64,000 nucleotides of DNA, taken from NCBI RefSeq assembly GCF_000970025.1, contig NZ_CP009528.1:2405168-2469167 (forward strand), written 5' to 3'. The notes under the pieces were generated by a model that was given only the letters and a program-made list of their open reading frames with translations, did no database searches and was not told the origin of the DNA. The first letter of the stretch is position 1, and the number at the start of each line of letters is the position of its first letter. The translations under genes and the position numbers were made by a program. Positions 1-64,000 of the stretch are shown one piece after another. The stretch is from Methanosarcina barkeri MS (GTDB taxonomy: Archaea > Halobacteriota > Methanosarcinia > Methanosarcinales > Methanosarcinaceae).

Positions 1-533
1 TTCCTTAGATAGATTCCAACTGAATTGTTATTCACTTCATTATTTTCCAGAATACTCCTGTTTGAATCGTTAAGGTAAACTCCATAATTGTTATAACTTA
101 GCTTATTTCCAGTTATATTGCCACCTGACCCGCTACAGTAGATACCGGCTTTACTCGTTGTTCCCTTTATGTTGAATCCGCTTATCGTCACGTTGTCCGC
201 AGTTACATTGAATACATCTTCTTCTGGGTCTGCAGCCTGAACAATAGTATTATTCGTTTCTCCTGGATTTGATATTATAATCAAAGGTCTGTTTACAACC
301 AGGTTCTCCTTGTATAATCCCGGATAAACGGTAACAGTGCCACATGGACTGGTATTGTTTATTGCTTGCTGTATAGAATCTCCTGGATGTACATTGGTTA
401 TTGAACTATTATCATTACCCAGAAAAGTGTCAGAATATTTTTCTTTATTTGCAGATAGAATATATAATGCTGAAATGACAAAGACTAAAAATAAGACAAG
501 TATTATCTTTTGATTAATTTGTGAGAGAGGCAT
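1..533 (-). CDS. Secreted/membrane-anchored right-handed beta-helix (NosD-like) protein, N-terminal part
   Basis: The minus-strand frame runs from ATG at 533 out of the window, giving 177 codons without a stop. It begins with a short polar segment, then a hydrophobic stretch at about residues 10-26 (signal peptide or anchor), then a motif of the type HPGDSIQQAIN, typical of NosD/PbH1 proteins. After that come successive beta-helix rungs rich in N-x-S/T and phrases such as NVTISGFNI, GIYCSG and NNYGVYL. In Methanosarcina such proteins are cell-surface proteins of unknown ligand. The C-terminal part lies outside the window, so total length and any PGF/PKD domains cannot be judged. Family call is confident; function is unknown. 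Confidence 0.85.
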   Translation of the reverse strand, partial: MPLSQINQKIILVLFLVFVISALYILSANKEKYSDTFLGNDNSSITNVHPGDSIQQAINNTSPCGTVTVYPGLYKENLVVNRPLIIISNPGETNNTIVQAADPEEDVFNVTADNVTISGFNIKGTTSKAGIYCSGSGGNITGNKLSYNNYGVYLNDSNRSILENNEVNNNSVGIYLR

Positions 534-1240
534 AGTTATCTCTTCTTATTAAAAATGGAGGGTGATTAAGGTCTCACCCATGCTGTTACTGCATTATCTT
601 CAACAAAAACATTATTCTTTAAATGCTTTGTGTCGAAAGCTGCCAGTAGTCAGAAATTAAGTACTTTTACAGATTTATTAATAAATCTAAAAAAAGTAAT
701 AAACCTCAATTAGATTCTTTATTCAGAAATTATAAATAAGACAGGTCATTGCATATCGTTTATGCCTCCGTAGTTTGCAGAAAAACACTTCCCGCAAATA
801 GACATGCATATTTTGAAAGCAAGAATCCAGATAAAACAATAAATCTACATTAATTTGATCTAAAGCGTATCATTCAATATTTATAGAGAAAACAAGAAGA
901 TTCTTAACACCATCAGGCTTAACACCAGTAATTAAAGACGGTCTTAAATAAGTCGACTTATCATTATTTTTGTTCATAAAACAGCTCGCAAAAAAACGCC
1001 ATATGTCATAGGCTCCAGAAAAATTCCTGATCAATTTTGTGACTTGAGCATGTCTAAGTGCTGTTACCGAATAGGATAAACGTTCGTTTGTACCTGTGAC
1101 ACACGTCAGGATTGCTTAATCGAGTCACAAGATATGGGAAGATGGCTGTTTTAACTGTAATTGTACACAAGAATGGTTAGGAGACGTCAAAGTTGAGCTG
1201 GTGCACTCGCTGCAAGCAAAGGGAGCATATCCGCCACCGC
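534..1240. other. Intergenic region without recognisable gene
   Basis: AT-rich spacer between the beta-helix gene and the first repeat that flanks the restriction island. I see no open frame with a credible start and no RNA gene. It should contain the minus-strand promoter of the beta-helix gene just above 533. Confidence 0.5.
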
Positions 1241-1244
1241 TTAT

Positions 1245-1475
1245 AAAAATAATGTGATAAAAATTCCAGAAAACCATATTCATTATCTGAAACCTTTTTT
1301 TCACCGAGCGAAGCTCGGGCCAGGCAGAAAAAGTAAAAAACAAAAATAAAAAGCTTTTTACATACAAGAGTCAGTAAATCTCTCTGTATTAAAATACAAA
1401 CACAAAGACGCTATTATTTTAACTTCTTTTTTGAAAGGCCGCTCTCCTGCGTCGAGCGTGACAAGCTCCATCTTA
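1245..1475. repeat. Long flanking repeat, copy 1 (upstream of hsdR)
   Basis: This ~230 bp block recurs three times in full or in part downstream of hsdS (7465-7610, 7676-7860, 7905-8165). Shared landmarks are a perfect hairpin of the form CCGAGC-GAA-GCTCGG near 1303, a run of AAAATAAAAAGCTTTT, the string AAACACAAAGACGCTATTAT and a GC-rich end containing GGCCGCTCTCCTGCGTCGAG near 1440. No protein reading is conserved among the copies, so it behaves as a non-coding repeat. Confidence 0.8.
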
Positions 1476-1609
1476 GAATAAAATATGCAGAGTATCAAAA
1501 ATACAAAGTCACAAATAATATAAAAACGTAAAAAATTAAATAGTTGACGTAATGAAATAAACAAACAAGTTATATTATAATATAGCAAAATCTGTCGGAT
1601 GACTGCCAG

Positions 1610-3898
1610 ATGGAAGATATAGACAAAAAGGAACTGAGTGAACGAGACATCTGTACGAAATTTATCACGCCTGCAATAAAACAGGCTAACTGGAAAGAAC
1701 GCCAAATCAGGGAAGAGGTGAAACTTACAAACGGTAGGATTATTGTAAAAGGCTCGACCACAAGCAGGGGAAAGCCAAAGAGAGCCGACTACGTTCTTTC
1801 CTATAAGCCAAACATTCCTCTTGCGGTAGTTGAGGCTAAAAAGAATACACATACACTGGGAGATGGAATGCAGCAGGCACTTCTATATGCTGAGATGCTG
1901 GACGTTCCTTTTGCGTTCAGCTCTAATGGGGACGCCTTTTTGTTTCACGACCGGACAGGCACTTTCGGAAAGGTTGAGGCGGAAATTCCGCTGGAAAGTT
2001 TTCCGTCTCCTGAGTTTCTCTGGCAGAAGTATTGTGAATGGAAGGGGCTTGATGAAGGCAGGCAGAAAATTGTAACTCAGAATTATTTTATTGACCATCG
2101 GAAATCACTACGATATTACCAGCGCATAGCAATTAACCGCACAGTAGAAGCAATCGCGAAAGGTCAGAACCGCATCCTGCTTGTTATGGCAACAGGTACT
2201 GGAAAAACACTTGCAGCTTTTCAGATTATCTGGCGTCTCTGGAAAGCAGGGGTAAAGAAAAGAATTCTTTATCTGGCAGACCGGAATATCCTCATTAAAC
2301 AGACACGGATTAACGATTTCAAGCATTTTGGAAACGCCATGACAAAAATTCAGAATCATGAGGTTGAGAAGTCATACGAGATTTATCTCTCTCTTTATCA
2401 GGCGGTTTCCGGAACAGAAGAAGATAAAAATATCTACAAGCAGTTCTCTCCGGAATTTTTTGACCTTGTAATTATTGACGAGTGCCACAGGGGAAGTGCA
2501 GCTGAAGATTCTGTATGGAGAGAAATCCTTGAATATTTCTCCTCGGCAACGCAAATAGGGCTGACCGCAACCCCGAAGGAAACTAAAGATGTTTCAAATA
2601 TCCATTATTTCGGAGAACCGATCTATACCTATTCCCTGAAACAGGGGATTGAAGATGGATTCCTTGCGCCTTACAGGGTTATCCGCATTGACCTCGACAA
2701 AGACCTTGCAGGCTGGAGGCCGGAAAAGAATCAGGTCGACAGGTATGGCACTCCTATAGAAGACAGGATCTACAACCAGAAAGATTTTGATCGGAACCTT
2801 GTGCTTGAGAAAAGGACTGAACTGGTCGCAAAAAAAGTTACGGAATTTTTGAAAGCTAACGACCGTTTTGACAAAACTATCGTTTTTTGTGAGAATATAG
2901 ATCATGCAGAGCGCATGAGAGAAGCTATTGTTAATGAAAACCCGGACCTTACAGGTGAAAATCGAAAATATGTTATGAGAATTACAGGAGATAACCCCGA
3001 AGGAAAAGCCGAACTTGACAATTTTATTGATCCTGAAAGCCGCTACCCTGTAATTGCCACCACTTCAAAATTAATGAGTACAGGAGTGGATGCTCAGACC
3101 TGCAAGCTGATAGTGCTTGATAAACGCATAGAGTCAATGACCGAATTCAAGCAGATAATAGGCAGGGGTACAAGGATAAATGAGGATTACGGAAAATTCT
3201 ATTTTACAATAATGGACTTCAAGAAAGCAACAGAGCTGTTTGCTGATCCTGATTTTGATGGCGAGCCAGTGGAGATTTACGATTTTGAAGGCGAGAATGG
3301 GTCTGGGAAGTCCAGAGACATGGACGAAGAAAATAATAGGGAAAAGTATTTTGTGAATGATGTGGATGTTGACGTGGTCATAGAACGCACACAGTACTAT
3401 GGTCCTGATGGAAAATTGATTACTGAGTCCTTGAAAGATTATACTCGAAAGACTCTGCTCAAGGATTTTGAGTCCCTTGACTCTTTTTTGAAGTACTGGA
3501 ACGAAGCCGAAAAAAAGCAGGAGATTATCTCAGAACTTGAAGAAAGAGGAGTTTTGTTCGATGCGCTTGCAGAAGAGGTCGGAAAGGACCTTGACCCCTT
3601 TGACCTGATTTGCCATGTTGCTTTTGACCGTCCGCCGATGAGCAGGAAGGAAAGGGCTGATAGAGTCAAAAAGAGTGATTATTTTAGTAAATACGGGGAA
3701 AATGCACAGGAAGTCCTTGACGCGCTTCTGGATAAGTATGCGGATGATGGGATTGAAGATCTTGAAAGCCTGAACGTGCTCAAAGTCCAGCCATTTGACA
3801 GGATGGGAACCCCACTGGAAATTATAAAACGATTTGAGGGCAAGAATAACTATCTTGAGGCAGTCAAAGGGCTTGAAAACCAGATTTATACGTTGTGA
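1610..3898 (+). CDS. hsdR: Type I restriction endonuclease, R (motor/nuclease) subunit HsdR
   Basis: 762 residues. The N-terminus shows the PD-(D/E)xK nuclease core: D60 and E75-A-K77 in RADYV...VVEAKK. It is followed by a superfamily 2 helicase/translocase with Walker A ATGTGKT (about residue 195), the DECHRG DExH box (about 290), GLTATP, and the GRGTR motif VI near 520. The C-terminal region has the shape of the EcoEI-R C domain that docks on the methylase. The ATG start fits the family N-terminus ([14 protein letters not shown]). HsdR translocates DNA in an ATP-dependent way and cuts away from the HsdS recognition site. It is separated from hsdM by 332 bp holding an inverted-repeat element, so it may have its own promoter. 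Length and motifs look intact. Confidence 0.97.
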
Positions 3899-3903
3899 GG
3901 CTG

Positions 3904-4094
3904 ATTCGAAATATCCTCTTCAAATTGTATGGGTAAAAGTAAATTTCATGTATTTACTGAAAATTTAAAAATTTAATTAAATTTGAGAAACAACTTCTAG
4001 TGATGCATTCAACTTTATAACTGTATGATAAAATTGTTGCATGTTTTTCGAGTTGAAAAATTCTCAATTGAATTTGAAGAGAATACGATTCGAA
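3904..4094. repeat. Inverted-repeat-bounded segment between hsdR and hsdM
   Basis: Left arm 3904-3926 (ATTCGAA then CCTCTTCAAATT) is the imperfect reverse complement of right arm 4071-4094 (AATTTGAAGAG then GATTCGAA). The ~190 bp between arms is AT-rich and non-coding. A small non-autonomous transposable element is the simplest reading. A long RNA hairpin in the hsd transcript is the alternative. No clear target duplication was seen. Confidence 0.5.
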
Positions 4095-4230
4095 GGACTT
4101 ATGTGGGATTACAAAATAGTTGTTGGCGGTTAATTTTAGGTAACGGTTTAACTCCTCATATTGCAGCTATCAAAAACAAATAACTTGGAATCACCGAATA
4201 GTCAAAAAGAAATTAAGTGCGGGAAAAAAC

Positions 4231-5682
4231 ATGTCTCTGGATACTACAGTCAAAACGATTCAGGATATTATGCGGAAAGATGCAGGTGTTGACGGCGATG
4301 CTCAGCGCATAAGCCAGCTTGGCTGGATGCTGTTCCTGAAGATTTTCGATGCGAGGGAAGAAGAATACGAACTTGAGGACGAAAATTACGTCTCTCCGAT
4401 TCCTGAAGAACTGCGCTGGAGGAACTGGGCGAAAGACCCTGAAGGCATAACCGGAGACACTTTGCTGGACTTTGTCAATGAAAAACTCTTCAAAACCCTG
4501 AAAAATCTCTCTTTTTCCGAAGATGACGATCCGAGAGGCTTTGTCATAAAAGACGTTTTTGAAGACTCGTACAACTACATGAAAAACGGAACCCTGATCC
4601 GCCAGGTCATAAACAAAATCAACGAGATCGATTTTACGAGTTCAAAAGACCTGCACACCTTCGGCTCGATATACGAGAAAATCCTCAAAGACCTGCAGAG
4701 CGCAGGCAACGCAGGCGAGTTCTATACTCCAAGAGCCGTTACCCAGTTTATGGTGGACATGGTTGACCCCAGGCTAGGCGAAAAAGTCCTTGACCCTGCC
4801 TGCGGAACAGGCGGTTTTCTAACGAGTACAATCGAGCACATCCGCAAGAAATACGTGAAATCCGTGGAAGACCACCGGATTTTGCAGGAATCCATTTCAG
4901 GCGTTGAGAAAAAGCAGCTTCCACATCTGCTCTGCATAACGAATATGCTTTTACACGGAATAGAAGTTCCTTCCCGCATCCATCACGACAATACCCTTGC
5001 TCGCCCTCTTCGCGATTACACCCCAAAAGAGCGCGTAGACGTGATAGTAACGAATCCTCCTTTTGGCGGCATGGAAGAAGATGGGATAGAGACAAATTTT
5101 CCCGCAAATTTCCAGACCCGCGAAACTGCTGACCTTTTCTTAGTCCTGATTGCCCATATTCTTAAAGACGGAGGCCGCTGCGGAATAGTCCTCCCTGACG
5201 GAACCCTCTTTGGGGAAGGCGTAAAGACTCGCATTAAAGAAAAACTCCTTCAGGAGTGCAACCTGCATACAATAGTCCGCCTTCCAAACGGCGTCTTCAA
5301 CCCTTACACCGGCATAAAAACCAATCTCCTCTTTTTCACAAAAGGCGAACCCACAAAAGAAATCTGGTACTATGAACACCCTTACCCGGCCGGCTATAAG
5401 TCCTACTCCAAAACCAAACCCATGCGGATAGAAGAATTCGCCCCGGAAAAAGCCTGGTGGAATAACCGAAAAGAAAACGAACATGCCTGGAAAGTCAAAA
5501 TCGAAGATGTAATCGCCAGCAACTATAACCTCGATATCAAAAACCCCAATGAATCTGAAGACGACCTCGGAGACCCTGAAGAACTTCTCAAAAAGTACCG
5601 GGCCCTCCTTTCCGAAATCAAAGAAACCCGAAACGCGCTGAAAAACGAACTCATGACCGCTCTGGCAGGGAAATCCGCATGA
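4231..5682 (+). CDS. hsdM: Type I restriction-modification DNA methyltransferase subunit HsdM
   Basis: 483 residues, N6-adenine methyltransferase of the gamma (N12) type. An N-terminal helical HsdM domain is followed by the methyltransferase fold, with SAM motif I DPACGTGGF at about residues 187-195 and catalytic motif IV NPPFGG at about 275-280. With HsdS it methylates the target sequence and protects host DNA; with HsdR added the complex becomes the restriction enzyme. Its end overlaps the hsdS start by four bases (ATGA), indicating translational coupling. Full length for the family with no lesions. Start ATG at 4231 gives the usual MSLDTTVKTIQDIMRKDAG opening. Confidence 0.97.
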   Translation: MSLDTTVKTIQDIMRKDAGVDGDAQRISQLGWMLFLKIFDAREEEYELEDENYVSPIPEELRWRNWAKDPEGITGDTLLDFVNEKLFKTLKNLSFSEDDDPRGFVIKDVFEDSYNYMKNGTLIRQVINKINEIDFTSSKDLHTFGSIYEKILKDLQSAGNAGEFYTPRAVTQFMVDMVDPRLGEKVLDPACGTGGFLTSTIEHIRKKYVKSVEDHRILQESISGVEKKQLPHLLCITNMLLHGIEVPSRIHHDNTLARPLRDYTPKERVDVIVTNPPFGGMEEDGIETNFPANFQTRETADLFLVLIAHILKDGGRCGIVLPDGTLFGEGVKTRIKEKLLQECNLHTIVRLPNGVFNPYTGIKTNLLFFTKGEPTKEIWYYEHPYPAGYKSYSKTKPMRIEEFAPEKAWWNNRKENEHAWKVKIEDVIASNYNLDIKNPNESEDDLGDPEELLKKYRALLSEIKETRNALKNELMTALAGKSA

Positions 5683-7406
5683 ACCCGGACGTTTTTTTCG
5701 AAAACTTTGAACTCCTTGCCGATGCGCCGAATGGAGTCCAGAAACTGAGAGAACTTATTTTGCAGCTCGCGGTTATGGGAAAACTTGTGCCACATGACCC
5801 GAATGATGAACCTGCTTCTATCTTAGTTGAAAGAATAAAAACTGAAAAAAAGAAGCTAAATAAAAAAGAAAAAAATAATGGATCTAAACAATTACATCCT
5901 GTCACTAAAGATGATATTCATTTTGAAGTTCCCAACAATTGGGAAACTGTAAGACTTGGGCAAGTATATGATATAGAATACGGTAAAAGTTTATCTGAAA
6001 AATATCGTAACAGTGAAGGAGAATTTCCTGTATATGGTTCAAACGGAATTGTTGGATTTCACACTGAATACCTTGTAGATAAGCCTTCTTTAATAATAGG
6101 ACGTAAAGGATCAGCTGGGGCAGTTAATTTATCGGATAAACCTTTCTGGCCAATAGACACAACTTATTTTGTAACGCCAAAAAAAGGATTAGATCTCTTT
6201 TTTAGTTATTATTTATTTAAGACGCTCGATCTTGGAAAGTTTAACAAAGCTACAGCTATACCTGGACTCAATAGACAGGATGCCTATGGACTTATCATAA
6301 AAATTCCACCCCTAGCCGAACAAAAACGCATTGTCTCCAAAGTTGAAGAACTGATGGCTCTCTGCGACAAACTCGAAGCCCGCCGCCAGAAAAAACAAGA
6401 AATCCAAAGTAAGCTCAACAGCGCTGCCCTTGACAGGATGCTCAGCGCAGAAAAACAGGATGAATTTGAACAACGCTGGCAGCATATCTGCGAAAATTTT
6501 GATCTTCTCTATGACAACCCTGAAAATGTAGAAAGATTAAAGCAGGCAATTCTTCAGCTTGCGGTTCAGGGAAAATTAGTGACTCAAAATCCAGAGGATG
6601 AGCCGGCGAGTGTTTTGATTGAGAAAATAAATAGTGACAAGAAGAATCTGATTAAAGCTGGGAAAATTAAAGGAACTAAATCTTTATCACCATTAGAGGC
6701 GACAGATGATGTGCCTACCTTACCAGAAAAGTGGGAATTCGTAAACTTAGATAGCATAATTTTGTTTATGGATGCGGGATGGAGCCCAGCATGTAGAAAT
6801 CATCCTACTGAAGATGAGGATACTTGGGGAGTTTTAAAAACTACTTCTGTACAGCCATTAATGTTCCTATGGACTGAACACAAACAGCTACCAGAAAATT
6901 TAATTCCTCGTCCTCAGTATGAAGTAAAAGTAGGAGATATTTTAATAACTCGCGCAGGACCTAAAAATCGGGTGGGCATTTGTTGTTTAGTAAAAGATAC
7001 TCGATCTCATTTAATGATCTCTGACAAAATAATTCGTTTCCATTTGTTAGACGAATTTGTATTTCCAGAATTCATCACTCTTTGCTTAAATACTGGATTC
7101 TCACAAAACTATATAGAAAGCCAAAAATCTGGAATGGCTGAAAGTCAGATGAATATATCCCAAAACAAACTTAGGATGACTCCAATTCCTCTTCCACCCC
7201 TCGCCGAACAAAAACGTATCGTTGAAAAAGTTGAGCAGTTCATGGGTTTGTGTGATGAACTTGAATCAAACCTCCGAAAAGAACAGGAAGATAGCGAGAA
7301 ACTTATGGAAGCGGTTGTTAAGGGTTTGTTAGAAGGAGAGGACACCGAAAAAACGGAATTGGAGAAACCTATCCCGCTACAGGTGGCGACTATTAAACTG
7401 AAATAA
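5679..7406 (+). CDS. hsdS: Type I restriction-modification specificity subunit HsdS
   Basis: 575 residues with the classical two-fold layout: a conserved segment with LILQLAVMGKLV, target recognition domain 1 (about 85-205), a conserved coiled spacer PPLAEQKRIVSKVEEL (about 209), a second LAVQGKLV segment (about 290), recognition domain 2 (about 345-500), and a second PPLAEQKRIVEKVEQF spacer (about 505). Each recognition domain contacts one half of a split DNA target. Both recognition domains are clearly more AT-rich than the spacers, as expected if they are exchanged horizontally. Overlaps hsdM by 4 bp. Intact, so the system is probably active. The recognition sequence cannot be predicted from reading. 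Confidence 0.96.
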   Translation: MNPDVFFENFELLADAPNGVQKLRELILQLAVMGKLVPHDPNDEPASILVERIKTEKKKLNKKEKNNGSKQLHPVTKDDIHFEVPNNWETVRLGQVYDIEYGKSLSEKYRNSEGEFPVYGSNGIVGFHTEYLVDKPSLIIGRKGSAGAVNLSDKPFWPIDTTYFVTPKKGLDLFFSYYLFKTLDLGKFNKATAIPGLNRQDAYGLIIKIPPLAEQKRIVSKVEELMALCDKLEARRQKKQEIQSKLNSAALDRMLSAEKQDEFEQRWQHICENFDLLYDNPENVERLKQAILQLAVQGKLVTQNPEDEPASVLIEKINSDKKNLIKAGKIKGTKSLSPLEATDDVPTLPEKWEFVNLDSIILFMDAGWSPACRNHPTEDEDTWGVLKTTSVQPLMFLWTEHKQLPENLIPRPQYEVKVGDILITRAGPKNRVGICCLVKDTRSHLMISDKIIRFHLLDEFVFPEFITLCLNTGFSQNYIESQKSGMAESQMNISQNKLRMTPIPLPPLAEQKRIVEKVEQFMGLCDELESNLRKEQEDSEKLMEAVVKGLLEGEDTEKTELEKPIPLQVATIKLK

Positions 7407-7464
7407 ATTGAATTTTGTTTTCAGTTTTTTAGCCTCATAGAAAGAGGTTGTTGAAGAGAGTTTC

Positions 7465-7610
7465 CGGCCCCAAAAATAAAAATAATGTGGTAAAAATCCC
7501 AGAAAACCATATTCATCGTCTAAAACCTGTTTTTCACCGAGCGAAGCTCGGGCTCGGCAAAAAAAGCAAAAAAACAAAAATAAAAAGCTTTTAAGATACA
7601 GAATACAGTA
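7465..7610. repeat. Long flanking repeat, partial copy 2
   Basis: Matches the first half of copy 1, from TAAAAATAATGTG through the CCGAGC-GAA-GCTCGG hairpin (near 7538) to AAAAATAAAAAGCTTTT. It then diverges into unrelated sequence. Confidence 0.75.
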
Positions 7611-7675
7611 AATTTTATAGTTTTCAAAACTGTGAACACTGGACATATATTTGCACAAAATAGAACGCTCTAACC

Positions 7676-7860
7676 AGGCCGAAGAAGCAAAAAGCAAAAA
7701 TAAAAAGTTTTTTATATACAGGAGTCAATAAATCTTTTTGTCTTAAAAAACAAACACGAAGACGCTATTATTTCGACTTCTTTTTTTGAAAGGCCGCTCT
7801 CCTGCGTCGAGCGTGACAAATTCGGTTTAAAACGACTAATGACGCTGCTTTGGTTCAGTT
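7676..7860. repeat. Long flanking repeat, partial copy 3
   Basis: Matches the second half of the repeat, from GCCGAAGAAGCAAAAA through GACGCTATTATTT and AAGGCCGCTCTCCTGCGTCG to AATTCGGTTTAAAACGACTAA, which is also the tail of copy 4. Confidence 0.75.
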
Positions 7861-7904
7861 AATTTACTAATTTAAAGGAGCTGCTATTTAAAAATATAAC
7901 TGAT

Positions 7905-8165
7905 TTGATAAAAAGTCCCGAAAAATCATAATTATCGTTTAAAACCAGTCTTTTACCGAGCGCAGCTCGGGCCAGCCGAAGAAGCAAAAAATAAAATAAA
8001 AAGTTTTTTACATACAGGAGTCAGGAAATCTCTCTGTATTAAAAAACAAACACAAAGACGCTATTATTTTAACTTCTTTTTTTGAAAGGCCGCTCTCCTG
8101 CGTCGAGCGTGACAAATTCGGTTTAAGACAGCTAATGACGTTGCTCTGGCTCAGTTAATTCACTA
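7905..8165. repeat. Long flanking repeat, copy 4 (full)
   Basis: Full-length copy including a hairpin variant CCGAGCGCAGCTCGG near 7957, GACGCTATTATTTTAACTTC, GGCCGCTCTCCTGCGTCGAG, and a tail GACAGCTAATGACGTTGC shared with copy 3. It ends close to the 3' end of the phosphorylase gene. Confidence 0.8.
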
Positions 8166-8185
8166 ATCTAAAGCTCATAGGTACT

Positions 8186-8962
8186 TCACAAACAGGCTCC
8201 GTCCTTAGCAAATCTGCACCTGCAGTTCCGAGTTTCGGGAATATTTTCTATTGTATCTGAAACAATCTCAAAGATTGCGTCCTGAGCTTTTCCCACAACT
8301 TCGGTAACTTCGTCAGCAGTTAGTTTCTGTGTGGTCATTCCGCAAGCCTGATTTGTGATAATGGCAAGAGAAGCATAACAGAGGCTGAGTTCTTTTGCAA
8401 GGCTCACTTCAGGTACACCGGTCATACCCACAACATCTGCAAATTGGTTCATCATGCGGATTTCGGCCCTGGTCTCAAAACGTGGGCCTTCCGTGCAGGC
8501 ATAAATTCCTTCGGTATATGGTAGTCCCTGTTTTTCCAGAGCGCCTCTAAGGGCTATCCTGATCTCAGGGCAGTAGGGCTCAGATACATCGACGTGTACG
8601 GTTTTGTCATCATAAAAGGTGGAAGGCCGGTTCCGGGTAAAATCTATGAAATCATTAAGTACTACAAAGCTACCCACCGGATGCCCTCGCATTGACCCTA
8701 CGGAATTTGTGGAGATTACACGTTTTGCCCCGATAGAATACACAGCCCAGATGTTGGCCCTGTAATTAATCCTGTGAGGAGGAATATGGTTTTCTCCTGC
8801 ATGCCTGGGGATTACTACAACTTTTTTCCCTCTTACAGTAGTAAGATAAACTGTAACCTCTCCATATGGAGTGCTTACTAACCGGCTTTCAAATTCCTGG
8901 TAAGAGTTAAAACCGACACCACCGAGCACTGCAATTTCAACGTTTTCAGGTATTTTTTCCAT
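8186..8962 (-). CDS. MTAP/PNP-family nucleoside phosphorylase (methylthioadenosine/methylthioinosine phosphorylase type)
   Basis: About 258 residues. Phosphorolysis of a 5'-methylthio- or 6-oxopurine nucleoside to base and sugar 1-phosphate is the family reaction, used in purine and methionine salvage. Visible motifs are AVLGGVGF near the N-terminus, the phosphate-binding IPRHAGENHIPPHRINYRAN, GPRFETRAEIRM and MTGVPEVSLAKEL. I chose ATG at 8962 because AGGAAG lies about 9 bases upstream. The frame is open further (to a TTG at 9031), but that extension is low-complexity and has no good ribosome site. The exact substrate (MTA, MTI or hypoxanthine nucleoside) cannot be assigned by reading. It stands between the repeat cluster and the DUF373 gene on the same strand. 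Confidence 0.88.
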   Translation of the reverse strand: MEKIPENVEIAVLGGVGFNSYQEFESRLVSTPYGEVTVYLTTVRGKKVVVIPRHAGENHIPPHRINYRANIWAVYSIGAKRVISTNSVGSMRGHPVGSFVVLNDFIDFTRNRPSTFYDDKTVHVDVSEPYCPEIRIALRGALEKQGLPYTEGIYACTEGPRFETRAEIRMMNQFADVVGMTGVPEVSLAKELSLCYASLAIITNQACGMTTQKLTADEVTEVVGKAQDAIFEIVSDTIENIPETRNCRCRFAKDGACL

Positions 8963-9054
8963 TTTATTATCTTCCTGACGGTTTTTACTGCCACCCCCAT
9001 TTTCGATTTTGTTAACCCCGTCGAACTTCAAAGTTTATGGCAGGTCGCCTGCGG

Positions 9055-10191
9055 TCAGGCGAGTTTTTTCCTTCTTTTATTTCTTCCTTTCTCTTCATTT
9101 TCGGAGACCATGTTTGATACACTGTATTTTATGCCTGCAAGGGCAATAATAATCGCAACTGCGACCGAATATACAAAGTACTGGAGGGCAACGGATGCAT
9201 CATTAGTAATGCCTTCCGAAAGGGAAGCCGTCGCTAAAATGTATGTACTTGCACCCCAGAAGAGCAGCCCTGTTGCGATCACAAATAAAGAAATCGCGAC
9301 ATTTTTATAAATGGGCTTATTTTCCATCCTTAAATCGAAGATTTTTCCAAGGTCGGCAAGCAACATGGCTCCTGCATACCACCAGACTGAAGCATTGATG
9401 AATACCGAGACAAGCGTAAGGATCCCTTCATACCATACTCCATCTGCCGAGTAAAGCTTCCATACTTCCATAGCTCCGTACACAGTTGCTACAAGGAGTG
9501 TAAGCAAGGAAGCCGTATAGCTGATAAAAACCATTCTCTGTTCAAGAAAAGCGTCCCAGAGCTTTTCTTTTTCAAGAGCAACAAGATCGTCCAGTCCAAA
9601 ACCCCTGTATAACATGTAAAGCCCTACAGCTGCAAGAATTCCCACAACTGCACCGTCGGGATAATCTGCAAGCAAAAATATTGCATAAATGAGAAAAGCA
9701 AGCCCTAAAGGTACAAAAAAAGTCTGGGAGATTTTCGGGTCGCTAAAAACATGTTTCAGGATATAGTAAGTACTTTCCAGATTCTGGCTCTGCATTATTA
9801 CAATTCTTTTTACAGAGTCAATTCTCATACGGGATTGGACAATAGGCACAAGCGTTTCGTCTTCTGCCCCATCCGAAACGAATACCGCCCGTTGCACGTC
9901 ATTCACATTGAGAAATGTTTCAAGCTGTTCGGCAATTTTCTGGTCTGAGATCACTCCAACGTTTTTGTCTCCTGCAAAAGAAACTATATCAGCATCGGCT
10001 CCGTTTGCCCGTAATTCATCAAGAATCCTGATTCCACCGAAGATAGTGTTGGTATCAGAATCCTCCGGGTCTGCGATCCCAAGTGCAACGGCAGCCTGAA
10101 CATTTGCCTCCCGTCCTACTATTGGGGTTTCGAGTTTTGCTTTTTCGCCCAGATCGTTATCCCTGTCTATGCATATAACTAAGGTCTGCAT
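9055..10191 (-). CDS. DUF373 family integral membrane protein
   Basis: 378 residues. The N-terminal ~150 residues form a soluble alpha/beta domain beginning TLVICIDRDNDLG, followed by GIADPEDSDTN and the DADIVSFAGDKNVG segment characteristic of the archaeal DUF373 family. Several hydrophobic segments (about residues 155-360) predict five or six membrane helices, and the tail is basic (KGRNKRRKKLA). AGAGGAAAT precedes the ATG. The family is common in methanogens and its function is unknown. It runs in the same direction as the phosphorylase with a gap of about 90 bp, so the two may be co-transcribed. Confidence 0.9.
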   Translation of the reverse strand: MQTLVICIDRDNDLGEKAKLETPIVGREANVQAAVALGIADPEDSDTNTIFGGIRILDELRANGADADIVSFAGDKNVGVISDQKIAEQLETFLNVNDVQRAVFVSDGAEDETLVPIVQSRMRIDSVKRIVIMQSQNLESTYYILKHVFSDPKISQTFFVPLGLAFLIYAIFLLADYPDGAVVGILAAVGLYMLYRGFGLDDLVALEKEKLWDAFLEQRMVFISYTASLLTLLVATVYGAMEVWKLYSADGVWYEGILTLVSVFINASVWWYAGAMLLADLGKIFDLRMENKPIYKNVAISLFVIATGLLFWGASTYILATASLSEGITNDASVALQYFVYSVAVAIIIALAGIKYSVSNMVSENEEKGRNKRRKKLA

Positions 10192-10511
10192 ATTTCCTCT
10201 ATAGCTTTCAATGGCTTACTCTATCGCAGAGAGTTTTTTATGAATACGATATCCTGATTTGGCTCTTATATCTTTCCTGCCGGAGTTTTGCATAAACTCT
10301 TTTAATCAATTAAGTTGCTTTACTTTTTACAAGCATACTATTTTAATTTATACTTTATTAAGCTTGTAGCGTGAGATTTACTTTCAAAAATCAGTTTTTA
10401 CTTCTAAAGATACTCTTATAATTTCGGAAACCCATAAGTAAATGTCTACAAAAACAGGCTCTCTTTCTGAGAGAAATTAATTATCTTTATCAAAAATAAA
10501 TAGGGGTTTAT
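10192..10511. promoter_or_regulatory. Divergent intergenic region
   Basis: 320 bp spacer between the DUF373 gene (leftward) and the small coiled-coil gene (rightward). AT-rich stretches around 10330-10365 could hold TATA elements for either side. Nothing else is recognisable. Confidence 0.35.
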
Positions 10512-10853
10512 ATGGCACAACCAATGGAAAGCGAAAGTAAAGAAACCGAAACTGGAAAAAAGAGTAGAATACAGGAGAAAGTTGGAAAGCTTGGGAGCGA
10601 CATTGATACTCTTGCAAAGAAAACAGGGGACGAAGCCTCGAAACTTGCAAAGAATATAAATGCTGAAATAAAATCAATCTCGGGAGAAATAAAATCAATT
10701 GATGTAAAGGATGAGGTAAAGAACATCACCGCAAAGGTTGAAAAACTGGTGGATACGACCGGTGATAGTGCAAAAAAGCTTGCCTCAGATACCAAGACCG
10801 ATGTAAAGAAACTGGTGGATAAGATCGAAATCCCTATCTCAAAGAAAAAATAA
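10512..10853 (+). CDS. Small charged helical (coiled-coil/LEA-like) protein
   Basis: 113 residues, very hydrophilic, rich in Lys, Glu, Asp, Ser and Thr, with no Cys or Trp. It has repeating amphipathic units of the form KLxxDTxTDVKKLVDK and KSISGEIKSID, giving the look of an apolipoprotein or LEA-type helix that could coat a membrane or protein surface. No catalytic motif and no signal peptide. The start is ATG at 10512; AGGGG lies about 9 bases before it. Single gene with its own spacer on both sides. Function unknown. Confidence 0.75.
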   Translation: MAQPMESESKETETGKKSRIQEKVGKLGSDIDTLAKKTGDEASKLAKNINAEIKSISGEIKSIDVKDEVKNITAKVEKLVDTTGDSAKKLASDTKTDVKKLVDKIEIPISKKK

Positions 10854-11080
10854 TTACGGTAAAGTAATAAAAGTGACAGAGTAACAGGTGAGAAGGTAAG
10901 AATCTTTCCTATGAGATGTAATACCTTCTTAACCTTCTCTTTTATTATCGGCTCTGCTTTTCAATGAATGTTCTTTGAATCGGTTTGGGTTTCACATCTA
11001 ATGCTTTCAACATTTTTCTATTTTTATATTTTATTAATAGAGTTAACTTTATTATTCAGCACTGCATCTGTATAAATTAA

Positions 11081-11488
11081 ATGAGAAAGATTTGGATGCA
11101 ACCATACTCTGGAATTTCTAGGAGGCTTATAGCCTCAATAATCGACATTTTCGTAATTATTTTCCTTTTTATGTTTTTAGAGCTAATCACAGAAACCCTG
11201 GATGACCCCCTTTTCTATATTCTGTTTTTTCTAACAATGTGGGCTTATTTTGTCTTTCAGGAGAGTTCGACCCTTAGGTCAACTGTGGGCAAGCAAGCTG
11301 TGAACATTATTGTTACCGACCTCAACGGAAACAGAATTTCCTTTACGCAGGCAACAAAGCGCTTTATTCTGAAAATTTTCGCTGTAATTCCCTTTTTTAC
11401 AGGTTTTCTACTGATCCTTTTTACTTCAAAAAAGCAGGCCTTTCACGATATCGTTGCAAAGACCGTAGTGTTTATTCAAGAGGACTAA
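11081..11488 (+). CDS. RDD family membrane protein
   Basis: 135 residues. The N-terminal pattern YSGISRRLIASIIDIFVI carries the conserved Arg and Asp of the RDD domain. Two further hydrophobic segments (about 45-65 and 100-120) follow, with the conserved phrase TVGKQAVNIIVTDLNG between them and KRFILK later. Such proteins are small polytopic membrane proteins of unclear transport or accessory role. Start ATG at 11081. No operon partner. Confidence 0.88.
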   Translation: MRKIWMQPYSGISRRLIASIIDIFVIIFLFMFLELITETLDDPLFYILFFLTMWAYFVFQESSTLRSTVGKQAVNIIVTDLNGNRISFTQATKRFILKIFAVIPFFTGFLLILFTSKKQAFHDIVAKTVVFIQED

Positions 11489-11527
11489 GCTGAATCGGTT
11501 CCTCTAAATCAGCACATAAATTATGAA

Positions 11528-11602
11528 TAAACTCATCCCAAAACCAATTTTCTTATCAAATCATTAAATTTTTAGGATTGTTTTTTGTGATATTTAGAAA
11601 AA
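11528..11602. repeat. TIR element family E, truncated copy (reverse orientation)
   Basis: Reads CTCATCCCAAAACCA then AATTTTTAGGATTG and TTTTTGTGATATTTA, matching the reverse complement of the right half of the element at 27899-28041. The other half is missing where the IS200/IS605-like debris begins. Confidence 0.6.
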
Positions 11603-11830
11603 GCAAATTGCGTGCGACCACCCCGATCTAAACAGGCTATTTGATAATTCAATTTCAGGGCAAAAACATATGATGAATAAGCATGTGAACTACTCTAAGC
11701 TAAAGACTTAGTGGCTTCCTGAGTCATCCTCCCAACCAATGTTGCCGAGTCGTAAAGGCTTTGTCCCTTGTTTCAAAGGTGAAGTAGAATATGACCGTGA
11801 AAGTATAGAAAAAGCATGTGTAAAGTACCC
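11603..11830 (-). mobile_element. Remnant of an IS200/IS605-type element end
   Basis: Contains CTAAGCTAAAGACTTAG followed by GGCTTCCT at about 11690. The same sequence occurs in reverse complement at about 44600-44630, where it forms the end of a TnpB-like reading frame. The fold-back CTAAG/CTTAG hairpin at the element end is typical of IS200/IS605 elements. A second block at 11605-11655 (TAAACAGGCTATTTGATAATT) resembles 25965-26012. No open transposase frame remains. Family assignment is an inference. Confidence 0.45.
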
Positions 11831-11844
11831 AAAAAGTCAGAAAG

Positions 11845-11955
11845 TCTGGACTTAAAGTCCAGAGTCAGTCGGAGAATTAAGCGACTTCTCAACTGACTTT
11901 CTTAACTGACTTTCTTAACTGACTTTCTTAACTGACTTTCTTAACTGACTTCTAT
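11845..11955. repeat. Perfect 9-bp-stem hairpin plus 13-bp tandem repeats downstream of mtmB
   Basis: TCTGGACTT and AAGTCCAGA (11845-11863) form a near-perfect palindrome. From 11891 to 11955 the unit AACTGACTTTCTT repeats five times with period 13. The flanking AGTCAGAAAGTC (from about 11835) is partly complementary to the tandem unit. It lies in the 3' region of the leftward mtmCB transcript and could end or stabilise it. Confidence 0.65.
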
Positions 11956-12000
11956 TTTGAGAAGCAATTTCGATTTTAACAAACGATGTTTATTTTTATT

Positions 12001-13377
12001 TTAGAATACAAGTCCCAGGTCTTCGAGCTTCTTCCTTGCTCCGTCGTAGACCTGCATGTACTCGTCAGTTGGTGTTACGGTCTTTACATCGTAACATTCC
12101 TGGAAGGTCTTTCCTGCTGGTGCGCTTGCGTAATTCTTCTCATAGAGTGCTACAAGCTTGTCGAGTATCACATTTACTTCTGAGATTTCCACACCTGCGG
12201 TTGCCCTTGCTACTTCTCCCATCATTCTGGCTTCCATACCTGTTGTCTTGTCGGTCACGACACCCTTTGCTGATGCTACTCCTGAGAGAATTTCTCTGCC
12301 TGAAGCTGTGTCGGTAATTGATTGGGCTGAAGCTTCTAGCAGGCACATCTCAGTGCATGGTCCTGCACATGGGTAGTACTGGTTACCTGACAGTATGTCC
12401 GTAAATTCGGAAATTGTTGCACATGCCCATCCTGCAATCATCAGTGTCTCTCTGGTGTTGGTTGAACCCCAGCGGATGTGTACAGGGCCGTCAAGGTGCC
12501 AGCTTGCACTGCTCATGAGAACAGCGTTAATGTGGGTTGCAACATCTACAATTGTTGTTTCTTCAATTCCGCCTGCATACCCTCCAAAGATCGGCATCTG
12601 TTCGTCCATAATGATATCACTGTTTGCAGTGTAGTGAGCAATAACTGAGATTGCATCGAGATCAATCTTGAGTTCACAGAGTTGCGAGACCTCGTGGCTG
12701 TCCGTGCAGGTCATTCCGCCGGCGCAGTCAGCGGAAATATTTCCCTGAGCGGACAGGGAAGTCTCTGGGCCCTAGACACCCATGCCAGGCCTACCCGCCA
12801 TGGCGCAAGCATTCTTAATTAGCCTTGTTTCGGTCTTTGCAGCAAGAACTTCATAAGGACTTTTTGGAATAGGCGCTTTTCCGCGTACTGTAGTCATTAC
12901 ACCGTTAACAATCGTGTCTACTTCCTTTTCCAGGGCATAGCTCATGTGAACAGGCATAAACACATCTTCGGAAATTGGAGAACCGGTAGGCCCACCCTGT
13001 ACGATTGGTTTTGCCTTGTCACCAACACTTCTCTTTCTTACATTGACGGCATCCCTGCCTGTACCGAGTACAAATTCTTTCTGCACGTTGTTAATTGCAT
13101 CCCATATTTCGTCTTCAGTGTACTTTACGATTCTGTGGGTATCGGTACAGTATATCCCGCACTCAAGCAGCATCTCAAATCCGGCTTTGAAGAGTTTTTC
13201 CATCATGTCCTTGTCTGTCGGGATAAACTCTCCCTTGAAGTCAAGCCCGTACTTCTGCTTGAGTTCCATTGCCTTCATTGGGATCTTCATGAGGTCCCAG
13301 TCGTCCAGAGTACACTTTTCTCCTACTTTTGCTCTGTCGTAGAAATCATAGCAATCAAAAGACTTTCTAAATGTCAT
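12001..13377 (-). CDS. mtmB: Monomethylamine methyltransferase MtmB, pyrrolysine-containing
   Basis: 458 residues when the in-frame TAG (complement of 12772-12774) is read as pyrrolysine at residue 202; the true stop is TAA at 12001-12003. The context GRPGMGV-O-GPETSLSAQG is that of known MtmB proteins, and the length equals the family's. The enzyme takes a methyl group from monomethylamine and gives it to the corrinoid of MtmC; Pyl sits in the TIM-barrel active site and binds the amine. GGGAGG stands 10 bases before the ATG, and only 19 bp separate it from the mtmC stop. A gene caller ignoring Pyl would split it into two ORFs (13377-12772 and 12714-12001). No mutation is seen in conserved parts. 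Confidence 0.98.
12772..12774 (-). other. In-frame UAG codon decoded as pyrrolysine
   Basis: Codon 202 of mtmB. Homology continues without change of frame on both sides (SLSAQGNISADC follows), which is the signature of Pyl insertion by tRNA-Pyl (CUA) and PylRS. The pyl genes are not in this window. Confidence 0.97.
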
Positions 13378-13396
13378 TGTCTTTTGCCTCCCAGGA

Positions 13397-14050
13397 TTAT
13401 TTCATTACCTCAAGTGCAACTTTTGCAGCCTCAGCAGCATTTTCTGCAGTTGCATCAGCTCCGATTTCTTCGATCCATTTATCAGATACAGGAGCTCCTC
13501 CAAACATGCACTTTACACTGTCCCTGAGTTTTTCTTCTTTGAGCCTGTCCATGAGGTCTTTCTGGCCGAGCATGGAGGTGGTCATAAGGGCAGAACCTAC
13601 TAAGAGGACTTTTTCTCCCTTGTGCTTTGCAGCCTCTTCGACAACGGTTTCATTAAGCACATCAACTCCCAGGTCAAAGATTTGGAACCCATTTGCTCCG
13701 AGCATAGTGGTAACAAGCCTGTGTCCAATGTCGTGAATATCCCCTTCTGCAACAAAGGTGATGGCAAGTCCTGCTTCGTCTCCCTCTTTCTTGTTCTTTT
13801 CAAGTTCAGGGGTAAGGACTTCCATTGCATTGCTCATTGCTTTTCCAGACATCATAATTTGAGGCAAAAAAATCTCGGCAGCTTCGAATTTGTCACCGAC
13901 AATTTTCATTCCAACGGAAAGACCCTTTGTAATAATGTCAAGTGCCGGAATTCCTAAAGCCAGAGCCTCCTTGCATAGCTCTGGAGTACCTGCAACGTCT
14001 TGATTTACTATTGCGTCGCGTAACTTATCAAAGATTTCAGTATTTGTCAT
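13397..14050 (-). CDS. mtmC: Monomethylamine corrinoid protein MtmC
   Basis: 217 residues. An N-terminal four-helix cap (about 1-90) is followed by a Rossmann-type cobalamin domain with the lower-ligand motif DIHDIGH at residues 104-110 (His106 ligates cobalt), and later the LLVGSALMTTSM segment and GGAPVS loop. It carries the methyl group from MtmB to the MtbA methyltransferase, which makes methyl-CoM. First gene of the mtmCB operon. AAGTGATAA lies a few bases before the ATG. The upstream region is AT-rich with a TATA-like box. Expression of such operons is usually induced by methylamines, but no operator could be identified here. Confidence 0.97.
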   Translation of the reverse strand: MTNTEIFDKLRDAIVNQDVAGTPELCKEALALGIPALDIITKGLSVGMKIVGDKFEAAEIFLPQIMMSGKAMSNAMEVLTPELEKNKKEGDEAGLAITFVAEGDIHDIGHRLVTTMLGANGFQIFDLGVDVLNETVVEEAAKHKGEKVLLVGSALMTTSMLGQKDLMDRLKEEKLRDSVKCMFGGAPVSDKWIEEIGADATAENAAEAAKVALEVMK

Positions 14051-14136
14051 CCCATTATCACTTCTTTTTCACGTTTGGCCGATCAGGAATTAGTTTCCCA
14101 CTTATCGGATATCGGAATCTCATTACCTCTTTTTAA

Positions 14137-14144
14137 TATATAAA
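14137..14144 (-). promoter_or_regulatory. Candidate TATA box of the mtmCB operon
   Basis: On the minus strand TTTATATA lies about 90 bases before the mtmC ATG, preceded by purine-rich AAGA (possible BRE). Transcription would start near 14112 and give a leader of about 60 nt. Further TATA-like strings near 14165-14175 are alternatives. Confidence 0.35.
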
Positions 14145-14630
14145 TCTTATTCTTCGGACTGATGTTTATATATATTTTGTGTTAAATATTATGTGGGCAA
14201 CAATATATAATATAAATATATTTTGATTGAATTTCTTTGAAATCAAGCCAGAATATCTCACTATAAAAATAAAAAAGAGAATGAAAAACGAAAAAATGTT
14301 ACATAAATAAAAAGTTTTTGATTAATCCCACCGTAACCTGAAAAAAGAGAAATATTAACGGTGCAGTATTCAGCAAAAAATCAAAAATGATAGCTATCAG
14401 CCTGCTTTCACACTTTCACCTCAGAATTCTTTCATCCAGGGTCAGGCTAAGATTGTTTCACAAGAAAAGAACTTTTTAAATGAATTAAAACAAATTTCCA
14501 GACTTTAAAAAAGAAATAGAGGAAATTATGCCTGTTGGATTGAATCTAAAGTATAATATTACTTTATAAGTTTGATATTCTTCTCAAATCTGAAATATCG
14601 CTAACTTTTTTCCAATTTATAAAAATTTTA

Positions 14631-14777
14631 ATAAATCATTGATCTGTCCTTATAAATCATTGATTTGTCCTTATAAATCATTGATCTGTCCTTATAAATC
14701 ATTGATTTGTCCTTATAAATCATTGATCTGTCCTTATAAATCATTGATTTGTCCTTATAAATCATTGACCTGTTCTC
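14631..14777. repeat. Tandem repeat, 21 bp x 7, with alternating variants
   Basis: The unit ATAAATCATTGATCTGTCCTT repeats from 14631 with period 21. Successive units alternate GATCTG and GATTTG, so the real period is partly 42. Because 21 is a multiple of three, all frames give 7-residue repeats; this is not evidence of coding. It lies between mtmC and the FAD enzyme gene. Confidence 0.9.
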
Positions 14778-14826
14778 AAATATTAAGCAGATATTGTTTT
14801 TCCGACTATAACATAAAGCAGATACT

Positions 14827-16281
14827 TTAATGAAGATTCCCATCCTCATTAAGAATCTTCAGGAGCTCAATAATCGAATATGCAGCCCGGGTAATTCCCA
14901 TGCTGCGCTTGTCAGTATCCGTGCCCGCCACATAGAGGTTTCGAACAGGAGTTCGAATATCTGCGAATTTCCCGTCAATCGTAACCGCGGCTTTTTCCGG
15001 AACCATTATCTGTTCGTGCCGCATATCAATATATTTTTCAATGTTTGGATGGGCACGGAAGATCGTATCGTAGGCCTTTTTTATCTCGTGTTCTTCGCTT
15101 TTATTTTCATCTATTACAAAGGAAAATCCAATAAGCTGTTTATCCTTTGGAGCAAGCGAGGGGTCATAGTTACTTATAGGAGTTGCCCAGTAGGCGAAGT
15201 CCTTGAACCAGATCTCTGAGCCTGTATAATTAAAATTGGGAAACTCTTTTTCCAGTCCAAGCCAGATGGTCAGGCTTTTACTGTGAACTATACCTCCAAG
15301 ATTTGCCTTATATTCCTCAGGGAGATCTTTTATAAGCCTGGGAAGCTCGGTTGCAAAACCTGTGTAGATAACAAGGTCAGAGCTATAGATTTCATCGGCT
15401 TCCACGCCTGAAACCTTTCCGTCCTGTACAAGGATGGATTTAACTTCACATTCATTTTTGATTTCAACGGTTTCCGGAAGAGAGTAAAGAATGGCATCTA
15501 GCAGAGCTTTTAACCCCTTTCTGGGATAGCCCTGAGAATAATTTATATTATTTGTTGCAAGCCTTTCAAGGGAAGTAAAGGGCTGGGTGACCTTTGTCAT
15601 CCTGGCCTGAAGGGAAGCGTGGAGGTGATATGGAAGAATTGAGGCAAGGATCGACTCTGTAGATTGAGATTTTTTTGGTTCCAGTCTTCCGATCATTGCA
15701 TCAAACTGTTCCTGGGTGATGCTGTCCCTTACAAAACTGCTTCCCGACAGAACACGCTGGGCAGAGGTTTCCTTCATTGACCTGCCAGAGAGAAAAGCTG
15801 ATATAGTATCCACAAAATCGTAGGTGTCCTTTGAAAGATTTTTTGGTAGAAAATCGTATACTGACTGGTTGGAAAGGTCTATTCCGAATGAAGAAAGGGT
15901 AAAGGCTTTTGTAAGGATCTGGGAAAGCAATAACCTGTCCTTTCTTGGAAGCACATCAAAAGTCACGAAATCTTTCAGATTGGAAGGAACTTTGACAAAA
16001 GCATTTTCAGTCCGAATATAGTAGTGCCCATAGTCTTCAAACACAGGTAGAAAATCAAAATAGTTATCCATTAATCTCTTTAGAGGTCCTTCAATCAGAT
16101 GGGTAATTGCGTGTGCTCCTGTATCTACCTGATAGCCATCTACCATGTAGCTGTTGCAGTTCCCGCCTAGATTTCGTCTTTTTTCAAGAACAAGGACTTT
16201 TTTTCCATGCTTTGAAAGCGTAAGCGCTGCAAGAAGCCCACTTATGCCTGCCCCAACAACAATTACATCGTATCTTTTCAT
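14827..16281 (-). CDS. Phytoene desaturase-like FAD-dependent oxidoreductase
   Basis: 484 residues. The N-terminal dinucleotide fold VIVVGAGISGLLAAL (about 6-20) with VLEKRRNLGG at the end of strand two binds FAD. YQVDTGAHAI follows, as in carotenoid desaturases/isomerases. The C-terminal region has the family FAD motif in NLYVAGTDTDKRSMGITRA. Likely role is oxidation or isomerisation of an isoprenoid lipid or related hydrophobic substrate; in methanosarcinas several such paralogs exist and specificity is not readable. Monocistronic, no neighbours of related function. Complete, with no lesions. Confidence 0.88.
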   Translation of the reverse strand: MKRYDVIVVGAGISGLLAALTLSKHGKKVLVLEKRRNLGGNCNSYMVDGYQVDTGAHAITHLIEGPLKRLMDNYFDFLPVFEDYGHYYIRTENAFVKVPSNLKDFVTFDVLPRKDRLLLSQILTKAFTLSSFGIDLSNQSVYDFLPKNLSKDTYDFVDTISAFLSGRSMKETSAQRVLSGSSFVRDSITQEQFDAMIGRLEPKKSQSTESILASILPYHLHASLQARMTKVTQPFTSLERLATNNINYSQGYPRKGLKALLDAILYSLPETVEIKNECEVKSILVQDGKVSGVEADEIYSSDLVIYTGFATELPRLIKDLPEEYKANLGGIVHSKSLTIWLGLEKEFPNFNYTGSEIWFKDFAYWATPISNYDPSLAPKDKQLIGFSFVIDENKSEEHEIKKAYDTIFRAHPNIEKYIDMRHEQIMVPEKAAVTIDGKFADIRTPVRNLYVAGTDTDKRSMGITRAAYSIIELLKILNEDGNLH

Positions 16282-16777
16282 ACCCTTAACTACCTCAATT
16301 TTTCCAGTGAATTAAGTTATAGTTAAATGCAGTTATGCACCTTATTTTTCTCAACTCACAACGGAATTCCATATTAGTGGAAGGATTAAATAAAATATGT
16401 TAAACAAAATATGTTATAACTATAAAAATTATTTTAAGTATAGGATGTATTAACCATATTATATAATTTATGATCTACTTATATTTGAGTCATGGCTTAT
16501 ATTTGTAGGGTACCATAGAGAAAAAAATAGTATTTATAGTTAACAGTTGGTATGGTGAAAACCACCAAAAACGTAGCTTATATAAAAACGTAGTTTGTTT
16601 TCCTAGCACACTACTTGCTATGGCTAGAACGTTACTTGAAACTATTCAGGTAGCTTTTGCAAAGCTAAACATCTTGCTTATTTATTTTTCAGTGTATTAG
16701 TTGTTATGCATTAAAATTTTTTAAGACAAATAAAGTTTTTCGGTATAAAAAAGGTATAGATAAAGTCCCTTTGGGAC
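16282..16777. other. Intergenic region without recognisable gene
   Basis: AT-rich spacer. A 26-codon frame from ATG at about 16620 exists but has no supporting ribosome site, and I do not call it. The promoter of the FAD enzyme gene should lie just above 16281. Confidence 0.4.
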
Positions 16778-16894
16778 TTATTTTTCAATGTTTACTTTCT
16801 TAAACTTAAGATAAACCAGTAACATTCCAACGAAAACACCGAGGACTAGATATTTTACAAGTTTATTTGATTGTGCCACTACCATCACCCCCAT
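16778..16894 (-). CDS. Very small single-span membrane protein (34-38 residues)
   Basis: A short frame ending in TAA at 16778 encodes a polar start, one hydrophobic helix (KYLVLGVFVGMLLVYL) and a basic tail KFKKVNIEK, a plausible tail-anchored microprotein. The 5' end holds GGGGGTGATGG, which is close to an ideal archaeal ribosome binding site, so the true start may be the internal ATG (16885) or the GTG just after it rather than the first ATG (16894). Function unknown. Conservation among Methanosarcina would decide whether it is real. Confidence 0.5.
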   Translation of the reverse strand: MGVMVVAQSNKLVKYLVLGVFVGMLLVYLKFKKVNIEK

Positions 16895-17146
16895 TTTTTA
16901 TATATAGTTAATATGTTGTACAGATATTAGAACTTTTCTATATAAAACCATATTGGACTATTATTTACTTAATATACAATATCATAAAGTAAATTCCAAA
17001 ATACTAAAAATTAGATTCAAAAAATAGAAAAACTTTGTGTTGTAGTTATTTGCCTCGATTCTCGCTCTTTAAGAACTATAAAAAGTAGTAAAGTTTTTAC
17101 TGAATACAGTATTGTAATTTTATAGAAATAAACCGAGGAGAAACTT

Positions 17147-17681
17147 ATGAAGATCGTCGGGATACAGTCAAGCCCAAGAGGTAAACACAGAAATACTTTA
17201 AAACTACTGAACACCACTCTGGATGGAGCCTCCGAAGAAGGAGCAGAAGTTGGTCAGTTGATATTGCCAAAACGAAGATCAAATACTACACTGCATGCAA
17301 TTCCTGTCATGAAACTGGGGTGTGCACAATAAAAGATGACTATGAGATTGTATTGAAAAAAACTCCTGGATGCTGACGACATATTTTTGAGTAGCCCGAA
17401 CTATATAACAAATGTAACAGCTCAGCTCAAGATAATGTTTGATAGAAGCCCGCTTGTTATTCATGAACAACTATTTGATGGAAAATACGGCCTTTCGCTG
17501 ACGACTGCAGACAGCGATGAGCTCGACTTTGTACCTAGAATTATGGATAATTTTATAATCCAGTGCGGAGGCCAGACATGAAGCCTGGAGAAAATGGTTT
17601 AAGTATGTAATTCTTGCCAATAAAGAACATTGGACGCATAACTGCGCTTACTGGATGGAAAAAGGATGGTTGAAAGAGTAA
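17147..17681 (+). pseudogene. Decayed NADPH-dependent FMN reductase / iron-sulfur flavoprotein gene
   Basis: The start MKIVGIQSSPRGK is the flavin-binding N-terminus of the FMN reductase family, preceded by GAGGAGA. The coding sense then moves between frames at least three times (near 17270, 17365 and 17575). The pieces read CNSCHETGVC (cysteine motif of iron-sulfur flavoproteins), DDIFLSSPNYI, LKIMFDRS and a C-terminal ANKEHWTHNCAYWMEKGW. Assembled across frames the product would be about 178 residues. It lies directly upstream of the DUF169 gene and is clearly inactive unless sequencing errors are involved. Confidence 0.85.
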
Positions 17682-17733
17682 TTATTCGGAGAAATTCGGA
17701 GAAACTGTCAGTTAGTTTAATGGAGGGTTCATT

Positions 17734-18525
17734 ATGTTAGGCCTTGAAGAACTGGGAAAAAAGCTTACCGAAGCTGGCAGGTTGAAATTACGTCCATTAT
17801 GTGTTTACGGTACGGATGAAATTTCTGAGGGTGCAATCCCATCATATAAAGTAGCTCGTTGTGTAGCAAAGGCGATTTACACTTCAGCTCTCTTTGAAGA
17901 GACGCCCCCAATATATATTGAGGCAAGACACGAACAGTGTTGCGCCGGTGGGATGGCTTGGATGGGACTTGCCGAACCGCATCCAAAACTTAAGTACTTC
18001 GTAACTGTGGGCACCCCAGACTTCCATGGAGGCGCTGCCGAGCATTTAAAGGCAACCCCTGAGTTATTCGATGAACAGAGAGAACGAGCAGGAAAAATCC
18101 TTCCACATGGCAAATATACGGTCATTGCTCCGTGTACTTACAACCTGGCACCTGAAACTGTCAGGTCTTTTATTGTCTTTGCAGGCAGCGAGCAGATCAG
18201 GAACCTCTGCGGGTTGGCACAGTTCAGCAGCTCTTAGCCCTATTTTAAAACCGTGATACCCGGAGGGCCTATTTGCGCTACAATGATCGCTTTCCCGGCA
18301 GGCATGGCAGAAAATGCCCCGAAAGATTCGGCTTATGTTGGGCCTGTTGATCCTACAGGAAACCCTTGGCTGTCTCCCGAATTAATGATAATGGGTATTC
18401 CTTCGAAGCTGGCGCAGCAAATGGGAGCCGACCTTGAGGAATCCTTTATCTGCAAGCGGAGTAATATCGCATATCCTAAGAATCGTATAGCTATAAAACC
18501 ATATACAAAGATTACAGAGAAGTGA
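17734..18525 (+). CDS. DUF169 family protein with an in-frame amber codon
   Basis: One continuous frame of 264 codons except for TAG at 18235-18237 (codon 168). Before it lie the DUF169 N-terminal features (LRPLCVYGTDEISEG and the Cys-rich EQCCAGGMAWMG). After it come PGGPICATMIAFPAGMAENAPK and the C-terminal LMIMGIPSKLAQQMGADLE. Both halves belong to the same family and the frame is unbroken, so the gene is either a recent nonsense mutant or a protein made by amber readthrough with pyrrolysine, as the organism inserts Pyl at UAG. Function of DUF169 is unknown. GGAGGGT precedes the ATG. If terminated at the amber it yields 167 residues. Confidence 0.75.
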
Positions 18526-18590
18526 TGGTATATAGGGAAATGGATTTCCTTACCTTCAAATTCTTTTCGACTCTCGGATTTTTACCGACT

Positions 18591-19115
18591 TTAGTCCACA
18601 GGCATGTAGTTTGCCTCAATAACTTCACCCTCTTTAATTTTTCTCTGCCTTCCAAACAAATTTTTTGTGGTGAACACTATCCATCTCCAATGAAGTGCAA
18701 TGTGGGCAACAAAGAAAAACAGCATCAGGATTCCAACTTTGTCATGGATCAACCTCAGGATTTGACCTGCTGCATGGTGGTTGAAATACATTATAAGACC
18801 TGAATAACCCACTAAAGCAAATTGAATGAATAATGCCAAATCCACAAGATAGTTGAGTTTTACTTTTCCCATCTTTTTGGTTTGTTTTTCTTTTCTGAAA
18901 AAATTCTTTGTGGTGAGTACTATCCATCTCCAGTGCAATGCAATATGAACAACAAAGAAGAGAAGCATCAGGATTCCAACCTTATCATGAATCAATCTTA
19001 AGATCGGACCTGCAGCATGGTGATTGAAATACATTATAAGACCTGAATAACCGACCAGGGCAAATTGAACGAAAAATGCCAGGTCTACAAGATAGTTGAG
19101 ATTTATTTTTCTCAC
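18591..19115 (-). CDS. DUF4405-type membrane protein made of two nearly identical halves
   Basis: 174 residues. Two copies of an ~80-residue unit: LNYLVDLA-F-QFALVGYSGLIMYFNHHAAG, then ILRLIHDKVGILML and HIALHWRWIV. Each unit has two membrane helices and conserved histidines (HH near the end of helix 1, H in RLIHDKVG, two in HIALHW), a pattern like the haem-ligating helices of DUF4405/cytochrome b561-type proteins. The DNA of the halves is also nearly identical, so the duplication is recent. Normal DUF4405 proteins have one such unit; the fusion would make a four-helix protein. A membrane electron-transfer role is inferred from the histidines only. Confidence 0.8.
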   Translation of the reverse strand: MRKINLNYLVDLAFFVQFALVGYSGLIMYFNHHAAGPILRLIHDKVGILMLLFFVVHIALHWRWIVLTTKNFFRKEKQTKKMGKVKLNYLVDLALFIQFALVGYSGLIMYFNHHAAGQILRLIHDKVGILMLFFFVAHIALHWRWIVFTTKNLFGRQRKIKEGEVIEANYMPVD

Positions 19116-20152
19116 TTATTCCCTCCGTTCTAATATTTACAGCTATATTTTTTTTAAGATATTCAATTTAAGTTTATTTGATTGATTTTCACTTGATTGG
19201 TTTTTGCTTCATATGAACCGTTTATCATAGCAGTTCTGCTGTCCTACGGTAACTGCTACAGTAACTGCTACAGTAACTGCTACAGTAACTGTTGTACATA
19301 CCCCTTAATTGACGGAAAAAGAAATAAAGATACTTGCAAAAAAGGAGGTAAATATAGATTTACCTTTAATTTAAAAGCTAAATAATAGATATATATTTAA
19401 ATAAAGCTTAACTATTAAATATATACATTAATCTAAGCTATTTTAACCTTTATTTGTTAATTGCTTAAGTAATATGAACCAGGTCTGCAAAAAACCAGAT
19501 ATATAGGATCAAGCAAAAAAAATTTGAAGCGGCTAAAATGCTCCCAGAAAAAGAACTCCATATTTACCAACCTTGCCAGAAAGCCAGAGTTTCCATTATT
19601 TAAACAACCTGGTATAATTGATCTGAGAAAAGATGAGATTTTATGAGAAAACCTTGACAATAAATAGATAATGAAGTTATATGCGAAAACTCCTGGATTT
19701 CATAGTGGTTACTTTCGTTATGTCTTCATAGATTAAACTTTTGTAAATAAATTTGGATTAACTCTTTCAACTTATAAGCATATTCTGTTGGCTCGGCCAT
19801 AAGTCTAGAAAATCTTATAAGTCCTGAAAAATTCTTACATCTCAGTGTCAGGTAAAATCCCAAAACTGGGTCAAAGTACTGGGAAACAACACTCAAACCT
19901 CTGGTTTTGTCGAAGGAAATGGCTTATATGGAAAAGCTAAAAATTCTTTTGAGAATATCTTCTAGCAAATAATGCTTTACTGAGATTTAATTTTTCCTTA
20001 AATGTGTGATTAAAGATTAAATTTAATAAATAACTCATAGAAAAGCTTCATTGATAAATTAATTCCGTATACTTCTTGTTTTTGTTAAGTATGCTTTTAT
20101 TATTAAATGCCAATGAAGGAAATGACTGCCTTCTCCTAAAAACTGACAGGTA
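19116..20152. other. Long intergenic region with one small tandem repeat
   Basis: About 1 kb, AT-rich, without a supported gene. At about 19247-19291 the unit GTAACTGCTACA repeats roughly 3.5 times (period 12). No RNA gene recognised. Confidence 0.5.
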
Positions 20153-20177
20153 AGGCATCTGCATCTGACAGATGCCT
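20153..20177. repeat. Hairpin with perfect 9-bp stem
   Basis: AGGCATCTG and CAGATGCCT flank a 7-base loop. It lies upstream of the ABC exporter operon and is related in style (GGCA...TGCC stems) to the duplicated hairpins at 20315-20414. Confidence 0.6.
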
Positions 20178-20314
20178 TTAATCCTGTATGACTTATGGGA
20201 ATGAAGCAAATAGAAACATGATACCTCGCCACTCTTAGTGGCCATTAAATCAACACAAAAGTTTTCCCATTGAGAAGTAATAGAAGAAAGCAGTCAAACC
20301 TACACTCCAGAAAA

Positions 20315-20414
20315 TGAGGCACTGTGCATCTTGCAGGTGCCTCAAAAACAGACCAGCTATCAATCCCTACTTCATACATGAGGCACTGTGCATCCTGCAG
20401 GTGCCTCAAAAACA
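20315..20414. repeat. Two copies of a 36-bp hairpin-forming repeat
   Basis: Copies at 20315-20350 and 20379-20414 differ by one base. Each has GAGGCAC and GTGCCTC arms around an inner TGCATC-TGCA, followed by AAAAACA. The copies are 28 bp apart. Position 185-285 bp before the ABC operon start suggests a leader or regulatory function, or a small dispersed repeat. Not a CRISPR array (two units only, no cas genes). Confidence 0.7.
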
Positions 20415-20598
20415 CGGATTGCTATTAACCTATTACTAATCCTGTAATTCGAGAAGGAGAGTTAAATAACAGAAAAACCAAAGAACAGTGTAATAAATAT
20501 CATAGTGTGTTATTAGATTCGATGTTTCAAGCAGAACACAAACAGGATCAAAATTAATCCGACAACTCTGAAGCATGGACATGGTTTAGAGGGTATGT

Positions 20599-21558
20599 AT
20601 GACGCTTACCAAGATTATAGAGACATTAAAAACGAAATTAAATGCCTCATATATTTTAAAATCGCTTGAAAAAGCAGCGGGTTTCTCCAGTGAATCGGAC
20701 AATGATTCCGAAATAGATGATCCAGGAGAGATCGCGAAAAACATCCCTTACGGCAGTCCAGCCCGTAATTTTGCTAAAAGTCCTGATTCAGGGAATGCCT
20801 CCAAGAATGTAGAGGTTCCACTTATCAAACTGACCGATGTCTGGAAAATTTATCAGATGGGGGAAGTTGAGTTTGCGGCCCTTAAAGGAATAAATCTTGA
20901 GATTTATGAAGGAGAGTTCCTTGTAATCCTGGGCCCCAGTGGAAGTGGAAAAAGCACGCTTATGAATTTGCTGGGCTGCCTGGACATGCCATCAAAAGGT
21001 ACTGTTTGCCTGAATTCAAAAGACATCTCAGAACTAAGTGAATCCGAACTCACCGTCGTCCGAGGAAAAATGATTGGCTTCATATTCCAGAGCTTTAACC
21101 TTCTTCCAACCCTGAATACGGAAGAAAACGTGCTTTTACCTATGGAATTCCAAGAAGAAAATCGACAAATAGCCCGACAAAAAGTCTCATATCTGCTTGA
21201 CATTGTCGGACTCTCAAACAAGAAAAAGAACCTTCCGTCCCAGCTTTCAGGCGGACAGAGGCAAAGAGTTGCAATAGCTCGCTCCCTGGCTGTAAACCCA
21301 CCTATAATCCTGGCAGATGAACCTACAGGAAACCTGGACAGTAAAACAGGGGATTATATCCTGGATTTCCTGGACGGACTGCAGAAAAGTGAAGGTAAGA
21401 CAATAATTATTGTAACACATGACCTTGAACTTGTAAAATATGCAACAAGAATTGTGTACATCCGAGACGGTGAAATTGAAAAAATCGAAACACATCCTAA
21501 AAACGAACAAAGTATGAAAAATGAAAGAGGTACGAAAAATGAAGCAAATCTAAATTGA
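20599..21558 (+). CDS. ABC transporter ATP-binding protein, MacB/LolD type
   Basis: 319 residues. An unusual polar N-terminal extension of about 75 residues precedes the ATPase domain, which starts at [14 protein letters not shown]. Walker [11 protein letters not shown]-loop [11 protein letters not shown], signature [13 protein letters not shown] and Walker [12 protein letters not shown] are all present, with the D-loop/H-loop IVTHD. The family powers extracytoplasmic lipoprotein or peptide handling with FtsX/MacB-like permeases. GAGGGT precedes the ATG. First gene of an operon; the next gene starts 9 bp after its stop. The C-terminus has a repetitive tail with ERGTKNE-like phrases. Confidence 0.95.
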
Positions 21559-21567
21559 GGAATTAAA

Positions 21568-22968
21568 ATGAAAAAGTTCTCTTTGCTAAAAATAATACTG
21601 ATGTTTTCAGTATTCATATACCTTGGAGCTGGGACGGCACTTGCCTCTAATGGGAACATAAAATCCGCATCTTTGGAAGTAAACCTAGCTAAACAGAACC
21701 CTGATGCTGCCCGTCCTGGAGAACCTGTTGAACTCACAGTCAACGTGCAAAATGTAGGAAACGCTAACCTGAAAGACATCGCTGTCACAGTTAACCCTGA
21801 ATATCCTTTCAGTAAGGTTTCCGGAGAAGAACTAACAAAAAAGGTCTCCTACCTGACTGCACGGCAGGATGATGATGATGCAGCAGTCCTCAAGTTCAAG
21901 CTTATGACAGATGCAAATGCATCGGAAGGCACATATGATATCGATATAACCACCACTGCTAAAGAAAGCGGATCCTCATTAAACACGATTGCCACAACAA
22001 AAACCATCCAGCTCGAGGTAAAGGGTAAAGAGTACGCGCAGATTGTTACCATAAACAAAGCAAGCATTGACCTGGCACAGAAAGAACCTCTGGAATTCAT
22101 AATAACAAATACCGGAAACTCACCTCTGAAAAATATGGTAGTTTCCTGGAAAGACCCAAAAGGGGTAATTCTGCCGGTATATTCGGATAATACAAAGTAC
22201 ATCAAGTATCTGGCTGCAGGTGACTCCGTAACCGTATCTTACTCGGTAATGGCAGATGTAAATGCAGATCCTGGACTCTACACTCTGGATGTAAACCTCA
22301 AATTTGAAGATTATGAATCGAATGAGAAAAGCATTGCTACCACAGCAGGGCTTTTCGTTGGTGGGAAAACTGATTTTGATGTTTCTTTTTCAGAAAGTGA
22401 CCAAGGAGAGGTTTCTCTTTCAGTTGCAAATGTGGGCAACAACATGGCTTATTCCGTGAAAGTTTCGGTCCCTGATCAGGACGGTTACAGGGTATCAGGA
22501 AGCTCTTCAACGATTGTTGGAAACCTTGAGAAAGGGGACTATACAATTGCATCTTTCAATATTGTGAGCACACAGAGTCCTGGAGTGGCTGAAAGTGGAG
22601 GAACACCAGGGGTTGCAAGAGCAAGCGAGAAAGATAAAAATGTAACTTCCATGGGTTCCAATCCCCTGGAAGTCCAGATCGAATATACGGATGCAAAAGG
22701 AGAAAGAGTAACTGTTAATAAGGAAGTAGAACTCGAAACAACTGCCGGAAGTGTGAATGCACAGGGGCGAGGAAGATCAGGATCGGCAAGTAACAGCAGT
22801 AGATTCAGTTCATATCTGACTTATATTGTTTTAATAGTGGTTGCAGTAGCAGGGTTATTCATTTACCGCAGAAAAAAACAGGTCGAACGCGAGAAAGAAT
22901 CCGGAAATAAAAAGTCTGAAGACCAGAAGCACGACTCAGGAACAGGTTCAGGGACAATTCGAGATTGA
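21568..22968 (+). CDS. Secreted CARDB/COG1361-like surface protein with C-terminal membrane anchor
   Basis: 466 residues. Signal peptide of about 26 residues ends near GTALAS. Two or three immunoglobulin-like domains follow, with phrases PGEPVELTVNVQNVGNANLKDI, EFIITNTGNSPLKNM and LSVANVGNNMAYSV, typical of the COG1361 (S-layer-related) and CARDB families. A low-complexity Ser/Gly linker (about 395-415) leads to one membrane helix YIVLIVVAVAGLFIY and a charged cytoplasmic tail. Its place between ATPase and permease genes suggests it is the external, possibly substrate-binding or scaffold, part of the ABC system, taking the place that MacA has in bacteria. That role is inferred from context. 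Confidence 0.88.
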   Translation: MKKFSLLKIILMFSVFIYLGAGTALASNGNIKSASLEVNLAKQNPDAARPGEPVELTVNVQNVGNANLKDIAVTVNPEYPFSKVSGEELTKKVSYLTARQDDDDAAVLKFKLMTDANASEGTYDIDITTTAKESGSSLNTIATTKTIQLEVKGKEYAQIVTINKASIDLAQKEPLEFIITNTGNSPLKNMVVSWKDPKGVILPVYSDNTKYIKYLAAGDSVTVSYSVMADVNADPGLYTLDVNLKFEDYESNEKSIATTAGLFVGGKTDFDVSFSESDQGEVSLSVANVGNNMAYSVKVSVPDQDGYRVSGSSSTIVGNLEKGDYTIASFNIVSTQSPGVAESGGTPGVARASEKDKNVTSMGSNPLEVQIEYTDAKGERVTVNKEVELETTAGSVNAQGRGRSGSASNSSRFSSYLTYIVLIVVAVAGLFIYRRKKQVEREKESGNKKSEDQKHDSGTGSGTIRD

Positions 22969-23097
22969 AAAGAAAATCTCCATAGAAAATGGGGGGGTGC
23001 AAGATGAGAAGCACAAACCTTTTCAAAAAACTGCTCCCGCAATCCTTTTTAAAAAAGGCTTGAGCGAAAATCCCAGCAGCGAACGGAAGGATGCGAG

Positions 23098-24342
23098 ATG
23101 AGAAACTCAACGTACCTGAAAATGGGCCTGAACATGCTTGTGCATAGCAAACTCCGAAGTTGGCTGACCATTATTGGAATAGTTATAGGGATCGGATCTG
23201 TTGTTGGCATCCTCTCCCTTGGAGATGCTATGCAGGAACAGGTGCAGAGCAGGCTTGCCGAAATGGATCTGACGAAAATAACCATAAGTCCAGGATATAT
23301 CAAAGCGTCATCCAACATGCCTGGCCCTCCTGGGATGAGGGGTTCATCAACAGATGCTGAATTGACAGATGATGACATTGAAGCTCTCCAGGGTCTGGAT
23401 GGAATACAGTACATAGCTGGCCAGATATCGGGTAGTGAATCAGTGATTTACGCAGCGCAAAATGCAACTCTCTCAATTACAGGTGTGGACCCCCAGGTCT
23501 GGAGGTATATGACTACCTTGAAAACACAATCTGGAAGATTGCTTGAACCGGCTGATAAATATGTTGCTGTTATAGGAAGCGTGGTTGCAAGTGGAGTTTA
23601 TGACCAGGAAATAGGGGTCAACCAGGTAATAACTGTAAACGGTAAAGCCGTGCGAGTTGTTGGTATCCTGGAAGAAGAAGGTGGACGTGGAGACCGAAGC
23701 ATTTACATGCCGCTCGATGGGGCAGTAAACCTGCTTGATGACGCAGAAGAAGGTGTTTATGATAGCATCACGGTGAAAGCCAGGAGTGAAGATCTGGTTG
23801 ATGAACTGATGGAAGATATCGTGGACAAACTCATGGTTTCAAGACACATTATTCAGGTAGATGACAGAGACTTTTCCGTGACAGCTTCTAAATCTATGGC
23901 TGAGTCTGTTACCGAAATGACGAGTTCAATGACCCTGTTTCTTGGAGCTATTGCAGCCGTATCCCTGCTTGTAGGAGCCGTCGGGATTGCAAACACGATG
24001 TTCACCTCCGTCCTGGAAAAGACAAAAGAGATCGGGACCATGAAAGCCATTGGGTCAAAAAACAGGGATATCCTCATGATTTTCCTCTTTAATTCCGCAA
24101 TGGTTGGTCTTGTTGGTGGTATCCTTGGAGATATTCTTGGAGCTTGTGTTTCAACTCTCTTCCCTGTGCTAGGTCTGCAAATGATGAGAGGAAGAGGGTC
24201 AGACACTTTCGAAGTTTATTTTGCCCCTGACCTGATGGCTTTCGGGCTTCTCCTGGCAGTTTTAATAGGGGTGATCTCAGGAATCATCCCTGCATACAGG
24301 GCTTCAAAGTTAAAACCAGTAGATGCACTGAGATACGAATAA
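23098..24342 (+). CDS. MacB/FtsX-type ABC transporter permease
   Basis: 414 residues. Membrane helix at about 20-42 (RSWLTIIGIVIGIGSVVGI) is followed by a large extracytoplasmic MacB periplasmic-core domain (about 45-260) and three C-terminal helices of the FtsX domain, with the conserved ANTMFTSVLEKTKEIGTMKAIG and the PAYRASKLKPVDALRYE ending. Works as dimer with the ATPase encoded at 20599. Separated by 129 bp from the surface-protein gene; that gap holds a short 19-codon frame (MRSTNLFKK...) and a piece of a repeat seen again at 45407-45544. Mechanotransmission or export at the cell envelope is the expected role. Confidence 0.95.
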   Translation: MRNSTYLKMGLNMLVHSKLRSWLTIIGIVIGIGSVVGILSLGDAMQEQVQSRLAEMDLTKITISPGYIKASSNMPGPPGMRGSSTDAELTDDDIEALQGLDGIQYIAGQISGSESVIYAAQNATLSITGVDPQVWRYMTTLKTQSGRLLEPADKYVAVIGSVVASGVYDQEIGVNQVITVNGKAVRVVGILEEEGGRGDRSIYMPLDGAVNLLDDAEEGVYDSITVKARSEDLVDELMEDIVDKLMVSRHIIQVDDRDFSVTASKSMAESVTEMTSSMTLFLGAIAAVSLLVGAVGIANTMFTSVLEKTKEIGTMKAIGSKNRDILMIFLFNSAMVGLVGGILGDILGACVSTLFPVLGLQMMRGRGSDTFEVYFAPDLMAFGLLLAVLIGVISGIIPAYRASKLKPVDALRYE

Positions 24343-24762
24343 ACGGAAAAGAAAACGGCTCAACCCATTCTTAATTTCCTGCTTAATTTGAAACTAAGAA
24401 GAAAACAGAAGGTGTAGATTATCAGATATTGCAGTACTGGTAAGCAAAAGTTTGAATGAGTTGCTGGACTCAATGACTTTCTTTGAAATGACTCCAGAAA
24501 AGTTAAAGAGTCAAGGTTTAACTTTGATAAAACTTTGAAGACTTCTTTATTTTTCGTCTCCTGCTTCCATTCAGAACTTCTTAATCTATATAGAAAATTT
24601 GCGGAAAAAATAGGCTTTACACTATGAAAAAATTTGTGAATATTATTAGAAGGCTTCAGAACCTGAGTTTCAGAGCTGGACTTTTGACATGTTGAACCAT
24701 GAACAGAAAAAATCAGTGTGAGAATATGAAAGAAATTGCAAAACATACTGGTAGATGATTGA
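24343..24762. other. Intergenic region without recognisable gene
   Basis: 420 bp between the permease gene and the transglutaminase-like gene. No credible frame or RNA seen. It may contain the terminator of the ABC operon and a promoter for the next gene. Confidence 0.4.
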
Positions 24763-25821
24763 ATGAGAAAAATTAATCTAATTTTGACAGCTGCCCTTAT
24801 ACTGGCTATATTTCTTTGTACTGGTGCGAGCGCTAGGAACGTAGAAATCGGAAGCAGTCCAGAATACAGGAATACTCTTGATTGGGTATTTGTTGAACCT
24901 CAGAATCTTGAGGTTCAGTACTGCAGTTTCGTAAGTACTGTTGAAAGTAGAGTACATGAGTTTCAAAACTCGAATTCGAGATTTACTCTGTCTCCTGGAG
25001 AAAGAAACAGAAATATGCCACAAAATTTCCAGCCCACTTATAATAACGGGAGACCTCAACAGTTACCTCCGACTGTCTCCAGAGAAGACTCTTCAAAAGG
25101 GACATCTCCTGACATGAGGTCCAGGAGTTTTCTGGACGAACAATACATAACGCAGCAAAACACTTCCTACTATCAATCCTGTGTTACCCCATACGCAGAT
25201 GCTGTAACCTCTTATCTTGAAGAAAATGGTCTTGACGATAAGTACGAGATATATCAAGCCGCTTTATCGTGGACCTGGGTATCCGATGAGACCCTGAACG
25301 GTGTAGATGAAAAATGGCTTACTCCAACAGAGTTTCTTGATGAAACCCCTGCATATTCCAGCAATCCGGATTATGGAGAGCCTGTCAGTGATTGTGAGGA
25401 ACAGGCAAACACTCTTGCATCCCTGCTGATTGCTTCGGGAGAATATAATGAAAGTACCGTGCGTGTGGCTATAGGGAAAGTAGATTTTGGAAATACCAGT
25501 GGTGGGCACGCCTGGGTAGAAGTTTATGAAAACGGGGAATGGTTCCCACTTGACCCAACTGAAGGACCCTACTACGATGATGACAACTGCTCTATAGTAT
25601 CTGCCGATGTATCAGACATCGATTATGATGAGTACCTGGAAAGTACATATCCGGCTGTAAGAGTCTGGTATTATTACAATAACAAGTACTTTATGGAAGT
25701 AGGAAAGCAGAACGGAGATGTTCCAGTGTTCTGGGCCGAACAACCGGAAAGTTATTCCGGAAAACAGAATGGAGATGCTCAAATGTTCAGAAACGAGCAG
25801 CTAGGAGGTTATCCGGACTGA
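24763..25821 (+). CDS. Secreted transglutaminase-like cysteine protease-fold protein
   Basis: 352 residues. Signal peptide of about 24 residues (LILTAALILAIFLCTGASA). The second half carries the transglutaminase-like triad: Cys in SDCEEQANTLASLL (about residue 210), His in GGHAWVEVYENGEW (about 247) and Asp in FPLDPTEGP (about 263). The first half is Asn/Gln/Ser-rich and probably extended. The end is a short imperfect repeat (KQNGDVPVF / KQNGDAQMF). Such domains cleave or crosslink proteins or act on peptide cross-bridges outside the cell. It follows the MacB-like operon, which suggests a common cell-surface job, but the 420 bp gap leaves that uncertain. Confidence 0.85.
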   Translation: MRKINLILTAALILAIFLCTGASARNVEIGSSPEYRNTLDWVFVEPQNLEVQYCSFVSTVESRVHEFQNSNSRFTLSPGERNRNMPQNFQPTYNNGRPQQLPPTVSREDSSKGTSPDMRSRSFLDEQYITQQNTSYYQSCVTPYADAVTSYLEENGLDDKYEIYQAALSWTWVSDETLNGVDEKWLTPTEFLDETPAYSSNPDYGEPVSDCEEQANTLASLLIASGEYNESTVRVAIGKVDFGNTSGGHAWVEVYENGEWFPLDPTEGPYYDDDNCSIVSADVSDIDYDEYLESTYPAVRVWYYYNNKYFMEVGKQNGDVPVFWAEQPESYSGKQNGDAQMFRNEQLGGYPD

Positions 25822-25867
25822 ACACTCCTGTCGGATAAGGTATTTCCGACCTTCGTAGAATTATCAA

Positions 25868-26012
25868 GTATTTTAACTCTAAGGCGGGAAGTCACCTTCC
25901 TTGACAACTCCTGGTGAGAACCGGAAGGTGGCAGGTGGGGATGGAAGCCGTCAACTTCAAAATATCAAATTGCGGGCAGCCATCCCACCCTAAGCAGACT
26001 GCCCGATAATTA
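25868..26012. other. Strongly structured non-coding segment (possible ncRNA or IS200/IS605 end)
   Basis: Several nested complementarities: CACCTTCC with GGAAGGTG (about 25892/25923), GGTGGGGATGG with CCATCCCACC (about 25935/25980) and CGGGCAG with CTGCCCG (about 25974/26000). The last part, including TAAGCAGACTGCCCGATAATT, resembles 11605-11655 beside an IS200/IS605-like remnant. It could be the end of such an element with its guide-RNA-like structure or an independent RNA. Confidence 0.45.
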
Positions 26013-26591
26013 TTGACAGTAATAAAAAGTGCTAAAAAAAACAAATAAGACCCTTAAATCAAAAAAGAAGGAATTCCTTTATTACCGAAAATAATTATGG
26101 GACAGCCTGTAAAGATCAGGATATTCGTGACCATCTGCGCTCCCATAGTAATAAAGTCAACCTCGGCTTCTGAAACAAACAAACCCTGGTATGCCTGACT
26201 TTCTTCACACAGTTTATCTTTAGACTTTTTAAAAAATTATTTATTATCAACCCTATTTGGGCTATTTCTTCCTGAAGGTGCTCGGCGCTGTTCCTATCGA
26301 ATTCTTCGGCTAAAATTGGACCCCTCTTGTTTCCTTTAAAATATAAATCCGGTTCCGGTCCGGATTTTAGCAAATTCGGCGGGATCTTCAAAGTTTGTGA
26401 AACTCATTTCCGGCGTCCTAGAAGTTGGAGTTAAATTTATGGGAAATGAAAACCTTCTGGTCTTCCGTGAAGTTATGGTTTTATACAGTTAAAAAGTAGT
26501 ATGATTTTTAATAAACTTAATCTTTATTTGGATTTAATTTGACAAGCAAGAAAAGTCTATTTTATTATTATTATCGCTATCAATTCGTTGT
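26013..26591. other. Intergenic region without supported gene
   Basis: Contains a 91-codon minus-strand frame (26116-26391) that starts with TTG, lacks a ribosome site and has no recognisable features; I do not call it. Rest is AT-rich. Confidence 0.35.
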
Positions 26592-26878
26592 GTTTTGTCC
26601 TGAAATTATTTCGCTTTGAAACTTTTTTGCTTTTGTTCATTTTGATCCAACGGATCTTTTTACCGTTAAGTTTCACATAAGGGATTGCAACCAACATAAT
26701 TAACGTAAAATAATTTTGAGATAAAACAAACTTCGAATTTTTTTATTTTACATGATCGTGCTCCTTTACTATAAAGAATTAAAATTACTCAATGTTTAGC
26801 TTATACTTTACTTGCTGTTATATTATTTTTTTAAATTTCGATACAATTTAAATCTGCGAAATTATTTCAGGACATAAT
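26592..26878. repeat. TIR element family D, copy 1
   Basis: Left end GTTTTGTCCTGAAATTATTT (26592) and right end, in reverse complement, TTATGTCCTGAAATAATTTC (to about 26878), giving terminal inverted repeats of about 22 bp. Interior ~240 bp is AT-rich and non-coding. A second copy with the same ends is at 59167-59401. Fits a small non-autonomous DNA transposon. Confidence 0.7.
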
Positions 26879-26922
26879 AAAATTCTTTTTGACTTATTAA
26901 TCCTCTTTTAAAACCCCATTTG

Positions 26923-27042
26923 AGTATACTGGAATATGTGTATACAGTACAGGTTAGGAGAACTAATGAGGCAACTAGGAGATATGTTGAGAAGCATGGC
27001 TATCAGTACTATGTAATGAGTCATAACTATAACCTGAAATAG
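26923..27042 (+). pseudogene. C-terminal fragment of an unidentified gene
   Basis: A 39-codon frame reads like real protein (EYVYTVQVRRTNEATRRY, then EKHGYQYYVMSHNYNLK and stop) with normal codon use, but no start codon is available in frame. It lies just right of TIR element D and may be the stump of a gene cut by it. No family recognised. Confidence 0.35.
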
Positions 27043-27129
27043 CTCATTTCTACTAAATTGTGGAGACTTCGTCGGCTCTTACTGGAAATAAAGAGCTGTC
27101 TTAAGATCCAGTATTATATGACTTTCTCA

Positions 27130-27270
27130 TGGTCCTTATTATTAAGTTTGTAATAATTGAGTACAGTGTTGAATGGATTTGTAGTATTATATTCTTTTTT
27201 TTTTAGTTTGTAAGAATTGAAAATAGTGTTAAATGAATTTATAGTGTTATCATCTTTTAGATAATAAGAT
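27130..27270. repeat. Imperfect tandem duplication (~65 bp)
   Basis: AGTTTGTAATAATTGAGTAC at about 27144 and AGTTTGTAAGAATTGAAAAT at about 27207 begin two parallel copies that continue through GTGTT-AATG-ATTT-TAGT-TTAT to TCTTTT. Non-coding. Confidence 0.6.
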
Positions 27271-27409
27271 AAAGTTTTATCAAGCTTTAAACTTCCATCA
27301 CGTTTTTTATTTAATTTTTTGAAAATAAGTATGTTTATAAGATAATTTCTCCTGTAATTTTTTACTACGTGTACTCCCGAATAAAACTAAAAAAAAACAG
27401 GAGGATTAT

Positions 27410-27838
27410 ATGAAAAATAATAGTAAGTCTATACTGAAAATAACAATATCTGTTTTTACCGTATTAATGGTACTAGCTTTATTGTCTCAAGGAGTCTGTG
27501 CAAAATGTATTGTAACCAAGACTCCTCTAGGTGCAGGAACTCCTCCGGCAACGCAACGTCTAACCGGCGGACATAATCGTATTGATTATACGGCGGTAGC
27601 CGCTTCGCGTACTGATCCAAGAATAGTACGATTTAAGGATTTATCAAAAGGTAAAGAGACATACATCAGATGGGACTTTGGAGATGGAACCCATAAACAA
27701 GGAACAAAAATTACTTCATCACTAAAATATCCGGTTCACAAGTATTCAAGAACTGGTTTTTATATTAGTTGTCTGACTATAAAATGCAAGGGGTATAATG
27801 GAAAACTGTGGGTTCATAAAAATATTGTTATTAGATAA
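27410..27838 (+). CDS. Small secreted PKD-domain protein
   Basis: 142 residues. Signal peptide of about 30 residues ends near QGVCA. The rest is one PKD-type beta-sandwich with the signature RWDFGDGT and, later, HKYSRTGFYISCLTIKC. PKD domains mediate protein-protein or surface contacts in methanosarcinal surface layers. GGAGGATT lies 7-8 bases before the ATG. It stands alone between two long spacers; the protein is short compared with multi-domain PKD proteins of this genus but looks complete. Confidence 0.85.
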   Translation: MKNNSKSILKITISVFTVLMVLALLSQGVCAKCIVTKTPLGAGTPPATQRLTGGHNRIDYTAVAASRTDPRIVRFKDLSKGKETYIRWDFGDGTHKQGTKITSSLKYPVHKYSRTGFYISCLTIKCKGYNGKLWVHKNIVIR

Positions 27839-27898
27839 ACTTGGAAAAGTTAACATTTACTTACCTTTTCCAGCTTTTATAAGCAGTGTTTTTATATT

Positions 27899-28041
27899 GA
27901 GCTTATGCCAAAACTCAAAATTAATTATCTGAATCCTGTATTCTGAATTATCAGTAAAGTTTCAGATCATGAAAAATAAATCACAAAAACAACTTTAAAA
28001 ATTTATTAATGTAAAGATAAAACTGGTTTTGGGATGAGCTC
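27899..28041. repeat. TIR element family E, full copy 1
   Basis: Begins GAGCTTATGCCAAAACTCAA and ends GGTTTTGGGATGAGCTC; the ends are imperfect inverted repeats of about 24 bp. The internal part (ATCTGAATCC, CAGATCATGAAAA, AATTTATTAA) matches 56027-56155. No coding content. Confidence 0.7.
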
Positions 28042-28586
28042 AGTAATAAAATTTTTTGCTATATTTTTGCTTAAAATCACAATCAGCCACTGCTATATTA
28101 TTTTTATTACCTGCTTTCTTACTGTTTTTGCATTTACTCTCTTTGTCGAAATAAGTAGGGTATTCATATTGTCTATGTAATAATTGCCCCCTATAAATAT
28201 CCTCAAAAAATACGTAATTTTTAGTCTCTAACTTTGCACACCAATTTTTTTAGAAATCTACCACCCAAAGACTACATAGGACCTGAAATGCTTCCTAAAA
28301 TATGTTTCACGACGTATATTATTTTATTAATATAGTATTTGTATATATATTTATTGTGTTTTTATTATATTATATTAAAAAATATTAGTTTACAAACCCA
28401 CCTATTTTCAGGCTGATTATTCCAAGCAAATGATCACAAATCACATGATGACCCTGCCTCAAACCAATTTTGCCCTCAAGCCAGTAAGTTTTCAGAACTA
28501 CTTTTCATGATCAAAAACTCAATTTATAATTTGGAATACAAATTTTAGAGAAGAAATTTGAGTTCTTAGATCAGCTCATAATCTGA
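28042..28586. other. Intergenic region without recognisable gene
   Basis: Very AT-rich (for example 28320-28390). No credible frame or RNA seen. Confidence 0.4.
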
Positions 28587-28742
28587 AGCTCGATTAAATA
28601 TTCAGAATACGACTTCATAGACGCAGTTTTGATTTTAGGGATTAACTCTATATTTGATTCAAATAGCAATACGGAAGAAGAGAAGCTTTACGAGAAACCG
28701 ATTACAAAGTTTAAGTCTTTGATTGAAAAATTGAAGGCATAA
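28587..28742 (+). pseudogene. C-terminal fragment of an unidentified gene
   Basis: An open stretch of 51 codons ending in TAA at 28740-28742 reads as normal protein (DFIDAVLILGINSIFDSNSN, then EEEKLYEKPITKFKSLIEKL) but begins after a stop with no start codon. Probably the stump of a deleted gene. Family not recognised. Confidence 0.4.
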
Positions 28743-28750
28743 AAGCATTA

Positions 28751-28905
28751 TTTAAAAAACTTAAAAATTATTTAAAAAACTTAAAAATTATTTAAAAAAT
28801 TTAAAAATTAGTTAAAAAACTTAAAAATTAGTTAAAAAACTTAAAGATTAGTTAAAAAACTTAAAAATTAGTTAAAAAACTTAAAAATTATTTAAATAAT
28901 TTATT
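28751..28905. repeat. Tandem repeat, 20 bp x about 8
   Basis: Unit TTAAAAATTAGTTAAAAAAC (variants with ATT for AGT). It directly abuts the 3' end of the acyltransferase gene, and its last unit overlaps that stop codon. Confidence 0.85.
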
Positions 28906-30132
28906 GTATATTCCGAAAATCGTGCTTGAGATCTGTTTTTGTTTTGTGTTCCTCGAGATGCTGGATATGAAAGGATCAACCACCCTGTTATAAAAGGCCT
29001 TTGAGAGTTCTATGCCCGTCATGTCGACGTACTTGTAAAACAAATAGCTCAAGGGTATTATTAATAATACAGACAAAAAACACGAAATAAAAACAGCTAT
29101 CCAGTATGGCAATATCTGGTGCAGTGCGAGGAACAGTGCGCAGGTAAAACTGCTTATTATCAGGAAATGTATCAGGTACAGCGAATAGGATATTTTTCCG
29201 AGAAACACTGGCACTGGAGAGGAAAATACTTTTTGCATCCATTGGCTGTTCAATAAGACATACAGAATCATGCCGGCGCCCAGGATATGATATGTCAACT
29301 TTGGGATCTCAAAGAGACCGTTATTGAGAAAAGCGTATAATGAATCGTTTGTTACAGTGCCTATAGGATACGACCCGAGAAATAATCCTGAAAACAGTAT
29401 AACAGATAATATTATTTTGTTATCGGTTTTAAATATATCGGTTTTAAATATCGAGGTTTTACTGTTGAACATGTCAGCAAATCCCATACCTATAATAAAG
29501 GCAAAATAGTAAGAATTGAAGAAAAGCACTGATGCAGCAAGGTAGAATGTCCAACGGTTCCGTTTCACTCCGAACAGTAAGGCCATTGCGAAAACAAGCA
29601 TAGACCCATAAAATTCTGTTGTCATTGTCCATAAAACCGGATTATATGTATCGTCTCCTGTAAAAAATGATCCCCACAACGCTTGCTTAACCGCATCGAC
29701 AATGTCTGGAGTAAAAGTCCAGTAGTTGTCGTAATTATTATTTCCAGAAACCATTACGGTTTCAATATAGTAATGGAATACCCCAGTTGATGCCAGTAAA
29801 AACGATAATATTGTTACTACCAACACCGGAACAAACAACCGGATATATCGGCGCATTGCGCCGCTTATAATTATTTTTTTGTCCCTGTTTTTAAAGTATT
29901 TTTGGGTTAATACATAGCCACTGAGAACAAAGAAAATGCAGACCGAAAAATTCCCGGCACCAATTAATCCCAGGGGTGTACTCGAGAAAATCTGTTCAAT
30001 ATTTCCCATATGTGAAGGCATACGATCACTATAAATCATCGCCGGGACTAATATAATGAAGAAATGCATTATCATCACATTAATCGCAGCTACGCCACGC
30101 AGCCCATCAAGATAGTATATCTTCTCGGTCAT
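28888..30132 (-). CDS. Acyltransferase-3 family integral membrane protein (O-acyltransferase)
   Basis: 414 residues with about ten hydrophobic segments. The N-terminus YYLDGLRGVAAINVMIMHFF holds the family's Arg and catalytic-region His. FVLSGYVLT and the long alternation of helices complete the acyltransferase-3 picture. Members acetylate sugars or lipids of the cell surface using a cytoplasmic acyl donor. The first loop after helix 2 has a basic KNRDKK. Monocistronic, no glycosyltransferase neighbours, so the acceptor is unknown. Intact. Confidence 0.93.
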   Translation of the reverse strand: MTEKIYYLDGLRGVAAINVMIMHFFIILVPAMIYSDRMPSHMGNIEQIFSSTPLGLIGAGNFSVCIFFVLSGYVLTQKYFKNRDKKIIISGAMRRYIRLFVPVLVVTILSFLLASTGVFHYYIETVMVSGNNNYDNYWTFTPDIVDAVKQALWGSFFTGDDTYNPVLWTMTTEFYGSMLVFAMALLFGVKRNRWTFYLAASVLFFNSYYFAFIIGMGFADMFNSKTSIFKTDIFKTDNKIILSVILFSGLFLGSYPIGTVTNDSLYAFLNNGLFEIPKLTYHILGAGMILYVLLNSQWMQKVFSSPVPVFLGKISYSLYLIHFLIISSFTCALFLALHQILPYWIAVFISCFLSVLLIIPLSYLFYKYVDMTGIELSKAFYNRVVDPFISSISRNTKQKQISSTIFGIYNKLFK

Positions 30133-30222
30133 ACTTATTGCTCAAAGAGAATTTTACTTAAACAGAATCTAAAAATTTCCATAACAAAATCGCATTTAAT
30201 GGCCGGATTTAATAAATGAGGT

Positions 30223-30414
30223 TCAACTCCAGCTTAATTGCGTAACACCTGTAATTATTTTTTGGTAGATCTTTCCTGAATAACGAGAGCTGCAGATAAA
30301 ATAAGTCTTTCCATTTGTTCCAGTTCCTGTCCTAATGAGTTTAGCTTTCGAGTCTGAGGGAATGTAAAGTAAGTATTGATGTTTAGCACTGAATTCCAGA
30401 TCAAGGCTTATGAA
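30223..30414 (-). pseudogene. C-terminal gene fragment (two overlapping protein-like frames)
   Basis: A minus-strand frame without start codon ends in TGA at 30223 and reads FSAKHQYLLYIPSDSKAKL, then GTNGKTYFICSSRYSGKIYQ, and ITGVTQLSWS. A second frame over the same DNA also looks protein-like (LNSLGQELEQMERLILSAAL). One of them is likely to be the tail of a vanished gene; I cannot decide which or name a family. Confidence 0.3.
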
Positions 30415-30687
30415 TTAGAAAAATCCCCTTTTTTGCTTATGTTTTCTAACGTAAAAAGAGTCTAGAATATACAGAGCAAAGAGGATAGTCGTGGAAATCA
30501 GTTTTATAGGAATCAGTTTTATAGAAAATGTTTTTCCATTGAATTTAATATTCCGAAAATTGAATGAAAATAAAATGAAAATTTAGAAGATATAATAAAA
30601 AAATATAGAAGTTAAATGAAAAATTCCGAAAAGGGATTCCCTTGAATCCAAACAATCTTTGTCTATTTTTTCTAAATACCATAAACT

Positions 30688-30984
30688 TCAATCTTTCAGG
30701 ATGGTACTTCCGTCATCACAGTTAGCTATGAACACCCCATTGTCCAGGATGCCTCCGGGAACATTAATTATTCTGTCCTCTATCCAGATTCTGTAATTCT
30801 CAGAAATTAAACATCCAATATCTTTTTGAAATATTGACGAGTGTTTGAAGTAGTTCAATTTTACAGTATCAGAGGTTTCCTCATATAGTCCACATTCTTT
30901 AAACTTTTTATTCATATAGACGTCAAATGTGCCGTCATCGTGGAGAATAAAATGGGTTGTCTTGTTGGTGTATTTTCTGGGCAT
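30688..30984 (-). CDS. Hypothetical protein, 98 residues
   Basis: Starts with MPRKYTNKTTHFILHDDGTF; the ATG at 30984 follows GTGATC at ribosome-site distance (a GTG at 30993 in the same frame is an alternative). The protein is soluble, mostly beta-strand in appearance (FDVYMNKKFKECGLYEE, YRIWIEDRIINVPGG), with no signal peptide or known motif. Alone in a long spacer. I do not recognise a family; codon use looks normal for the region. Confidence 0.5.
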   Translation of the reverse strand: MPRKYTNKTTHFILHDDGTFDVYMNKKFKECGLYEETSDTVKLNYFKHSSIFQKDIGCLISENYRIWIEDRIINVPGGILDNGVFIANCDDGSTILKD

Positions 30985-31385
30985 AGGGATCACACTGTTA
31001 ATACATTAAGTTATATGAATTCGTTTTTCAACTTCATAAACTGAGTGTTGCTTTGATATGTTTCTATTTCATGTATATAATATTTTTGTTTTTATTAATA
31101 TCTTTTTAACAGCACCTTTTTACATCCACAAACTTCCGTAATCGGTAAATGAAAGTTATGGCAATATAGTTTTTCCCGAAACTGTTGCCATCTGGATAAG
31201 AGCTTTTGGGCGGTTGCCCTTAAAAGATTTCTCAAGATTTGAAATCGCAGTTATCTGCCAATCACGCAAACCATTTTTCTTCAATTTGGGAAGATCCAGT
31301 AGCTTTTCCTGCAAAGGCCTGTTTTAAGTAAGATACCCCTCAAAAGTTTCAGGCCTGTAGAAAGAAAAATTTCCATTTTCCTCAA
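30985..31385. other. Intergenic region without recognisable gene
   Basis: AT-rich spacer. A plus-strand stretch near 31186-31326 reads open (IWIRAFGRLPLKDFSRFEIA) but has no start and is not called. Confidence 0.35.
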
Positions 31386-31446
31386 AAAGGAAAAACAGGA
31401 GTTTTTCAGAACTGATAAGGAAAAACAGGAGTTTTTCAGAACTGAT
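31386..31446. repeat. Direct tandem duplication, 30 bp x 2
   Basis: AAGGAAAAACAGGAGTTTTT followed by CAGAACTGAT occurs twice in succession just after the 3' end of the surface-protein gene. The unit includes a fold-back AAAAAC-AGGA-GTTTTT that could act as part of a terminator. Confidence 0.75.
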
Positions 31447-31481
31447 TAATAACTCACGTGCACTCTATAAATTATTGTTAT

Positions 31482-32573
31482 TTAATTTCTTCTTAAAAGA
31501 AATACCATTGCCAATATCATTACGAGGCTTGCCGCTCCAAATCCAGGTATATCAGGAACAGAAATGGTAACGGACTTATCTTTAGATGCGGATGGTTCAG
31601 GGTTGGATGGTTCAGGGTTTGAATCATCTACATGAATAGGGAGATCAAGCATTTTATCTTCTCCATCATTTTTATTATTTCCAAAATAATAAATTACCCT
31701 GCCTGTAACATCAAAATCCCCAACCTGGTTGGCTGCAATCCTCACTTCAATATCCCTTCCCTTGCCGGGTTCAATGTCATAAGTAGTTGTGTACTGTCCC
31801 GCACCGGACTCAACAAACTCTGAAGAAGAGACACTCATCCCAGACGGAGGAATAATAATCGCCTGGACATGCATGGTAGGCTTTGTGATAAAATTCACAG
31901 CCGAAAGCTTGAACAGGATGTCTTCTCCCTTAAGAACTGACGTTTTTTCGCCATGAAGGTCCACACTTGCAGAAGATTTTTCCGGCTGGTCGACTGAGGT
32001 TTCTTCAGGTTCTTCTTGTGTGTTTTCAGGTTCTTTACTATAATAATTGTTTATAGTAGTTTTTTGCGTGTTAGTTTGTGAATTATCATAATTATTTACA
32101 ATAGTTGTATCATAATTGTTTAACGCATCAGTTTGTATGTTTTCAGGTTCTTTTGTCGGATCGTTTGCCTCTTCGTCCTCAGTTCCTTTTACATCCTCTT
32201 TGCTTTCTTCAGAAACAGCTTCTCCTACATAATGATTTACCAGTTTGGCTTCAACTCTACACATGGAGATTTCTTCCCCTAACTCATTGAAGTATATGCT
32301 ACCATATCCTTTTGATGAGTCTGGATTTACATAATACAAACTGAGCATCTGATTACCATTTTTATCTTCCCATGTATCACAGTTCCATGTCGGCTGTTTA
32401 TCTTTCACGGTATCAAATACTGTAATAATATAGTTATCAGATACTGGGATACCAGCAATGAAATCAGTTATTTCTTCTTTTGTTGGGAGATCTTTGTTTT
32501 CAGTTGCTGCTACACACGATATCAGCAGAGCGAAGATTAAGAAGACACCTGTTATTTTTAGTGGCAGTTTCAT
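31482..32573 (-). CDS. Secreted surface protein with PGF-CTERM-like sorting tail
   Basis: 363 residues. Signal peptide (LKITGVFLIFALLISCVAA), then an ~100-residue domain with YNPDSS-like beta segments, a long Glu/Thr/Asn-rich linker (about 125-205) containing two short repeats of TTINNYYSKEPEN type, then a beta-sandwich domain (about 210-320). The extreme C-terminus is VPDIPGFGAASLVMILAMVF followed by LLRRN, i.e. a PGF motif, hydrophobic helix and basic end, as recognised by archaeosortase A for lipid anchoring. AGGAGTT precedes the ATG. Role in the S-layer or as envelope protein is inferred. Confidence 0.85.
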   Translation of the reverse strand: MKLPLKITGVFLIFALLISCVAATENKDLPTKEEITDFIAGIPVSDNYIITVFDTVKDKQPTWNCDTWEDKNGNQMLSLYYVNPDSSKGYGSIYFNELGEEISMCRVEAKLVNHYVGEAVSEESKEDVKGTEDEEANDPTKEPENIQTDALNNYDTTIVNNYDNSQTNTQKTTINNYYSKEPENTQEEPEETSVDQPEKSSASVDLHGEKTSVLKGEDILFKLSAVNFITKPTMHVQAIIIPPSGMSVSSSEFVESGAGQYTTTYDIEPGKGRDIEVRIAANQVGDFDVTGRVIYYFGNNKNDGEDKMLDLPIHVDDSNPEPSNPEPSASKDKSVTISVPDIPGFGAASLVMILAMVFLLRRN

Positions 32574-32921
32574 TTTAACTCCTGTTCAATCTATCGTAAA
32601 TAATTTGTATAATCTGAATGATGACATCATAATGAAGTACAAAAACATACACATACCAGCTATGAAGTAAAATGGTCCATTTGTTAGGTTTTATTACAAA
32701 AATAATATTTCCTCAGTTTGATACTATAATTCATACCTTTGTGTCTCATTTTCCCATGGTAAAATTGATTAACTCTCCTGATTGTGAAAAGTTTCACTGA
32801 TTTTGTAATAAAGCCAGTGTCTTGAAAATTTAATTGTTGGTCACATGTTATCCCTGAATCATTTTCTGTTGATAAAAAGTTATCAAAGATTATGCTCAAT
32901 AATTAAATTGCTATGACACTA
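32574..32921. other. Intergenic region with weak protein-like remnants
   Basis: A TTG-started minus-strand frame (32684-32899, 71 codons) contains phrases such as VKLFTIRRVNQFYHGKMRH that look like decayed coding sequence, but nothing supports an active gene. Confidence 0.3.
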
Positions 32922-33112
32922 GATTTTTTGCAACGGAACCGAATTAGATATCTATGCATATGTCGCGGAAGAAAAAATTTGTGCAGTGGCTACTGATGCA
33001 GTGGATGAAAAGACAATAAATAACAAAAGAAAGGCGGTTGAAGCTAAAACTACCAGGCGTGATTTTTTTGTTGTCATTATATTCTCGTCCTTTACAGTAT
33101 TTTCAAAAAAAT
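32922..33112 (+). pseudogene. Gene fragment without start codon
   Basis: Open for 63 codons, reading NGTELDIYAYVAEEKICAV, then DAVDEKTINNKRKAVEAKTT, then a hydrophobic end and TAG. It has no usable start and follows a stop immediately. It looks like the tail of a lost gene. Not recognised. Confidence 0.35.
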
Positions 33113-33590
33113 AGACTGAATAAATTAGTTGTATAAAGAATCTATAAAGCTTTCCATTTTATTCTGCTCCGCATAAAAATGCTTAAATTTAAATAGAGAA
33201 AGTAATTCAATTTACTTTATTTATGACTGTTGTTAAGTAAAGAATCGTGACAAATTGCGCCAATCCCCTTAATATTTTTCAAATACTTTAATAGATCATG
33301 AGCTAGAACAAGATCTCTATTTCATGTAAAGAGGCTATAATTTAAAGCCAGTTTCTAATGCAAAATAGATATCTCAGGCACGAAAATTCCTTAACCGATG
33401 ACCAATGGAGATTATTTCTAAAAATCAAGGAATAAACTGCTAAATATGAGATTATTTCTAAAAATCAAGGAACCGAAGGCTAAATATTGGAGTAGTTACA
33501 AATTCTATTTTAATGAGCCCTATGGCAAACCTGTCTGTTTGAATATCTTCATAAACTATGAAATACAATAGTAACTAGGGGTGAATAATT
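33113..33590. other. Intergenic region with short direct repeat
   Basis: At 33412-33490 the string GATTATTTCTAAAAATCAAG followed by GAA and later GCTAAATAT occurs twice in tandem (period about 40). Otherwise AT-rich and featureless. Confidence 0.45.
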
Positions 33591-33815
33591 GTGAATAAGT
33601 TAATGAAAATAGTGGGTTGTATCTTAGCAATAATAGGATTCGCCTGTGTTTTAAAATACATCATGCATTGCAAAGAACGTTATTCTTTGTGTGACTGGCA
33701 TAAAACAAAAGAAGAAGAAAAAACAGCCGGTTCAACTGTATCGCATAAAATAAAAGTAGAAGATGAAGAAAAAAGACATGGTACAAGGTATGGCTCTAAT
33801 CCCATCCGTTATTAA
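33591..33815 (+). CDS. Small membrane protein, 74 residues
   Basis: GTG start at 33591 with AGGGGTGA six bases upstream. One hydrophobic helix (IVGCILAIIGFACVLKYI, about residues 7-25) followed by a Cys/His-containing loop (HCKERYSLCDWH) and a charged, probably disordered C-terminal half (TKEEEKTAG, VEDEEKRHGTR). No family recognised. The strong ribosome site and clean topology argue that it is real. Confidence 0.6.
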   Translation: MNKLMKIVGCILAIIGFACVLKYIMHCKERYSLCDWHKTKEEEKTAGSTVSHKIKVEDEEKRHGTRYGSNPIRY

Positions 33816-33902
33816 GTGCCATAAGACGTCTTTATTTTTTATCAGGGGATTAAGCACCCTGATTTCTGGCGTTTCTCCTAAAAAGTAAACGAGCAACGTT
33901 TT

Positions 33903-34217
33903 ATACCATTTTTTCTTTGTTTAATGTATCTATTTTCATGTATTTCTCATCCATTTCCTGTTTACACTTATCTTTGATTGTTTTGACCTCTGTGTAAATA
34001 AGCATGCTTTCTTTTCTAATTCCCTTGGTAGACTCTATATGCATTACAGCTGCATCTACATCTACACCTTATTCAATAATGTTTCTACTTTACGCCACTC
34101 TGTATACTTAATATCCAGCTCTTCACCAAGTTTATCTTCAAGTTCAAAGATTTCATTTCAGAGTTTCATAATTTGGCTGTCTATCTCTTCTTTTGCAGAC
34201 GCTATTTTCTCCCCCAT
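33903..34217 (-). pseudogene. Broken gene for a small coiled-coil protein
   Basis: From ATG at 34217 the frame reads MGEKIASAKEEIDSQIMKL, hits TGA (complement near 34158), continues NEIFELEDKLGEELDIKYTE, then a one-base shift near 34070, then DVDAAVMHIESTKGIRKESM and TEVKTIKDKCKQEMDEKYMK to TAA at 33903. Joined across the lesions it gives about 104 residues of heptad-rich helix. One nonsense codon plus one frameshift make it a pseudogene. Original function unknown. Confidence 0.7.
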
Positions 34218-34719
34218 ATATTGATCTTACTTTCCTCAGATGTCTTCAAAAATAACATTTTACCTATTATTGTTTTTGGATAATTATATTAAATTTGCAG
34301 TTATTACCTCAACTGAAACTTCAGGAAATGGTTGCCGGAAGTTTTCAATGAAGGCAAAAGGCCTAAAACGGTGGGATATTTCAAAAATATACGAATAAAT
34401 TTTAAAAAATTTGTCAAAAGTAAAAGTACTTCAAAAAGTGATAAATGAAAGTAGAAAATACATTTATAAGTACGGACTATCCTAAAAAAGAATAATAAGA
34501 TTTGAAATTCTCTTAAGAAAGGACTGTAATAATAAAATACTGAGTCCTCAAAGTCAATAAAGGTTAAATTAAGATTAAACAAAAAAGAACAGAGGTTAAT
34601 AAGGGTCAACAAAATCTAAATGGTTAAGCTTCAAATTGAATATTAGCTTAAAATTACGTAGATTTTGACTTGATCTGTTGATTTCCTAAATTTCACAATC
34701 GCAAGATGTGAGGAATAAG
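34218..34719. other. Intergenic region without recognisable gene
   Basis: AT-rich spacer upstream of the lipoprotein gene. The only long frame (34304-34612, minus) is hydrophobic low-complexity translation of AT-rich DNA and is not called. Confidence 0.4.
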
Positions 34720-35292
34720 ATGAAAACAAAAATAATTGTGCTGCTTCTTATATTCGGCGCCGTTTTATTTTCAGGATGCACAGGGAATGAACAACCCTCA
34801 ACAGAGAAAAATGCAACCCCTGAAGAAACCGCAACTCCTGTGGAAAATACAACTATTGTAGATACACCGGAAGAAAATGCAACTGCCATAGAAACCGAAA
34901 CCTCGGAAGAAAATGTAACTCAGGAAAATGTAACTCAGGAAAATATAACTCAGGAAAATATAACTCAGGAAAATGTAACTTTGGGAAATAATGGAAGACT
35001 CAATATCTCAACTTCTGAAATTAAGGACACCCCATATCTGTTAAGACTGATCAATAACAGAATAAGTTCTTCAAGTCTTGAAATAAAGAAAGGAGAATCA
35101 GTTTCTTGGGTAAACATGGAAGACAGCCCAAAAAGAATTCTTACTCTCGCGAGTGAAGAAAAGCTCTTTGATGATACAAGACTTGCGTACAAACGTGCTT
35201 TTACATATACCTTCAACGAGACCGGAGACTACCGCTTCAGTGTTATCGGCCAGCCCAGAATGAATGTTACCGTTAGTGTGGCTGAACCCTGA
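34720..35292 (+). CDS. Lipoprotein with Thr/Glu-rich linker and cupredoxin-like domain
   Basis: 190 residues from ATG at 34720, chosen because GAGG stands 7 bases upstream (the frame continues to a GTG at 34708). Signal peptide with lipobox LFSGC, Cys20. A linker rich in Thr, Glu and Asn (about 25-90) contains five VTQEN/ITQEN pentamers. A C-terminal ~90-residue beta domain (SSSLEIKKGESVSWVNMEDS ... YTFNETGDYRFSVIGQPRMN) has the shape of a cupredoxin. The copper ligands (His, Cys, His, Met set) are not present, so it is probably not a blue copper protein. Paralogous to the gene at 35784. Confidence 0.8.
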   Translation: MKTKIIVLLLIFGAVLFSGCTGNEQPSTEKNATPEETATPVENTTIVDTPEENATAIETETSEENVTQENVTQENITQENITQENVTLGNNGRLNISTSEIKDTPYLLRLINNRISSSSLEIKKGESVSWVNMEDSPKRILTLASEEKLFDDTRLAYKRAFTYTFNETGDYRFSVIGQPRMNVTVSVAEP

Positions 35293-35550
35293 TAAATAGT
35301 TCCTAAAAAATGAAGAGTCAAAAGTTCAGGGAAAATCGGGCTTGATAAATGTTCTAACTATTTGCAGGAAAGGCCGATAAAATTTCGGCCGATAAAATTT
35401 CCTGGCAATCTATTTTTCAAATTTTTTAAATCAGGACATTTCTGGACAAATATACATCTTAATTTGCTTCTCCTTAAGTGTGCATGTTCTTTTTTAAAGC
35501 TTTCTGAGACCTTTAGAGATACGTTCCTAAATAATATACAAAGTAACATT
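35293..35550. other. Spacer between the two lipoprotein paralogs
   Basis: Contains a short direct duplication CCGATAAAATTTCGG / CCGATAAAATTTCCTGG at 35372-35404. No gene. Confidence 0.4.
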
Positions 35551-35630
35551 AAAATAAGTTCCTTATTGCTAAAATAAGTTCCTTATTGCTAAAATAAGTT
35601 CCTTATTACTAAAATAAGTTCCTTATTATA
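35551..35630. repeat. Tandem repeat, 20 bp x 4, each unit a small hairpin
   Basis: Unit AAAATAAGTTCCTTATTGCT, four copies, the third and fourth slightly changed. AATAAG-TTC-CTTATT is a perfect 6-bp fold-back within each unit. Confidence 0.9.
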
Positions 35631-35783
35631 TGATCTAGATTAGTGCTTATCATCCAAAATTCACACCTTCACTTCAAAAATAACTCAGGTTTAAAGGACT
35701 GTTCTAAGAAAGCATTATTATTTATAAATGGCTTATATTAAATTGGGAATACAAAAGGTAGATTAGCAATAAGGGGAAGGGGA

Positions 35784-36440
35784 TTGAAAACAAAACAAAT
35801 AATTTTACTCCTGATGGCCCTATCAGTAATAATATCAGGCTGCCTGAGCTCGGAAAACGAAAAGGATAATGGGAAAAAAGACCGAGAGGCAAGCGGCAGT
35901 TCAGGAGGTTCACAAAGACAAAGAGAAGTGAGAACGCCTGTAGGAATGCAGGAAGAAACGTGGACGCCGGAAAAGACGGAAACTGAAGGGGAAATGTGGA
36001 CACCGGAAGAAACGGGAACACAGGAAGAAATGGGAACTCAGAAAGAAATGGTAACACAGGTAGATTTAGACACTCCAGAAGAAGCGGAAATTTCTGGAAT
36101 GACTAATGAGCCTGAGATGGAGCAAACAGAAATCTGGACCGGGGAAAAGGGGCAAGCTGGAGCAAACCAGCCTGGTGAAACCGTACCGAAGTCACACCTT
36201 GTAAGGCTTAAGAATTATCTTATGATCCCTTCAAGCCTGAAAATTAATCTCGGAGATACAGTTGTTTGGAGGAACTACCAGGAATCCAGTGTTCTTACCA
36301 TGACCAGCAAGAAGCACCTTTTCGAGGACCAAAGGCTTGCATATGGAAATACTCTGGAGTACACGTTCAATGAGTCAGGAAGCTACAATTTCAGTGTAAA
36401 AGGATATCCGAAAATGCAGACGACCATCACTGTAAAATAA
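35784..36440 (+). CDS. Lipoprotein with Glu/Thr-rich linker and cupredoxin-like domain (paralog)
   Basis: 218 residues. The start is TTG at 35784 with AGGGGAAGGGGA just before it. The N-terminus MKTKQIILLLMALSVIISGC is a lipoprotein signal with Cys20, the same spacing as the paralog at 34720. The long linker (25-130) is built of repeated TPEET/TQEEM phrases. The C-terminal domain (LKINLGDTVVWRNYQESSVL ... YTFNESGSYNFSVKGYPKM) is about half identical to the neighbouring lipoprotein's. A His in SKKHLFED is present, but the full type-1 copper set is missing. Extracytoplasmic, lipid-anchored; function unknown. Product of a local gene duplication. Confidence 0.8.
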   Translation: MKTKQIILLLMALSVIISGCLSSENEKDNGKKDREASGSSGGSQRQREVRTPVGMQEETWTPEKTETEGEMWTPEETGTQEEMGTQKEMVTQVDLDTPEEAEISGMTNEPEMEQTEIWTGEKGQAGANQPGETVPKSHLVRLKNYLMIPSSLKINLGDTVVWRNYQESSVLTMTSKKHLFEDQRLAYGNTLEYTFNESGSYNFSVKGYPKMQTTITVK

Positions 36441-36464
36441 GATCCCAAAGTATAGCAGTTCCAA

Positions 36465-37631
36465 ATGACATATAAAACTATAGTCGAAGGCACAACAAAG
36501 GTTTCAGTTCCGGTACCGCCTCCGGATGCAACCTTCCCTCCCTCGGCAGCTCCGGTTTTTTATAATCCGGAGATGGAACTTAACCGCGATATTAATGTTG
36601 CAGCCACGGCTGCATTTGTGAAAAGGCTTCTTTCGAGAAAAGAACTTCTCAGGGAAGAAGTTCATTATGTGGACGCTTTTTCAGCGTCAGGAATAAGGGG
36701 ACTTCGGATTGCAGGTGAAGTAGGGATCCATGCTACCATGAATGACTGGAGTCCTGAAGCACTCGAACTTATAAAGGAAAATATTAAAATTAACGAGCTT
36801 GAGGAAAAGACCCTGGCTACCCGTAAGAGTGCAAATGTGCTGCTTCACAAGCAAAAATACCATATCGTGGACCTCGACCCCTTTGGTACTCCTGCACCCT
36901 TCCTGGACGCGGCATCGGCCTCGGTCAGGAGTATGCTGTCGGTTACCGCAACAGATACGGCTCCCTTATGCGGGGCTCATCTGAAAGCCGGGATACGAAA
37001 ATATGCGGCTGTACCTCTTAACACTGAATACCATAGTGAAATGGGGCTTCGAGTTCTCCTGGGAGCGTGTGCCAGAGAGCTTGCAAAGCATGAAAAAGGG
37101 ATGTTACCTCTGCTTTCCCATGTGACACGCCACTATGTTCGCGCGTATCTTGAGATTCTCCCCGGAACAAAACAGACTGACCGAACTCTAAAATCAATGG
37201 GCTTTAGCATTCATTGCCCGAAATGCGGATTTCGAGGGCCTGTATACGGACTTGCAGTACATATAGAAAAAGAATGCCCTGTTTGCGGAGCTTCCACACA
37301 AATTGCAGGGCCTCTATGGCTTGGGCCATTCAGGGAACAGGCATTCTGTGATGAGGTTATTTCCGAACTTGAAGTGCATCCTCTAAACACAAGGGATAAA
37401 GCAAAAAAAATAATTACTTTCTGCAGGGATGAACTCGATATCCCGATGTTCTATGACCAACATGTGATCTGTAAAGAACTTGGAGCTTCTGCAACCGGAA
37501 TAGAAATCCTGATAGAAGCCCTTAAAGCCAACGGATTTGAAGCATCAAGGACTCATTTCAGCGGTACTTCATTCCGAACCGATGCGCCTATTACAGAAAT
37601 TAAGGAAATAATCAGGGCGCTTTCAGAGTGA
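36465..37631 (+). CDS. trm1: tRNA (guanine(26)-N(2))-dimethyltransferase Trm1
   Basis: 388 residues, full length for archaeal Trm1. Converts G26 of tRNAs to m2(2)G with SAM. Visible features: the N-terminal VEGTTKVSVP, PVFYNPEMELNRDINV, the SAM motif VDAFSASGIRGLR (about 63-76), the catalytic region HIVDLDPFGTPAPFLDAA (about 132) and a C-terminal zinc-binding CPKCGFRGP ... CPVCG (about 252-277). Starts 24 bp after the lipoprotein stop on the same strand, so co-transcription is possible though unrelated in function. Housekeeping gene, no anomalies. Confidence 0.97.
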   Translation: MTYKTIVEGTTKVSVPVPPPDATFPPSAAPVFYNPEMELNRDINVAATAAFVKRLLSRKELLREEVHYVDAFSASGIRGLRIAGEVGIHATMNDWSPEALELIKENIKINELEEKTLATRKSANVLLHKQKYHIVDLDPFGTPAPFLDAASASVRSMLSVTATDTAPLCGAHLKAGIRKYAAVPLNTEYHSEMGLRVLLGACARELAKHEKGMLPLLSHVTRHYVRAYLEILPGTKQTDRTLKSMGFSIHCPKCGFRGPVYGLAVHIEKECPVCGASTQIAGPLWLGPFREQAFCDEVISELEVHPLNTRDKAKKIITFCRDELDIPMFYDQHVICKELGASATGIEILIEALKANGFEASRTHFSGTSFRTDAPITEIKEIIRALSE

Positions 37632-37804
37632 GTTCCTTAGATAAAAATGCAAAGGTAAAAGTAAAGGTTGGTAACTGTTTCAGTATTATATAAACCATAT
37701 AAACCACTGAAGAATCTCAGTATTATATAAGCCATTGAAGAATACTTAAAGTGCTTTGACTCAGATCTAGAAGTAACCCGCTAGAGAAATTCCAATGTGA
37801 TATT

Positions 37805-38425
37805 ATGTCCGACGAAAATCCAGAAAAGTTATTTTTGCAGGAAAAACCCACTCGTGCGCTATTGTTTATAGGCTCAATGGGGAAGACCTATGCGTCTGTT
37901 ATTTCTAAAGAGATAGACTCCACCTTTGCTCATACAACAAGGATCCTCGCGAAAATGGAACAGTGCGGACTTATAAGATTCACATCTGAAGGGCGGATAA
38001 AGTTTGTTGAACTTACAGAATACGGAAGAGAGGTTGAAGCTGCTCTTAAAGAGTTCAGGGATTTAATTGAAGAGGAGCCTTTGAAGGATAAGAACGAGGA
38101 GTTCCAGGATACAGGTCCTGAAAATGAAGAAGCTGCAGAAAATGAAGGCGGTAAAGAACCTGAACAGGTAGAAGAGCTTGACCCTCTGAGCGCTGAAATT
38201 TTTGAGAAGATTCAAAAACTCAGAAACAAAATCGAAAGTATACATAGGGACGCAATAGAGCAGAGAGATAGTAAGGATACGATTTCTCGGAAACTTGGCC
38301 CTTATAGTCGGGATATTAAAAAACTCCAGAACCAGATTGAAAGGGCAGAAAGCCCCATTAATGAGACTGTAATCTCAGCTCTGGAAGAAAGTGAAAAGCT
38401 TCTGGAAGCTTACCTCAGGAGCTGA
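37805..38425 (+). CDS. MarR-like winged-helix DNA-binding protein
   Basis: 206 residues. The N-terminal ~85 residues form a winged helix: KPTRALLFIGSMGKTYASVI (helix 1-2), IDSTFAHTTRILAKMEQCGL (recognition helix) and IRFTSEGRIKFVELTEYG (wing). An acidic low-complexity stretch (about 90-130, rich in Glu) and a C-terminal coiled helix (about 135-205) follow, probably for dimerisation. Likely a transcriptional regulator; the target and ligand cannot be inferred. It lies between trm1 and the DUF2110 gene, 56 bp before the latter, a possible two-gene unit. Confidence 0.85.
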   Translation: MSDENPEKLFLQEKPTRALLFIGSMGKTYASVISKEIDSTFAHTTRILAKMEQCGLIRFTSEGRIKFVELTEYGREVEAALKEFRDLIEEEPLKDKNEEFQDTGPENEEAAENEGGKEPEQVEELDPLSAEIFEKIQKLRNKIESIHRDAIEQRDSKDTISRKLGPYSRDIKKLQNQIERAESPINETVISALEESEKLLEAYLRS

Positions 38426-38481
38426 GGAATAATTCAGTTCCCGGTAAAAACAAAGCAGAAGAGAGAATTGGTAGGAAAAAT

Positions 38482-39177
38482 ATGATGAAAGTTGTAACCC
38501 TCCAGCATATTTACGGAAAGAACCGGGAAAGAATGGCTGGACTTTTGAAAACTCTGGTTGAGAACGAATTGAAAGACCTTGAAGTAAAATTTGAGATTTC
38601 CATTACCCCTGAAAACTGGGCCGAGTTCATCCTTGAAGGCGAGGATGAGGAAGTGTCTGCAAATCTGCTGACCTCCAGATATGGGACGCCTGCAAAGAAA
38701 GCTGAACCTGGAAAGGTTTATATGGGATTTCTCCAGGCTTTCGGAGAGGACGCTTTTCTGGTCAATATTGGAGTGCCTGTAAAAGTTGAAACCGAAGAAC
38801 TGAAAGCTCTGGGCAGCGGAAAGCCAAAACAGCTTGCATCGAGATTCGGTCTCATACCCCATTTGCCGGCTGAGGTTGAGGTTATTGAGGCTAATAAGAA
38901 TTTAAAAGCTCGTTTCACCAAAAAACAGCTTGATATCTGGTGGAGCTGGATAAAGGCAGCTACTGATAGGGTAACTGTTAACGGGGCAACCCGCTCGGAA
39001 ATCAAAAGCGCAATTAAAAAAACAGGTCATGGAAGGGACATTTACGAAATCGAGCGCCTTGGGCTTCTGGAACATACAATCGTGTGCCGAGAAAAAACCG
39101 ACGGGCCTGGTATAGTTGCAGCAATAGGACCTCGTCTGAAATCCGAGATGGGAGTCGTAATCGGAACTTCTCGCTGA
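38482..39177 (+). CDS. DUF2110 family protein
   Basis: 231 residues (two adjacent ATGs at 38482 and 38485; GGTAGGA precedes them). The N-terminus KVVTLQHIYGKNRERMAGLL, a central VYMGFLQAFGEDAFLVNIGV and the C-terminal EIERLGLLEHTIVCREKTDG are those of the archaeal DUF2110 family. Soluble, no catalytic motif apparent; the family may bind nucleic acid but this is unproven. Follows the winged-helix gene on the same strand. Confidence 0.88.
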   Translation: MMKVVTLQHIYGKNRERMAGLLKTLVENELKDLEVKFEISITPENWAEFILEGEDEEVSANLLTSRYGTPAKKAEPGKVYMGFLQAFGEDAFLVNIGVPVKVETEELKALGSGKPKQLASRFGLIPHLPAEVEVIEANKNLKARFTKKQLDIWWSWIKAATDRVTVNGATRSEIKSAIKKTGHGRDIYEIERLGLLEHTIVCREKTDGPGIVAAIGPRLKSEMGVVIGTSR

Positions 39178-39346
39178 CATCTCATTCTGACAAGGAAAAT
39201 AGACCGAAGCTCGAAAAAAGAGATGGGCCAAAAAAAATTTTATAAGCCATTTTATAAGCCAGTTGATTTTAAGAATGGATTGCGGCTTAAGACCCTAAGT
39301 TGTTAATAATAATACAAATGTAATGCTATCAGCGCGGTAAAGAAAT

Positions 39347-40084
39347 TTATACTGTTATCTTAAAAAGGCAGTGTTCATGCCCTGATCCGTAACATTCGGT
39401 CTCGGTAACTCTGCACTCCTTCTCAAGCTTTCCTTTAAGAATTCCCTCAATAATGCCTTCCGTTAAGGTGCAAAAGGGTTTTCCTGTTACCGGTGTTGAT
39501 CTGGCTTTGAAATTGTCTTCAATCTGAAGAGCAGGGAGGTCCACAAGTACGGTAACCCTGCACTTCCTATGGAATTCCAGAAAATCCCCGATTTCTCTCA
39601 GGAGTTCTTCAGGGGTTTCTGATTTAAAATTAGGGGAAATAGATCTTCCGAGATCGGTTCCTATCATTTTTACAACAGGGGTATTATCAATCCCATATGC
39701 TTCAAAGCCAAAGTAAAGCGCATGGAGCAGGATTTCTGTAAAACAGAACCTATCGTTTCCGCATGAAGGAACCTTTTCCAGTAAACTTCTATAATTCTCA
39801 ATGAAAGGCTCCTGAGAGCAGCCCATGTAGCGGGAAGTGAGAGAATAAATCTTTCGACGGCGATCTCCTGGATCAAAGTTTTCTTTCACAAGCTCGCATG
39901 ACCTTAGATTGTTGAGGTGTACGGAAATAGTTGATTTGGCTTTTGCTGTAAATTTTACGATTTCATCAAACGACCTGGGTTCTTCCCTGAGCAAATTAAG
40001 GATCTGGAGTTTAACAGGACTGCCTATTGCTACCAGTCCGGTGTCATTATAAAAAAATTCTGTTTTACTCTCAGGTTTTGCCAT
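39347..40084 (-). CDS. ArsR-type HTH regulator with C-terminal V4R domain
   Basis: 245 residues. Residues 15-80 form an ArsR-like winged helix (GSPVKLQILNLLREEPRSFD, then AKSTISVHLNNLRSCELV). The remainder (about 95-245) looks like a V4R small-molecule-binding domain ending with ECYGSGHEHCLFKI, where the paired Cys/His are typical. One-component sensor-regulators of this type occur in many methanogens. Faces away from the DUF2110 gene; its own promoter has TATA-like ATATATATTTATA at about 40150. The ligand and regulon are unknown. Confidence 0.88.
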   Translation of the reverse strand: MAKPESKTEFFYNDTGLVAIGSPVKLQILNLLREEPRSFDEIVKFTAKAKSTISVHLNNLRSCELVKENFDPGDRRRKIYSLTSRYMGCSQEPFIENYRSLLEKVPSCGNDRFCFTEILLHALYFGFEAYGIDNTPVVKMIGTDLGRSISPNFKSETPEELLREIGDFLEFHRKCRVTVLVDLPALQIEDNFKARSTPVTGKPFCTLTEGIIEGILKGKLEKECRVTETECYGSGHEHCLFKITV

Positions 40085-40287
40085 AATATCTTTAGATAAG
40101 TTGCATTTAGAATATATAAATCGTTCGCACGTCCACGAATGATTTCATAATATATATATTTATAAATTTATAAAATTGATGATTTGTATGAACGAGCCCG
40201 AAAAGAAAAATATCTTGTTTGGAAAAAGGAAAGGTTGATTCGGGAATAGATAGATCTTATTCAAAAAGAGAATTAACAGAGGAAGGA

Positions 40288-40440
40288 ACAAAAGCAAATG
40301 ACACATTTATGACGATTGTTCAGACAGCAAAGAAACTGGGTGTAATTGCATATCATCATATGTAATATATTAGGCAGCACATTCTAGATGCCATCTCTGG
40401 TTCAACGAATCAGAGAAAAAAGCTCACTGAATGGAAATTG
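40288..40440 (+). mobile_element. Short transposase remnant (IS66-like C-terminus)
   Basis: Reads TKANDTFMTIVQTAKKLGV, then stop at 40363, then frame continues with ILDAISGST. The phrase NTFMTxxQTAKKLGxxxY followed by DRISG is characteristic of IS66-type transposase ends. The remainder of the transposase is absent. Flanking 40440-40700 has no recognisable gene. Confidence 0.4.
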
Positions 40441-40708
40441 AGAGATTTCCACTCAATTTGAAGAGGATACGTTGTCCTCAGGAGTAATGGGTTGGTATGC
40501 ATTCGTGCCGGGATGGAATGCGTTCACGTCATATTGAACATGGATCACGCTGTCTAGGGGTTCATTGAGGTTAATGGAATAAGAAAAGATCTCAAAGGTA
40601 ACGGGGCTAAAGGGTGATGGAGGCTATATAAAAAAGGATTGGGGCATTTCGATGCCTTTCTCCTGGATATTCATATTAAACTAGCCAGACAGCTATATAA
40701 TGAGACAT

Positions 40709-41923
40709 TTAGAAGGTAAGGTCAATTTCCTTAATCACATCCTCGATAATTAAAAGACCTTTTTCTAACTCTTCCTTCTTGATGTTTAGCGCGGGAAATA
40801 TCCTGATTCCATTACCCTGAGTTTGAGTGACAAATACACCTCTTGCCAAACACTCATTTTTGACATTTGTAGCGATGTCTTCGCTCTGGAATTCGACCAT
40901 AATAAGAAGCCCTTTTCCCCGTATGTCGGCAATTACATTCCCATAAATTTTTGGCCATAAACTCATTTTTTCCAGGGCAAAAGAGCCCATTTCTTTCACA
41001 TTTTGGGAAATGTTGTTATCTATAAGATATTTTATCACTGCATAGGAAACGGCACAACCAAGAGGGTTGCCACAGTATGTACCTCCGTGGTCGCCTATTT
41101 CGAGTTTCTTTGCGACGTTCTCAGACAAAGCAAAAGCACCAAATGGGAAACCACCTGCAATTCCTTTTGCCATTGTCATAAAGTCTGCTTTCGCACCACA
41201 AGAACTTGTAACAAAAGCTGGCCCTGTTCTGAAAAATCCGGTTTGGATCTCATCCACGATCAACAGGCTGCCATTCTTATTACACAGGCTGCTTACCTCT
41301 TTCAGGTATCCTTCAGAAGGTATGTGAACTCCACCTTCTCCCTGAATAGGTTCAAGAATTACTGCAGCAACATTCTCGTCCAGGGAACGTTTCATAGCTT
41401 CCAGGTCATCATAGGGTACGAACCGATAATTAGGCATCAGAGGACTATACCTATCTCTATGCTTGGCCTGACCTGTGGCCGATGTAGTACTAATCGTACG
41501 ACCATGAAAGCTTTGATCTGTAGAAATTATGTCGGGCCTGCCTGTTACCTTTCGAGCCAATTTAATGGCAGCGTCATTTGCTTCAGCTCCGCTATTTGTG
41601 AAGAATACTCTTGTAAGATTGGGAGGCAGAATTTCTACGAGTAAGGACAGTAGACGTGCACGTGCCGGGGAATATGTAAGTCCCGAATTGGGGTTTTGAA
41701 TTATTTTTTTTCCCTGATCGATCAAGGCCTCAGTGATAACCGGGTTTGCATGACCAATACATGTTACACCCCAACCTGCTGTGAAATCAATATACATCTT
41801 CCCTTCTTCATCCCATACATAAACTCCATCTCCTTTTTCAATGGAGATTTTCTGCTTCACGAAGAAAGGCGGGAGGCACTTGTCCTCGATTTCAAATGTT
41901 GTCTTGCTTGACATATAACTCAT
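40709..41923 (-). CDS. Class III pyridoxal-phosphate aminotransferase (acetylornithine/diaminobutyrate type)
   Basis: 404 residues. Fold-type I class III enzyme: GWGVTCIGHANPVI, FFTNSGAEANDAAIKLARK (about 106), SFHGRT (about 140), LEPIQGEGGV (about 192), the Asp of LLIVDEIQTGFFRTG (about 220), the PLP lysine in MTMAKGIAGGFPFGA (about 253), and GTYCGNPL near 282. Transfers the omega-amino group of a basic amino acid to 2-oxoglutarate. ArgD is the closest functional reading, but 4-aminobutyrate or ornithine transaminases share these motifs, and no arg genes are nearby. Two in-frame ATGs (41923 and 41914) are possible starts. Intact. Confidence 0.92.
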   Translation of the reverse strand: MSYMSSKTTFEIEDKCLPPFFVKQKISIEKGDGVYVWDEEGKMYIDFTAGWGVTCIGHANPVITEALIDQGKKIIQNPNSGLTYSPARARLLSLLVEILPPNLTRVFFTNSGAEANDAAIKLARKVTGRPDIISTDQSFHGRTISTTSATGQAKHRDRYSPLMPNYRFVPYDDLEAMKRSLDENVAAVILEPIQGEGGVHIPSEGYLKEVSSLCNKNGSLLIVDEIQTGFFRTGPAFVTSSCGAKADFMTMAKGIAGGFPFGAFALSENVAKKLEIGDHGGTYCGNPLGCAVSYAVIKYLIDNNISQNVKEMGSFALEKMSLWPKIYGNVIADIRGKGLLIMVEFQSEDIATNVKNECLARGVFVTQTQGNGIRIFPALNIKKEELEKGLLIIEDVIKEIDLTF

Positions 41924-42060
41924 TTCCTCTATAACCGGAAGAAACTTGAGGGTAGCACCTGAGAAATGCTTATCTCAGACCAACTGTCCGGTATCGCTAA
42001 ATTCAATTGAAGTTATCCCACTTTATCAATCTGTTGATATCTGAAAGTCGAACATTAATA

Positions 42061-42182
42061 TAGGACTTACGCACTTGAAAAGAAAAATCAATTACAGCAA
42101 AGATTGTGGATTAAAGTCACATTTTAGATAATTAGCGGCCTGATGCTGTTGATTCTTCAGTTCAACTGCGTATAAGTTCTAA
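42061..42182. repeat. TIR element family B, copy 1
   Basis: Left end TAGGACTTACGCACTTGAAA; right end in reverse complement TTAGAACTTATACGCAGTTG. The ~35 bp ends continue as AATCAATTACAG / AATCAACAGCATC. Second copy at 51237-51355. It lies directly upstream of the DUF3795 gene and may affect its promoter. Confidence 0.75.
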
Positions 42183-42221
42183 GCATATTTGAGATCAACA
42201 GTTGTCTCTTGAGGTAAAAAG

Positions 42222-42689
42222 ATGAATGAAAAGTTCACAGCTTGGTGTGGGTTATGTTGTATCGATTGCATCCCTTCTAACAAGGATTTGTTTGATCTCG
42301 TTCATAAACTTGAAGAAACACTTTCCAATCTTCAGTTTGATGAGTATGCAAAACTTAAATCTGAGAAAAATCCTGTCTTTGAAGAATATCCGGTATTTAT
42401 CAGGTTACTTAAGGAAATCGAATCATTAAAATGTCCTGTACCTTGCAGAGAAGGAGGTGGAAAACCTGTCTGTGAAATCAGGAACTGTGTGCAAGGTAAA
42501 GGATACCTCGGATGCTGGGAGTGCAGCGATCGCTGTAGCTGTACTAAACTTGATTATTTGAGGTCCGTTCATCCGAATTTAGACTACCACTTAGACTTAA
42601 TTGGCAAATACGGTCCAGAAAGATGGTTTTCAAAACGTGGAATCCATTATAGGTGGCAAAAAGAAAGTACTGAAAAAACAAAACCATAG
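42222..42689 (+). CDS. Cysteine-rich DUF3795-like protein
   Basis: 155 residues with ten cysteines. The N-terminal AWCGLCCIDCIPSN and a later KCPVPCREGGGKPVCEIRNC ... GYLGCWECSDRCSC resemble DUF3795 proteins, which look like metal or Fe-S binding small proteins. Between them lies an ~60-residue helical part. TTGAGG stands 10 bases before the ATG. No membrane segment. The biochemical role is unknown. Promoter region coincides with TIR element B. Confidence 0.8.
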   Translation: MNEKFTAWCGLCCIDCIPSNKDLFDLVHKLEETLSNLQFDEYAKLKSEKNPVFEEYPVFIRLLKEIESLKCPVPCREGGGKPVCEIRNCVQGKGYLGCWECSDRCSCTKLDYLRSVHPNLDYHLDLIGKYGPERWFSKRGIHYRWQKESTEKTKP

Positions 42690-42889
42690 TTAGTATGGGA
42701 TCTATTTATTCGTCATCGATAAAGATTCGTTTCTTTCTTCTACTTGTTAGTTTGGGATGATGAAGAGACTCAGCTGACCTAAAAAATGGATAATATTTGA
42801 AGAAAAAACGAACTAATTTTTTGACCCAAATTTTGATTTAGAATCTATCCGAAAAGTAGAATTACTACATTCTAGGGCAATGTTGAGTA

Positions 42890-43593
42890 GTGGCAACACG
42901 AAAAAACGTACAGGACTATGAGCTCTCCGACGAGTTCTGGACTAAAACCAAACCATTCTTACCTCTTCCTAAACCTAAAAAGAAACCTGGAAGACCTATA
43001 GTCATGAGGATAAATAATGCAACTACTCAATAAGGTACAATGAGCTTTTGTTGCAATAACTACAGGCGTGACTATAGAAAAGATGATAAGAGAATCTTGA
43101 GTGGTATTTTCGATCTTCTTCATACTGGCTGCCAATGGAAATCTTTGCCACGATTTTATGGAGCTTCAAGTACTGTCCATGATCGATTTCAAGAATAGCA
43201 AAGATCCGGATTATTTGAGAACATGTGGAAAGCTGGTCTACTGGAATGCGAGCATAAAAATGGATTATAGTGGGAGTGGCAAGCACTTGACGGTGCTATG
43301 ACAAAAGCACCATTAGGTGGAGCTGGGATCGGATATCAGAAAATTGGTTAAAGAATATGGTCATACTGCCCATATTAAAAGCCGTGGAGAAGAAAACATA
43401 AGAATAGAGAGACCAAGTTTTAGGGCAAGAAGATGGGTTGTAGAAAGGACATATTCCCTGGATAAACAGATTCAAAAGACTGCTTATAAGATGAGAAACG
43501 AAAATCGAGAATTACTTTGCTATGCTTCATTTCACATGCGCATGGATAACATTCAAAGCAGCAGGACTTTTCGGATATGTTCTTAGTCTTTGA
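42890..43593 (+). pseudogene. Decayed IS5-type transposase gene
   Basis: Reading across frames: VQDYELSDEFWTKTKPFLPL, then KKKPGRP | RKDDKRILSGIFDLLHTGCQ, then WKSLPRFYGASSTVHDRFQ, WQALDGAMTKAPLGGAG, HIKSRGEENIRIERPSFRAR, RWVVERTYSLDKQIQ and a C-terminal ITFKAAGLFGY. This is the order of a DDE transposase of the IS5 group. There are several frameshifts, an internal loss after GGAG, and a 76 bp insertion between the GRP and RKDD codons. Inactive. Ends of the element not identified. Confidence 0.85.
42999..43074. mobile_element. 76-bp TIR element (family A) inserted in the IS5 transposase, with TA duplication
   Basis: Begins TAGTCATGAGG and ends GCGTGACTA, so the ends are inverted repeats TAGTCA/TGACTA. 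It is flanked by TA at 42997-42998 and 43075-43076. Removing the element plus one TA restores the transposase codons CCT AGA (Pro-Arg in GRP-RKDD). A copy with the same interior (ATAATGCAACT, TTGTTGCAA, TACAGG) is at 62388-62464. TA duplication is typical of the IS630/Tc1/mariner group. Confidence 0.85.
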
Positions 43594-43713
43594 TTTTTAT
43601 TAAAATTGTTCATAAAAGCGAAATTTAAAAATAATTTTACATATATAGTTTCTGTATCTGCGAGCAAGGTCCACGAAAACTAGGATTGAATCTTGTAGTC
43701 AACGAGCTAAGCA

Positions 43714-44277
43714 ATGGGAACATACATGAACTACAATAATATGACAAAAGATGATTTTGACAGAATTCTTTATGCACGTATTAAAGAGGAAAATCTTGAA
43801 TCAATAGTCAATATTCCAGGAGTTTATGAAATAGTATCTAAACACTTCGGTAGTGATAGACTTCGTAACGAAGAAATTACTCAATCAATAGTTAAAATTC
43901 CAGGTGTTTATGAAATAGTATCCAAACATTTCAACAATGATATACTTGAAATGTGGGAGTATGAGCAATATATAAAGGTCAAAGATATTGTAGAAAAAAT
44001 TGGTTTGTGGAATCCAGAATTCCAACGAACCTCAGTGTTATTAAAATTACTAAATGAATTAATTGAAGTGCTTTACGGTACTCTGGATCTAAAACTGGAT
44101 AAATATGTCAACCTTCGTGCACTTCCGGTTAGAGAGTTTTTTAAAGATGTCGTGGATAAATATTCAGACTACCCTATCTGGACATGTGATTTTGAAGGAT
44201 CATGTCTTGTTGGTGCAGAGAAGTTTGAAATCGAACCTGTTGATTCAATTCTCCAGCGTTTTGAGGATGATGAATAA
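43714..44277 (+). CDS. Hypothetical protein with an internal 33-residue repeat
   Basis: 187 residues, soluble, acidic, mostly helical. The phrase SIVNIPGVYEIVSKHF (about residues 30-45) recurs as SIVKIPGVYEIVSKHF (about 63-78). The DNA of the repeat is also highly similar, so this is a recent intragenic duplication. C-terminal part: LKLLNELIEVLYGTLDLKL, then VREFFKDVVDKYSDYPIWTC. No signal peptide or known motif. The ATG at 43714 has only a weak ribosome site; the next in-frame ATG (43726) is possible. Lies between two IS remnants. Family not recognised. Confidence 0.65.
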   Translation: MGTYMNYNNMTKDDFDRILYARIKEENLESIVNIPGVYEIVSKHFGSDRLRNEEITQSIVKIPGVYEIVSKHFNNDILEMWEYEQYIKVKDIVEKIGLWNPEFQRTSVLLKLLNELIEVLYGTLDLKLDKYVNLRALPVREFFKDVVDKYSDYPIWTCDFEGSCLVGAEKFEIEPVDSILQRFEDDE

Positions 44278-44489
44278 CATTTGATAAAGAACTTTTATAT
44301 GAAGAGGCGTAAAACCCCTGTTTCTTTACCTCAGGGAATATAAGCATCAACGTCTCTCCTATTCTTTTCAGTATTCTTTAACTTCATAGACCATCGGATA
44401 ATTTAATATTAAATTAAGGTATGCGAAAACCAGGCAATCTTTTTTTAAGAGTTTACCATCAGGCTCAGTAGGTTGTAGAAAAACCTTCG

Positions 44490-44640
44490 ACTCTAGCTTG
44501 TAACTACTTAAAGCCGAAACGAGCGAAAGAGCAAGACTCAGTACTGACGGTTCAGCTGGAATTAAAGCCTTTGGAGATGCCGATGGTCATCTATGATGAG
44601 GAAGCCGCTAAGTCTTTAGCTTAGTGGCAGGTCACAGTAA
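44490..44640 (+). mobile_element. IS200/IS605-type right-end remnant with TnpB-like C-terminal frame
   Basis: A frame reading AKEQDSVLTVQLELKPLEMP, then VIYDEEAAKSLA and TAG at the hairpin CTAAG-TCTTTAG-CTTAG (about 44610-44628). The last ~26 bp occur in reverse orientation at 11688-11713. Position of the stop inside the terminal hairpin is usual for the B-type ORF of IS200/IS605 elements. The rest of the element is absent. Confidence 0.45.
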
Positions 44641-44858
44641 TCAGAAAGCCTATCATATAATGACTTTGTAAATATGTTTCCCAATCGTAGCAATGATAAT
44701 CTTGGAAACAAAATCAAACAAGAGCCTATCCGGAAAGTATTGTAACCCACTAACTTCTACATATGCTATCACAATCTAAACGGATGAAAGACACAGTTGT
44801 TAATTACCTTTACAAATGCTTTGCGTTTTTTCACGTTACTTATCACCCTAAAATCAGA

Positions 44859-44942
44859 TGCGAAGGTGGAGTTTGAATCCACGAATACCTTCGTAAACGG
44901 ATCTTAAGTCCGCCGTCTTTGACTGTGTTGAGCAACCCTTGC
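44859..44942 (-). tRNA. tRNA-Leu (anticodon TAA), degenerate; possibly a pseudo-tRNA
   Basis: 84 nt on the minus strand. Acceptor arms GCAAGGG and CCTTCGC pair with one mismatch (A3-C70) and one G-T. The D arm is poor (GCT against GAC) and the invariant GG of the D loop is altered (AGTC). The anticodon arm GCGGA-CTTAAGA-TCCGT is good, with anticodon TAA; a long variable arm CGAAGGTATTCG and T arm GTGGA-TTCAAAC-TCCAC are good. The 3' half is therefore well kept and the 5' half is decayed. No CCA is encoded. Could be a relic of integration at a tRNA gene or a dying gene copy. Confidence 0.6.
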
Positions 44943-45136
44943 ATGTTGGCTTGTTTACTTTTAGATAATATTTAGTCCTAGATGTTGTACTCTGAACATG
45001 GTGATTCAGACGAAAAATTGAATGTACTTTTTCCCTTATATTTCGCCTCTTTTTATATCCAAAATCCACTATCTCTCGAATTTCCCCATCAGAACTAACC
45101 ATAACTATAAATCAGGGTTATTCAAAATAGCCATTT

Positions 45137-45415
45137 GTGACCTCTGAAGAAACTGTACGGGCGGAAATCCTTGTATCCGGAAGGGTACAGGGCGTGGGTT
45201 TTCGAAGATTTGCAAGAAACGCAGCCCAGCGTCTGGGTGTAGAATCTAACCCCAAAAATTTAAGAGACGGCAGGGTTTTTGTCATTGCCGAAGGCAGACC
45301 TGAAGCTGTGGAACTTTATATAAATGAACTCAGGAAAGGACCCATGTTTGCACACGTGGAAGATGTCGATGTCACTTTTAGGGAAGCCCTTGGAAATGTT
45401 TACCAAGCCTTTTGA
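45137..45415 (+). CDS. acyP: Acylphosphatase
   Basis: 92 residues, usual length. Hydrolyses the carboxyl-phosphate bond of acylphosphates. The signature VSGRVQGVGFRRFARNAAQR (about 13-32) contains the catalytic Arg of GVGFRR, and the second signature NLRDGRVFVIAEG (about 43-55) supplies the Asn. The strand GVESNPKNLRDG replaces the commoner GVRGWVRN form; the Asn is kept. GTG start at 45137. The C-terminus runs into the tandem 69-bp repeat at 45407-45544. Single gene. Confidence 0.93.
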   Translation: MTSEETVRAEILVSGRVQGVGFRRFARNAAQRLGVESNPKNLRDGRVFVIAEGRPEAVELYINELRKGPMFAHVEDVDVTFREALGNVYQAF

Positions 45416-45544
45416 AAAAAGGCTTGAGCGAAAAAGCAGGAAAAAGCGTGGTAAACGCCTCTTCAGCTTTTTTTCAACCTTTTTGAAAAAAGGCTTGAGC
45501 GAAAAAGCAGGAAAAAGCGTGGTAAACGCCTCTTCAGCTTTTTT
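45407..45544. repeat. Tandem duplication, about 69 bp x 2
   Basis: CTTTTTTGAAAAAAGG-type fold-back, then GCTTGAGCGAAAAAGCAGGA, AAAAGCGTGGTAAACGCC and TCTTCAGCTTTTTTTCA, repeated exactly once. It separates the convergent acyP and alkaline-phosphatase-like genes, and the last bases encode the C-terminal KKS of the latter. A fragment (TTTTTAAAAAAGGCTTGAGC) is also at 23047-23066. The two fold-backs suggest a bidirectional terminator that has been duplicated. Confidence 0.8.
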
Positions 45545-47105
45545 TCAGGATCTTTGCAATAATCACAATTCCTACAAGATTGACCAATCCTATCAAAAGG
45601 TATCCTATCAGGTGCGTTAAGCTCGAATTAGATTTTCCAGATTCCTTTTTTGAGAACCCAGCAGTAGAATTTTTTCCAGAACCTGAATCTGATTCTGAAC
45701 TTTCTTCACTACTTTCTTCGATTTTCTGCCCTTTTTCGGTGAATTCCAGTACCGAGTCGGTTTCAAGAGTGAGCTCTTTTTCCTGTTCTTCAAGGCTGTT
45801 TCCGGAATCAAGAGTAGCACTGACCGTATAGGTGCTTTCCGGCTCAAGCCCAAGGAAGAGGAACTCGTCATCATGTTGCAGGGAAGCTACAATACTTCCA
45901 TCCTTTACGTTTCCTTCCTTTACGTTTCCGTCTTTCCCATTCCCATTCTTCCTGAGTTCTACAGAACCCTTTTCCGGAAGCTCTACCTTCAGGTTTACGT
46001 GGTCTGTCAAAAGGATTTGTTTCCCTTCTGCAAACCTTGGCCGGTCTGGAATATCAAGAACTCCAAGCAACGTTGGAGCAAAGTCTTCCTGACCGTGCTT
46101 TCCCCTGATAATTCCGCTTTCAACGTCCTGGGTATGCACTATAAGGGGAACGAGCTGTGCTTCATCTGTATCCGTAAATTTTTTGGACTGGTGTCCACCC
46201 TTGGAATCATCTTTGGAAAAGCCCATTCCATGGTCTGCTGTCAGTACAAAGGCAAGGTCATTTTTCTTGCAGAGCTCATAAAGTGAGGAAATATCGTTAT
46301 CAAGACATTCGATGCAGTCTATATACCCATAATTATCACGGTGGTGCCCGCTTGAATCTACAGCGCCTACATTAATAGTGAGCAAGTATTTTTGTTCCGG
46401 TTTGTTTCTGGCCATATACTTAACAATATTGCACGCAGTTTCGACTCCCCATCGGTTATATCCACTATACTTTTCCCGTGTCTCTTTTGATGTGACATAT
46501 CCGGGAGCTTTGTCAGCAGCTTCTTCCATAACCTGTAAAAGCCCTTCAGGTGTCTCTGGATTGTCAGAGGAAGGCTCGTGTTGCTCGAGAATAATTTTTA
46601 TTTTATTTATGGAGTTATTTTCATCCCTGAGAATAACATCCTGCTCGGCACGGATTGACCAGGAATCCCCTCTTTCCATAACCGCAATACAGAGATAGCC
46701 TTCCCTGTGTAGAATATCGAAAACAGTGGCATCTTTAAAGCTTACAAGTTCACTGTCTGCACCCGGATTTCCTGTGACAAGGACAGAATGTCCTCCTTCG
46801 GTAAAAGTCTGAGGTGCTCGGAATTCCAGAACCCTTGCGCTCTCTTTACTTATTTCCGGTATATTCTCAAGTTCGGCTTTTTCAAGGGGTGTGCCGTCGA
46901 GTGCATGTGGCGTAAGTTCAGGATAGATAAAAGGTGCACTTAGACCGTCTACAATCAGCACGACTGCACTCTGAGGTGTGTTAACAGGATTTGCCTCCAC
47001 TTCGGTCAGTCCAGAGGCAGGGGCTGGAAAAATAAAAAAGACACTAAGCATTACAAGAAAAAATAGAACTGAGAAAGATCTGGGTTTTCGGACAATCTGA
47101 AACAT
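45534..47105 (-). CDS. Secreted, membrane-anchored alkaline phosphatase/sulfatase-superfamily hydrolase
   Basis: 523 residues. Signal peptide (FSVLFFLVMLSVFFIFPAPA), then an alkaline-phosphatase-superfamily domain: first metal Asp in VVLIVDGLSAP (about 53), nucleophile region FTEGGHSVLVTGNPGA (about 100), metal ligands in DSSGHHRDNYGY (about 250) and LTADHGMGFSKDD (about 290), and the last His in GKHGQEDFAPTLLG (about 345). A Ser/Glu-rich linker precedes a C-terminal helix LIGYLLIGLVNLVGIVIIAK. It would hydrolyse a phosphate or sulfate ester, or transfer phospho-groups, outside the cell; substrate unknown. Convergent with acyP. Confidence 0.88.
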   Translation of the reverse strand: MFQIVRKPRSFSVLFFLVMLSVFFIFPAPASGLTEVEANPVNTPQSAVVLIVDGLSAPFIYPELTPHALDGTPLEKAELENIPEISKESARVLEFRAPQTFTEGGHSVLVTGNPGADSELVSFKDATVFDILHREGYLCIAVMERGDSWSIRAEQDVILRDENNSINKIKIILEQHEPSSDNPETPEGLLQVMEEAADKAPGYVTSKETREKYSGYNRWGVETACNIVKYMARNKPEQKYLLTINVGAVDSSGHHRDNYGYIDCIECLDNDISSLYELCKKNDLAFVLTADHGMGFSKDDSKGGHQSKKFTDTDEAQLVPLIVHTQDVESGIIRGKHGQEDFAPTLLGVLDIPDRPRFAEGKQILLTDHVNLKVELPEKGSVELRKNGNGKDGNVKEGNVKDGSIVASLQHDDEFLFLGLEPESTYTVSATLDSGNSLEEQEKELTLETDSVLEFTEKGQKIEESSEESSESDSGSGKNSTAGFSKKESGKSNSSLTHLIGYLLIGLVNLVGIVIIAKILKKS

Positions 47106-47286
47106 TATAAATTATTTTTAATTCAAGTTATAAAGAATTTACCTTTTAAAGATAAACTTTCTGCCTGATATCCTGTAATTGCAATCTATTTTACAGGAAC
47201 TTTGCATGAGCTGTCAGCAAAAATAAAACACTCCGTACCAATTTTCAAGTTCATGGGACTGCAAGCTGTACTCCTTGCACTATTCA

Positions 47287-48470
47287 TCCTGACTTTGACA
47301 GTATCCACTAATTGGTACTGACTATTTCCCTTCTTTTTTATCCCAAATGGACTTGACAATTTGTTTAAGTTTATAAAAATTTGTTATATATTCTATGTAA
47401 TTCCATTCATTTTTGCTACTATCAAGCTATTGATCCGATCAAAATTCGCAACAATATAATTTTTGACTCCATTTATCTTGAACTTGACTGTAAGTGTCAA
47501 ATTCTTCAAGCTTTTTTTAATGAATTTTGTAGATATGTGTTTTAGGTCCTCAAATTCATATCGCATCAGCGATATGAATTATTGAGCGATAAACCCAAGG
47601 ATAATCGCTCCATAAATGCCATCATCCGACCACACTCTCAACGGTTTAATGTTGATTTCGTTCTTCAATGAATGGAATATTTCTCAATAAAATCCTTTTT
47701 TCTGTATGTTATCAACGCATCTTCAAGTGTCAAATCTCTGTTTGATTTCAGACCGAAAAATCCTTCTCTCCCATTAATCAGTGAAGCTTTCAATAGTTCT
47801 ATAACTTCCTCGTCACTAAGCTCTTCGAGCTTAGTTCTAAAAGAGTAATTAATCTCAATCAACTCATTATTTACTCTGAATTTCTTAGGAAGCTTTTTGT
47901 TATCTATGACAGCTTTTAACTCACTCACTCCAACTGTTATCTGCAACTTGTCAGGTCTGTGATCTCTGCTATATCCGAATTTACCAAGGTTGGCTTTAGT
48001 CCCGTGAAGAACTATACTCGTCCAATCCAGGTTTATGTTCGTCTCTTCAAAACCATAAGTAGAAAATAGAGAGTCCAGAATATCACACAGAATTTCCTTT
48101 TTGTTACGTCCCAAAAGCTCAAGAGTTCTGTAAAGAACTCTTTCGTGAAAACTTTCAAGGTTTAAGACATCCAGAATTTCTTTTTGATTTAACCATTTGC
48201 CAGCTTCTTTGATGCTAAAATTATCAGTCAGCTTGTAGCTTAACAAACCGATTACTAAACTATTGAGATCAAGACCCTTACTTTTATGTTTACTAAAAAT
48301 ATCACAGAAATTAAGCTTTTCATAAAAATATTGGACAGCAAGAATAGATCCGATAGGAACACATATATTCTTGTTAGGAATTGAGGGAAGGCTCTTTGTT
48401 TTGTGATGTTTATTGGATCGAATCATACAAAACAGAGAGCACTTATTTTTATGTAACTGTCAAAGTCAGG
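47287..48470 (-). mobile_element. Internally deleted IS element of the IS1634 type, with terminal inverted repeats
   Basis: The ends at 47287-47301 and 48456-48470 are perfect 15-bp inverted repeats (CCTGACTTTGACAGT). Between them lies a minus-strand transposase pseudogene. At 1184 bp it is shorter than expected for an element with a ~500-residue transposase, in line with the internal loss seen in the protein. No certain target duplication was found. Confidence 0.75.
47397..48426 (-). pseudogene. IS1634-type transposase, deleted and frameshifted
   Basis: N-terminal part is intact (NKNICVPIGSILAVQYFYEK, then DNFSIKEAGKWLNQKEILD, LDWTSIVLHGTKANLGKFGY, HRPDKLQITVGVSEL). It then jumps directly to KAVIDNKKLPKKFRVNNELI and LTLEDALITYRKKDFIEK, so the catalytic middle is missing. 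After a frameshift near 47680 the sequence continues EIFHSLKNEINIKPLRVWSD, a stop, then HISTKFIKKSLKNLT. This is the domain order of IS1634/IS4-group DDE transposases. Inactive; a 253-residue truncated ORF (47665-48426) remains open. Confidence 0.8.
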
Positions 48471-48700
48471 ACACATTCACTTGCATGTGCATTTTTTACA
48501 TTAAATCTTCCTTTTTACTGCTTAGGGCTTGTCACAAAATAAGTTTATTTGCTGTCCACACTCTTTTGATTTGAATGCGTAATTCTATTCTTTGTGAAAC
48601 GATATAATTTCTAGCAACTCGTTTATATGTGTCTCTGATCCAAACAAAGACATACATCAAGAAACAGTGAACTAAGGATAAGGAGCCTGAAAATATACTC

Positions 48701-49543
48701 TCAAATTTTCTTTATTATCTCCAGACAGTTCTTTGCTTCCCTCAGAGGATAATCCTTACAGTTCGTATTAGACTTAAACATTGCAATTCTCAGCAGGCCG
48801 TAAGCCATATAAAACGGGATAACTTTAGTTATTTTTCGGAATTCTTTTTCATCTTTGCTGTAATGCCTCAGAAAATGGTGAATATAAGGCTCTGCTTTCT
48901 GGCTCGATCCCTTCCGCGCAAAATAGTACTTAAGTTCAGCACAAAGTATCCCTAGATCACATGCAAAATGCCCGTGTCGGGATGCGAGGTCGAAGTCCAG
49001 TAAATACGACCTTTCCTTATGGAATACAAAGTTTACAGGAGTAGAATCGTTATGAATCATACAACCGTTTTTTATGTCCAGGAGGGAACTATGCCACCAT
49101 TTTCCAAGCAAGCGTTTATATTCTTTTTTCATACGCCGGTTGATTTTGAGGTGATTCAAAACATAATGAAATTTTGAAAATTCATTTTCTTTATCATAAT
49201 ATGTCTGCGTATTTTCGTGAAGCTTTCGAAGCATATCTGCTATAAGTTCTAACTTTTCTTCAAGCTCCTTCCTGTGCTTGAAGTACCAGAATAAAGGTTT
49301 TCCGGATACATATTTACTGACCAGAACACAATTAAAATCTTTATTTATTGCAATAGGTTCAGGAACATCAATTATTTTTCGAGCTTTTTTAAGATCCTCA
49401 TACTCTTTCTTCATTAAACTGTAACTGTCATATTTTTTGATCACTCCCGTAGGTACTGCAAAAAATTTGGCTATAACAGTGAGTTTTTCCCCTTTAAATT
49501 CATATTTACAGATCCTATGCGATGCATGACTGAGTTTAAACAT
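48701..49543 (-). CDS. Protein-kinase-fold phosphotransferase (APH-like), probably 5'-truncated
   Basis: 280 residues from ATG at 49543. The kinase core is clear: KKEYEDLKKARKIIDVPEPI, catalytic HNDSTPVNFVF (about residue 164) and metal-binding LLDFDLASRHGH (about 182), as in aminoglycoside/choline phosphotransferases. The reading frame, however, stays open and protein-like upstream to 49753 (DGGDFVASFEYIRTVKPGDT, then FRDWLVEGLGDRIQNKGCEV) with no ATG, GTG or TTG, and the ATG at 49543 lacks a ribosome site and falls inside the N-lobe. So the gene has probably lost its 5' end, or uses an unusual start. Substrate unknown. Confidence 0.7.
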   Translation of the reverse strand: MFKLSHASHRICKYEFKGEKLTVIAKFFAVPTGVIKKYDSYSLMKKEYEDLKKARKIIDVPEPIAINKDFNCVLVSKYVSGKPLFWYFKHRKELEEKLELIADMLRKLHENTQTYYDKENEFSKFHYVLNHLKINRRMKKEYKRLLGKWWHSSLLDIKNGCMIHNDSTPVNFVFHKERSYLLDFDLASRHGHFACDLGILCAELKYYFARKGSSQKAEPYIHHFLRHYSKDEKEFRKITKVIPFYMAYGLLRIAMFKSNTNCKDYPLREAKNCLEIIKKI

Positions 49544-49753
49544 TCGAACTTCACAACCCTTATTCTGTATTCTATCCCCAAGGCCCTCTACAAGCCAGTC
49601 CCTAAAAGTGTCACCTGGCTTTACTGTCCGAATGTATTCAAAAGATGCTACAAAATCCCCTCCATCATACTTGAATGGCTGTGAGCCTTGATTAATGTAG
49701 CTATCCAGTGATAGTTTATATCTTGAGAAACATTGAAAAAAGTAAGATTTTTG
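49544..49753 (-). pseudogene. In-frame upstream extension of the kinase-like gene
   Basis: Seventy codons continuous with the kinase ORF, open from a TAA at 49754-49756. No standard start codon exists in it. Reads as a true N-terminal domain (QPFKYDGGDFVASFEY). It is either the remainder of a truncated gene or part of the active protein. Confidence 0.6.
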
Positions 49754-49756
49754 TTA

Positions 49757-50000
49757 AGGATTACCGTTTAGAATCCTTGTCAATCATCTATGATTAAATT
49801 CTGCCTTTTTGTTACTTTCTGACCATTAATCATAAAAAATGATGTAAAAAATAAAAAAACTATATGAAAATGAATGTGTATAAAAAAATCAACGCTTTAT
49901 TTAAAATGTACAAAATCTATATAACATCAAGTACGTTCTAGGCGGTTAATATTTGGATTGTAAGAATTAACGTAGATAATAACGCTTTTTGGACAGGTTC
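49757..50000. other. Intergenic region without recognisable gene
   Basis: AT-rich spacer. A short inverted pair, GGATTACCGTTTAGAATCC, at 49757-49776 could be the end of a lost element. Nothing else seen. Confidence 0.35.
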
Positions 50001-51131
50001 TTAATCAGATTTTTCAAAGAGGGCAGGATGCTTTTCTTTTAATTGTATGAAAAGTTTTTCATCTAATTTTGCATTATAAAGTGTTTTTACATTAGAAAGC
50101 TGGTCAACTAATAAATGCTGAGCACCTTCTAGATTTGCCTCCTTAAATTTAGCCCCTTGAAGATTAGCTTTTCTGAAGTTAACTCTTTGAAGGTCAGCTC
50201 CATTAAAATTAGCCTCTTTAAGATTAGCTCTTTGAAGATTGGCACCCTCAAGTTTAGCATTTATAAGGTTAGCTCCCTGGAAGTTAGTCCCTTTAAGGTT
50301 AGCTTTTTGAAGTTTAGCACTTATAAGTTTAGATTTTATAAAGTTAGCTCCTTGAAGGATAGCTTCTTTAAGTTTGGCCTCTTCAAGGTTAGTTTCCTCA
50401 AATTCAGCTTTTTTAAGATTAGCTCCTTTAAGTTTAGCTTTTTCAAAATTAGCCTTTCCAAGGTAAGCCCTTTGAAGATTAGCTTTTCTGAGGTCAGTTC
50501 TTTGTAGATTAGCTTCTTGAAGATTAGCTCCTTGCAGGTCAGCTCTTTGAAGGTTAGCCTCTTCAAGGTCGGCTCTTTGAAGGTCAGCTCCCTGAAGGTT
50601 AGCTTTTTCAAGACCAGTTCGTATAAGGCTAGTTTCTTTAAGGTTAGCTCCTTGAAGGTTAGCTTTTTCAAGGTCAGCTCCTTGCAGGTCAGCTCCTTGA
50701 AGATTAGCCTCTTGAAGATCAGCTTCACAGAATATAGCTCCTTGAAGGTTAGCCCTTTCAAGGTTTGCTTCTACAAGGTCTGTTCTTTGGAGGTTAGCTT
50801 CTTGAAGGTTAACTTCATGGAGGTCAGTTCTTTGAAGGCTAGCTCCTTGAAGATTGGCTTCTTTAAGGTTAGCTCCTTGCAGGTCTGCTCCATAAAGTGT
50901 GGCCACTTGAAGTTTAGCTCCTTGAAGATTGGCCTCTTGAAAATTAACTCCTTGAAGTTCAGTTGCCTGGAGATTAGCCTCTTTAAGGTTAGCTCCTTTA
51001 AAGCTAGCTCCATGGAGGTTAGAACCTATAAAATTTGCCTTTTCAAGATCAACTTCTATAAAGTCGGCTCCTTCAAGCTTAGTCTTTATAAAGTTAGCTC
51101 CTCGAAGATCTTTTTTTTCTTTATCGTCCAT
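50001..51131 (-). CDS. Pentapeptide-repeat protein
   Basis: 376 residues, of which about 10-355 are an unbroken run of some 65-70 pentapeptides of the A(D/N)L(Q/K)x type (GANLQEANLQRTDLRKANLQ is a sample). This folds as a right-handed quadrilateral beta-helix about 17 coils long. A short non-repeat cap (HLLVDQLSNVKTLYNAKLDE, then KHPALFEKS) closes the C-terminus. No signal peptide or membrane helix, so cytosolic. Pentapeptide proteins can mimic DNA or act as scaffolds, but function cannot be derived from the repeat. The 15-bp DNA repetition opens long frames on both strands. Single gene. Confidence 0.93.
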   Translation of the reverse strand: MDDKEKKDLRGANFIKTKLEGADFIEVDLEKANFIGSNLHGASFKGANLKEANLQATELQGVNFQEANLQGAKLQVATLYGADLQGANLKEANLQGASLQRTDLHEVNLQEANLQRTDLVEANLERANLQGAIFCEADLQEANLQGADLQGADLEKANLQGANLKETSLIRTGLEKANLQGADLQRADLEEANLQRADLQGANLQEANLQRTDLRKANLQRAYLGKANFEKAKLKGANLKKAEFEETNLEEAKLKEAILQGANFIKSKLISAKLQKANLKGTNFQGANLINAKLEGANLQRANLKEANFNGADLQRVNFRKANLQGAKFKEANLEGAQHLLVDQLSNVKTLYNAKLDEKLFIQLKEKHPALFEKSD

Positions 51132-51236
51132 TTATAATCACTCAGATCTAGATTTAAATAAACATTGCTATCTTACAATTGACTTAATTCAAATTTTAAG
51201 GAATACGAAATTCAATTAATATGTTTATAGATATAA

Positions 51237-51355
51237 TAGGACTTGCGCAGTTGAACTGAAAAATCAACAGCATCAGACCGTTAGCTGTCTAAAACGTAAC
51301 TTTAAGTTACAGTCTTTTACGTAATTGATTTTGTTCCTCAAGTACATAAATCCTA
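51237..51355. repeat. TIR element family B, copy 2
   Basis: Left end TAGGACTTGCGCAGTTGAAC, then AAAAATCAACAGCATCAGAC; right end in reverse complement TAGGATTTATGTACTTGAGG, then AAAATCAATTAC. Matches copy 1 at 42061-42182 in both ends. Non-coding. Confidence 0.75.
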
Positions 51356-52047
51356 TATAAGCAACCTCAATATGCTCAAATAATTTTTTATGCTTTTCTT
51401 GATTCAGTTTCCAAAACAAAATATGAATTCTCCGAGTTTGGAAAAAATTCATGCAGTATCTCAAATTTGCTGTAAATTTGAAGTCAAGTTTTTGCGTACT
51501 ACGGAGAAATTGATCTTTCTATATGGAATTTTCTACCCAATAACTTATTGAGATTTGTGATTTTTCTGAAAAATTTGCACACTGTAGATATTCAAAGCTA
51601 TTAAAACCTGGAAAAAACTACATTTATACTTAAAAGTAGTTGTCAAAAAATAATTGTTATAAAATAAAAAATTAAACCAGTTACTACTTAACCAATTACT
51701 ATTTAACCAGTTACTATTTATAGATATTTATAAGTAACTTTTTTGAGAAATCAACATCTTCAACCACTTGCTTTTCAACATATTAAAACATTTAAGTGAC
51801 ATTTAGGCAATATTTTTGCACTAAACTCTTCGCTTGATTCTTATTTCAATGACCTTCAAGTTTCAATGGAATATACGCCTCAATGTGAAGAATTTGCTTT
51901 TGTTTTATCCTGAAATTTCACAAACTTGGGCTCTGCACATCATCGTTTTTCACTTTGTGTACACTATAATTTCCTGTTCATGCGTAAGTTTCCTGTTCAT
52001 GCGTAAATTTAGAGAATAGATGCAGAGTTAATCCAAAGTATTCTAAG
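51356..52047. other. Intergenic region with minor repeats
   Basis: At 51675-51720 the unit TTAACCAGTTACTATTTA (18 bp) occurs about three times; at 51975-52006 TTTCCTGTTCATGCGTAA is duplicated. No gene supported. Confidence 0.5.
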
Positions 52048-52257
52048 AGGCTGTCTTAAAATTCAAATCATTTCTACAATTGGATAATAGGCAACGTTTC
52101 GTTTAAATTCATATTACGCACTAGATGTATAAAATCAAACACAATAAACGCCATGGTTTAAACTTTTGTTTTAGACATTATAGTTTGACTCCGTTATCAA
52201 TTTAAATGCATAAGTCCTATCCAAATTATAGAACCAGATTTAATTTTAAGACACGCT
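52048..52257. mobile_element. 210-bp TIR element (family C) with CTAAG target duplication
   Basis: Ends AGGCTGTCTTAAAATT and, in reverse complement, AGCGTGTCTTAAAATT are inverted repeats of 16 bp with two mismatches. CTAAG flanks it at 52043-52047 and 52258-52262, fitting a 5-bp target duplication. A solo end of family B (ATAAGTCCTAT) is inside at about 52211. No coding content. Confidence 0.75.
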
Positions 52258-52316
52258 CTAAGATGAAATATCAACCAACTAAAAGTGTACGATCTATGTT
52301 TGTTTACTCAGAGAGG

Positions 52317-52997
52317 TTAGTTTAACTTTGTACCACATTCTCCGCAGAACCTGGTACCAATGGATACCTTGTTACCACAGTTTGGACATTTTGTGAGGGT
52401 AAGAGGTGCTCCGCAGTTATTGCAGAATTTTCCTTCACCTGAGGGTTTGCCGCATTCAGGACATAAAGTTTGCCTTCTCTCTATATTGCCTTTAAATACA
52501 TTTGCATTTTCAGCTTTATCCCTCATTTCATCTACCATGCGTTCTGCTCTTATTGCAGTCAGCTCAACATTTTCTCTTGGCGCACATTCTACACAGAGAT
52601 TATCCTGCTCATTCCAGTCTGCTTCACAGACATAGTGTTTGCATCTCGGACACCTGAAGAAATGTTCTTTTGCCTCATTCTGGGCTATTTCAAAGGCATC
52701 TTCCCACTCCTTACGCCATTCAGGAGACATTCCCTGTTTTCGGTCGTTGAGTATATCCACGCCTCTTTCCAGTGCATTCCCAACACCGTACTGGCCTACA
52801 AGGTCGGAGCCTGCAGAGAGGGCTCTTCCAACCATGCCGAACAGGCCTGTCTTCTTATATGTTTTGGATTCGATGAATCTTGTTTTGTAGCCGTCTTCAC
52901 AGATGTCACAGTAGAAAGTAAACTGGAAACCTGCTTCTGAACTGTTGTCTTCATAGTTCCTTGTAAAAGGTTGGAGTTGTGATGTCTTGAATCCTAT
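52317..52997 (-). CDS. Zinc-ribbon protein, apparently with an ATA start codon
   Basis: 226 residues if started at the ATA (complement of 52995-52997), 172 if at the internal ATG (52835). The N-terminal extension reads GFKTSQLQPFTRNYEDNSSE and YCDICEDGYKTRF and clearly belongs to the protein; GAGGTGAT stands about 5 bases before the ATA, while the ATG at 52835 has no ribosome site. Following features: Gly-rich segment GLFGMVGRALSAGSDLVGQY, CPRCKHYV...CVEC, then CPECGKPSGEGKFCNNCG and CPNCGNKVSIGTRFCGECG, i.e. at least four CxxC ribbons. Its start is 4 bp after the stop of the next zinc-ribbon gene, so the pair is one operon. Function unknown. Confidence 0.75.
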   Translation of the reverse strand: MGFKTSQLQPFTRNYEDNSSEAGFQFTFYCDICEDGYKTRFIESKTYKKTGLFGMVGRALSAGSDLVGQYGVGNALERGVDILNDRKQGMSPEWRKEWEDAFEIAQNEAKEHFFRCPRCKHYVCEADWNEQDNLCVECAPRENVELTAIRAERMVDEMRDKAENANVFKGNIERRQTLCPECGKPSGEGKFCNNCGAPLTLTKCPNCGNKVSIGTRFCGECGTKLN

Positions 52998-53001
52998 ATT
53001 A

Positions 53002-53331
53002 TCACCTCAACGGTTTACCGCATTTGATACAATTCTTGCTTGCAGGGGACTGCAGGGTCCGACATTTCGGATTGGGGCAGGCAATGACAATAGGAGCACC
53101 GCAATTGCTGCATTTATCTCCAAGGAATGTTTCTTTTCCGCAATTATTACATGTGGTCCACAGCAAAACGCCGCAGTGCCCGCAAACTTTTGCCCCGTCT
53201 TCAAGAGGGTATCTACATAAAGGGCATCTCATAGGCCCTAGAGGGTCCTCATGCGTACAGAACGGACAGAAATTAGAATCACGCGCGATTAATTTACCGC
53301 AATATTTACACGGATGTTTATAACTGGCCAT
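53002..53331 (-). CDS. Double zinc-ribbon protein
   Basis: 109 residues and sixteen cysteines arranged as CxxC pairs: CKYCG...CPFC, CPLCR...CGHCG, CNNCG...CSNCG and CPNPKC...CIKCGKP. This gives about four zinc knuckles (double zinc ribbon, DZR type). Cytosolic, basic. GGGGAAAA precedes the ATG. First gene of the pair with the longer zinc-ribbon protein (52317). Such proteins often recruit other proteins or RNA/DNA; the partner is not visible here. Confidence 0.88.
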   Translation of the reverse strand: MASYKHPCKYCGKLIARDSNFCPFCTHEDPLGPMRCPLCRYPLEDGAKVCGHCGVLLWTTCNNCGKETFLGDKCSNCGAPIVIACPNPKCRTLQSPASKNCIKCGKPLR

Positions 53332-53549
53332 CTTTTCCCCTTCATAAACTTTTTATTTACCTAAAAGATGCCTGACAAATATACTATTAATAATTATTGT
53401 ATTTTAGTTTTTTAAATTTTCTATATTGACTTGCAATATTCAGGGTATCTAAAAATCAGACTTGAGCTCTGGTCAGTTTCTCAATGAAATGGCGCAAAAT
53501 CACGTATTAACAGGAAAGTTTTGAGAAACTCAAAACTATAATTCTATAT

Positions 53550-53738
53550 ATGGGAAAAAATTATTGTATAAACATGGCAGAATCGATCGGCAATCTCCTC
53601 TCCACTTTGAAACAAAATATTCCTTATTTTAAAGACCACGACATAAGTTCTGAAGTGATGCTTGGAGCATTGCTGCATTTATTCCTGATCATTTGCTTTA
53701 TCGTTTTATTTTACCTGTTAGTTAGAAAGTTCATGTAA
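53550..53738 (+). CDS. Small membrane protein, 62 residues
   Basis: Polar N-terminal half with an amphipathic segment (ESIGNLLSTLKQNIPYF) and one C-terminal hydrophobic helix LHLFLIICFIVLFYLLVRKF. The second ATG (53574, MAESIGN) is an equally possible start, since neither has a strong ribosome site. It reads away from the zinc-ribbon pair. No family recognised. Confidence 0.55.
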   Translation: MGKNYCINMAESIGNLLSTLKQNIPYFKDHDISSEVMLGALLHLFLIICFIVLFYLLVRKFM

Positions 53739-53886
53739 CTCCAGAAGATACTCCCAAATACCGTGATTAATCCAGGCAGGCAGTGGAAAACGGAGTTCAC
53801 AATTAAGGATGAACATTAATGTAACGTCGACAGAGACCGTTGTAGAAATTTTCTGAGATGTAGAAAACACAAGAAATTATGAAGCT

Positions 53887-53966
53887 GATTATTAAAAAAC
53901 TGATTATAAAAAAGTTGATTATAAAAAAGTTGATTATAAAAAAGTCGATTATAAAAAAGTCGATTA
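53887..53966. repeat. Tandem repeat, 15 bp x 5
   Basis: Unit GATTATAAAAAAGTT (variants ACT, GTC). Lies in the spacer downstream of the small membrane protein gene. Confidence 0.9.
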
Positions 53967-54035
53967 ATTGAGCTGAGTGGGCTGAATATTTATAATTATT
54001 TCAGCCTTTTGCAGCTGATTTAATAAAAGTTTTTT

Positions 54036-54118
54036 ACATAGCCATAACTTCTACATAGCCATAACTTCTACATAGCCATAACTTCTACATAGCCATAACT
54101 TCTACATAGCCAGAATTT
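54036..54118. repeat. Tandem repeat, 17 bp x about 5
   Basis: Unit ACATAGCCATAACTTCT, ending at the stop codon of the following minus-strand gene. It therefore forms the start of that gene's 3' untranslated region. Confidence 0.9.
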
Positions 54119-55487
54119 ACTCATTTTCCGGCTCATCAAGATATGGAGAAAGTGAGGATAGAGCCTCAGCTTTTTGGGACTCGGATTTAATCCCGGACGC
54201 TAGATTAAGGGCTTTTTTAAGAATTTCTTCTTTTCTGGGTTCTTCCAGGTGTGGGAGAACATACGAGAGAGCCTCGGGCCTCATGTCTTTATCTTTAAGG
54301 CCGAAAGCCAATTGAAGGGCTTGTTCTAGCACTTCTTCTTTTTTCTGCTCGTTTAGATATGGGATAAGAGATGAGAGAGCCTGTACCTTTTGATAGTCAG
54401 AGAAAATTACCTCTATGAGTTCAAGGGCTCTTTCAATAATAGCTTCATTTTTTAACCCGTAAAGATGCGGTACAAGCGAGGAAAGTATCTGGAATTTTGT
54501 GTCTCCATATTGAAGATGGTGTGAGAAGCAAAAGATATTTTCAATAAGCTCTTCTTTGCCTGATCCTCTCAGGTGAGGGAGAAGTGAGGAAAGGACAAGG
54601 GCTCTTTCGTTCTCATCCTGAATATGGGAAGCAGATTCAAGAGCTTTCTCAATAGATTCGGCTTTTTTTGGCTCATCCAGGTACAGGACAGACAGGGAGA
54701 GGGCCTGTGACCTTAAATCTCCATATTGGATCTGGGAGGCAAAATCAAGGGCATCTCCCATGATCTCTCCTTTTTCCGGCTTTTCCAGACGTGAGATTAG
54801 CATTAAAAGAGCCTTTGCCTTTTGAACCTTATCTTGAATCTCATTATCGGTTTTTTCAGCACTAGCTTTTGCAGAATCAGGTTTTGTGATATGTTTAATC
54901 TCTGCAATTTGCTCAATTCGTAAGTCGCTGGGAGTCTTTTCGCCTACGACTTCTAGACCAGTAACAGGTTTTTCGGTATTTTGCATTCCGTATCGCTCCG
55001 GACCCTGAGAAATACCCTTTCTTGTTACGAAGGCTTCAAGCAGCCTGTTAAATTCATCAAACACTTGGATTCTATCAATCAAAGTTTGTTTTGAACCGTG
55101 TTCTGAGGTTTGTTTTATAATCATGGCCGAACTGTCTTCAGTCATTAGGTTCTGTACTGTTTTGTAATCCATAAAAGACGAAACTTCTTTAACTAAATCA
55201 GGGTTTTTTTCAAGCAATTTTAATATCTCCTGAATAAAAACTTGCCTTACATCCATATCCGAGGGTGCAACAATCATATCTCCGGCGGCTTCTTTTAATT
55301 CAGTGCATTCTGTTGAACACAGTTTTTCCCAGAGTTTTCTTTTAGTCTCCCAAACTCCAAACCCCACTTTTTTGCAGGCTTCTTCAGCCGCTTTTTTAGA
55401 CCCAATAACCAGATAAGGAATAACAGGTTCGATAAAATCTACTATTTTTTGTGCCAACTGTTTAATTATTACGTCCTGTTGCCGCAT
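54117..55487 (-). CDS. Helical-repeat protein with 36-residue units
   Basis: 456 residues. An N-terminal domain of about 110 residues (QDVIIKQLAQKIVDFIEPVI, AAEEACKKVGFGVWETKRKL, SDMDVRQVFIQEILKLLEKN) is followed by a linker (about 135-220). At least six units then follow with pattern ALSSLIPYLNEQKKEEVLEQ-AL-LA-GLKDKDMRPE, exactly 36 residues long, which should form an alpha solenoid (HEAT/TPR-like). The N-terminal domain recurs in my memory in archaeal proteins that carry varied C-terminal modules, and might be an adaptor, but that is not certain. No catalytic motif. Head-to-head with the 930-residue repeat protein at 56200. Confidence 0.8.
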   Translation of the reverse strand: MRQQDVIIKQLAQKIVDFIEPVIPYLVIGSKKAAEEACKKVGFGVWETKRKLWEKLCSTECTELKEAAGDMIVAPSDMDVRQVFIQEILKLLEKNPDLVKEVSSFMDYKTVQNLMTEDSSAMIIKQTSEHGSKQTLIDRIQVFDEFNRLLEAFVTRKGISQGPERYGMQNTEKPVTGLEVVGEKTPSDLRIEQIAEIKHITKPDSAKASAEKTDNEIQDKVQKAKALLMLISRLEKPEKGEIMGDALDFASQIQYGDLRSQALSLSVLYLDEPKKAESIEKALESASHIQDENERALVLSSLLPHLRGSGKEELIENIFCFSHHLQYGDTKFQILSSLVPHLYGLKNEAIIERALELIEVIFSDYQKVQALSSLIPYLNEQKKEEVLEQALQLAFGLKDKDMRPEALSYVLPHLEEPRKEEILKKALNLASGIKSESQKAEALSSLSPYLDEPENE

Positions 55488-56026
55488 TATTTCAGCCTTC
55501 TATTTAAATATCCTATAGGATACTATAATTTACAATTATATAAGTACTATAATTCAGCATGATACAGGTCCATAGTTAAACAATTTTGGACTAACATATT
55601 TAATTCGTAATAGCATAAATAAACAATAATATAATGCAATATATCTCTGATTGAGAACTTATCTGCTACTCAGAGGTATTTAAGCTTTTTGAAAGGTTAG
55701 AAAGTGTAAGAGAAATATAACAATAAAACTTCCGTTACTAAATATTAAAGTATAATTGTGAAACTTAAGTTATTAAATAAATAAGTACAATAATGAAACT
55801 TCAGTTAATAAGTACTATAATGGAATTTATTAAAATAACAAAAACTGCCTGCCACAAAACCAGTCAATGGTCTTAAGGATCTGGTTAAAAGGGTCAGAGT
55901 TCAACAGCCAAACTATTATGTCAGCATTTCTCGGTTTTACTTTAATAAATTTTACTTCCAGCTAAAATCCAGAATCAATACTTATATGAGGAAACCTGCC
56001 AGATTGGGATATTGTAAATAAATAAT
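55488..56026. promoter_or_regulatory. Divergent intergenic region, AT-rich
   Basis: Carries the promoters of both solenoid genes. At 55725-55820 the phrases AATGAAACTT and TAATAAGTACTATAAT recur in loose repeats. TIR element E follows. No RNA gene recognised. Confidence 0.35.
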
Positions 56027-56155
56027 GAGCTGATTCCAAAAACCAAAATGACTTCTCTGAATCCCAGATCTACAATAAGTAATAGATTTTCTGATCACGA
56101 AAACAATTTTGAAATTTTACTAATTTGAGGATAAAATTAGTTTTGGGATGGGCTT
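56027..56155. repeat. TIR element family E, full copy 2
   Basis: Begins GAGCTGATTCCAAAAACCAA and ends AATTAGTTTTGGGATGGGCT; the ends are imperfect inverted repeats. The interior (CTCTGAATCC, TTTCTGATCACGAAAA, TTTTACTAAT) is related to 27899-28041. It stops 45 bp before the start of the HEAT-repeat gene. Confidence 0.7.
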
Positions 56156-56199
56156 GATATTTAGATAGGACAGTATTATAACAAAGTTGGTGGACATTT

Positions 56200-58992
56200 T
56201 TGAGTGAGCAGCCAGAAATACATAATAAGGTTTTCAGTCAGTTTTCGGATGATAGAATAGAGGCTGCAAAGCAGCTGGGAACTTTTTTTGAGGTTTTGCC
56301 TGACAGAAAACAGGCTTTTGAAGATCTGTTAAGGCTTTGTTCTGACGGAGAGGATGCAGTCAGGGAAAAAGCCATCAATTCCCTTGTAACGGTTTTTCCG
56401 AATGTACCGGATAGAAAGCTTGCATGGGATAAGTTTGTGAATCTGACAGCTTATCCTGTAGAGTCTGTAATGACGGCTGCAGCCAATGCTCTTGTCAGCG
56501 TTTTCTCTCTTATGCAGGACAAAAATAAAGCATGGGAAAACCTTGCCGGACTGATAAACTCCAGATCAAGCATGGAAGATGCAAATAGGGAAATCGTCAG
56601 CTCACTTAATTATATAATAAAGGAAGTACCTGATAAGGGGCAGGTCTGGAAAGACCTGCTTAAGATGGGAGCCTCAGAATATCCTTATGTACGGGAGAAG
56701 TCGGCTTTGCTTTTGAACCTGGTTTTCCCGGAACTGGCTGATGGGGAAAAAGAAAAAGCCTGGAATGAAGTACTGGAACTGGCTAGCGAATCTGTGGATG
56801 AAAAGATCAGGGAGCAGGCTACCCGGACTCTTGGAGTTATTTACACACAGATGCCAGAAGAGATGAAGGATGAAACTCTTGAAACTCTTCTGGAACTTGC
56901 AGTATCGGGAAACCCTGAGGTTCAGAAGGAAGCTCTTCTGGCTCTACCCCCGGTTTTTTTCCATATCCCGGATAAGAAAAAGGCCTGGAATGACATTATC
57001 AAGCTTACAGGAGACGAAAATGAGTATGTTCGAAAGCAAGCTATCGATGCTCTGGTTTTTATCTTTCCTGAGATGCCGGACAAAAAAAAGATCTGGGCTG
57101 ATTTCCTGAACCTGGCAAAAGCCAGAGATGATTATATCAGGAACATGGCCGCTGATGCGCTTGTATCCTTATTTTCAGGTCTGGATAACAAAGCTTCACT
57201 ATGTGAGGAACTCATCGAACTCTCAGGGAATGAGGACGAAGCCGTGCAGAGTACAGCGGTTAACATTCTCACGAAGGCTTTTCCGCATATTTCCTGCAAA
57301 AGAGAGGCATATTCCAAGCTTGTACGCCTGGCTGAAACGAAGGATAGTCCTGTGCTCCGAAAGGTCGTGAGTAAACTTACTTCTGCTTATCCCGAATTAT
57401 GTAATATACCTGAGGTAAGTGAAAGGGAGTGGGAAGAGATAAGAAAACGTGGAGTGCAGGATAAAACCTGGAAAAGTAACTCTGGGAAACTAGAGAAACC
57501 CTGGGGGGAATATGAATCAAAGGGAGATCGCAGATTCGAAAAAAAAGGTAAATTCAGAAAAGAGAAATCAGGTGAAAAAGAAAACGTAGGAGAAAAGGAA
57601 AAAACTGGAGAACAAGAAAAATCAGGAGAAAAAGAAGAAACTGGAGAAAAGGAAAAACCTGGTAGTCTCCAGTTTTATGAAAAAGAACACAGAAAGCCTG
57701 TCTCGAATCTATTTAAAAAACCTGTGTCTGATAATTTCGGGCTTGAAGTGGAAAGCAGGGCATACATACGAAGAAAAGATATGACGGATTTGTTCGCCGG
57801 GTCAGGCTCTGGTCTTTCAGGTAAAGAAGAGGCTGTAAGTAAGCTTATTAACCTGATTTCGGATCCGGATCCCCAGAGGCGAAGAGGCGCAATAGAATCT
57901 CTGCTTACAGCCTATTCCCGATATACAGGCAAAACGCAAGATATCTGGAACGAACTCCTTAACCTGACCGGGGAGGAGGAGACAGACACCAGAAGGGATG
58001 CTGCAGACCTGCTTTCGGAGGTATTTCCAGTGGTTGAGGAAAAGTCCACAGTTTTTTTTGATCTTGTAAAGCTTACTGAAAGCCAAGAAGCCCATCTCAG
58101 GAGGAGAGCCACAGAACTCCTTGCTTCTGCTTTTGCCTATTGTGAAGATAAGCAGGCAGCCTGGAACGAACTTGTAAGGCTTGTGTCAGTTGAAGACCGT
58201 GAAGTTCGGAAAGGAGCAATTCTTGCTTTATCTTCAGGTTATATAGAGGTGCCAGATAAAGAAAAAGCCTGGAAAGACCTGTTAAGTTTTTCCGATCATA
58301 GCGACAGTTTTGTTCAAAGGGAGGCAACAAGGGCTCTTGGGCCTGCTTTTTTCTATGTGCCGGATAAAACCCAGGCCTGGAGAGACCTGAAAGCGCTTAC
58401 TGACAATCCGTACGTTTATGTCCGAAGGTATGCTTTACGCTCGCTTGGAAGAGCTTCTCTCTGGAGGGCGCTAAGGGCAGAAAATGAAGCTACTTACATT
58501 TTCGGGCTAAAAGAAGCCGTCAATTATTTAGAGGAAGCATCCAAAGCTTCTATTGGTTTCCATATTCCAGAATTCTATCATCCCTTTTATCAAGCTCTGT
58601 TATTCATTCTTTTCAGCGACAGACCCGGTATAGCAAAAGTTGAAAGTGAGCGCTACCTCTCAAAAATGACAGATGAAGTCAGGGAGCAGACTGAAAGACA
58701 GAAACTTCTCGAGATCTTCGAACAGTTTTCAGAACTTCTTACACGCGCAGGGAGACTCTCCCCTGGAGACCTTTCAGGACAGAAAAAGCTACTTAAAACC
58801 TCGATTCTACTTCTTGACCAATTTTCAGGCTTTTTTGATAACAAAGAAGAAATGGCTATTTTCGCTCAAAAAACCGTGAAAAAAGAAAAACCTGTGAAAA
58901 AGGAGTATTCGAACCTTGGAAAAGCTCTTCTTGAGCGGGTAGAGAAAAAGAAGGCATCCTTAACAAAAGACCGTAAAAAAAAGAATTTCTGA
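56200..58992 (+). CDS. Large HEAT-like repeat protein (36-residue units)
   Basis: 930 residues. TTG start at 56200; GGTGGA lies about 8 bases upstream. Two solenoid blocks (about 20-410 and 540-770) consist of 36-residue units such as VFPNVPDRKLAWDKFVNLTA followed by VRxxAxxAL, typical of HEAT/PBS-lyase-like repeats with invariant P-D-K-x-x-A-W at each turn. Between the blocks is a highly charged Lys/Glu linker (about 430-510) of EKEKTGE phrases. The C-terminal ~160 residues are helical without repeats and end in a very basic tail (DRKKKNF). No nuclease, ATPase or membrane segment seen. Probably a scaffold or interaction protein; partner unknown. Confidence 0.88.
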   Translation: MSEQPEIHNKVFSQFSDDRIEAAKQLGTFFEVLPDRKQAFEDLLRLCSDGEDAVREKAINSLVTVFPNVPDRKLAWDKFVNLTAYPVESVMTAAANALVSVFSLMQDKNKAWENLAGLINSRSSMEDANREIVSSLNYIIKEVPDKGQVWKDLLKMGASEYPYVREKSALLLNLVFPELADGEKEKAWNEVLELASESVDEKIREQATRTLGVIYTQMPEEMKDETLETLLELAVSGNPEVQKEALLALPPVFFHIPDKKKAWNDIIKLTGDENEYVRKQAIDALVFIFPEMPDKKKIWADFLNLAKARDDYIRNMAADALVSLFSGLDNKASLCEELIELSGNEDEAVQSTAVNILTKAFPHISCKREAYSKLVRLAETKDSPVLRKVVSKLTSAYPELCNIPEVSEREWEEIRKRGVQDKTWKSNSGKLEKPWGEYESKGDRRFEKKGKFRKEKSGEKENVGEKEKTGEQEKSGEKEETGEKEKPGSLQFYEKEHRKPVSNLFKKPVSDNFGLEVESRAYIRRKDMTDLFAGSGSGLSGKEEAVSKLINLISDPDPQRRRGAIESLLTAYSRYTGKTQDIWNELLNLTGEEETDTRRDAADLLSEVFPVVEEKSTVFFDLVKLTESQEAHLRRRATELLASAFAYCEDKQAAWNELVRLVSVEDREVRKGAILALSSGYIEVPDKEKAWKDLLSFSDHSDSFVQREATRALGPAFFYVPDKTQAWRDLKALTDNPYVYVRRYALRSLGRASLWRALRAENEATYIFGLKEAVNYLEEASKASIGFHIPEFYHPFYQALLFILFSDRPGIAKVESERYLSKMTDEVREQTERQKLLEIFEQFSELLTRAGRLSPGDLSGQKKLLKTSILLLDQFSGFFDNKEEMAIFAQKTVKKEKPVKKEYSNLGKALLERVEKKKASLTKDRKKKNF

Positions 58993-59166
58993 CTTGAAGT
59001 AAGAAGTTTTAAGCTTCTGTAATTATTATCAGGTTAAAAAACTGAAGTTGATTTGAAGGTGACTTGAAGGTGATTTGAAGGTGATTTGAAGGTGATTAAG
59101 TGTAAATATTCACCCTGAGGATATACTATTATTCTGAGAGAACTTTTTGTTATATGGCAGTGTAGT
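58993..59166. repeat. Spacer with 13-bp tandem repeat
   Basis: At 59050-59098 the unit GATTTGAAGGTGA-like (GATTTGAAGGT) repeats four times. Remaining sequence has no gene. Confidence 0.6.
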
Positions 59167-59401
59167 GTTTTATCCTGGAATGATTTCGCAGATTCAAAAC
59201 CATTTGAATGTTCAATACGCGATACAGTAACAGATGACGCAAAAGATTAAATGCTGAGTAAATTTAAGCTTCATTTTGGTAATGTAGAATGATTCTGTAA
59301 AATGAAACAACTTCGAAGTTGAAGTGAAATGGTGGTCACTTGTATACGACAGATCATTGTAATAAAAGAAATTAAAAAGCGAAATAATTTTGGGACAAAA
59401 C
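59167..59401. repeat. TIR element family D, copy 2
   Basis: Left end GTTTTATCCTGGAATGATTT then CGCAGATT; right end in reverse complement GTTTTGTCCCAAAATTATTT then CGC. Same ends as 26592-26878; the interior is shorter (about 190 bp) and diverged. Confidence 0.65.
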
Positions 59402-59760
59402 AGCTTCTTCTACTACCTAACTTGATTATATATCAAGCCATTCACAATTGATTTCAATTCATTTATGAGTAAAATTCACACAATTATTGTATTAGTGCTA
59501 TTATTTTTCTCAGTATTATTTAAGTAGATGCTACTACTTTATTGTATCCAGGAACGGGAACATATTCTCATAACTGTATTAACCAACCCAAGTATATACA
59601 CCACCACACCCGTTCCGAAAAACGGTTCTCATCGTCACCGGGTATCAAACCACTTTTCACATTCTTTAAAAAAATAAATGAATAAAAACACTTTGAACAG
59701 GCCCAAAATAGATTGTAAACCCGAATAGTGGAAAATTTTTATTATGTCTTTATTTCGGGG
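59402..59760. other. Intergenic region without recognisable gene
   Basis: AT-rich with a short GC-richer part around 59590-59645 (CCCGTTCCGAAAAACGG, an imperfect fold-back). No supported gene. Confidence 0.4.
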
Positions 59761-60369
59761 TTAATTTATCCATTTTAATATGACATCAGCATTACGAACA
59801 GATGCTTTAAGGTTCTGCTTTGACGGATATCCGAAGATCAACGGTGCGATAAGCTTATGGCCCTCTGGAACTCCGACCTCTTTCAGGAATTCCATATCGT
59901 AACCCAAACCGTCAGCCAGGCCTATCCAACAGCTGCCTATTCCTAAAGATTGAGCTGCAAGCATCATATTCTCAGCGGCTAGAGCACAGTCATGCTCATT
60001 GATAACATTGGGGGACGCAAACACTAAAATGAGAACAGGCGCTCCATAGAATATTCGAGTTGCCGGTTTAGATAAAAATTGCACAAATCTTACCATCTCT
60101 GGGATTTCGGTATCTTTGTATGCAGCAAGGAAAGCCTTCTTAGCGCGGTCATCATATTCCTCGACGAGCTGCTTATTTTTTATGACCACAAACCGCCATG
60201 GCTGCTTATTCACGGCTGTGGGGGCATATGTTCCCGCTCTTATAATCTCTTTGATTATTTCATCGGAAACCTCTTTATCAGAAAAATTGCGCACAGATCG
60301 ACGCTGGTAAATATTGTCTAACACGGCGTTTGAAATCTTCTCTCCGATAGTTGTGATATTGTCGGTCAA
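59761..60369 (-). CDS. Nitroreductase-family flavoprotein
   Basis: 202 residues. FMN-binding signatures: YQRRSVRNFSDKEV (phosphate-binding Arg-Arg-Ser), GTYAPTAVNKQPWRFVVIKN, NMMLAAQSLGIGSCWIG (about 130-147) and the C-terminal PLIFGYP. NAD(P)H-dependent two-electron reduction of a nitro, quinone or enone compound is the family chemistry; the physiological substrate is unknown. Start TTG at 60369 with GGTGATT just upstream. Monocistronic. Confidence 0.92.
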   Translation of the reverse strand: MTDNITTIGEKISNAVLDNIYQRRSVRNFSDKEVSDEIIKEIIRAGTYAPTAVNKQPWRFVVIKNKQLVEEYDDRAKKAFLAAYKDTEIPEMVRFVQFLSKPATRIFYGAPVLILVFASPNVINEHDCALAAENMMLAAQSLGIGSCWIGLADGLGYDMEFLKEVGVPEGHKLIAPLIFGYPSKQNLKASVRNADVILKWIN

Positions 60370-60757
60370 GAAATCACCATTAACAGTATAAAGAGAGAAT
60401 CTATTTAATTGCTATCTTAGATTGAGGGCTCTGTTCCAAAATCTAGTGATTTTGAATTTTACATTTATCACTGGATTTTAGTACTGAGTCGAAGGCCCGG
60501 AAGAAGGAACAATAGCTTACGAATTCTGAATGAAAATTAAAACCATATCTCCAACTTCATAGAAATTCGAATAGTTACGATATTTTTACACAAAATAATT
60601 TAAGTACTTCAATAAAATCCAATAAAACGGCAGTATAACCTCAATTTTATATATTTATGCATATTATAATTATTGTTTGGGCATCTGTAAACTCTTCATT
60701 TAAACACCCTCCATCTATCTCCGTTCCTCCTCTCTAAAGACGGATGCCCTTTTTATT
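60370..60757. other. Intergenic region without recognisable gene
   Basis: AT-rich. GCTCTGTTCCAAAATC at 60429 weakly resembles an end of TIR family E. No gene. Confidence 0.35.
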
Positions 60758-60937
60758 CTAAAACTTTCTGAATTCTTTGCCGAAAATGTATGCATGAAAA
60801 TGAACTCCACACCCTCTTCTTTCTGCTTTCCTCTTTTGATCGTTTTTTCTTTTCTTCTGATCTTCTTTAATCTCTTTCTCTTTCCTTCTGATTTTCTTTA
60901 ACCTCTTTCTCTTTTTTGATCTCCTCTTTTGACCCAT
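60758..60937 (-). CDS. Possible small very basic protein, 59 residues
   Basis: ATG (60937) to TAG. MGQKRRSKKRKRLKKIRR-like start, then KEIKEDQKKRKNDQKRKA and a non-repetitive end CGVHFHAYIFGKEFRKF. AAGGAAAGAGA precedes the ATG. It lies in a long polypurine stretch of the minus strand, so the Lys/Arg-rich frame may be a by-product of composition; the ordinary C-terminal third is the only hint that it is coding. Confidence 0.25.
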   Translation of the reverse strand: MGQKRRSKKRKRLKKIRRKEKEIKEDQKKRKNDQKRKAERRGCGVHFHAYIFGKEFRKF

Positions 60938-61008
60938 TTCTCTTTCCTTCTTTTCTCCTCCCTTTTCCCTGATCTATTTCTTGTTCTCTCTTCCTTTCCT
61001 GTTTGTTC
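60805..61008. other. Long polypyrimidine tract with ~31-bp repeats
   Basis: About 200 bp on the plus strand consist mostly of C and T (for example TTCTTCTGATCTTCTTTAAT, CTCTTTCTCTTTCCTTCTGA). Units of about 31-33 bp with the phrase TTCTGAT-TTCTTTAA-CTCTTT repeat imperfectly. Such strand asymmetry can adopt triplex structures. Confidence 0.7.
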
Positions 61009-61116
61009 GAATGAAGGACTTTAAATTAATTGACAGGCATAATAATTAAAAAATAGAACGAATAACTGGAATAAGCAATAAATTAAGATTTGTTTAAGAG
61101 AAACGGAGATGGTACG

Positions 61117-61416
61117 TTGACAGAAAATCCATTACAGGTTATTGTGGATCAGGACCCTCAATTATTTGCCCTGCTTGAAAATACACACGAACTTGCTTTC
61201 GTGGAGGAGGGAATACCTCTTAAGTACAAATTACTGCTTGCAATGTCCCTGGATGCGGCTAATGGTGCGATAAACGGAGTAAAGTTCCTTGCAGTTCAGG
61301 CGATGCAGGCAGGGGCGACAAAAGAAGAAGTAATGCAGGCGATAAGAATAACTCAGTACATTTTTGGAGTTGGAAGTGTTTATACAGCCTCAGAGGCTCT
61401 TAAGGACATTTTGTAA
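61117..61416 (+). CDS. Carboxymuconolactone decarboxylase-like (CMD/AhpD fold) protein
   Basis: 99 residues from TTG at 61117, preferred over the upstream TTG (61090) because GGAGATGG lies just before it. All-helical: ENTHELAFVEEGIPLKYKLL, AMSLDAANGAINGVKFLAVQ, AMQAGATKEEVMQAIRITQY. The order matches the CMD fold. The Cys-x-x-Cys of AhpD-type peroxidase partners is absent (AANGAINGV in that region), so it is not a thiol peroxidase component. Function unknown. Single gene. Confidence 0.85.
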   Translation: MTENPLQVIVDQDPQLFALLENTHELAFVEEGIPLKYKLLLAMSLDAANGAINGVKFLAVQAMQAGATKEEVMQAIRITQYIFGVGSVYTASEALKDIL

Positions 61417-61661
61417 ACAGTATAAAAGGAATCCATTGCGCCAAAGTAATCATTGCATAGGTCAAGGAGCTTTCTGACCTTTATGTATTGATTTGGAGCA
61501 AAAATAGTCCCAAATTCTTAGCATTGAAGCAAAAAGGGATAATGGCTATCATGGAAATGGAATAATAAAGCACTTTATAATATAAGGAACAAGATCGTTG
61601 AAAATAGATCTGCCGCAAATGCGGCAGAATATTAAAACAAATGAAAAAATTACTTACTTTT

Positions 61662-61895
61662 TTAGACTGGGACCCCCATGTAAACTTTATGAAGTTCTTC
61701 TGCGATATCTTCAATATTATTATATTTTTTGTCAGGAAGCATGCCAAGTTCCCGCAGTATGTCTGGAATTGCTTTGCTCTTTCTCGCTTGTTCAATAATT
61801 CCATTCCTATCTATAGGAAAATTCAGATTTTTTAACATTTTTTGAATTTCTACAGGAAGTTCGGAAATGTATTCAGCTTTGTTTTCAGTTTCCAT
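61662..61895 (-). CDS. DUF2795 family small protein
   Basis: 77 residues, all helical: ELPVEIQKMLKNLNFPIDRN, GIIEQARKSKAIPDILRELG, MLPDKKYNNIEDIAEELHKV. The LPDK-Y motif is that of DUF2795. GGGGAAATAC precedes the ATG. Small soluble protein of unknown function. Directly upstream on the same strand (61918-62015) is a stump reading TLEVDILQIESSSEKEYRKA ending in TAG, without a start, perhaps a lost partner gene. Confidence 0.8.
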   Translation of the reverse strand: METENKAEYISELPVEIQKMLKNLNFPIDRNGIIEQARKSKAIPDILRELGMLPDKKYNNIEDIAEELHKVYMGVPV

Positions 61896-61917
61896 TGTAT
61901 TTCCCCTTTATTTTTGT

Positions 61918-62024
61918 TTCTAAAATTCCCTGGCGACATCTGCAGCTTTTCTGTACTCCTTTTCCGAAGATGATTCTATTTGCAGAATGTCGACCTCCAG
62001 CGTTTTTATCCTTAGAACTTAACA
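61918..62024 (-). pseudogene. Gene stump upstream of the DUF2795 gene
   Basis: A 30-odd-codon frame reads LRIKTLEVDILQIESSSEKE, YRKAADVAREF and stops with TAG, preceded by a stop and without start codon. Looks like the C-terminal end of a deleted gene. Confidence 0.35.
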
Positions 62025-62387
62025 ACATATTCCTTATTTGAAGAATATCAATACTTCCTAAAGTTTCAGAAGGAAGCTGAACTTTTTTAATAGGGATTAT
62101 AATGACGATTTACTATTTAAATATTAACATTATTCTTAAATAATATGTTAAAAATTAATACTTTATGTTATTTCAGTAATAATAACCAGTTTAAATTAGT
62201 AACTTTCAATGAAATAATTAACAAAAAAATCTAAATAAATATATGTACACTTAAAGAAAAAAGATAGAAATACTGTAGACTTTATCGGTGATTCATAAAA
62301 GGGTTCAGAGAAACAGTGGTTCAGAGAAACAGTTTTTGAGTTTTGGGATCAGCTTATTGTGTATCGTTTTGTCTTAACGCTGGTTAA
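62025..62387. other. Intergenic region, AT-rich
   Basis: GGTTCAGAGAAACAGT is duplicated at 62303-62334. GTTTTGGGATCAGCTTATT at 62342 resembles an end of TIR family E. No gene. Confidence 0.4.
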
Positions 62388-62464
62388 TAGTACAAGGCTA
62401 AATAATGCAACTGCTCAAATGAGATACAATGGGATTTTTGTTGCAACAATTACAGGTGTGACTA
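62388..62464. mobile_element. TIR element family A, copy 2
   Basis: Interior CTAAATAATGCAACTGCTCA, TTTTTGTTGCAAC and TTACAGGTGTGACTA matches the 76-bp element at 42999-43074. Right end TGACTA followed by TA is kept; the left end (TAGTACAAGG preceded by AA) has changed by a few bases. Confidence 0.75.
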
Positions 62465-62574
62465 TATCTATCCCGACATTATTTTAAGACTCCTCTCAGA
62501 TTCAATCAAACTATTTCATAATTATATAATGCATGATTCGATTCTGATTATTCTTATTGGAAATATGTTACATG

Positions 62575-63339
62575 TTATAATATATCCTCTAGCAGAACAT
62601 CATTATCTCGAATGCTTTTTTTCTGATAATATCTTTTGGCATGCTCCACGAGCAGGGCATGACACTCCTGGTACACCGTCGTGTCTTCAGGCAAGTTTTC
62701 TTCAAACAGAACTTTGATTTCATTGTAACCTGCCTTTTCATCAGCAAGGCCCAGGTTTGTTACTATTCTTTTAGTATAAGCATCAACAACAAAGGAAGGC
62801 TGTTTGAAGGCATAAAGCAGGATCGAATCAGCAGTTTCAGGGCCCACGCCTTTTAAAGAAAGAAGCTCTGTACGTTCAGGGATTCGATTTTCAAGTTTCG
62901 AAAACCAGCAGGCAATGTTTTTCAGGCGTACTGCTTTCTGGTTGTAATAACCTGCCGGCCTGATAGCTTCTTTCAGGATTTCTGTGTCAAGGGAGAGAAT
63001 TGTTTCAGGAGAAAATGAGTGCATCTGTTTAAGGCTGAGGAGATCTTTAAGATTCAGAAGAGCTTTTTCAACCTGTATCCAGCTAGTGTTTTGCGTAAGC
63101 AAGGCTCCACAGATAATCTCAAACCGCTGATTTCTAGTTTGGGGATATGTATAGTCAGCAGGATGATATCCCTGGACAGAGCCGGTTTTTGTAGGATTTG
63201 TCCCCTCGGCTTCACGAAGTTCGGTTAAAGGCCACCAGCCCTGAGGACCATAGGAGTCAAGGAGCCGATCGTAGATCTTCCTGATAACAGGCTTCATCCC
63301 TGTTTTATCGGTACTGAGATTTTGAGCGCTCTTTTTCAT
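62575..63339 (-). CDS. HhH-GPD DNA glycosylase, endonuclease III-like (MagIII type)
   Basis: 254 residues. Helix-hairpin-helix [20 protein letters not shown] (about 162-181) and the catalytic Asp in [10 protein letters not shown] (about 189). [15 protein letters not shown] near residue 72 is the usual first helix (ALLTQNT). The lysine of bifunctional EndoIII (K in GVGRKTA) is replaced by Glu, and there is no C-terminal Cys4 Fe-S motif. This matches the monofunctional 3-methyladenine glycosylase III branch better than Nth. Base-excision repair enzyme. The N-terminal [11 protein letters not shown] is an unstructured extension. Single gene. Confidence 0.9.
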
Positions 63340-63594
63340 TTAAACATCTCATATTCAAGAATAGTTTAAAACTTTTTCATACCAGGATTAGCCTTTATGT
63401 ATTTTCATTTTTCGAACTTTACTAGCTGTACTGACCAACTTTACTAATTTTACTTGGTCTGCATAGGCCAAAATTTGTTTCAAACTTTTCCTTAGCTGTG
63501 TGATCAAAAAAGAAATAATATTTTACTCTGCCTTCTAGAGACAGAGGAGAAATTACAGCAAAGGATAAACTGCTCAAATGCTTTCAAAAAGGAA

Positions 63595-64000
63595 TTAATT
63601 GCTTTCAGAGACAGCTTTGCATTTATCTAAAACGGCATTAGCACCCTGTTTTGCAGTTTGCCCTTCGCTCTGTATAGTTGTATCAGCTCCAGAAACCCGA
63701 GATTTTGCTGGAGAATATTTGATAGCAAGCACCCTCATTATACTGAGTACAAACAATAAAGCCGCCAGACTTAAAATAAATTCATACCCAAACTCCTGTG
63801 AATAGAGGCCGACTGCGATTTCACGCAGGACTATAAATATTGTAGCATCTGTGATATCCGTAAGCCTGATCCTGTCATTTTCCTGGTAATCAACAAAAGC
63901 TTTGAAAAGGTCAATCACAATAAAAACCGTCAATACACTTGTTACCATGTGATTGAATCCGCTTTCAAGAGACTCAAAAATAATGAGACGGATATCCAGT
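63595..64000 (-). CDS. PsiE-like membrane protein, N-terminus beyond the window
   Basis: The visible frame is open to the window edge; an ATG at 63948 exists, but the frame upstream (RLIIFESLESGFNHM) continues without stop, so the start is probably outside. VLTVFIVIDLFKAFVDYQEN, ITDATIFIVLREIAVGLYSQ and FILSLAALLFVLSIMRVLAI are membrane segments in the order of the phosphate-starvation-inducible PsiE family. The C-terminal 35 residues are polar (ADTTIQSEGQTAKQG). Function of the family is unknown. Confidence 0.75.
   Translation of the reverse strand, partial: LDIRLIIFESLESGFNHMVTSVLTVFIVIDLFKAFVDYQENDRIRLTDITDATIFIVLREIAVGLYSQEFGYEFILSLAALLFVLSIMRVLAIKYSPAKSRVSGADTTIQSEGQTAKQGANAVLDKCKAVSESN

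Follow-up and report, generated by a model that had tools for sequence, protein, structure and literature searches.

A dead transposase gene of the IS5 family in Methanosarcina barkeri MS is interrupted by a short segment flanked on each side by TA, which raises the question of whether this segment is a mobile element in its own right and, if so, which enzyme moves it. The window, the whole stretch of 64,000 nucleotides that was analysed (NZ_CP009528.1, positions 2,405,168 to 2,469,167), contains two copies of the segment. The small contig of this genome matches the plasmid of M. barkeri 227 at 99.9% over 73% of the 6 kb used as query, which makes M. barkeri the probable host. Compared with an intact relative of 272 amino acids (L152:928-1746), which matched NF033580 transpos_IS5_3 (E 6e-79) and also PF13340/PF01609, the IS5 gene is broken by in-frame stops and an internal deletion in addition to the insert. 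The features are given below in window coordinates.

42890..43586, plus strand: dead IS5-family transposase gene carrying copy 1, split in the window; start set by alignment to relatives
42999..43074, plus strand: MITE copy 1 (A type), 76 bp, with a TA outside each end
42997..42998, no strand: left TA of the 2-bp target duplication of copy 1; empty sites have a single TA
43075..43076, no strand: right TA of the target duplication of copy 1
42999..43023, plus strand: left 25-bp terminal sequence, putative transposase-binding end; the A-type consensus matches the IS630 partner at 20/25 (right end) and 19/25 (left end)
43050..43074, minus strand: right 25-bp terminal sequence, putative transposase-binding end; the A-type consensus matches the IS630 partner at 18/25 (right end) and 17/25 (own-genome left end)
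62388..62464, plus strand: decayed B-type MITE, copy 2, 77 bp, flanked by AA (left) and TA (right)

Copy 1 reads TAGTCATGAGG...CAGGCGTGACTA and, together with its two TAs, spans 42997-43076, in agreement with the preliminary description, which had placed a 76-bp element with flanking TA inside a dead IS5-type transposase gene. The element is 76-78 bp long and without genes, and its two 25-bp ends are alike at 18-19 of 25 positions. Each terminal sequence (about 25 bp) starts with TAGTCAC, followed by five variable bases and then TAAATAATGCAAC, with 26-28 bp of filler between the ends. Across 61 copies the ends were more conserved (mean identity by segment 0.89-0.96) than the middle (0.80). The second copy that had been claimed is real and its coordinates were right, but it is decayed: one base is missing from its left end and, with TA on the right side only, it shows no target duplication. 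Elsewhere in the window, a PYLIS_1 pyrrolysine insertion element was found on the minus strand at 12675-12774 (103 bits), where a pyrrolysine-containing gene is expected.

When the dead IS5 gene was searched against the genus, the relatives retrieved aligned as far as the edge of the insert and continued beyond it without a gap. The relatives in G004 (L152/L178) and G008 (L154/L179) read CCTGGAAGACC-TA-GAAAAGATGATAAGA with one TA, and the joined-flank junction in the same four loci is GGAAGACC-TA-GAAAAGATGAT. Thus, the window carries 78 extra bases, that is, 76 plus one TA. The codons for GRP-RKDD, which precise removal of the element had been predicted to rejoin, run undisturbed through the single TA in these relatives. 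The same segment inside intact IS5 relatives would have argued for an original part of the gene; the insert is absent from all 14 of the relatives' IS5 loci that span the junction (12 distinct places, two being counted twice). One disruption within the window is explained in this way as a mobile insertion.

Counting of copies in the genome and its relatives had been proposed as a check. A BLAST search with copy 1 as query retrieved 22 copies from its own genome at E 4.4e-12 or better, the next match having E 0.09, and comparison of 400-bp flanks revealed that the surroundings of these copies are unrelated apart from two short matches. A chance repeat is therefore ruled out. The copies fall into two main types, A (76 bp) and B (78 bp); a pattern search added two older, diverged copies outside the 22, at C2:210032-210112 and C2:1602413-1602493. 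When the 17 of the 22 copies that fitted the pattern used were compared for identity, L002-L005 proved to share one and the same 76-bp sequence at four sites, and two copies each were found of three B-type sequences. At genus level, 14 of 30 genomes contained relatives of the MITE; the figures were 19 of 111 for the family and 19 of 237 for the class, where some matches are marginal (27-31 bp, or 71-72% identity). Among these genomes G029 holds 23 copies, G004 nine and G020 one. A 20-base exact pattern led to full elements in three of ten genome-collection stretches, two from Methanosarcina spelaei (L180, L188) and one from a Euryarchaeota MAG (L189). In the other seven, and in six stretches from viral contigs, the same pattern met the AT-rich inner block only or nothing more, and no element. 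A looser search for ends with one mismatch gave 62 hits against 62 in the reversed control, which is background level and carries no weight here.

Individual copies showed further variation. In L018, from the M. barkeri MS genome, a B-type MITE is accompanied by an 11-base partial end, and L061 from G004 has an A-type MITE at the same chromosomal site; replacement, re-insertion or an excision scar are alternative accounts of this difference. The right flank of L006 has the right end ACAGGCGTGACTATA repeated directly beside the copy. In G013, a deletion derivative with about 52 bp between its TAs (L129:1764-1819) lies downstream of a DDE_3 match, some 150 bp away.

TA was found on both sides of 15 of the 22 own copies and of 51 of 62 copies over all loci analysed, the latter being near-full-length matches with duplicates removed and some shared ancestral sites included; in the remaining 11 (about one in six) it is missing from one or both sides. 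A TA duplication had been claimed, with copies lacking TA flanks as the observation that would speak against it. The claim holds for copy 1 and is borne out by the 51 of 62 copies with TA on both sides and by the single-TA empty sites; copy 2 does not show the duplication, and 11 of the 62 depart from TA on both sides. An own copy of the MITE, L021, is flanked by AA on both sides, and a copy of the IS element described below, L125, by TT on both sides; from these two sequences, TT/AA would seem to be used occasionally as target in place of TA. Besides the IS5 locus, two further sites are polymorphic for the insertion, which makes three clean empty sites in all. At the L005 site, G004 and G020 have a single TA and no element; G001 likewise has no element there, but AA replaces the TA. 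The L002 site lies between two long open frames; G004 and G029 lack the element there, with the same junction bases, as do more distant genomes, with local changes.

A full IS630-type element with the same ends had been suggested as the thing to look for, and one was found in the same genome. DDE_3 occurs there four times, and one of these places, L089, is a TA-flanked element of 1,075 bp (L089:922-2000, TAs included) encoding HTH_23 (PF13384) and DDE_3 (PF13358), with matching 25-bp ends that read TAGTCACCGTATTATATAATGCAAC and TAGTCACCATTTTAAATAATGCGAC. The halves of its transposase, two half-ORFs, match NF033545 transpos_IS630 at model positions 2-136 and 145-299; comparison of the DDE half with solved structures gave a weak match to Sleeping Beauty transposase only (E 0.0096) and adds little. 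Related full IS copies are present in G002 (five, of which four are identical and one has three differences and TT/TT flanks), and further copies in G008 (two, identical), G027 (one) and G011 (one, interrupted). The G002 and G008 copies lie at different sites with TA/TA flanks, or TT/TT in one case. In the only full own-genome copy, the transposase is split between two frames at a run of eight A. In all ten full or nearly full copies of the IS630 partner (L089:922-2000; L107; L121-L128) the HTH and DDE halves are in different frames, joining at a run of 7-9 A. Since identical split versions occur in multiple copies, the arrangement is more suggestive of slippage or frameshifting along the run of A than of simple decay.

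The MITE resembles this IS630 partner over only about 25 bp at each end. Its left end matches the IS ends at 19-20 of 25 positions, with equal spacing, and its right end at 16-19 of 25. Beyond the first seven bases, the A-type left end agrees with the IS right end at 13 of 18 positions, a score that 15 of 200,000 shuffled versions of the MITE stretch attained; the weakest of the pairings compared, that of the B right end with the IS right end, gave 10 of 18, attained by 1,342 of 200,000. A 27-base end pattern was applied to 33 DDE_3 loci (L088-L120): four carried it with 0-1 mismatch and one with four, and 28 were without such an end, having 6-8 mismatches like 15 shuffled loci. The pattern fits the MITE left end and the partner IS group.

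MITE ends read TAGTCACG, with G at position 8 after TAGTCAC, whereas in the complete partner copies the sequence is TAGTCACC or a slight variation of it, mostly with C. Among the matches listed, there was no full-length IS with the G-type end, and none of eight regions around lone ends (L216-L223) contained a longer element with TAGTCACG ends. Five of these regions were short copies, ordinary or diverged; of the other three, L216 contained the remnant of a chimeric IS630, L220 a copy that is cut off and L223 a lone end that is weak. The chimera (L216:1782-2031, G002:C2:78081-78330) is 96% identical to the partner IS over its last 250 bp, and its upstream half comes from another IS630. Its outer right end is identical to the B-type left end at 23 of 25 positions, pointing either to G-ended partners, present or past, or to recombination between the ends of IS and MITE.

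The element is dispersed in multiple copies, has single-TA empty sites and a 2-bp duplication, has its ends in common with one IS630 group and bears signs of recent movement. It is a real, near-minimal MITE that was probably recently mobile. We consider it very probable that it belongs to the IS630/Tc1-mariner type and consists of two transposase-binding ends around a spacer of 26-28 bp, moved in trans. In this scheme, the terminal sequences of about 25 bp would each bind transposase, enclosing the filler; the IS630-family enzyme would be supplied in trans by the 1,075-bp partner, and it would cut the MITE out and insert it at TA, whereby TA is duplicated, presumably by cut-and-paste chemistry. 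An IS630/Tc1/mariner-type enzyme acting in trans had already been proposed, and it gains support from the copy number, the empty sites and the IS630 element with matching ends. To judge from sequence likeness, the transposase of the partner group is the most likely mover. Movement in trans is made most likely by the end requirements of ISY100, by the MITE consisting of two such ends and by their better conservation than that of the middle. According to the published account of ISY100 (Synechocystis, IS630/Tc1-mariner), the transposase alone suffices, inserts almost only at TA and duplicates it; 30 bp of each end give full activity, and ends of about 24 bp are thought to be sufficient in cis, the repeats matching the footprint (PMC2170065). 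As described there, ISY100 resembles the IS630 partner and the MITE in the duplicated TA, the short ends and an N-terminal HTH and C-terminal DDE domain, but differs in being bacterial, autonomous, encoded in a single frame and tested in vitro (PMC2170065).

Several observations argue against a simple pairing of this MITE with this IS. The MITE-rich genomes G029 (23 copies) and G004 (nine) hold IS fragments only, and in G020, which has one copy, no match to the IS was found; the own transposase is split, 11 of 62 copies are without full TA flanks, and position 8 is G in the MITE as against C in the complete IS. It is possible, if somewhat doubtful, that the true mover is another IS630-group element with TAGTCACG ends, unsampled or extinct, and that the IS found is a cousin which may or may not cross-mobilise the MITE. 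The consistent G in the MITE ends, the MITE-rich genomes with mere IS fragments and the G-type right end of the G002 chimera would all fit such an element. Position 8, however, lies in or beside the variable spacer, and the ten IS copies themselves differ at positions 6-13. Spacing and inner block agree between MITE and IS, and the IS or its remnants occur in 13 of 14 MITE-bearing genomes as against 8 of 16 others, although these genomes are not independent.

A chromosomal RNA-hairpin or regulatory repeat, ERIC- or BOX-like and kept for host function, is a very improbable alternative. As single-stranded DNA the consensus does fold better than shuffles (z -4.5 for the A type, z -3.0 for the B type; more weakly, z -1.0, for the window copy folded with the frame shifted by two bases), but the terminal inverted repeats alone could produce this fold. 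Moreover, copies lie in a gene and at sites that are empty in close relatives, conservation is at the ends and not in the middle, and no Rfam family matches. The single-TA empty sites and the identical copies at unrelated sites largely refute this reading. A tRNA-related origin was rejected after search. That the segment is native to the IS5 element deserves practically no credence: the insert-free relatives rule it out, and copies occur at 21 other sites.

The 76-bp element is unusually small, yet it falls within a known class, the MITEs, and is not categorically new. Other MITEs come close to it in length: Sulfolobus SM1 is about 80 bp long, with ISC1048 as its partner. By their description, the SM1-SM4 MITEs of Sulfolobus solfataricus (Redder et al. 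2001, cited in the review PMC10969869) are likewise archaeal, multicopy and non-autonomous, SM1 being similarly small, but they are set apart by another phylum, other ends and another partner IS. The tables of Kamoun et al. 2013 list a Methanosarcina mazei MITE linked to ISMma9 (IS630), with 89 bp, five copies, IR 16 and DR 0 (PMC3852290, section 16, Table 4), and the same paper reports two M. barkeri MITEs linked to IS5 and IS1634. The M. mazei MITE belongs to the same genus and IS family, is similar in size and is conserved at its ends only; compared by description, it differs in length (89 versus 76-78 bp) and in that no direct repeat is reported in that table. To call the element among the smallest imaginable was therefore an overstatement, given this MITE of 89 bp (PMC3852290) and the derivative of about 52 bp in G013. 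In the literature searched, we found no description of the 76-78 bp family, which may nevertheless be in print.

With about 26 bp between its ends, the element may not be long enough to bring them together in the manner of the standard Tc1/mariner complex, so that a sharply bent or cruciform substrate would be used, or the ends of two copies would be paired. We regard this as rather unlikely; if true, the short-spacer element would offer a naturally occurring test of how short a substrate the Tc1/mariner transposase family can move. The near-minimal MITE and its candidate autonomous IS630 partner form a matched pair in a culturable, genetically tractable genus, and hence both the minimum size for transposition of the Tc1/mariner type and the cross-mobilisation of MITEs in archaea become directly testable.
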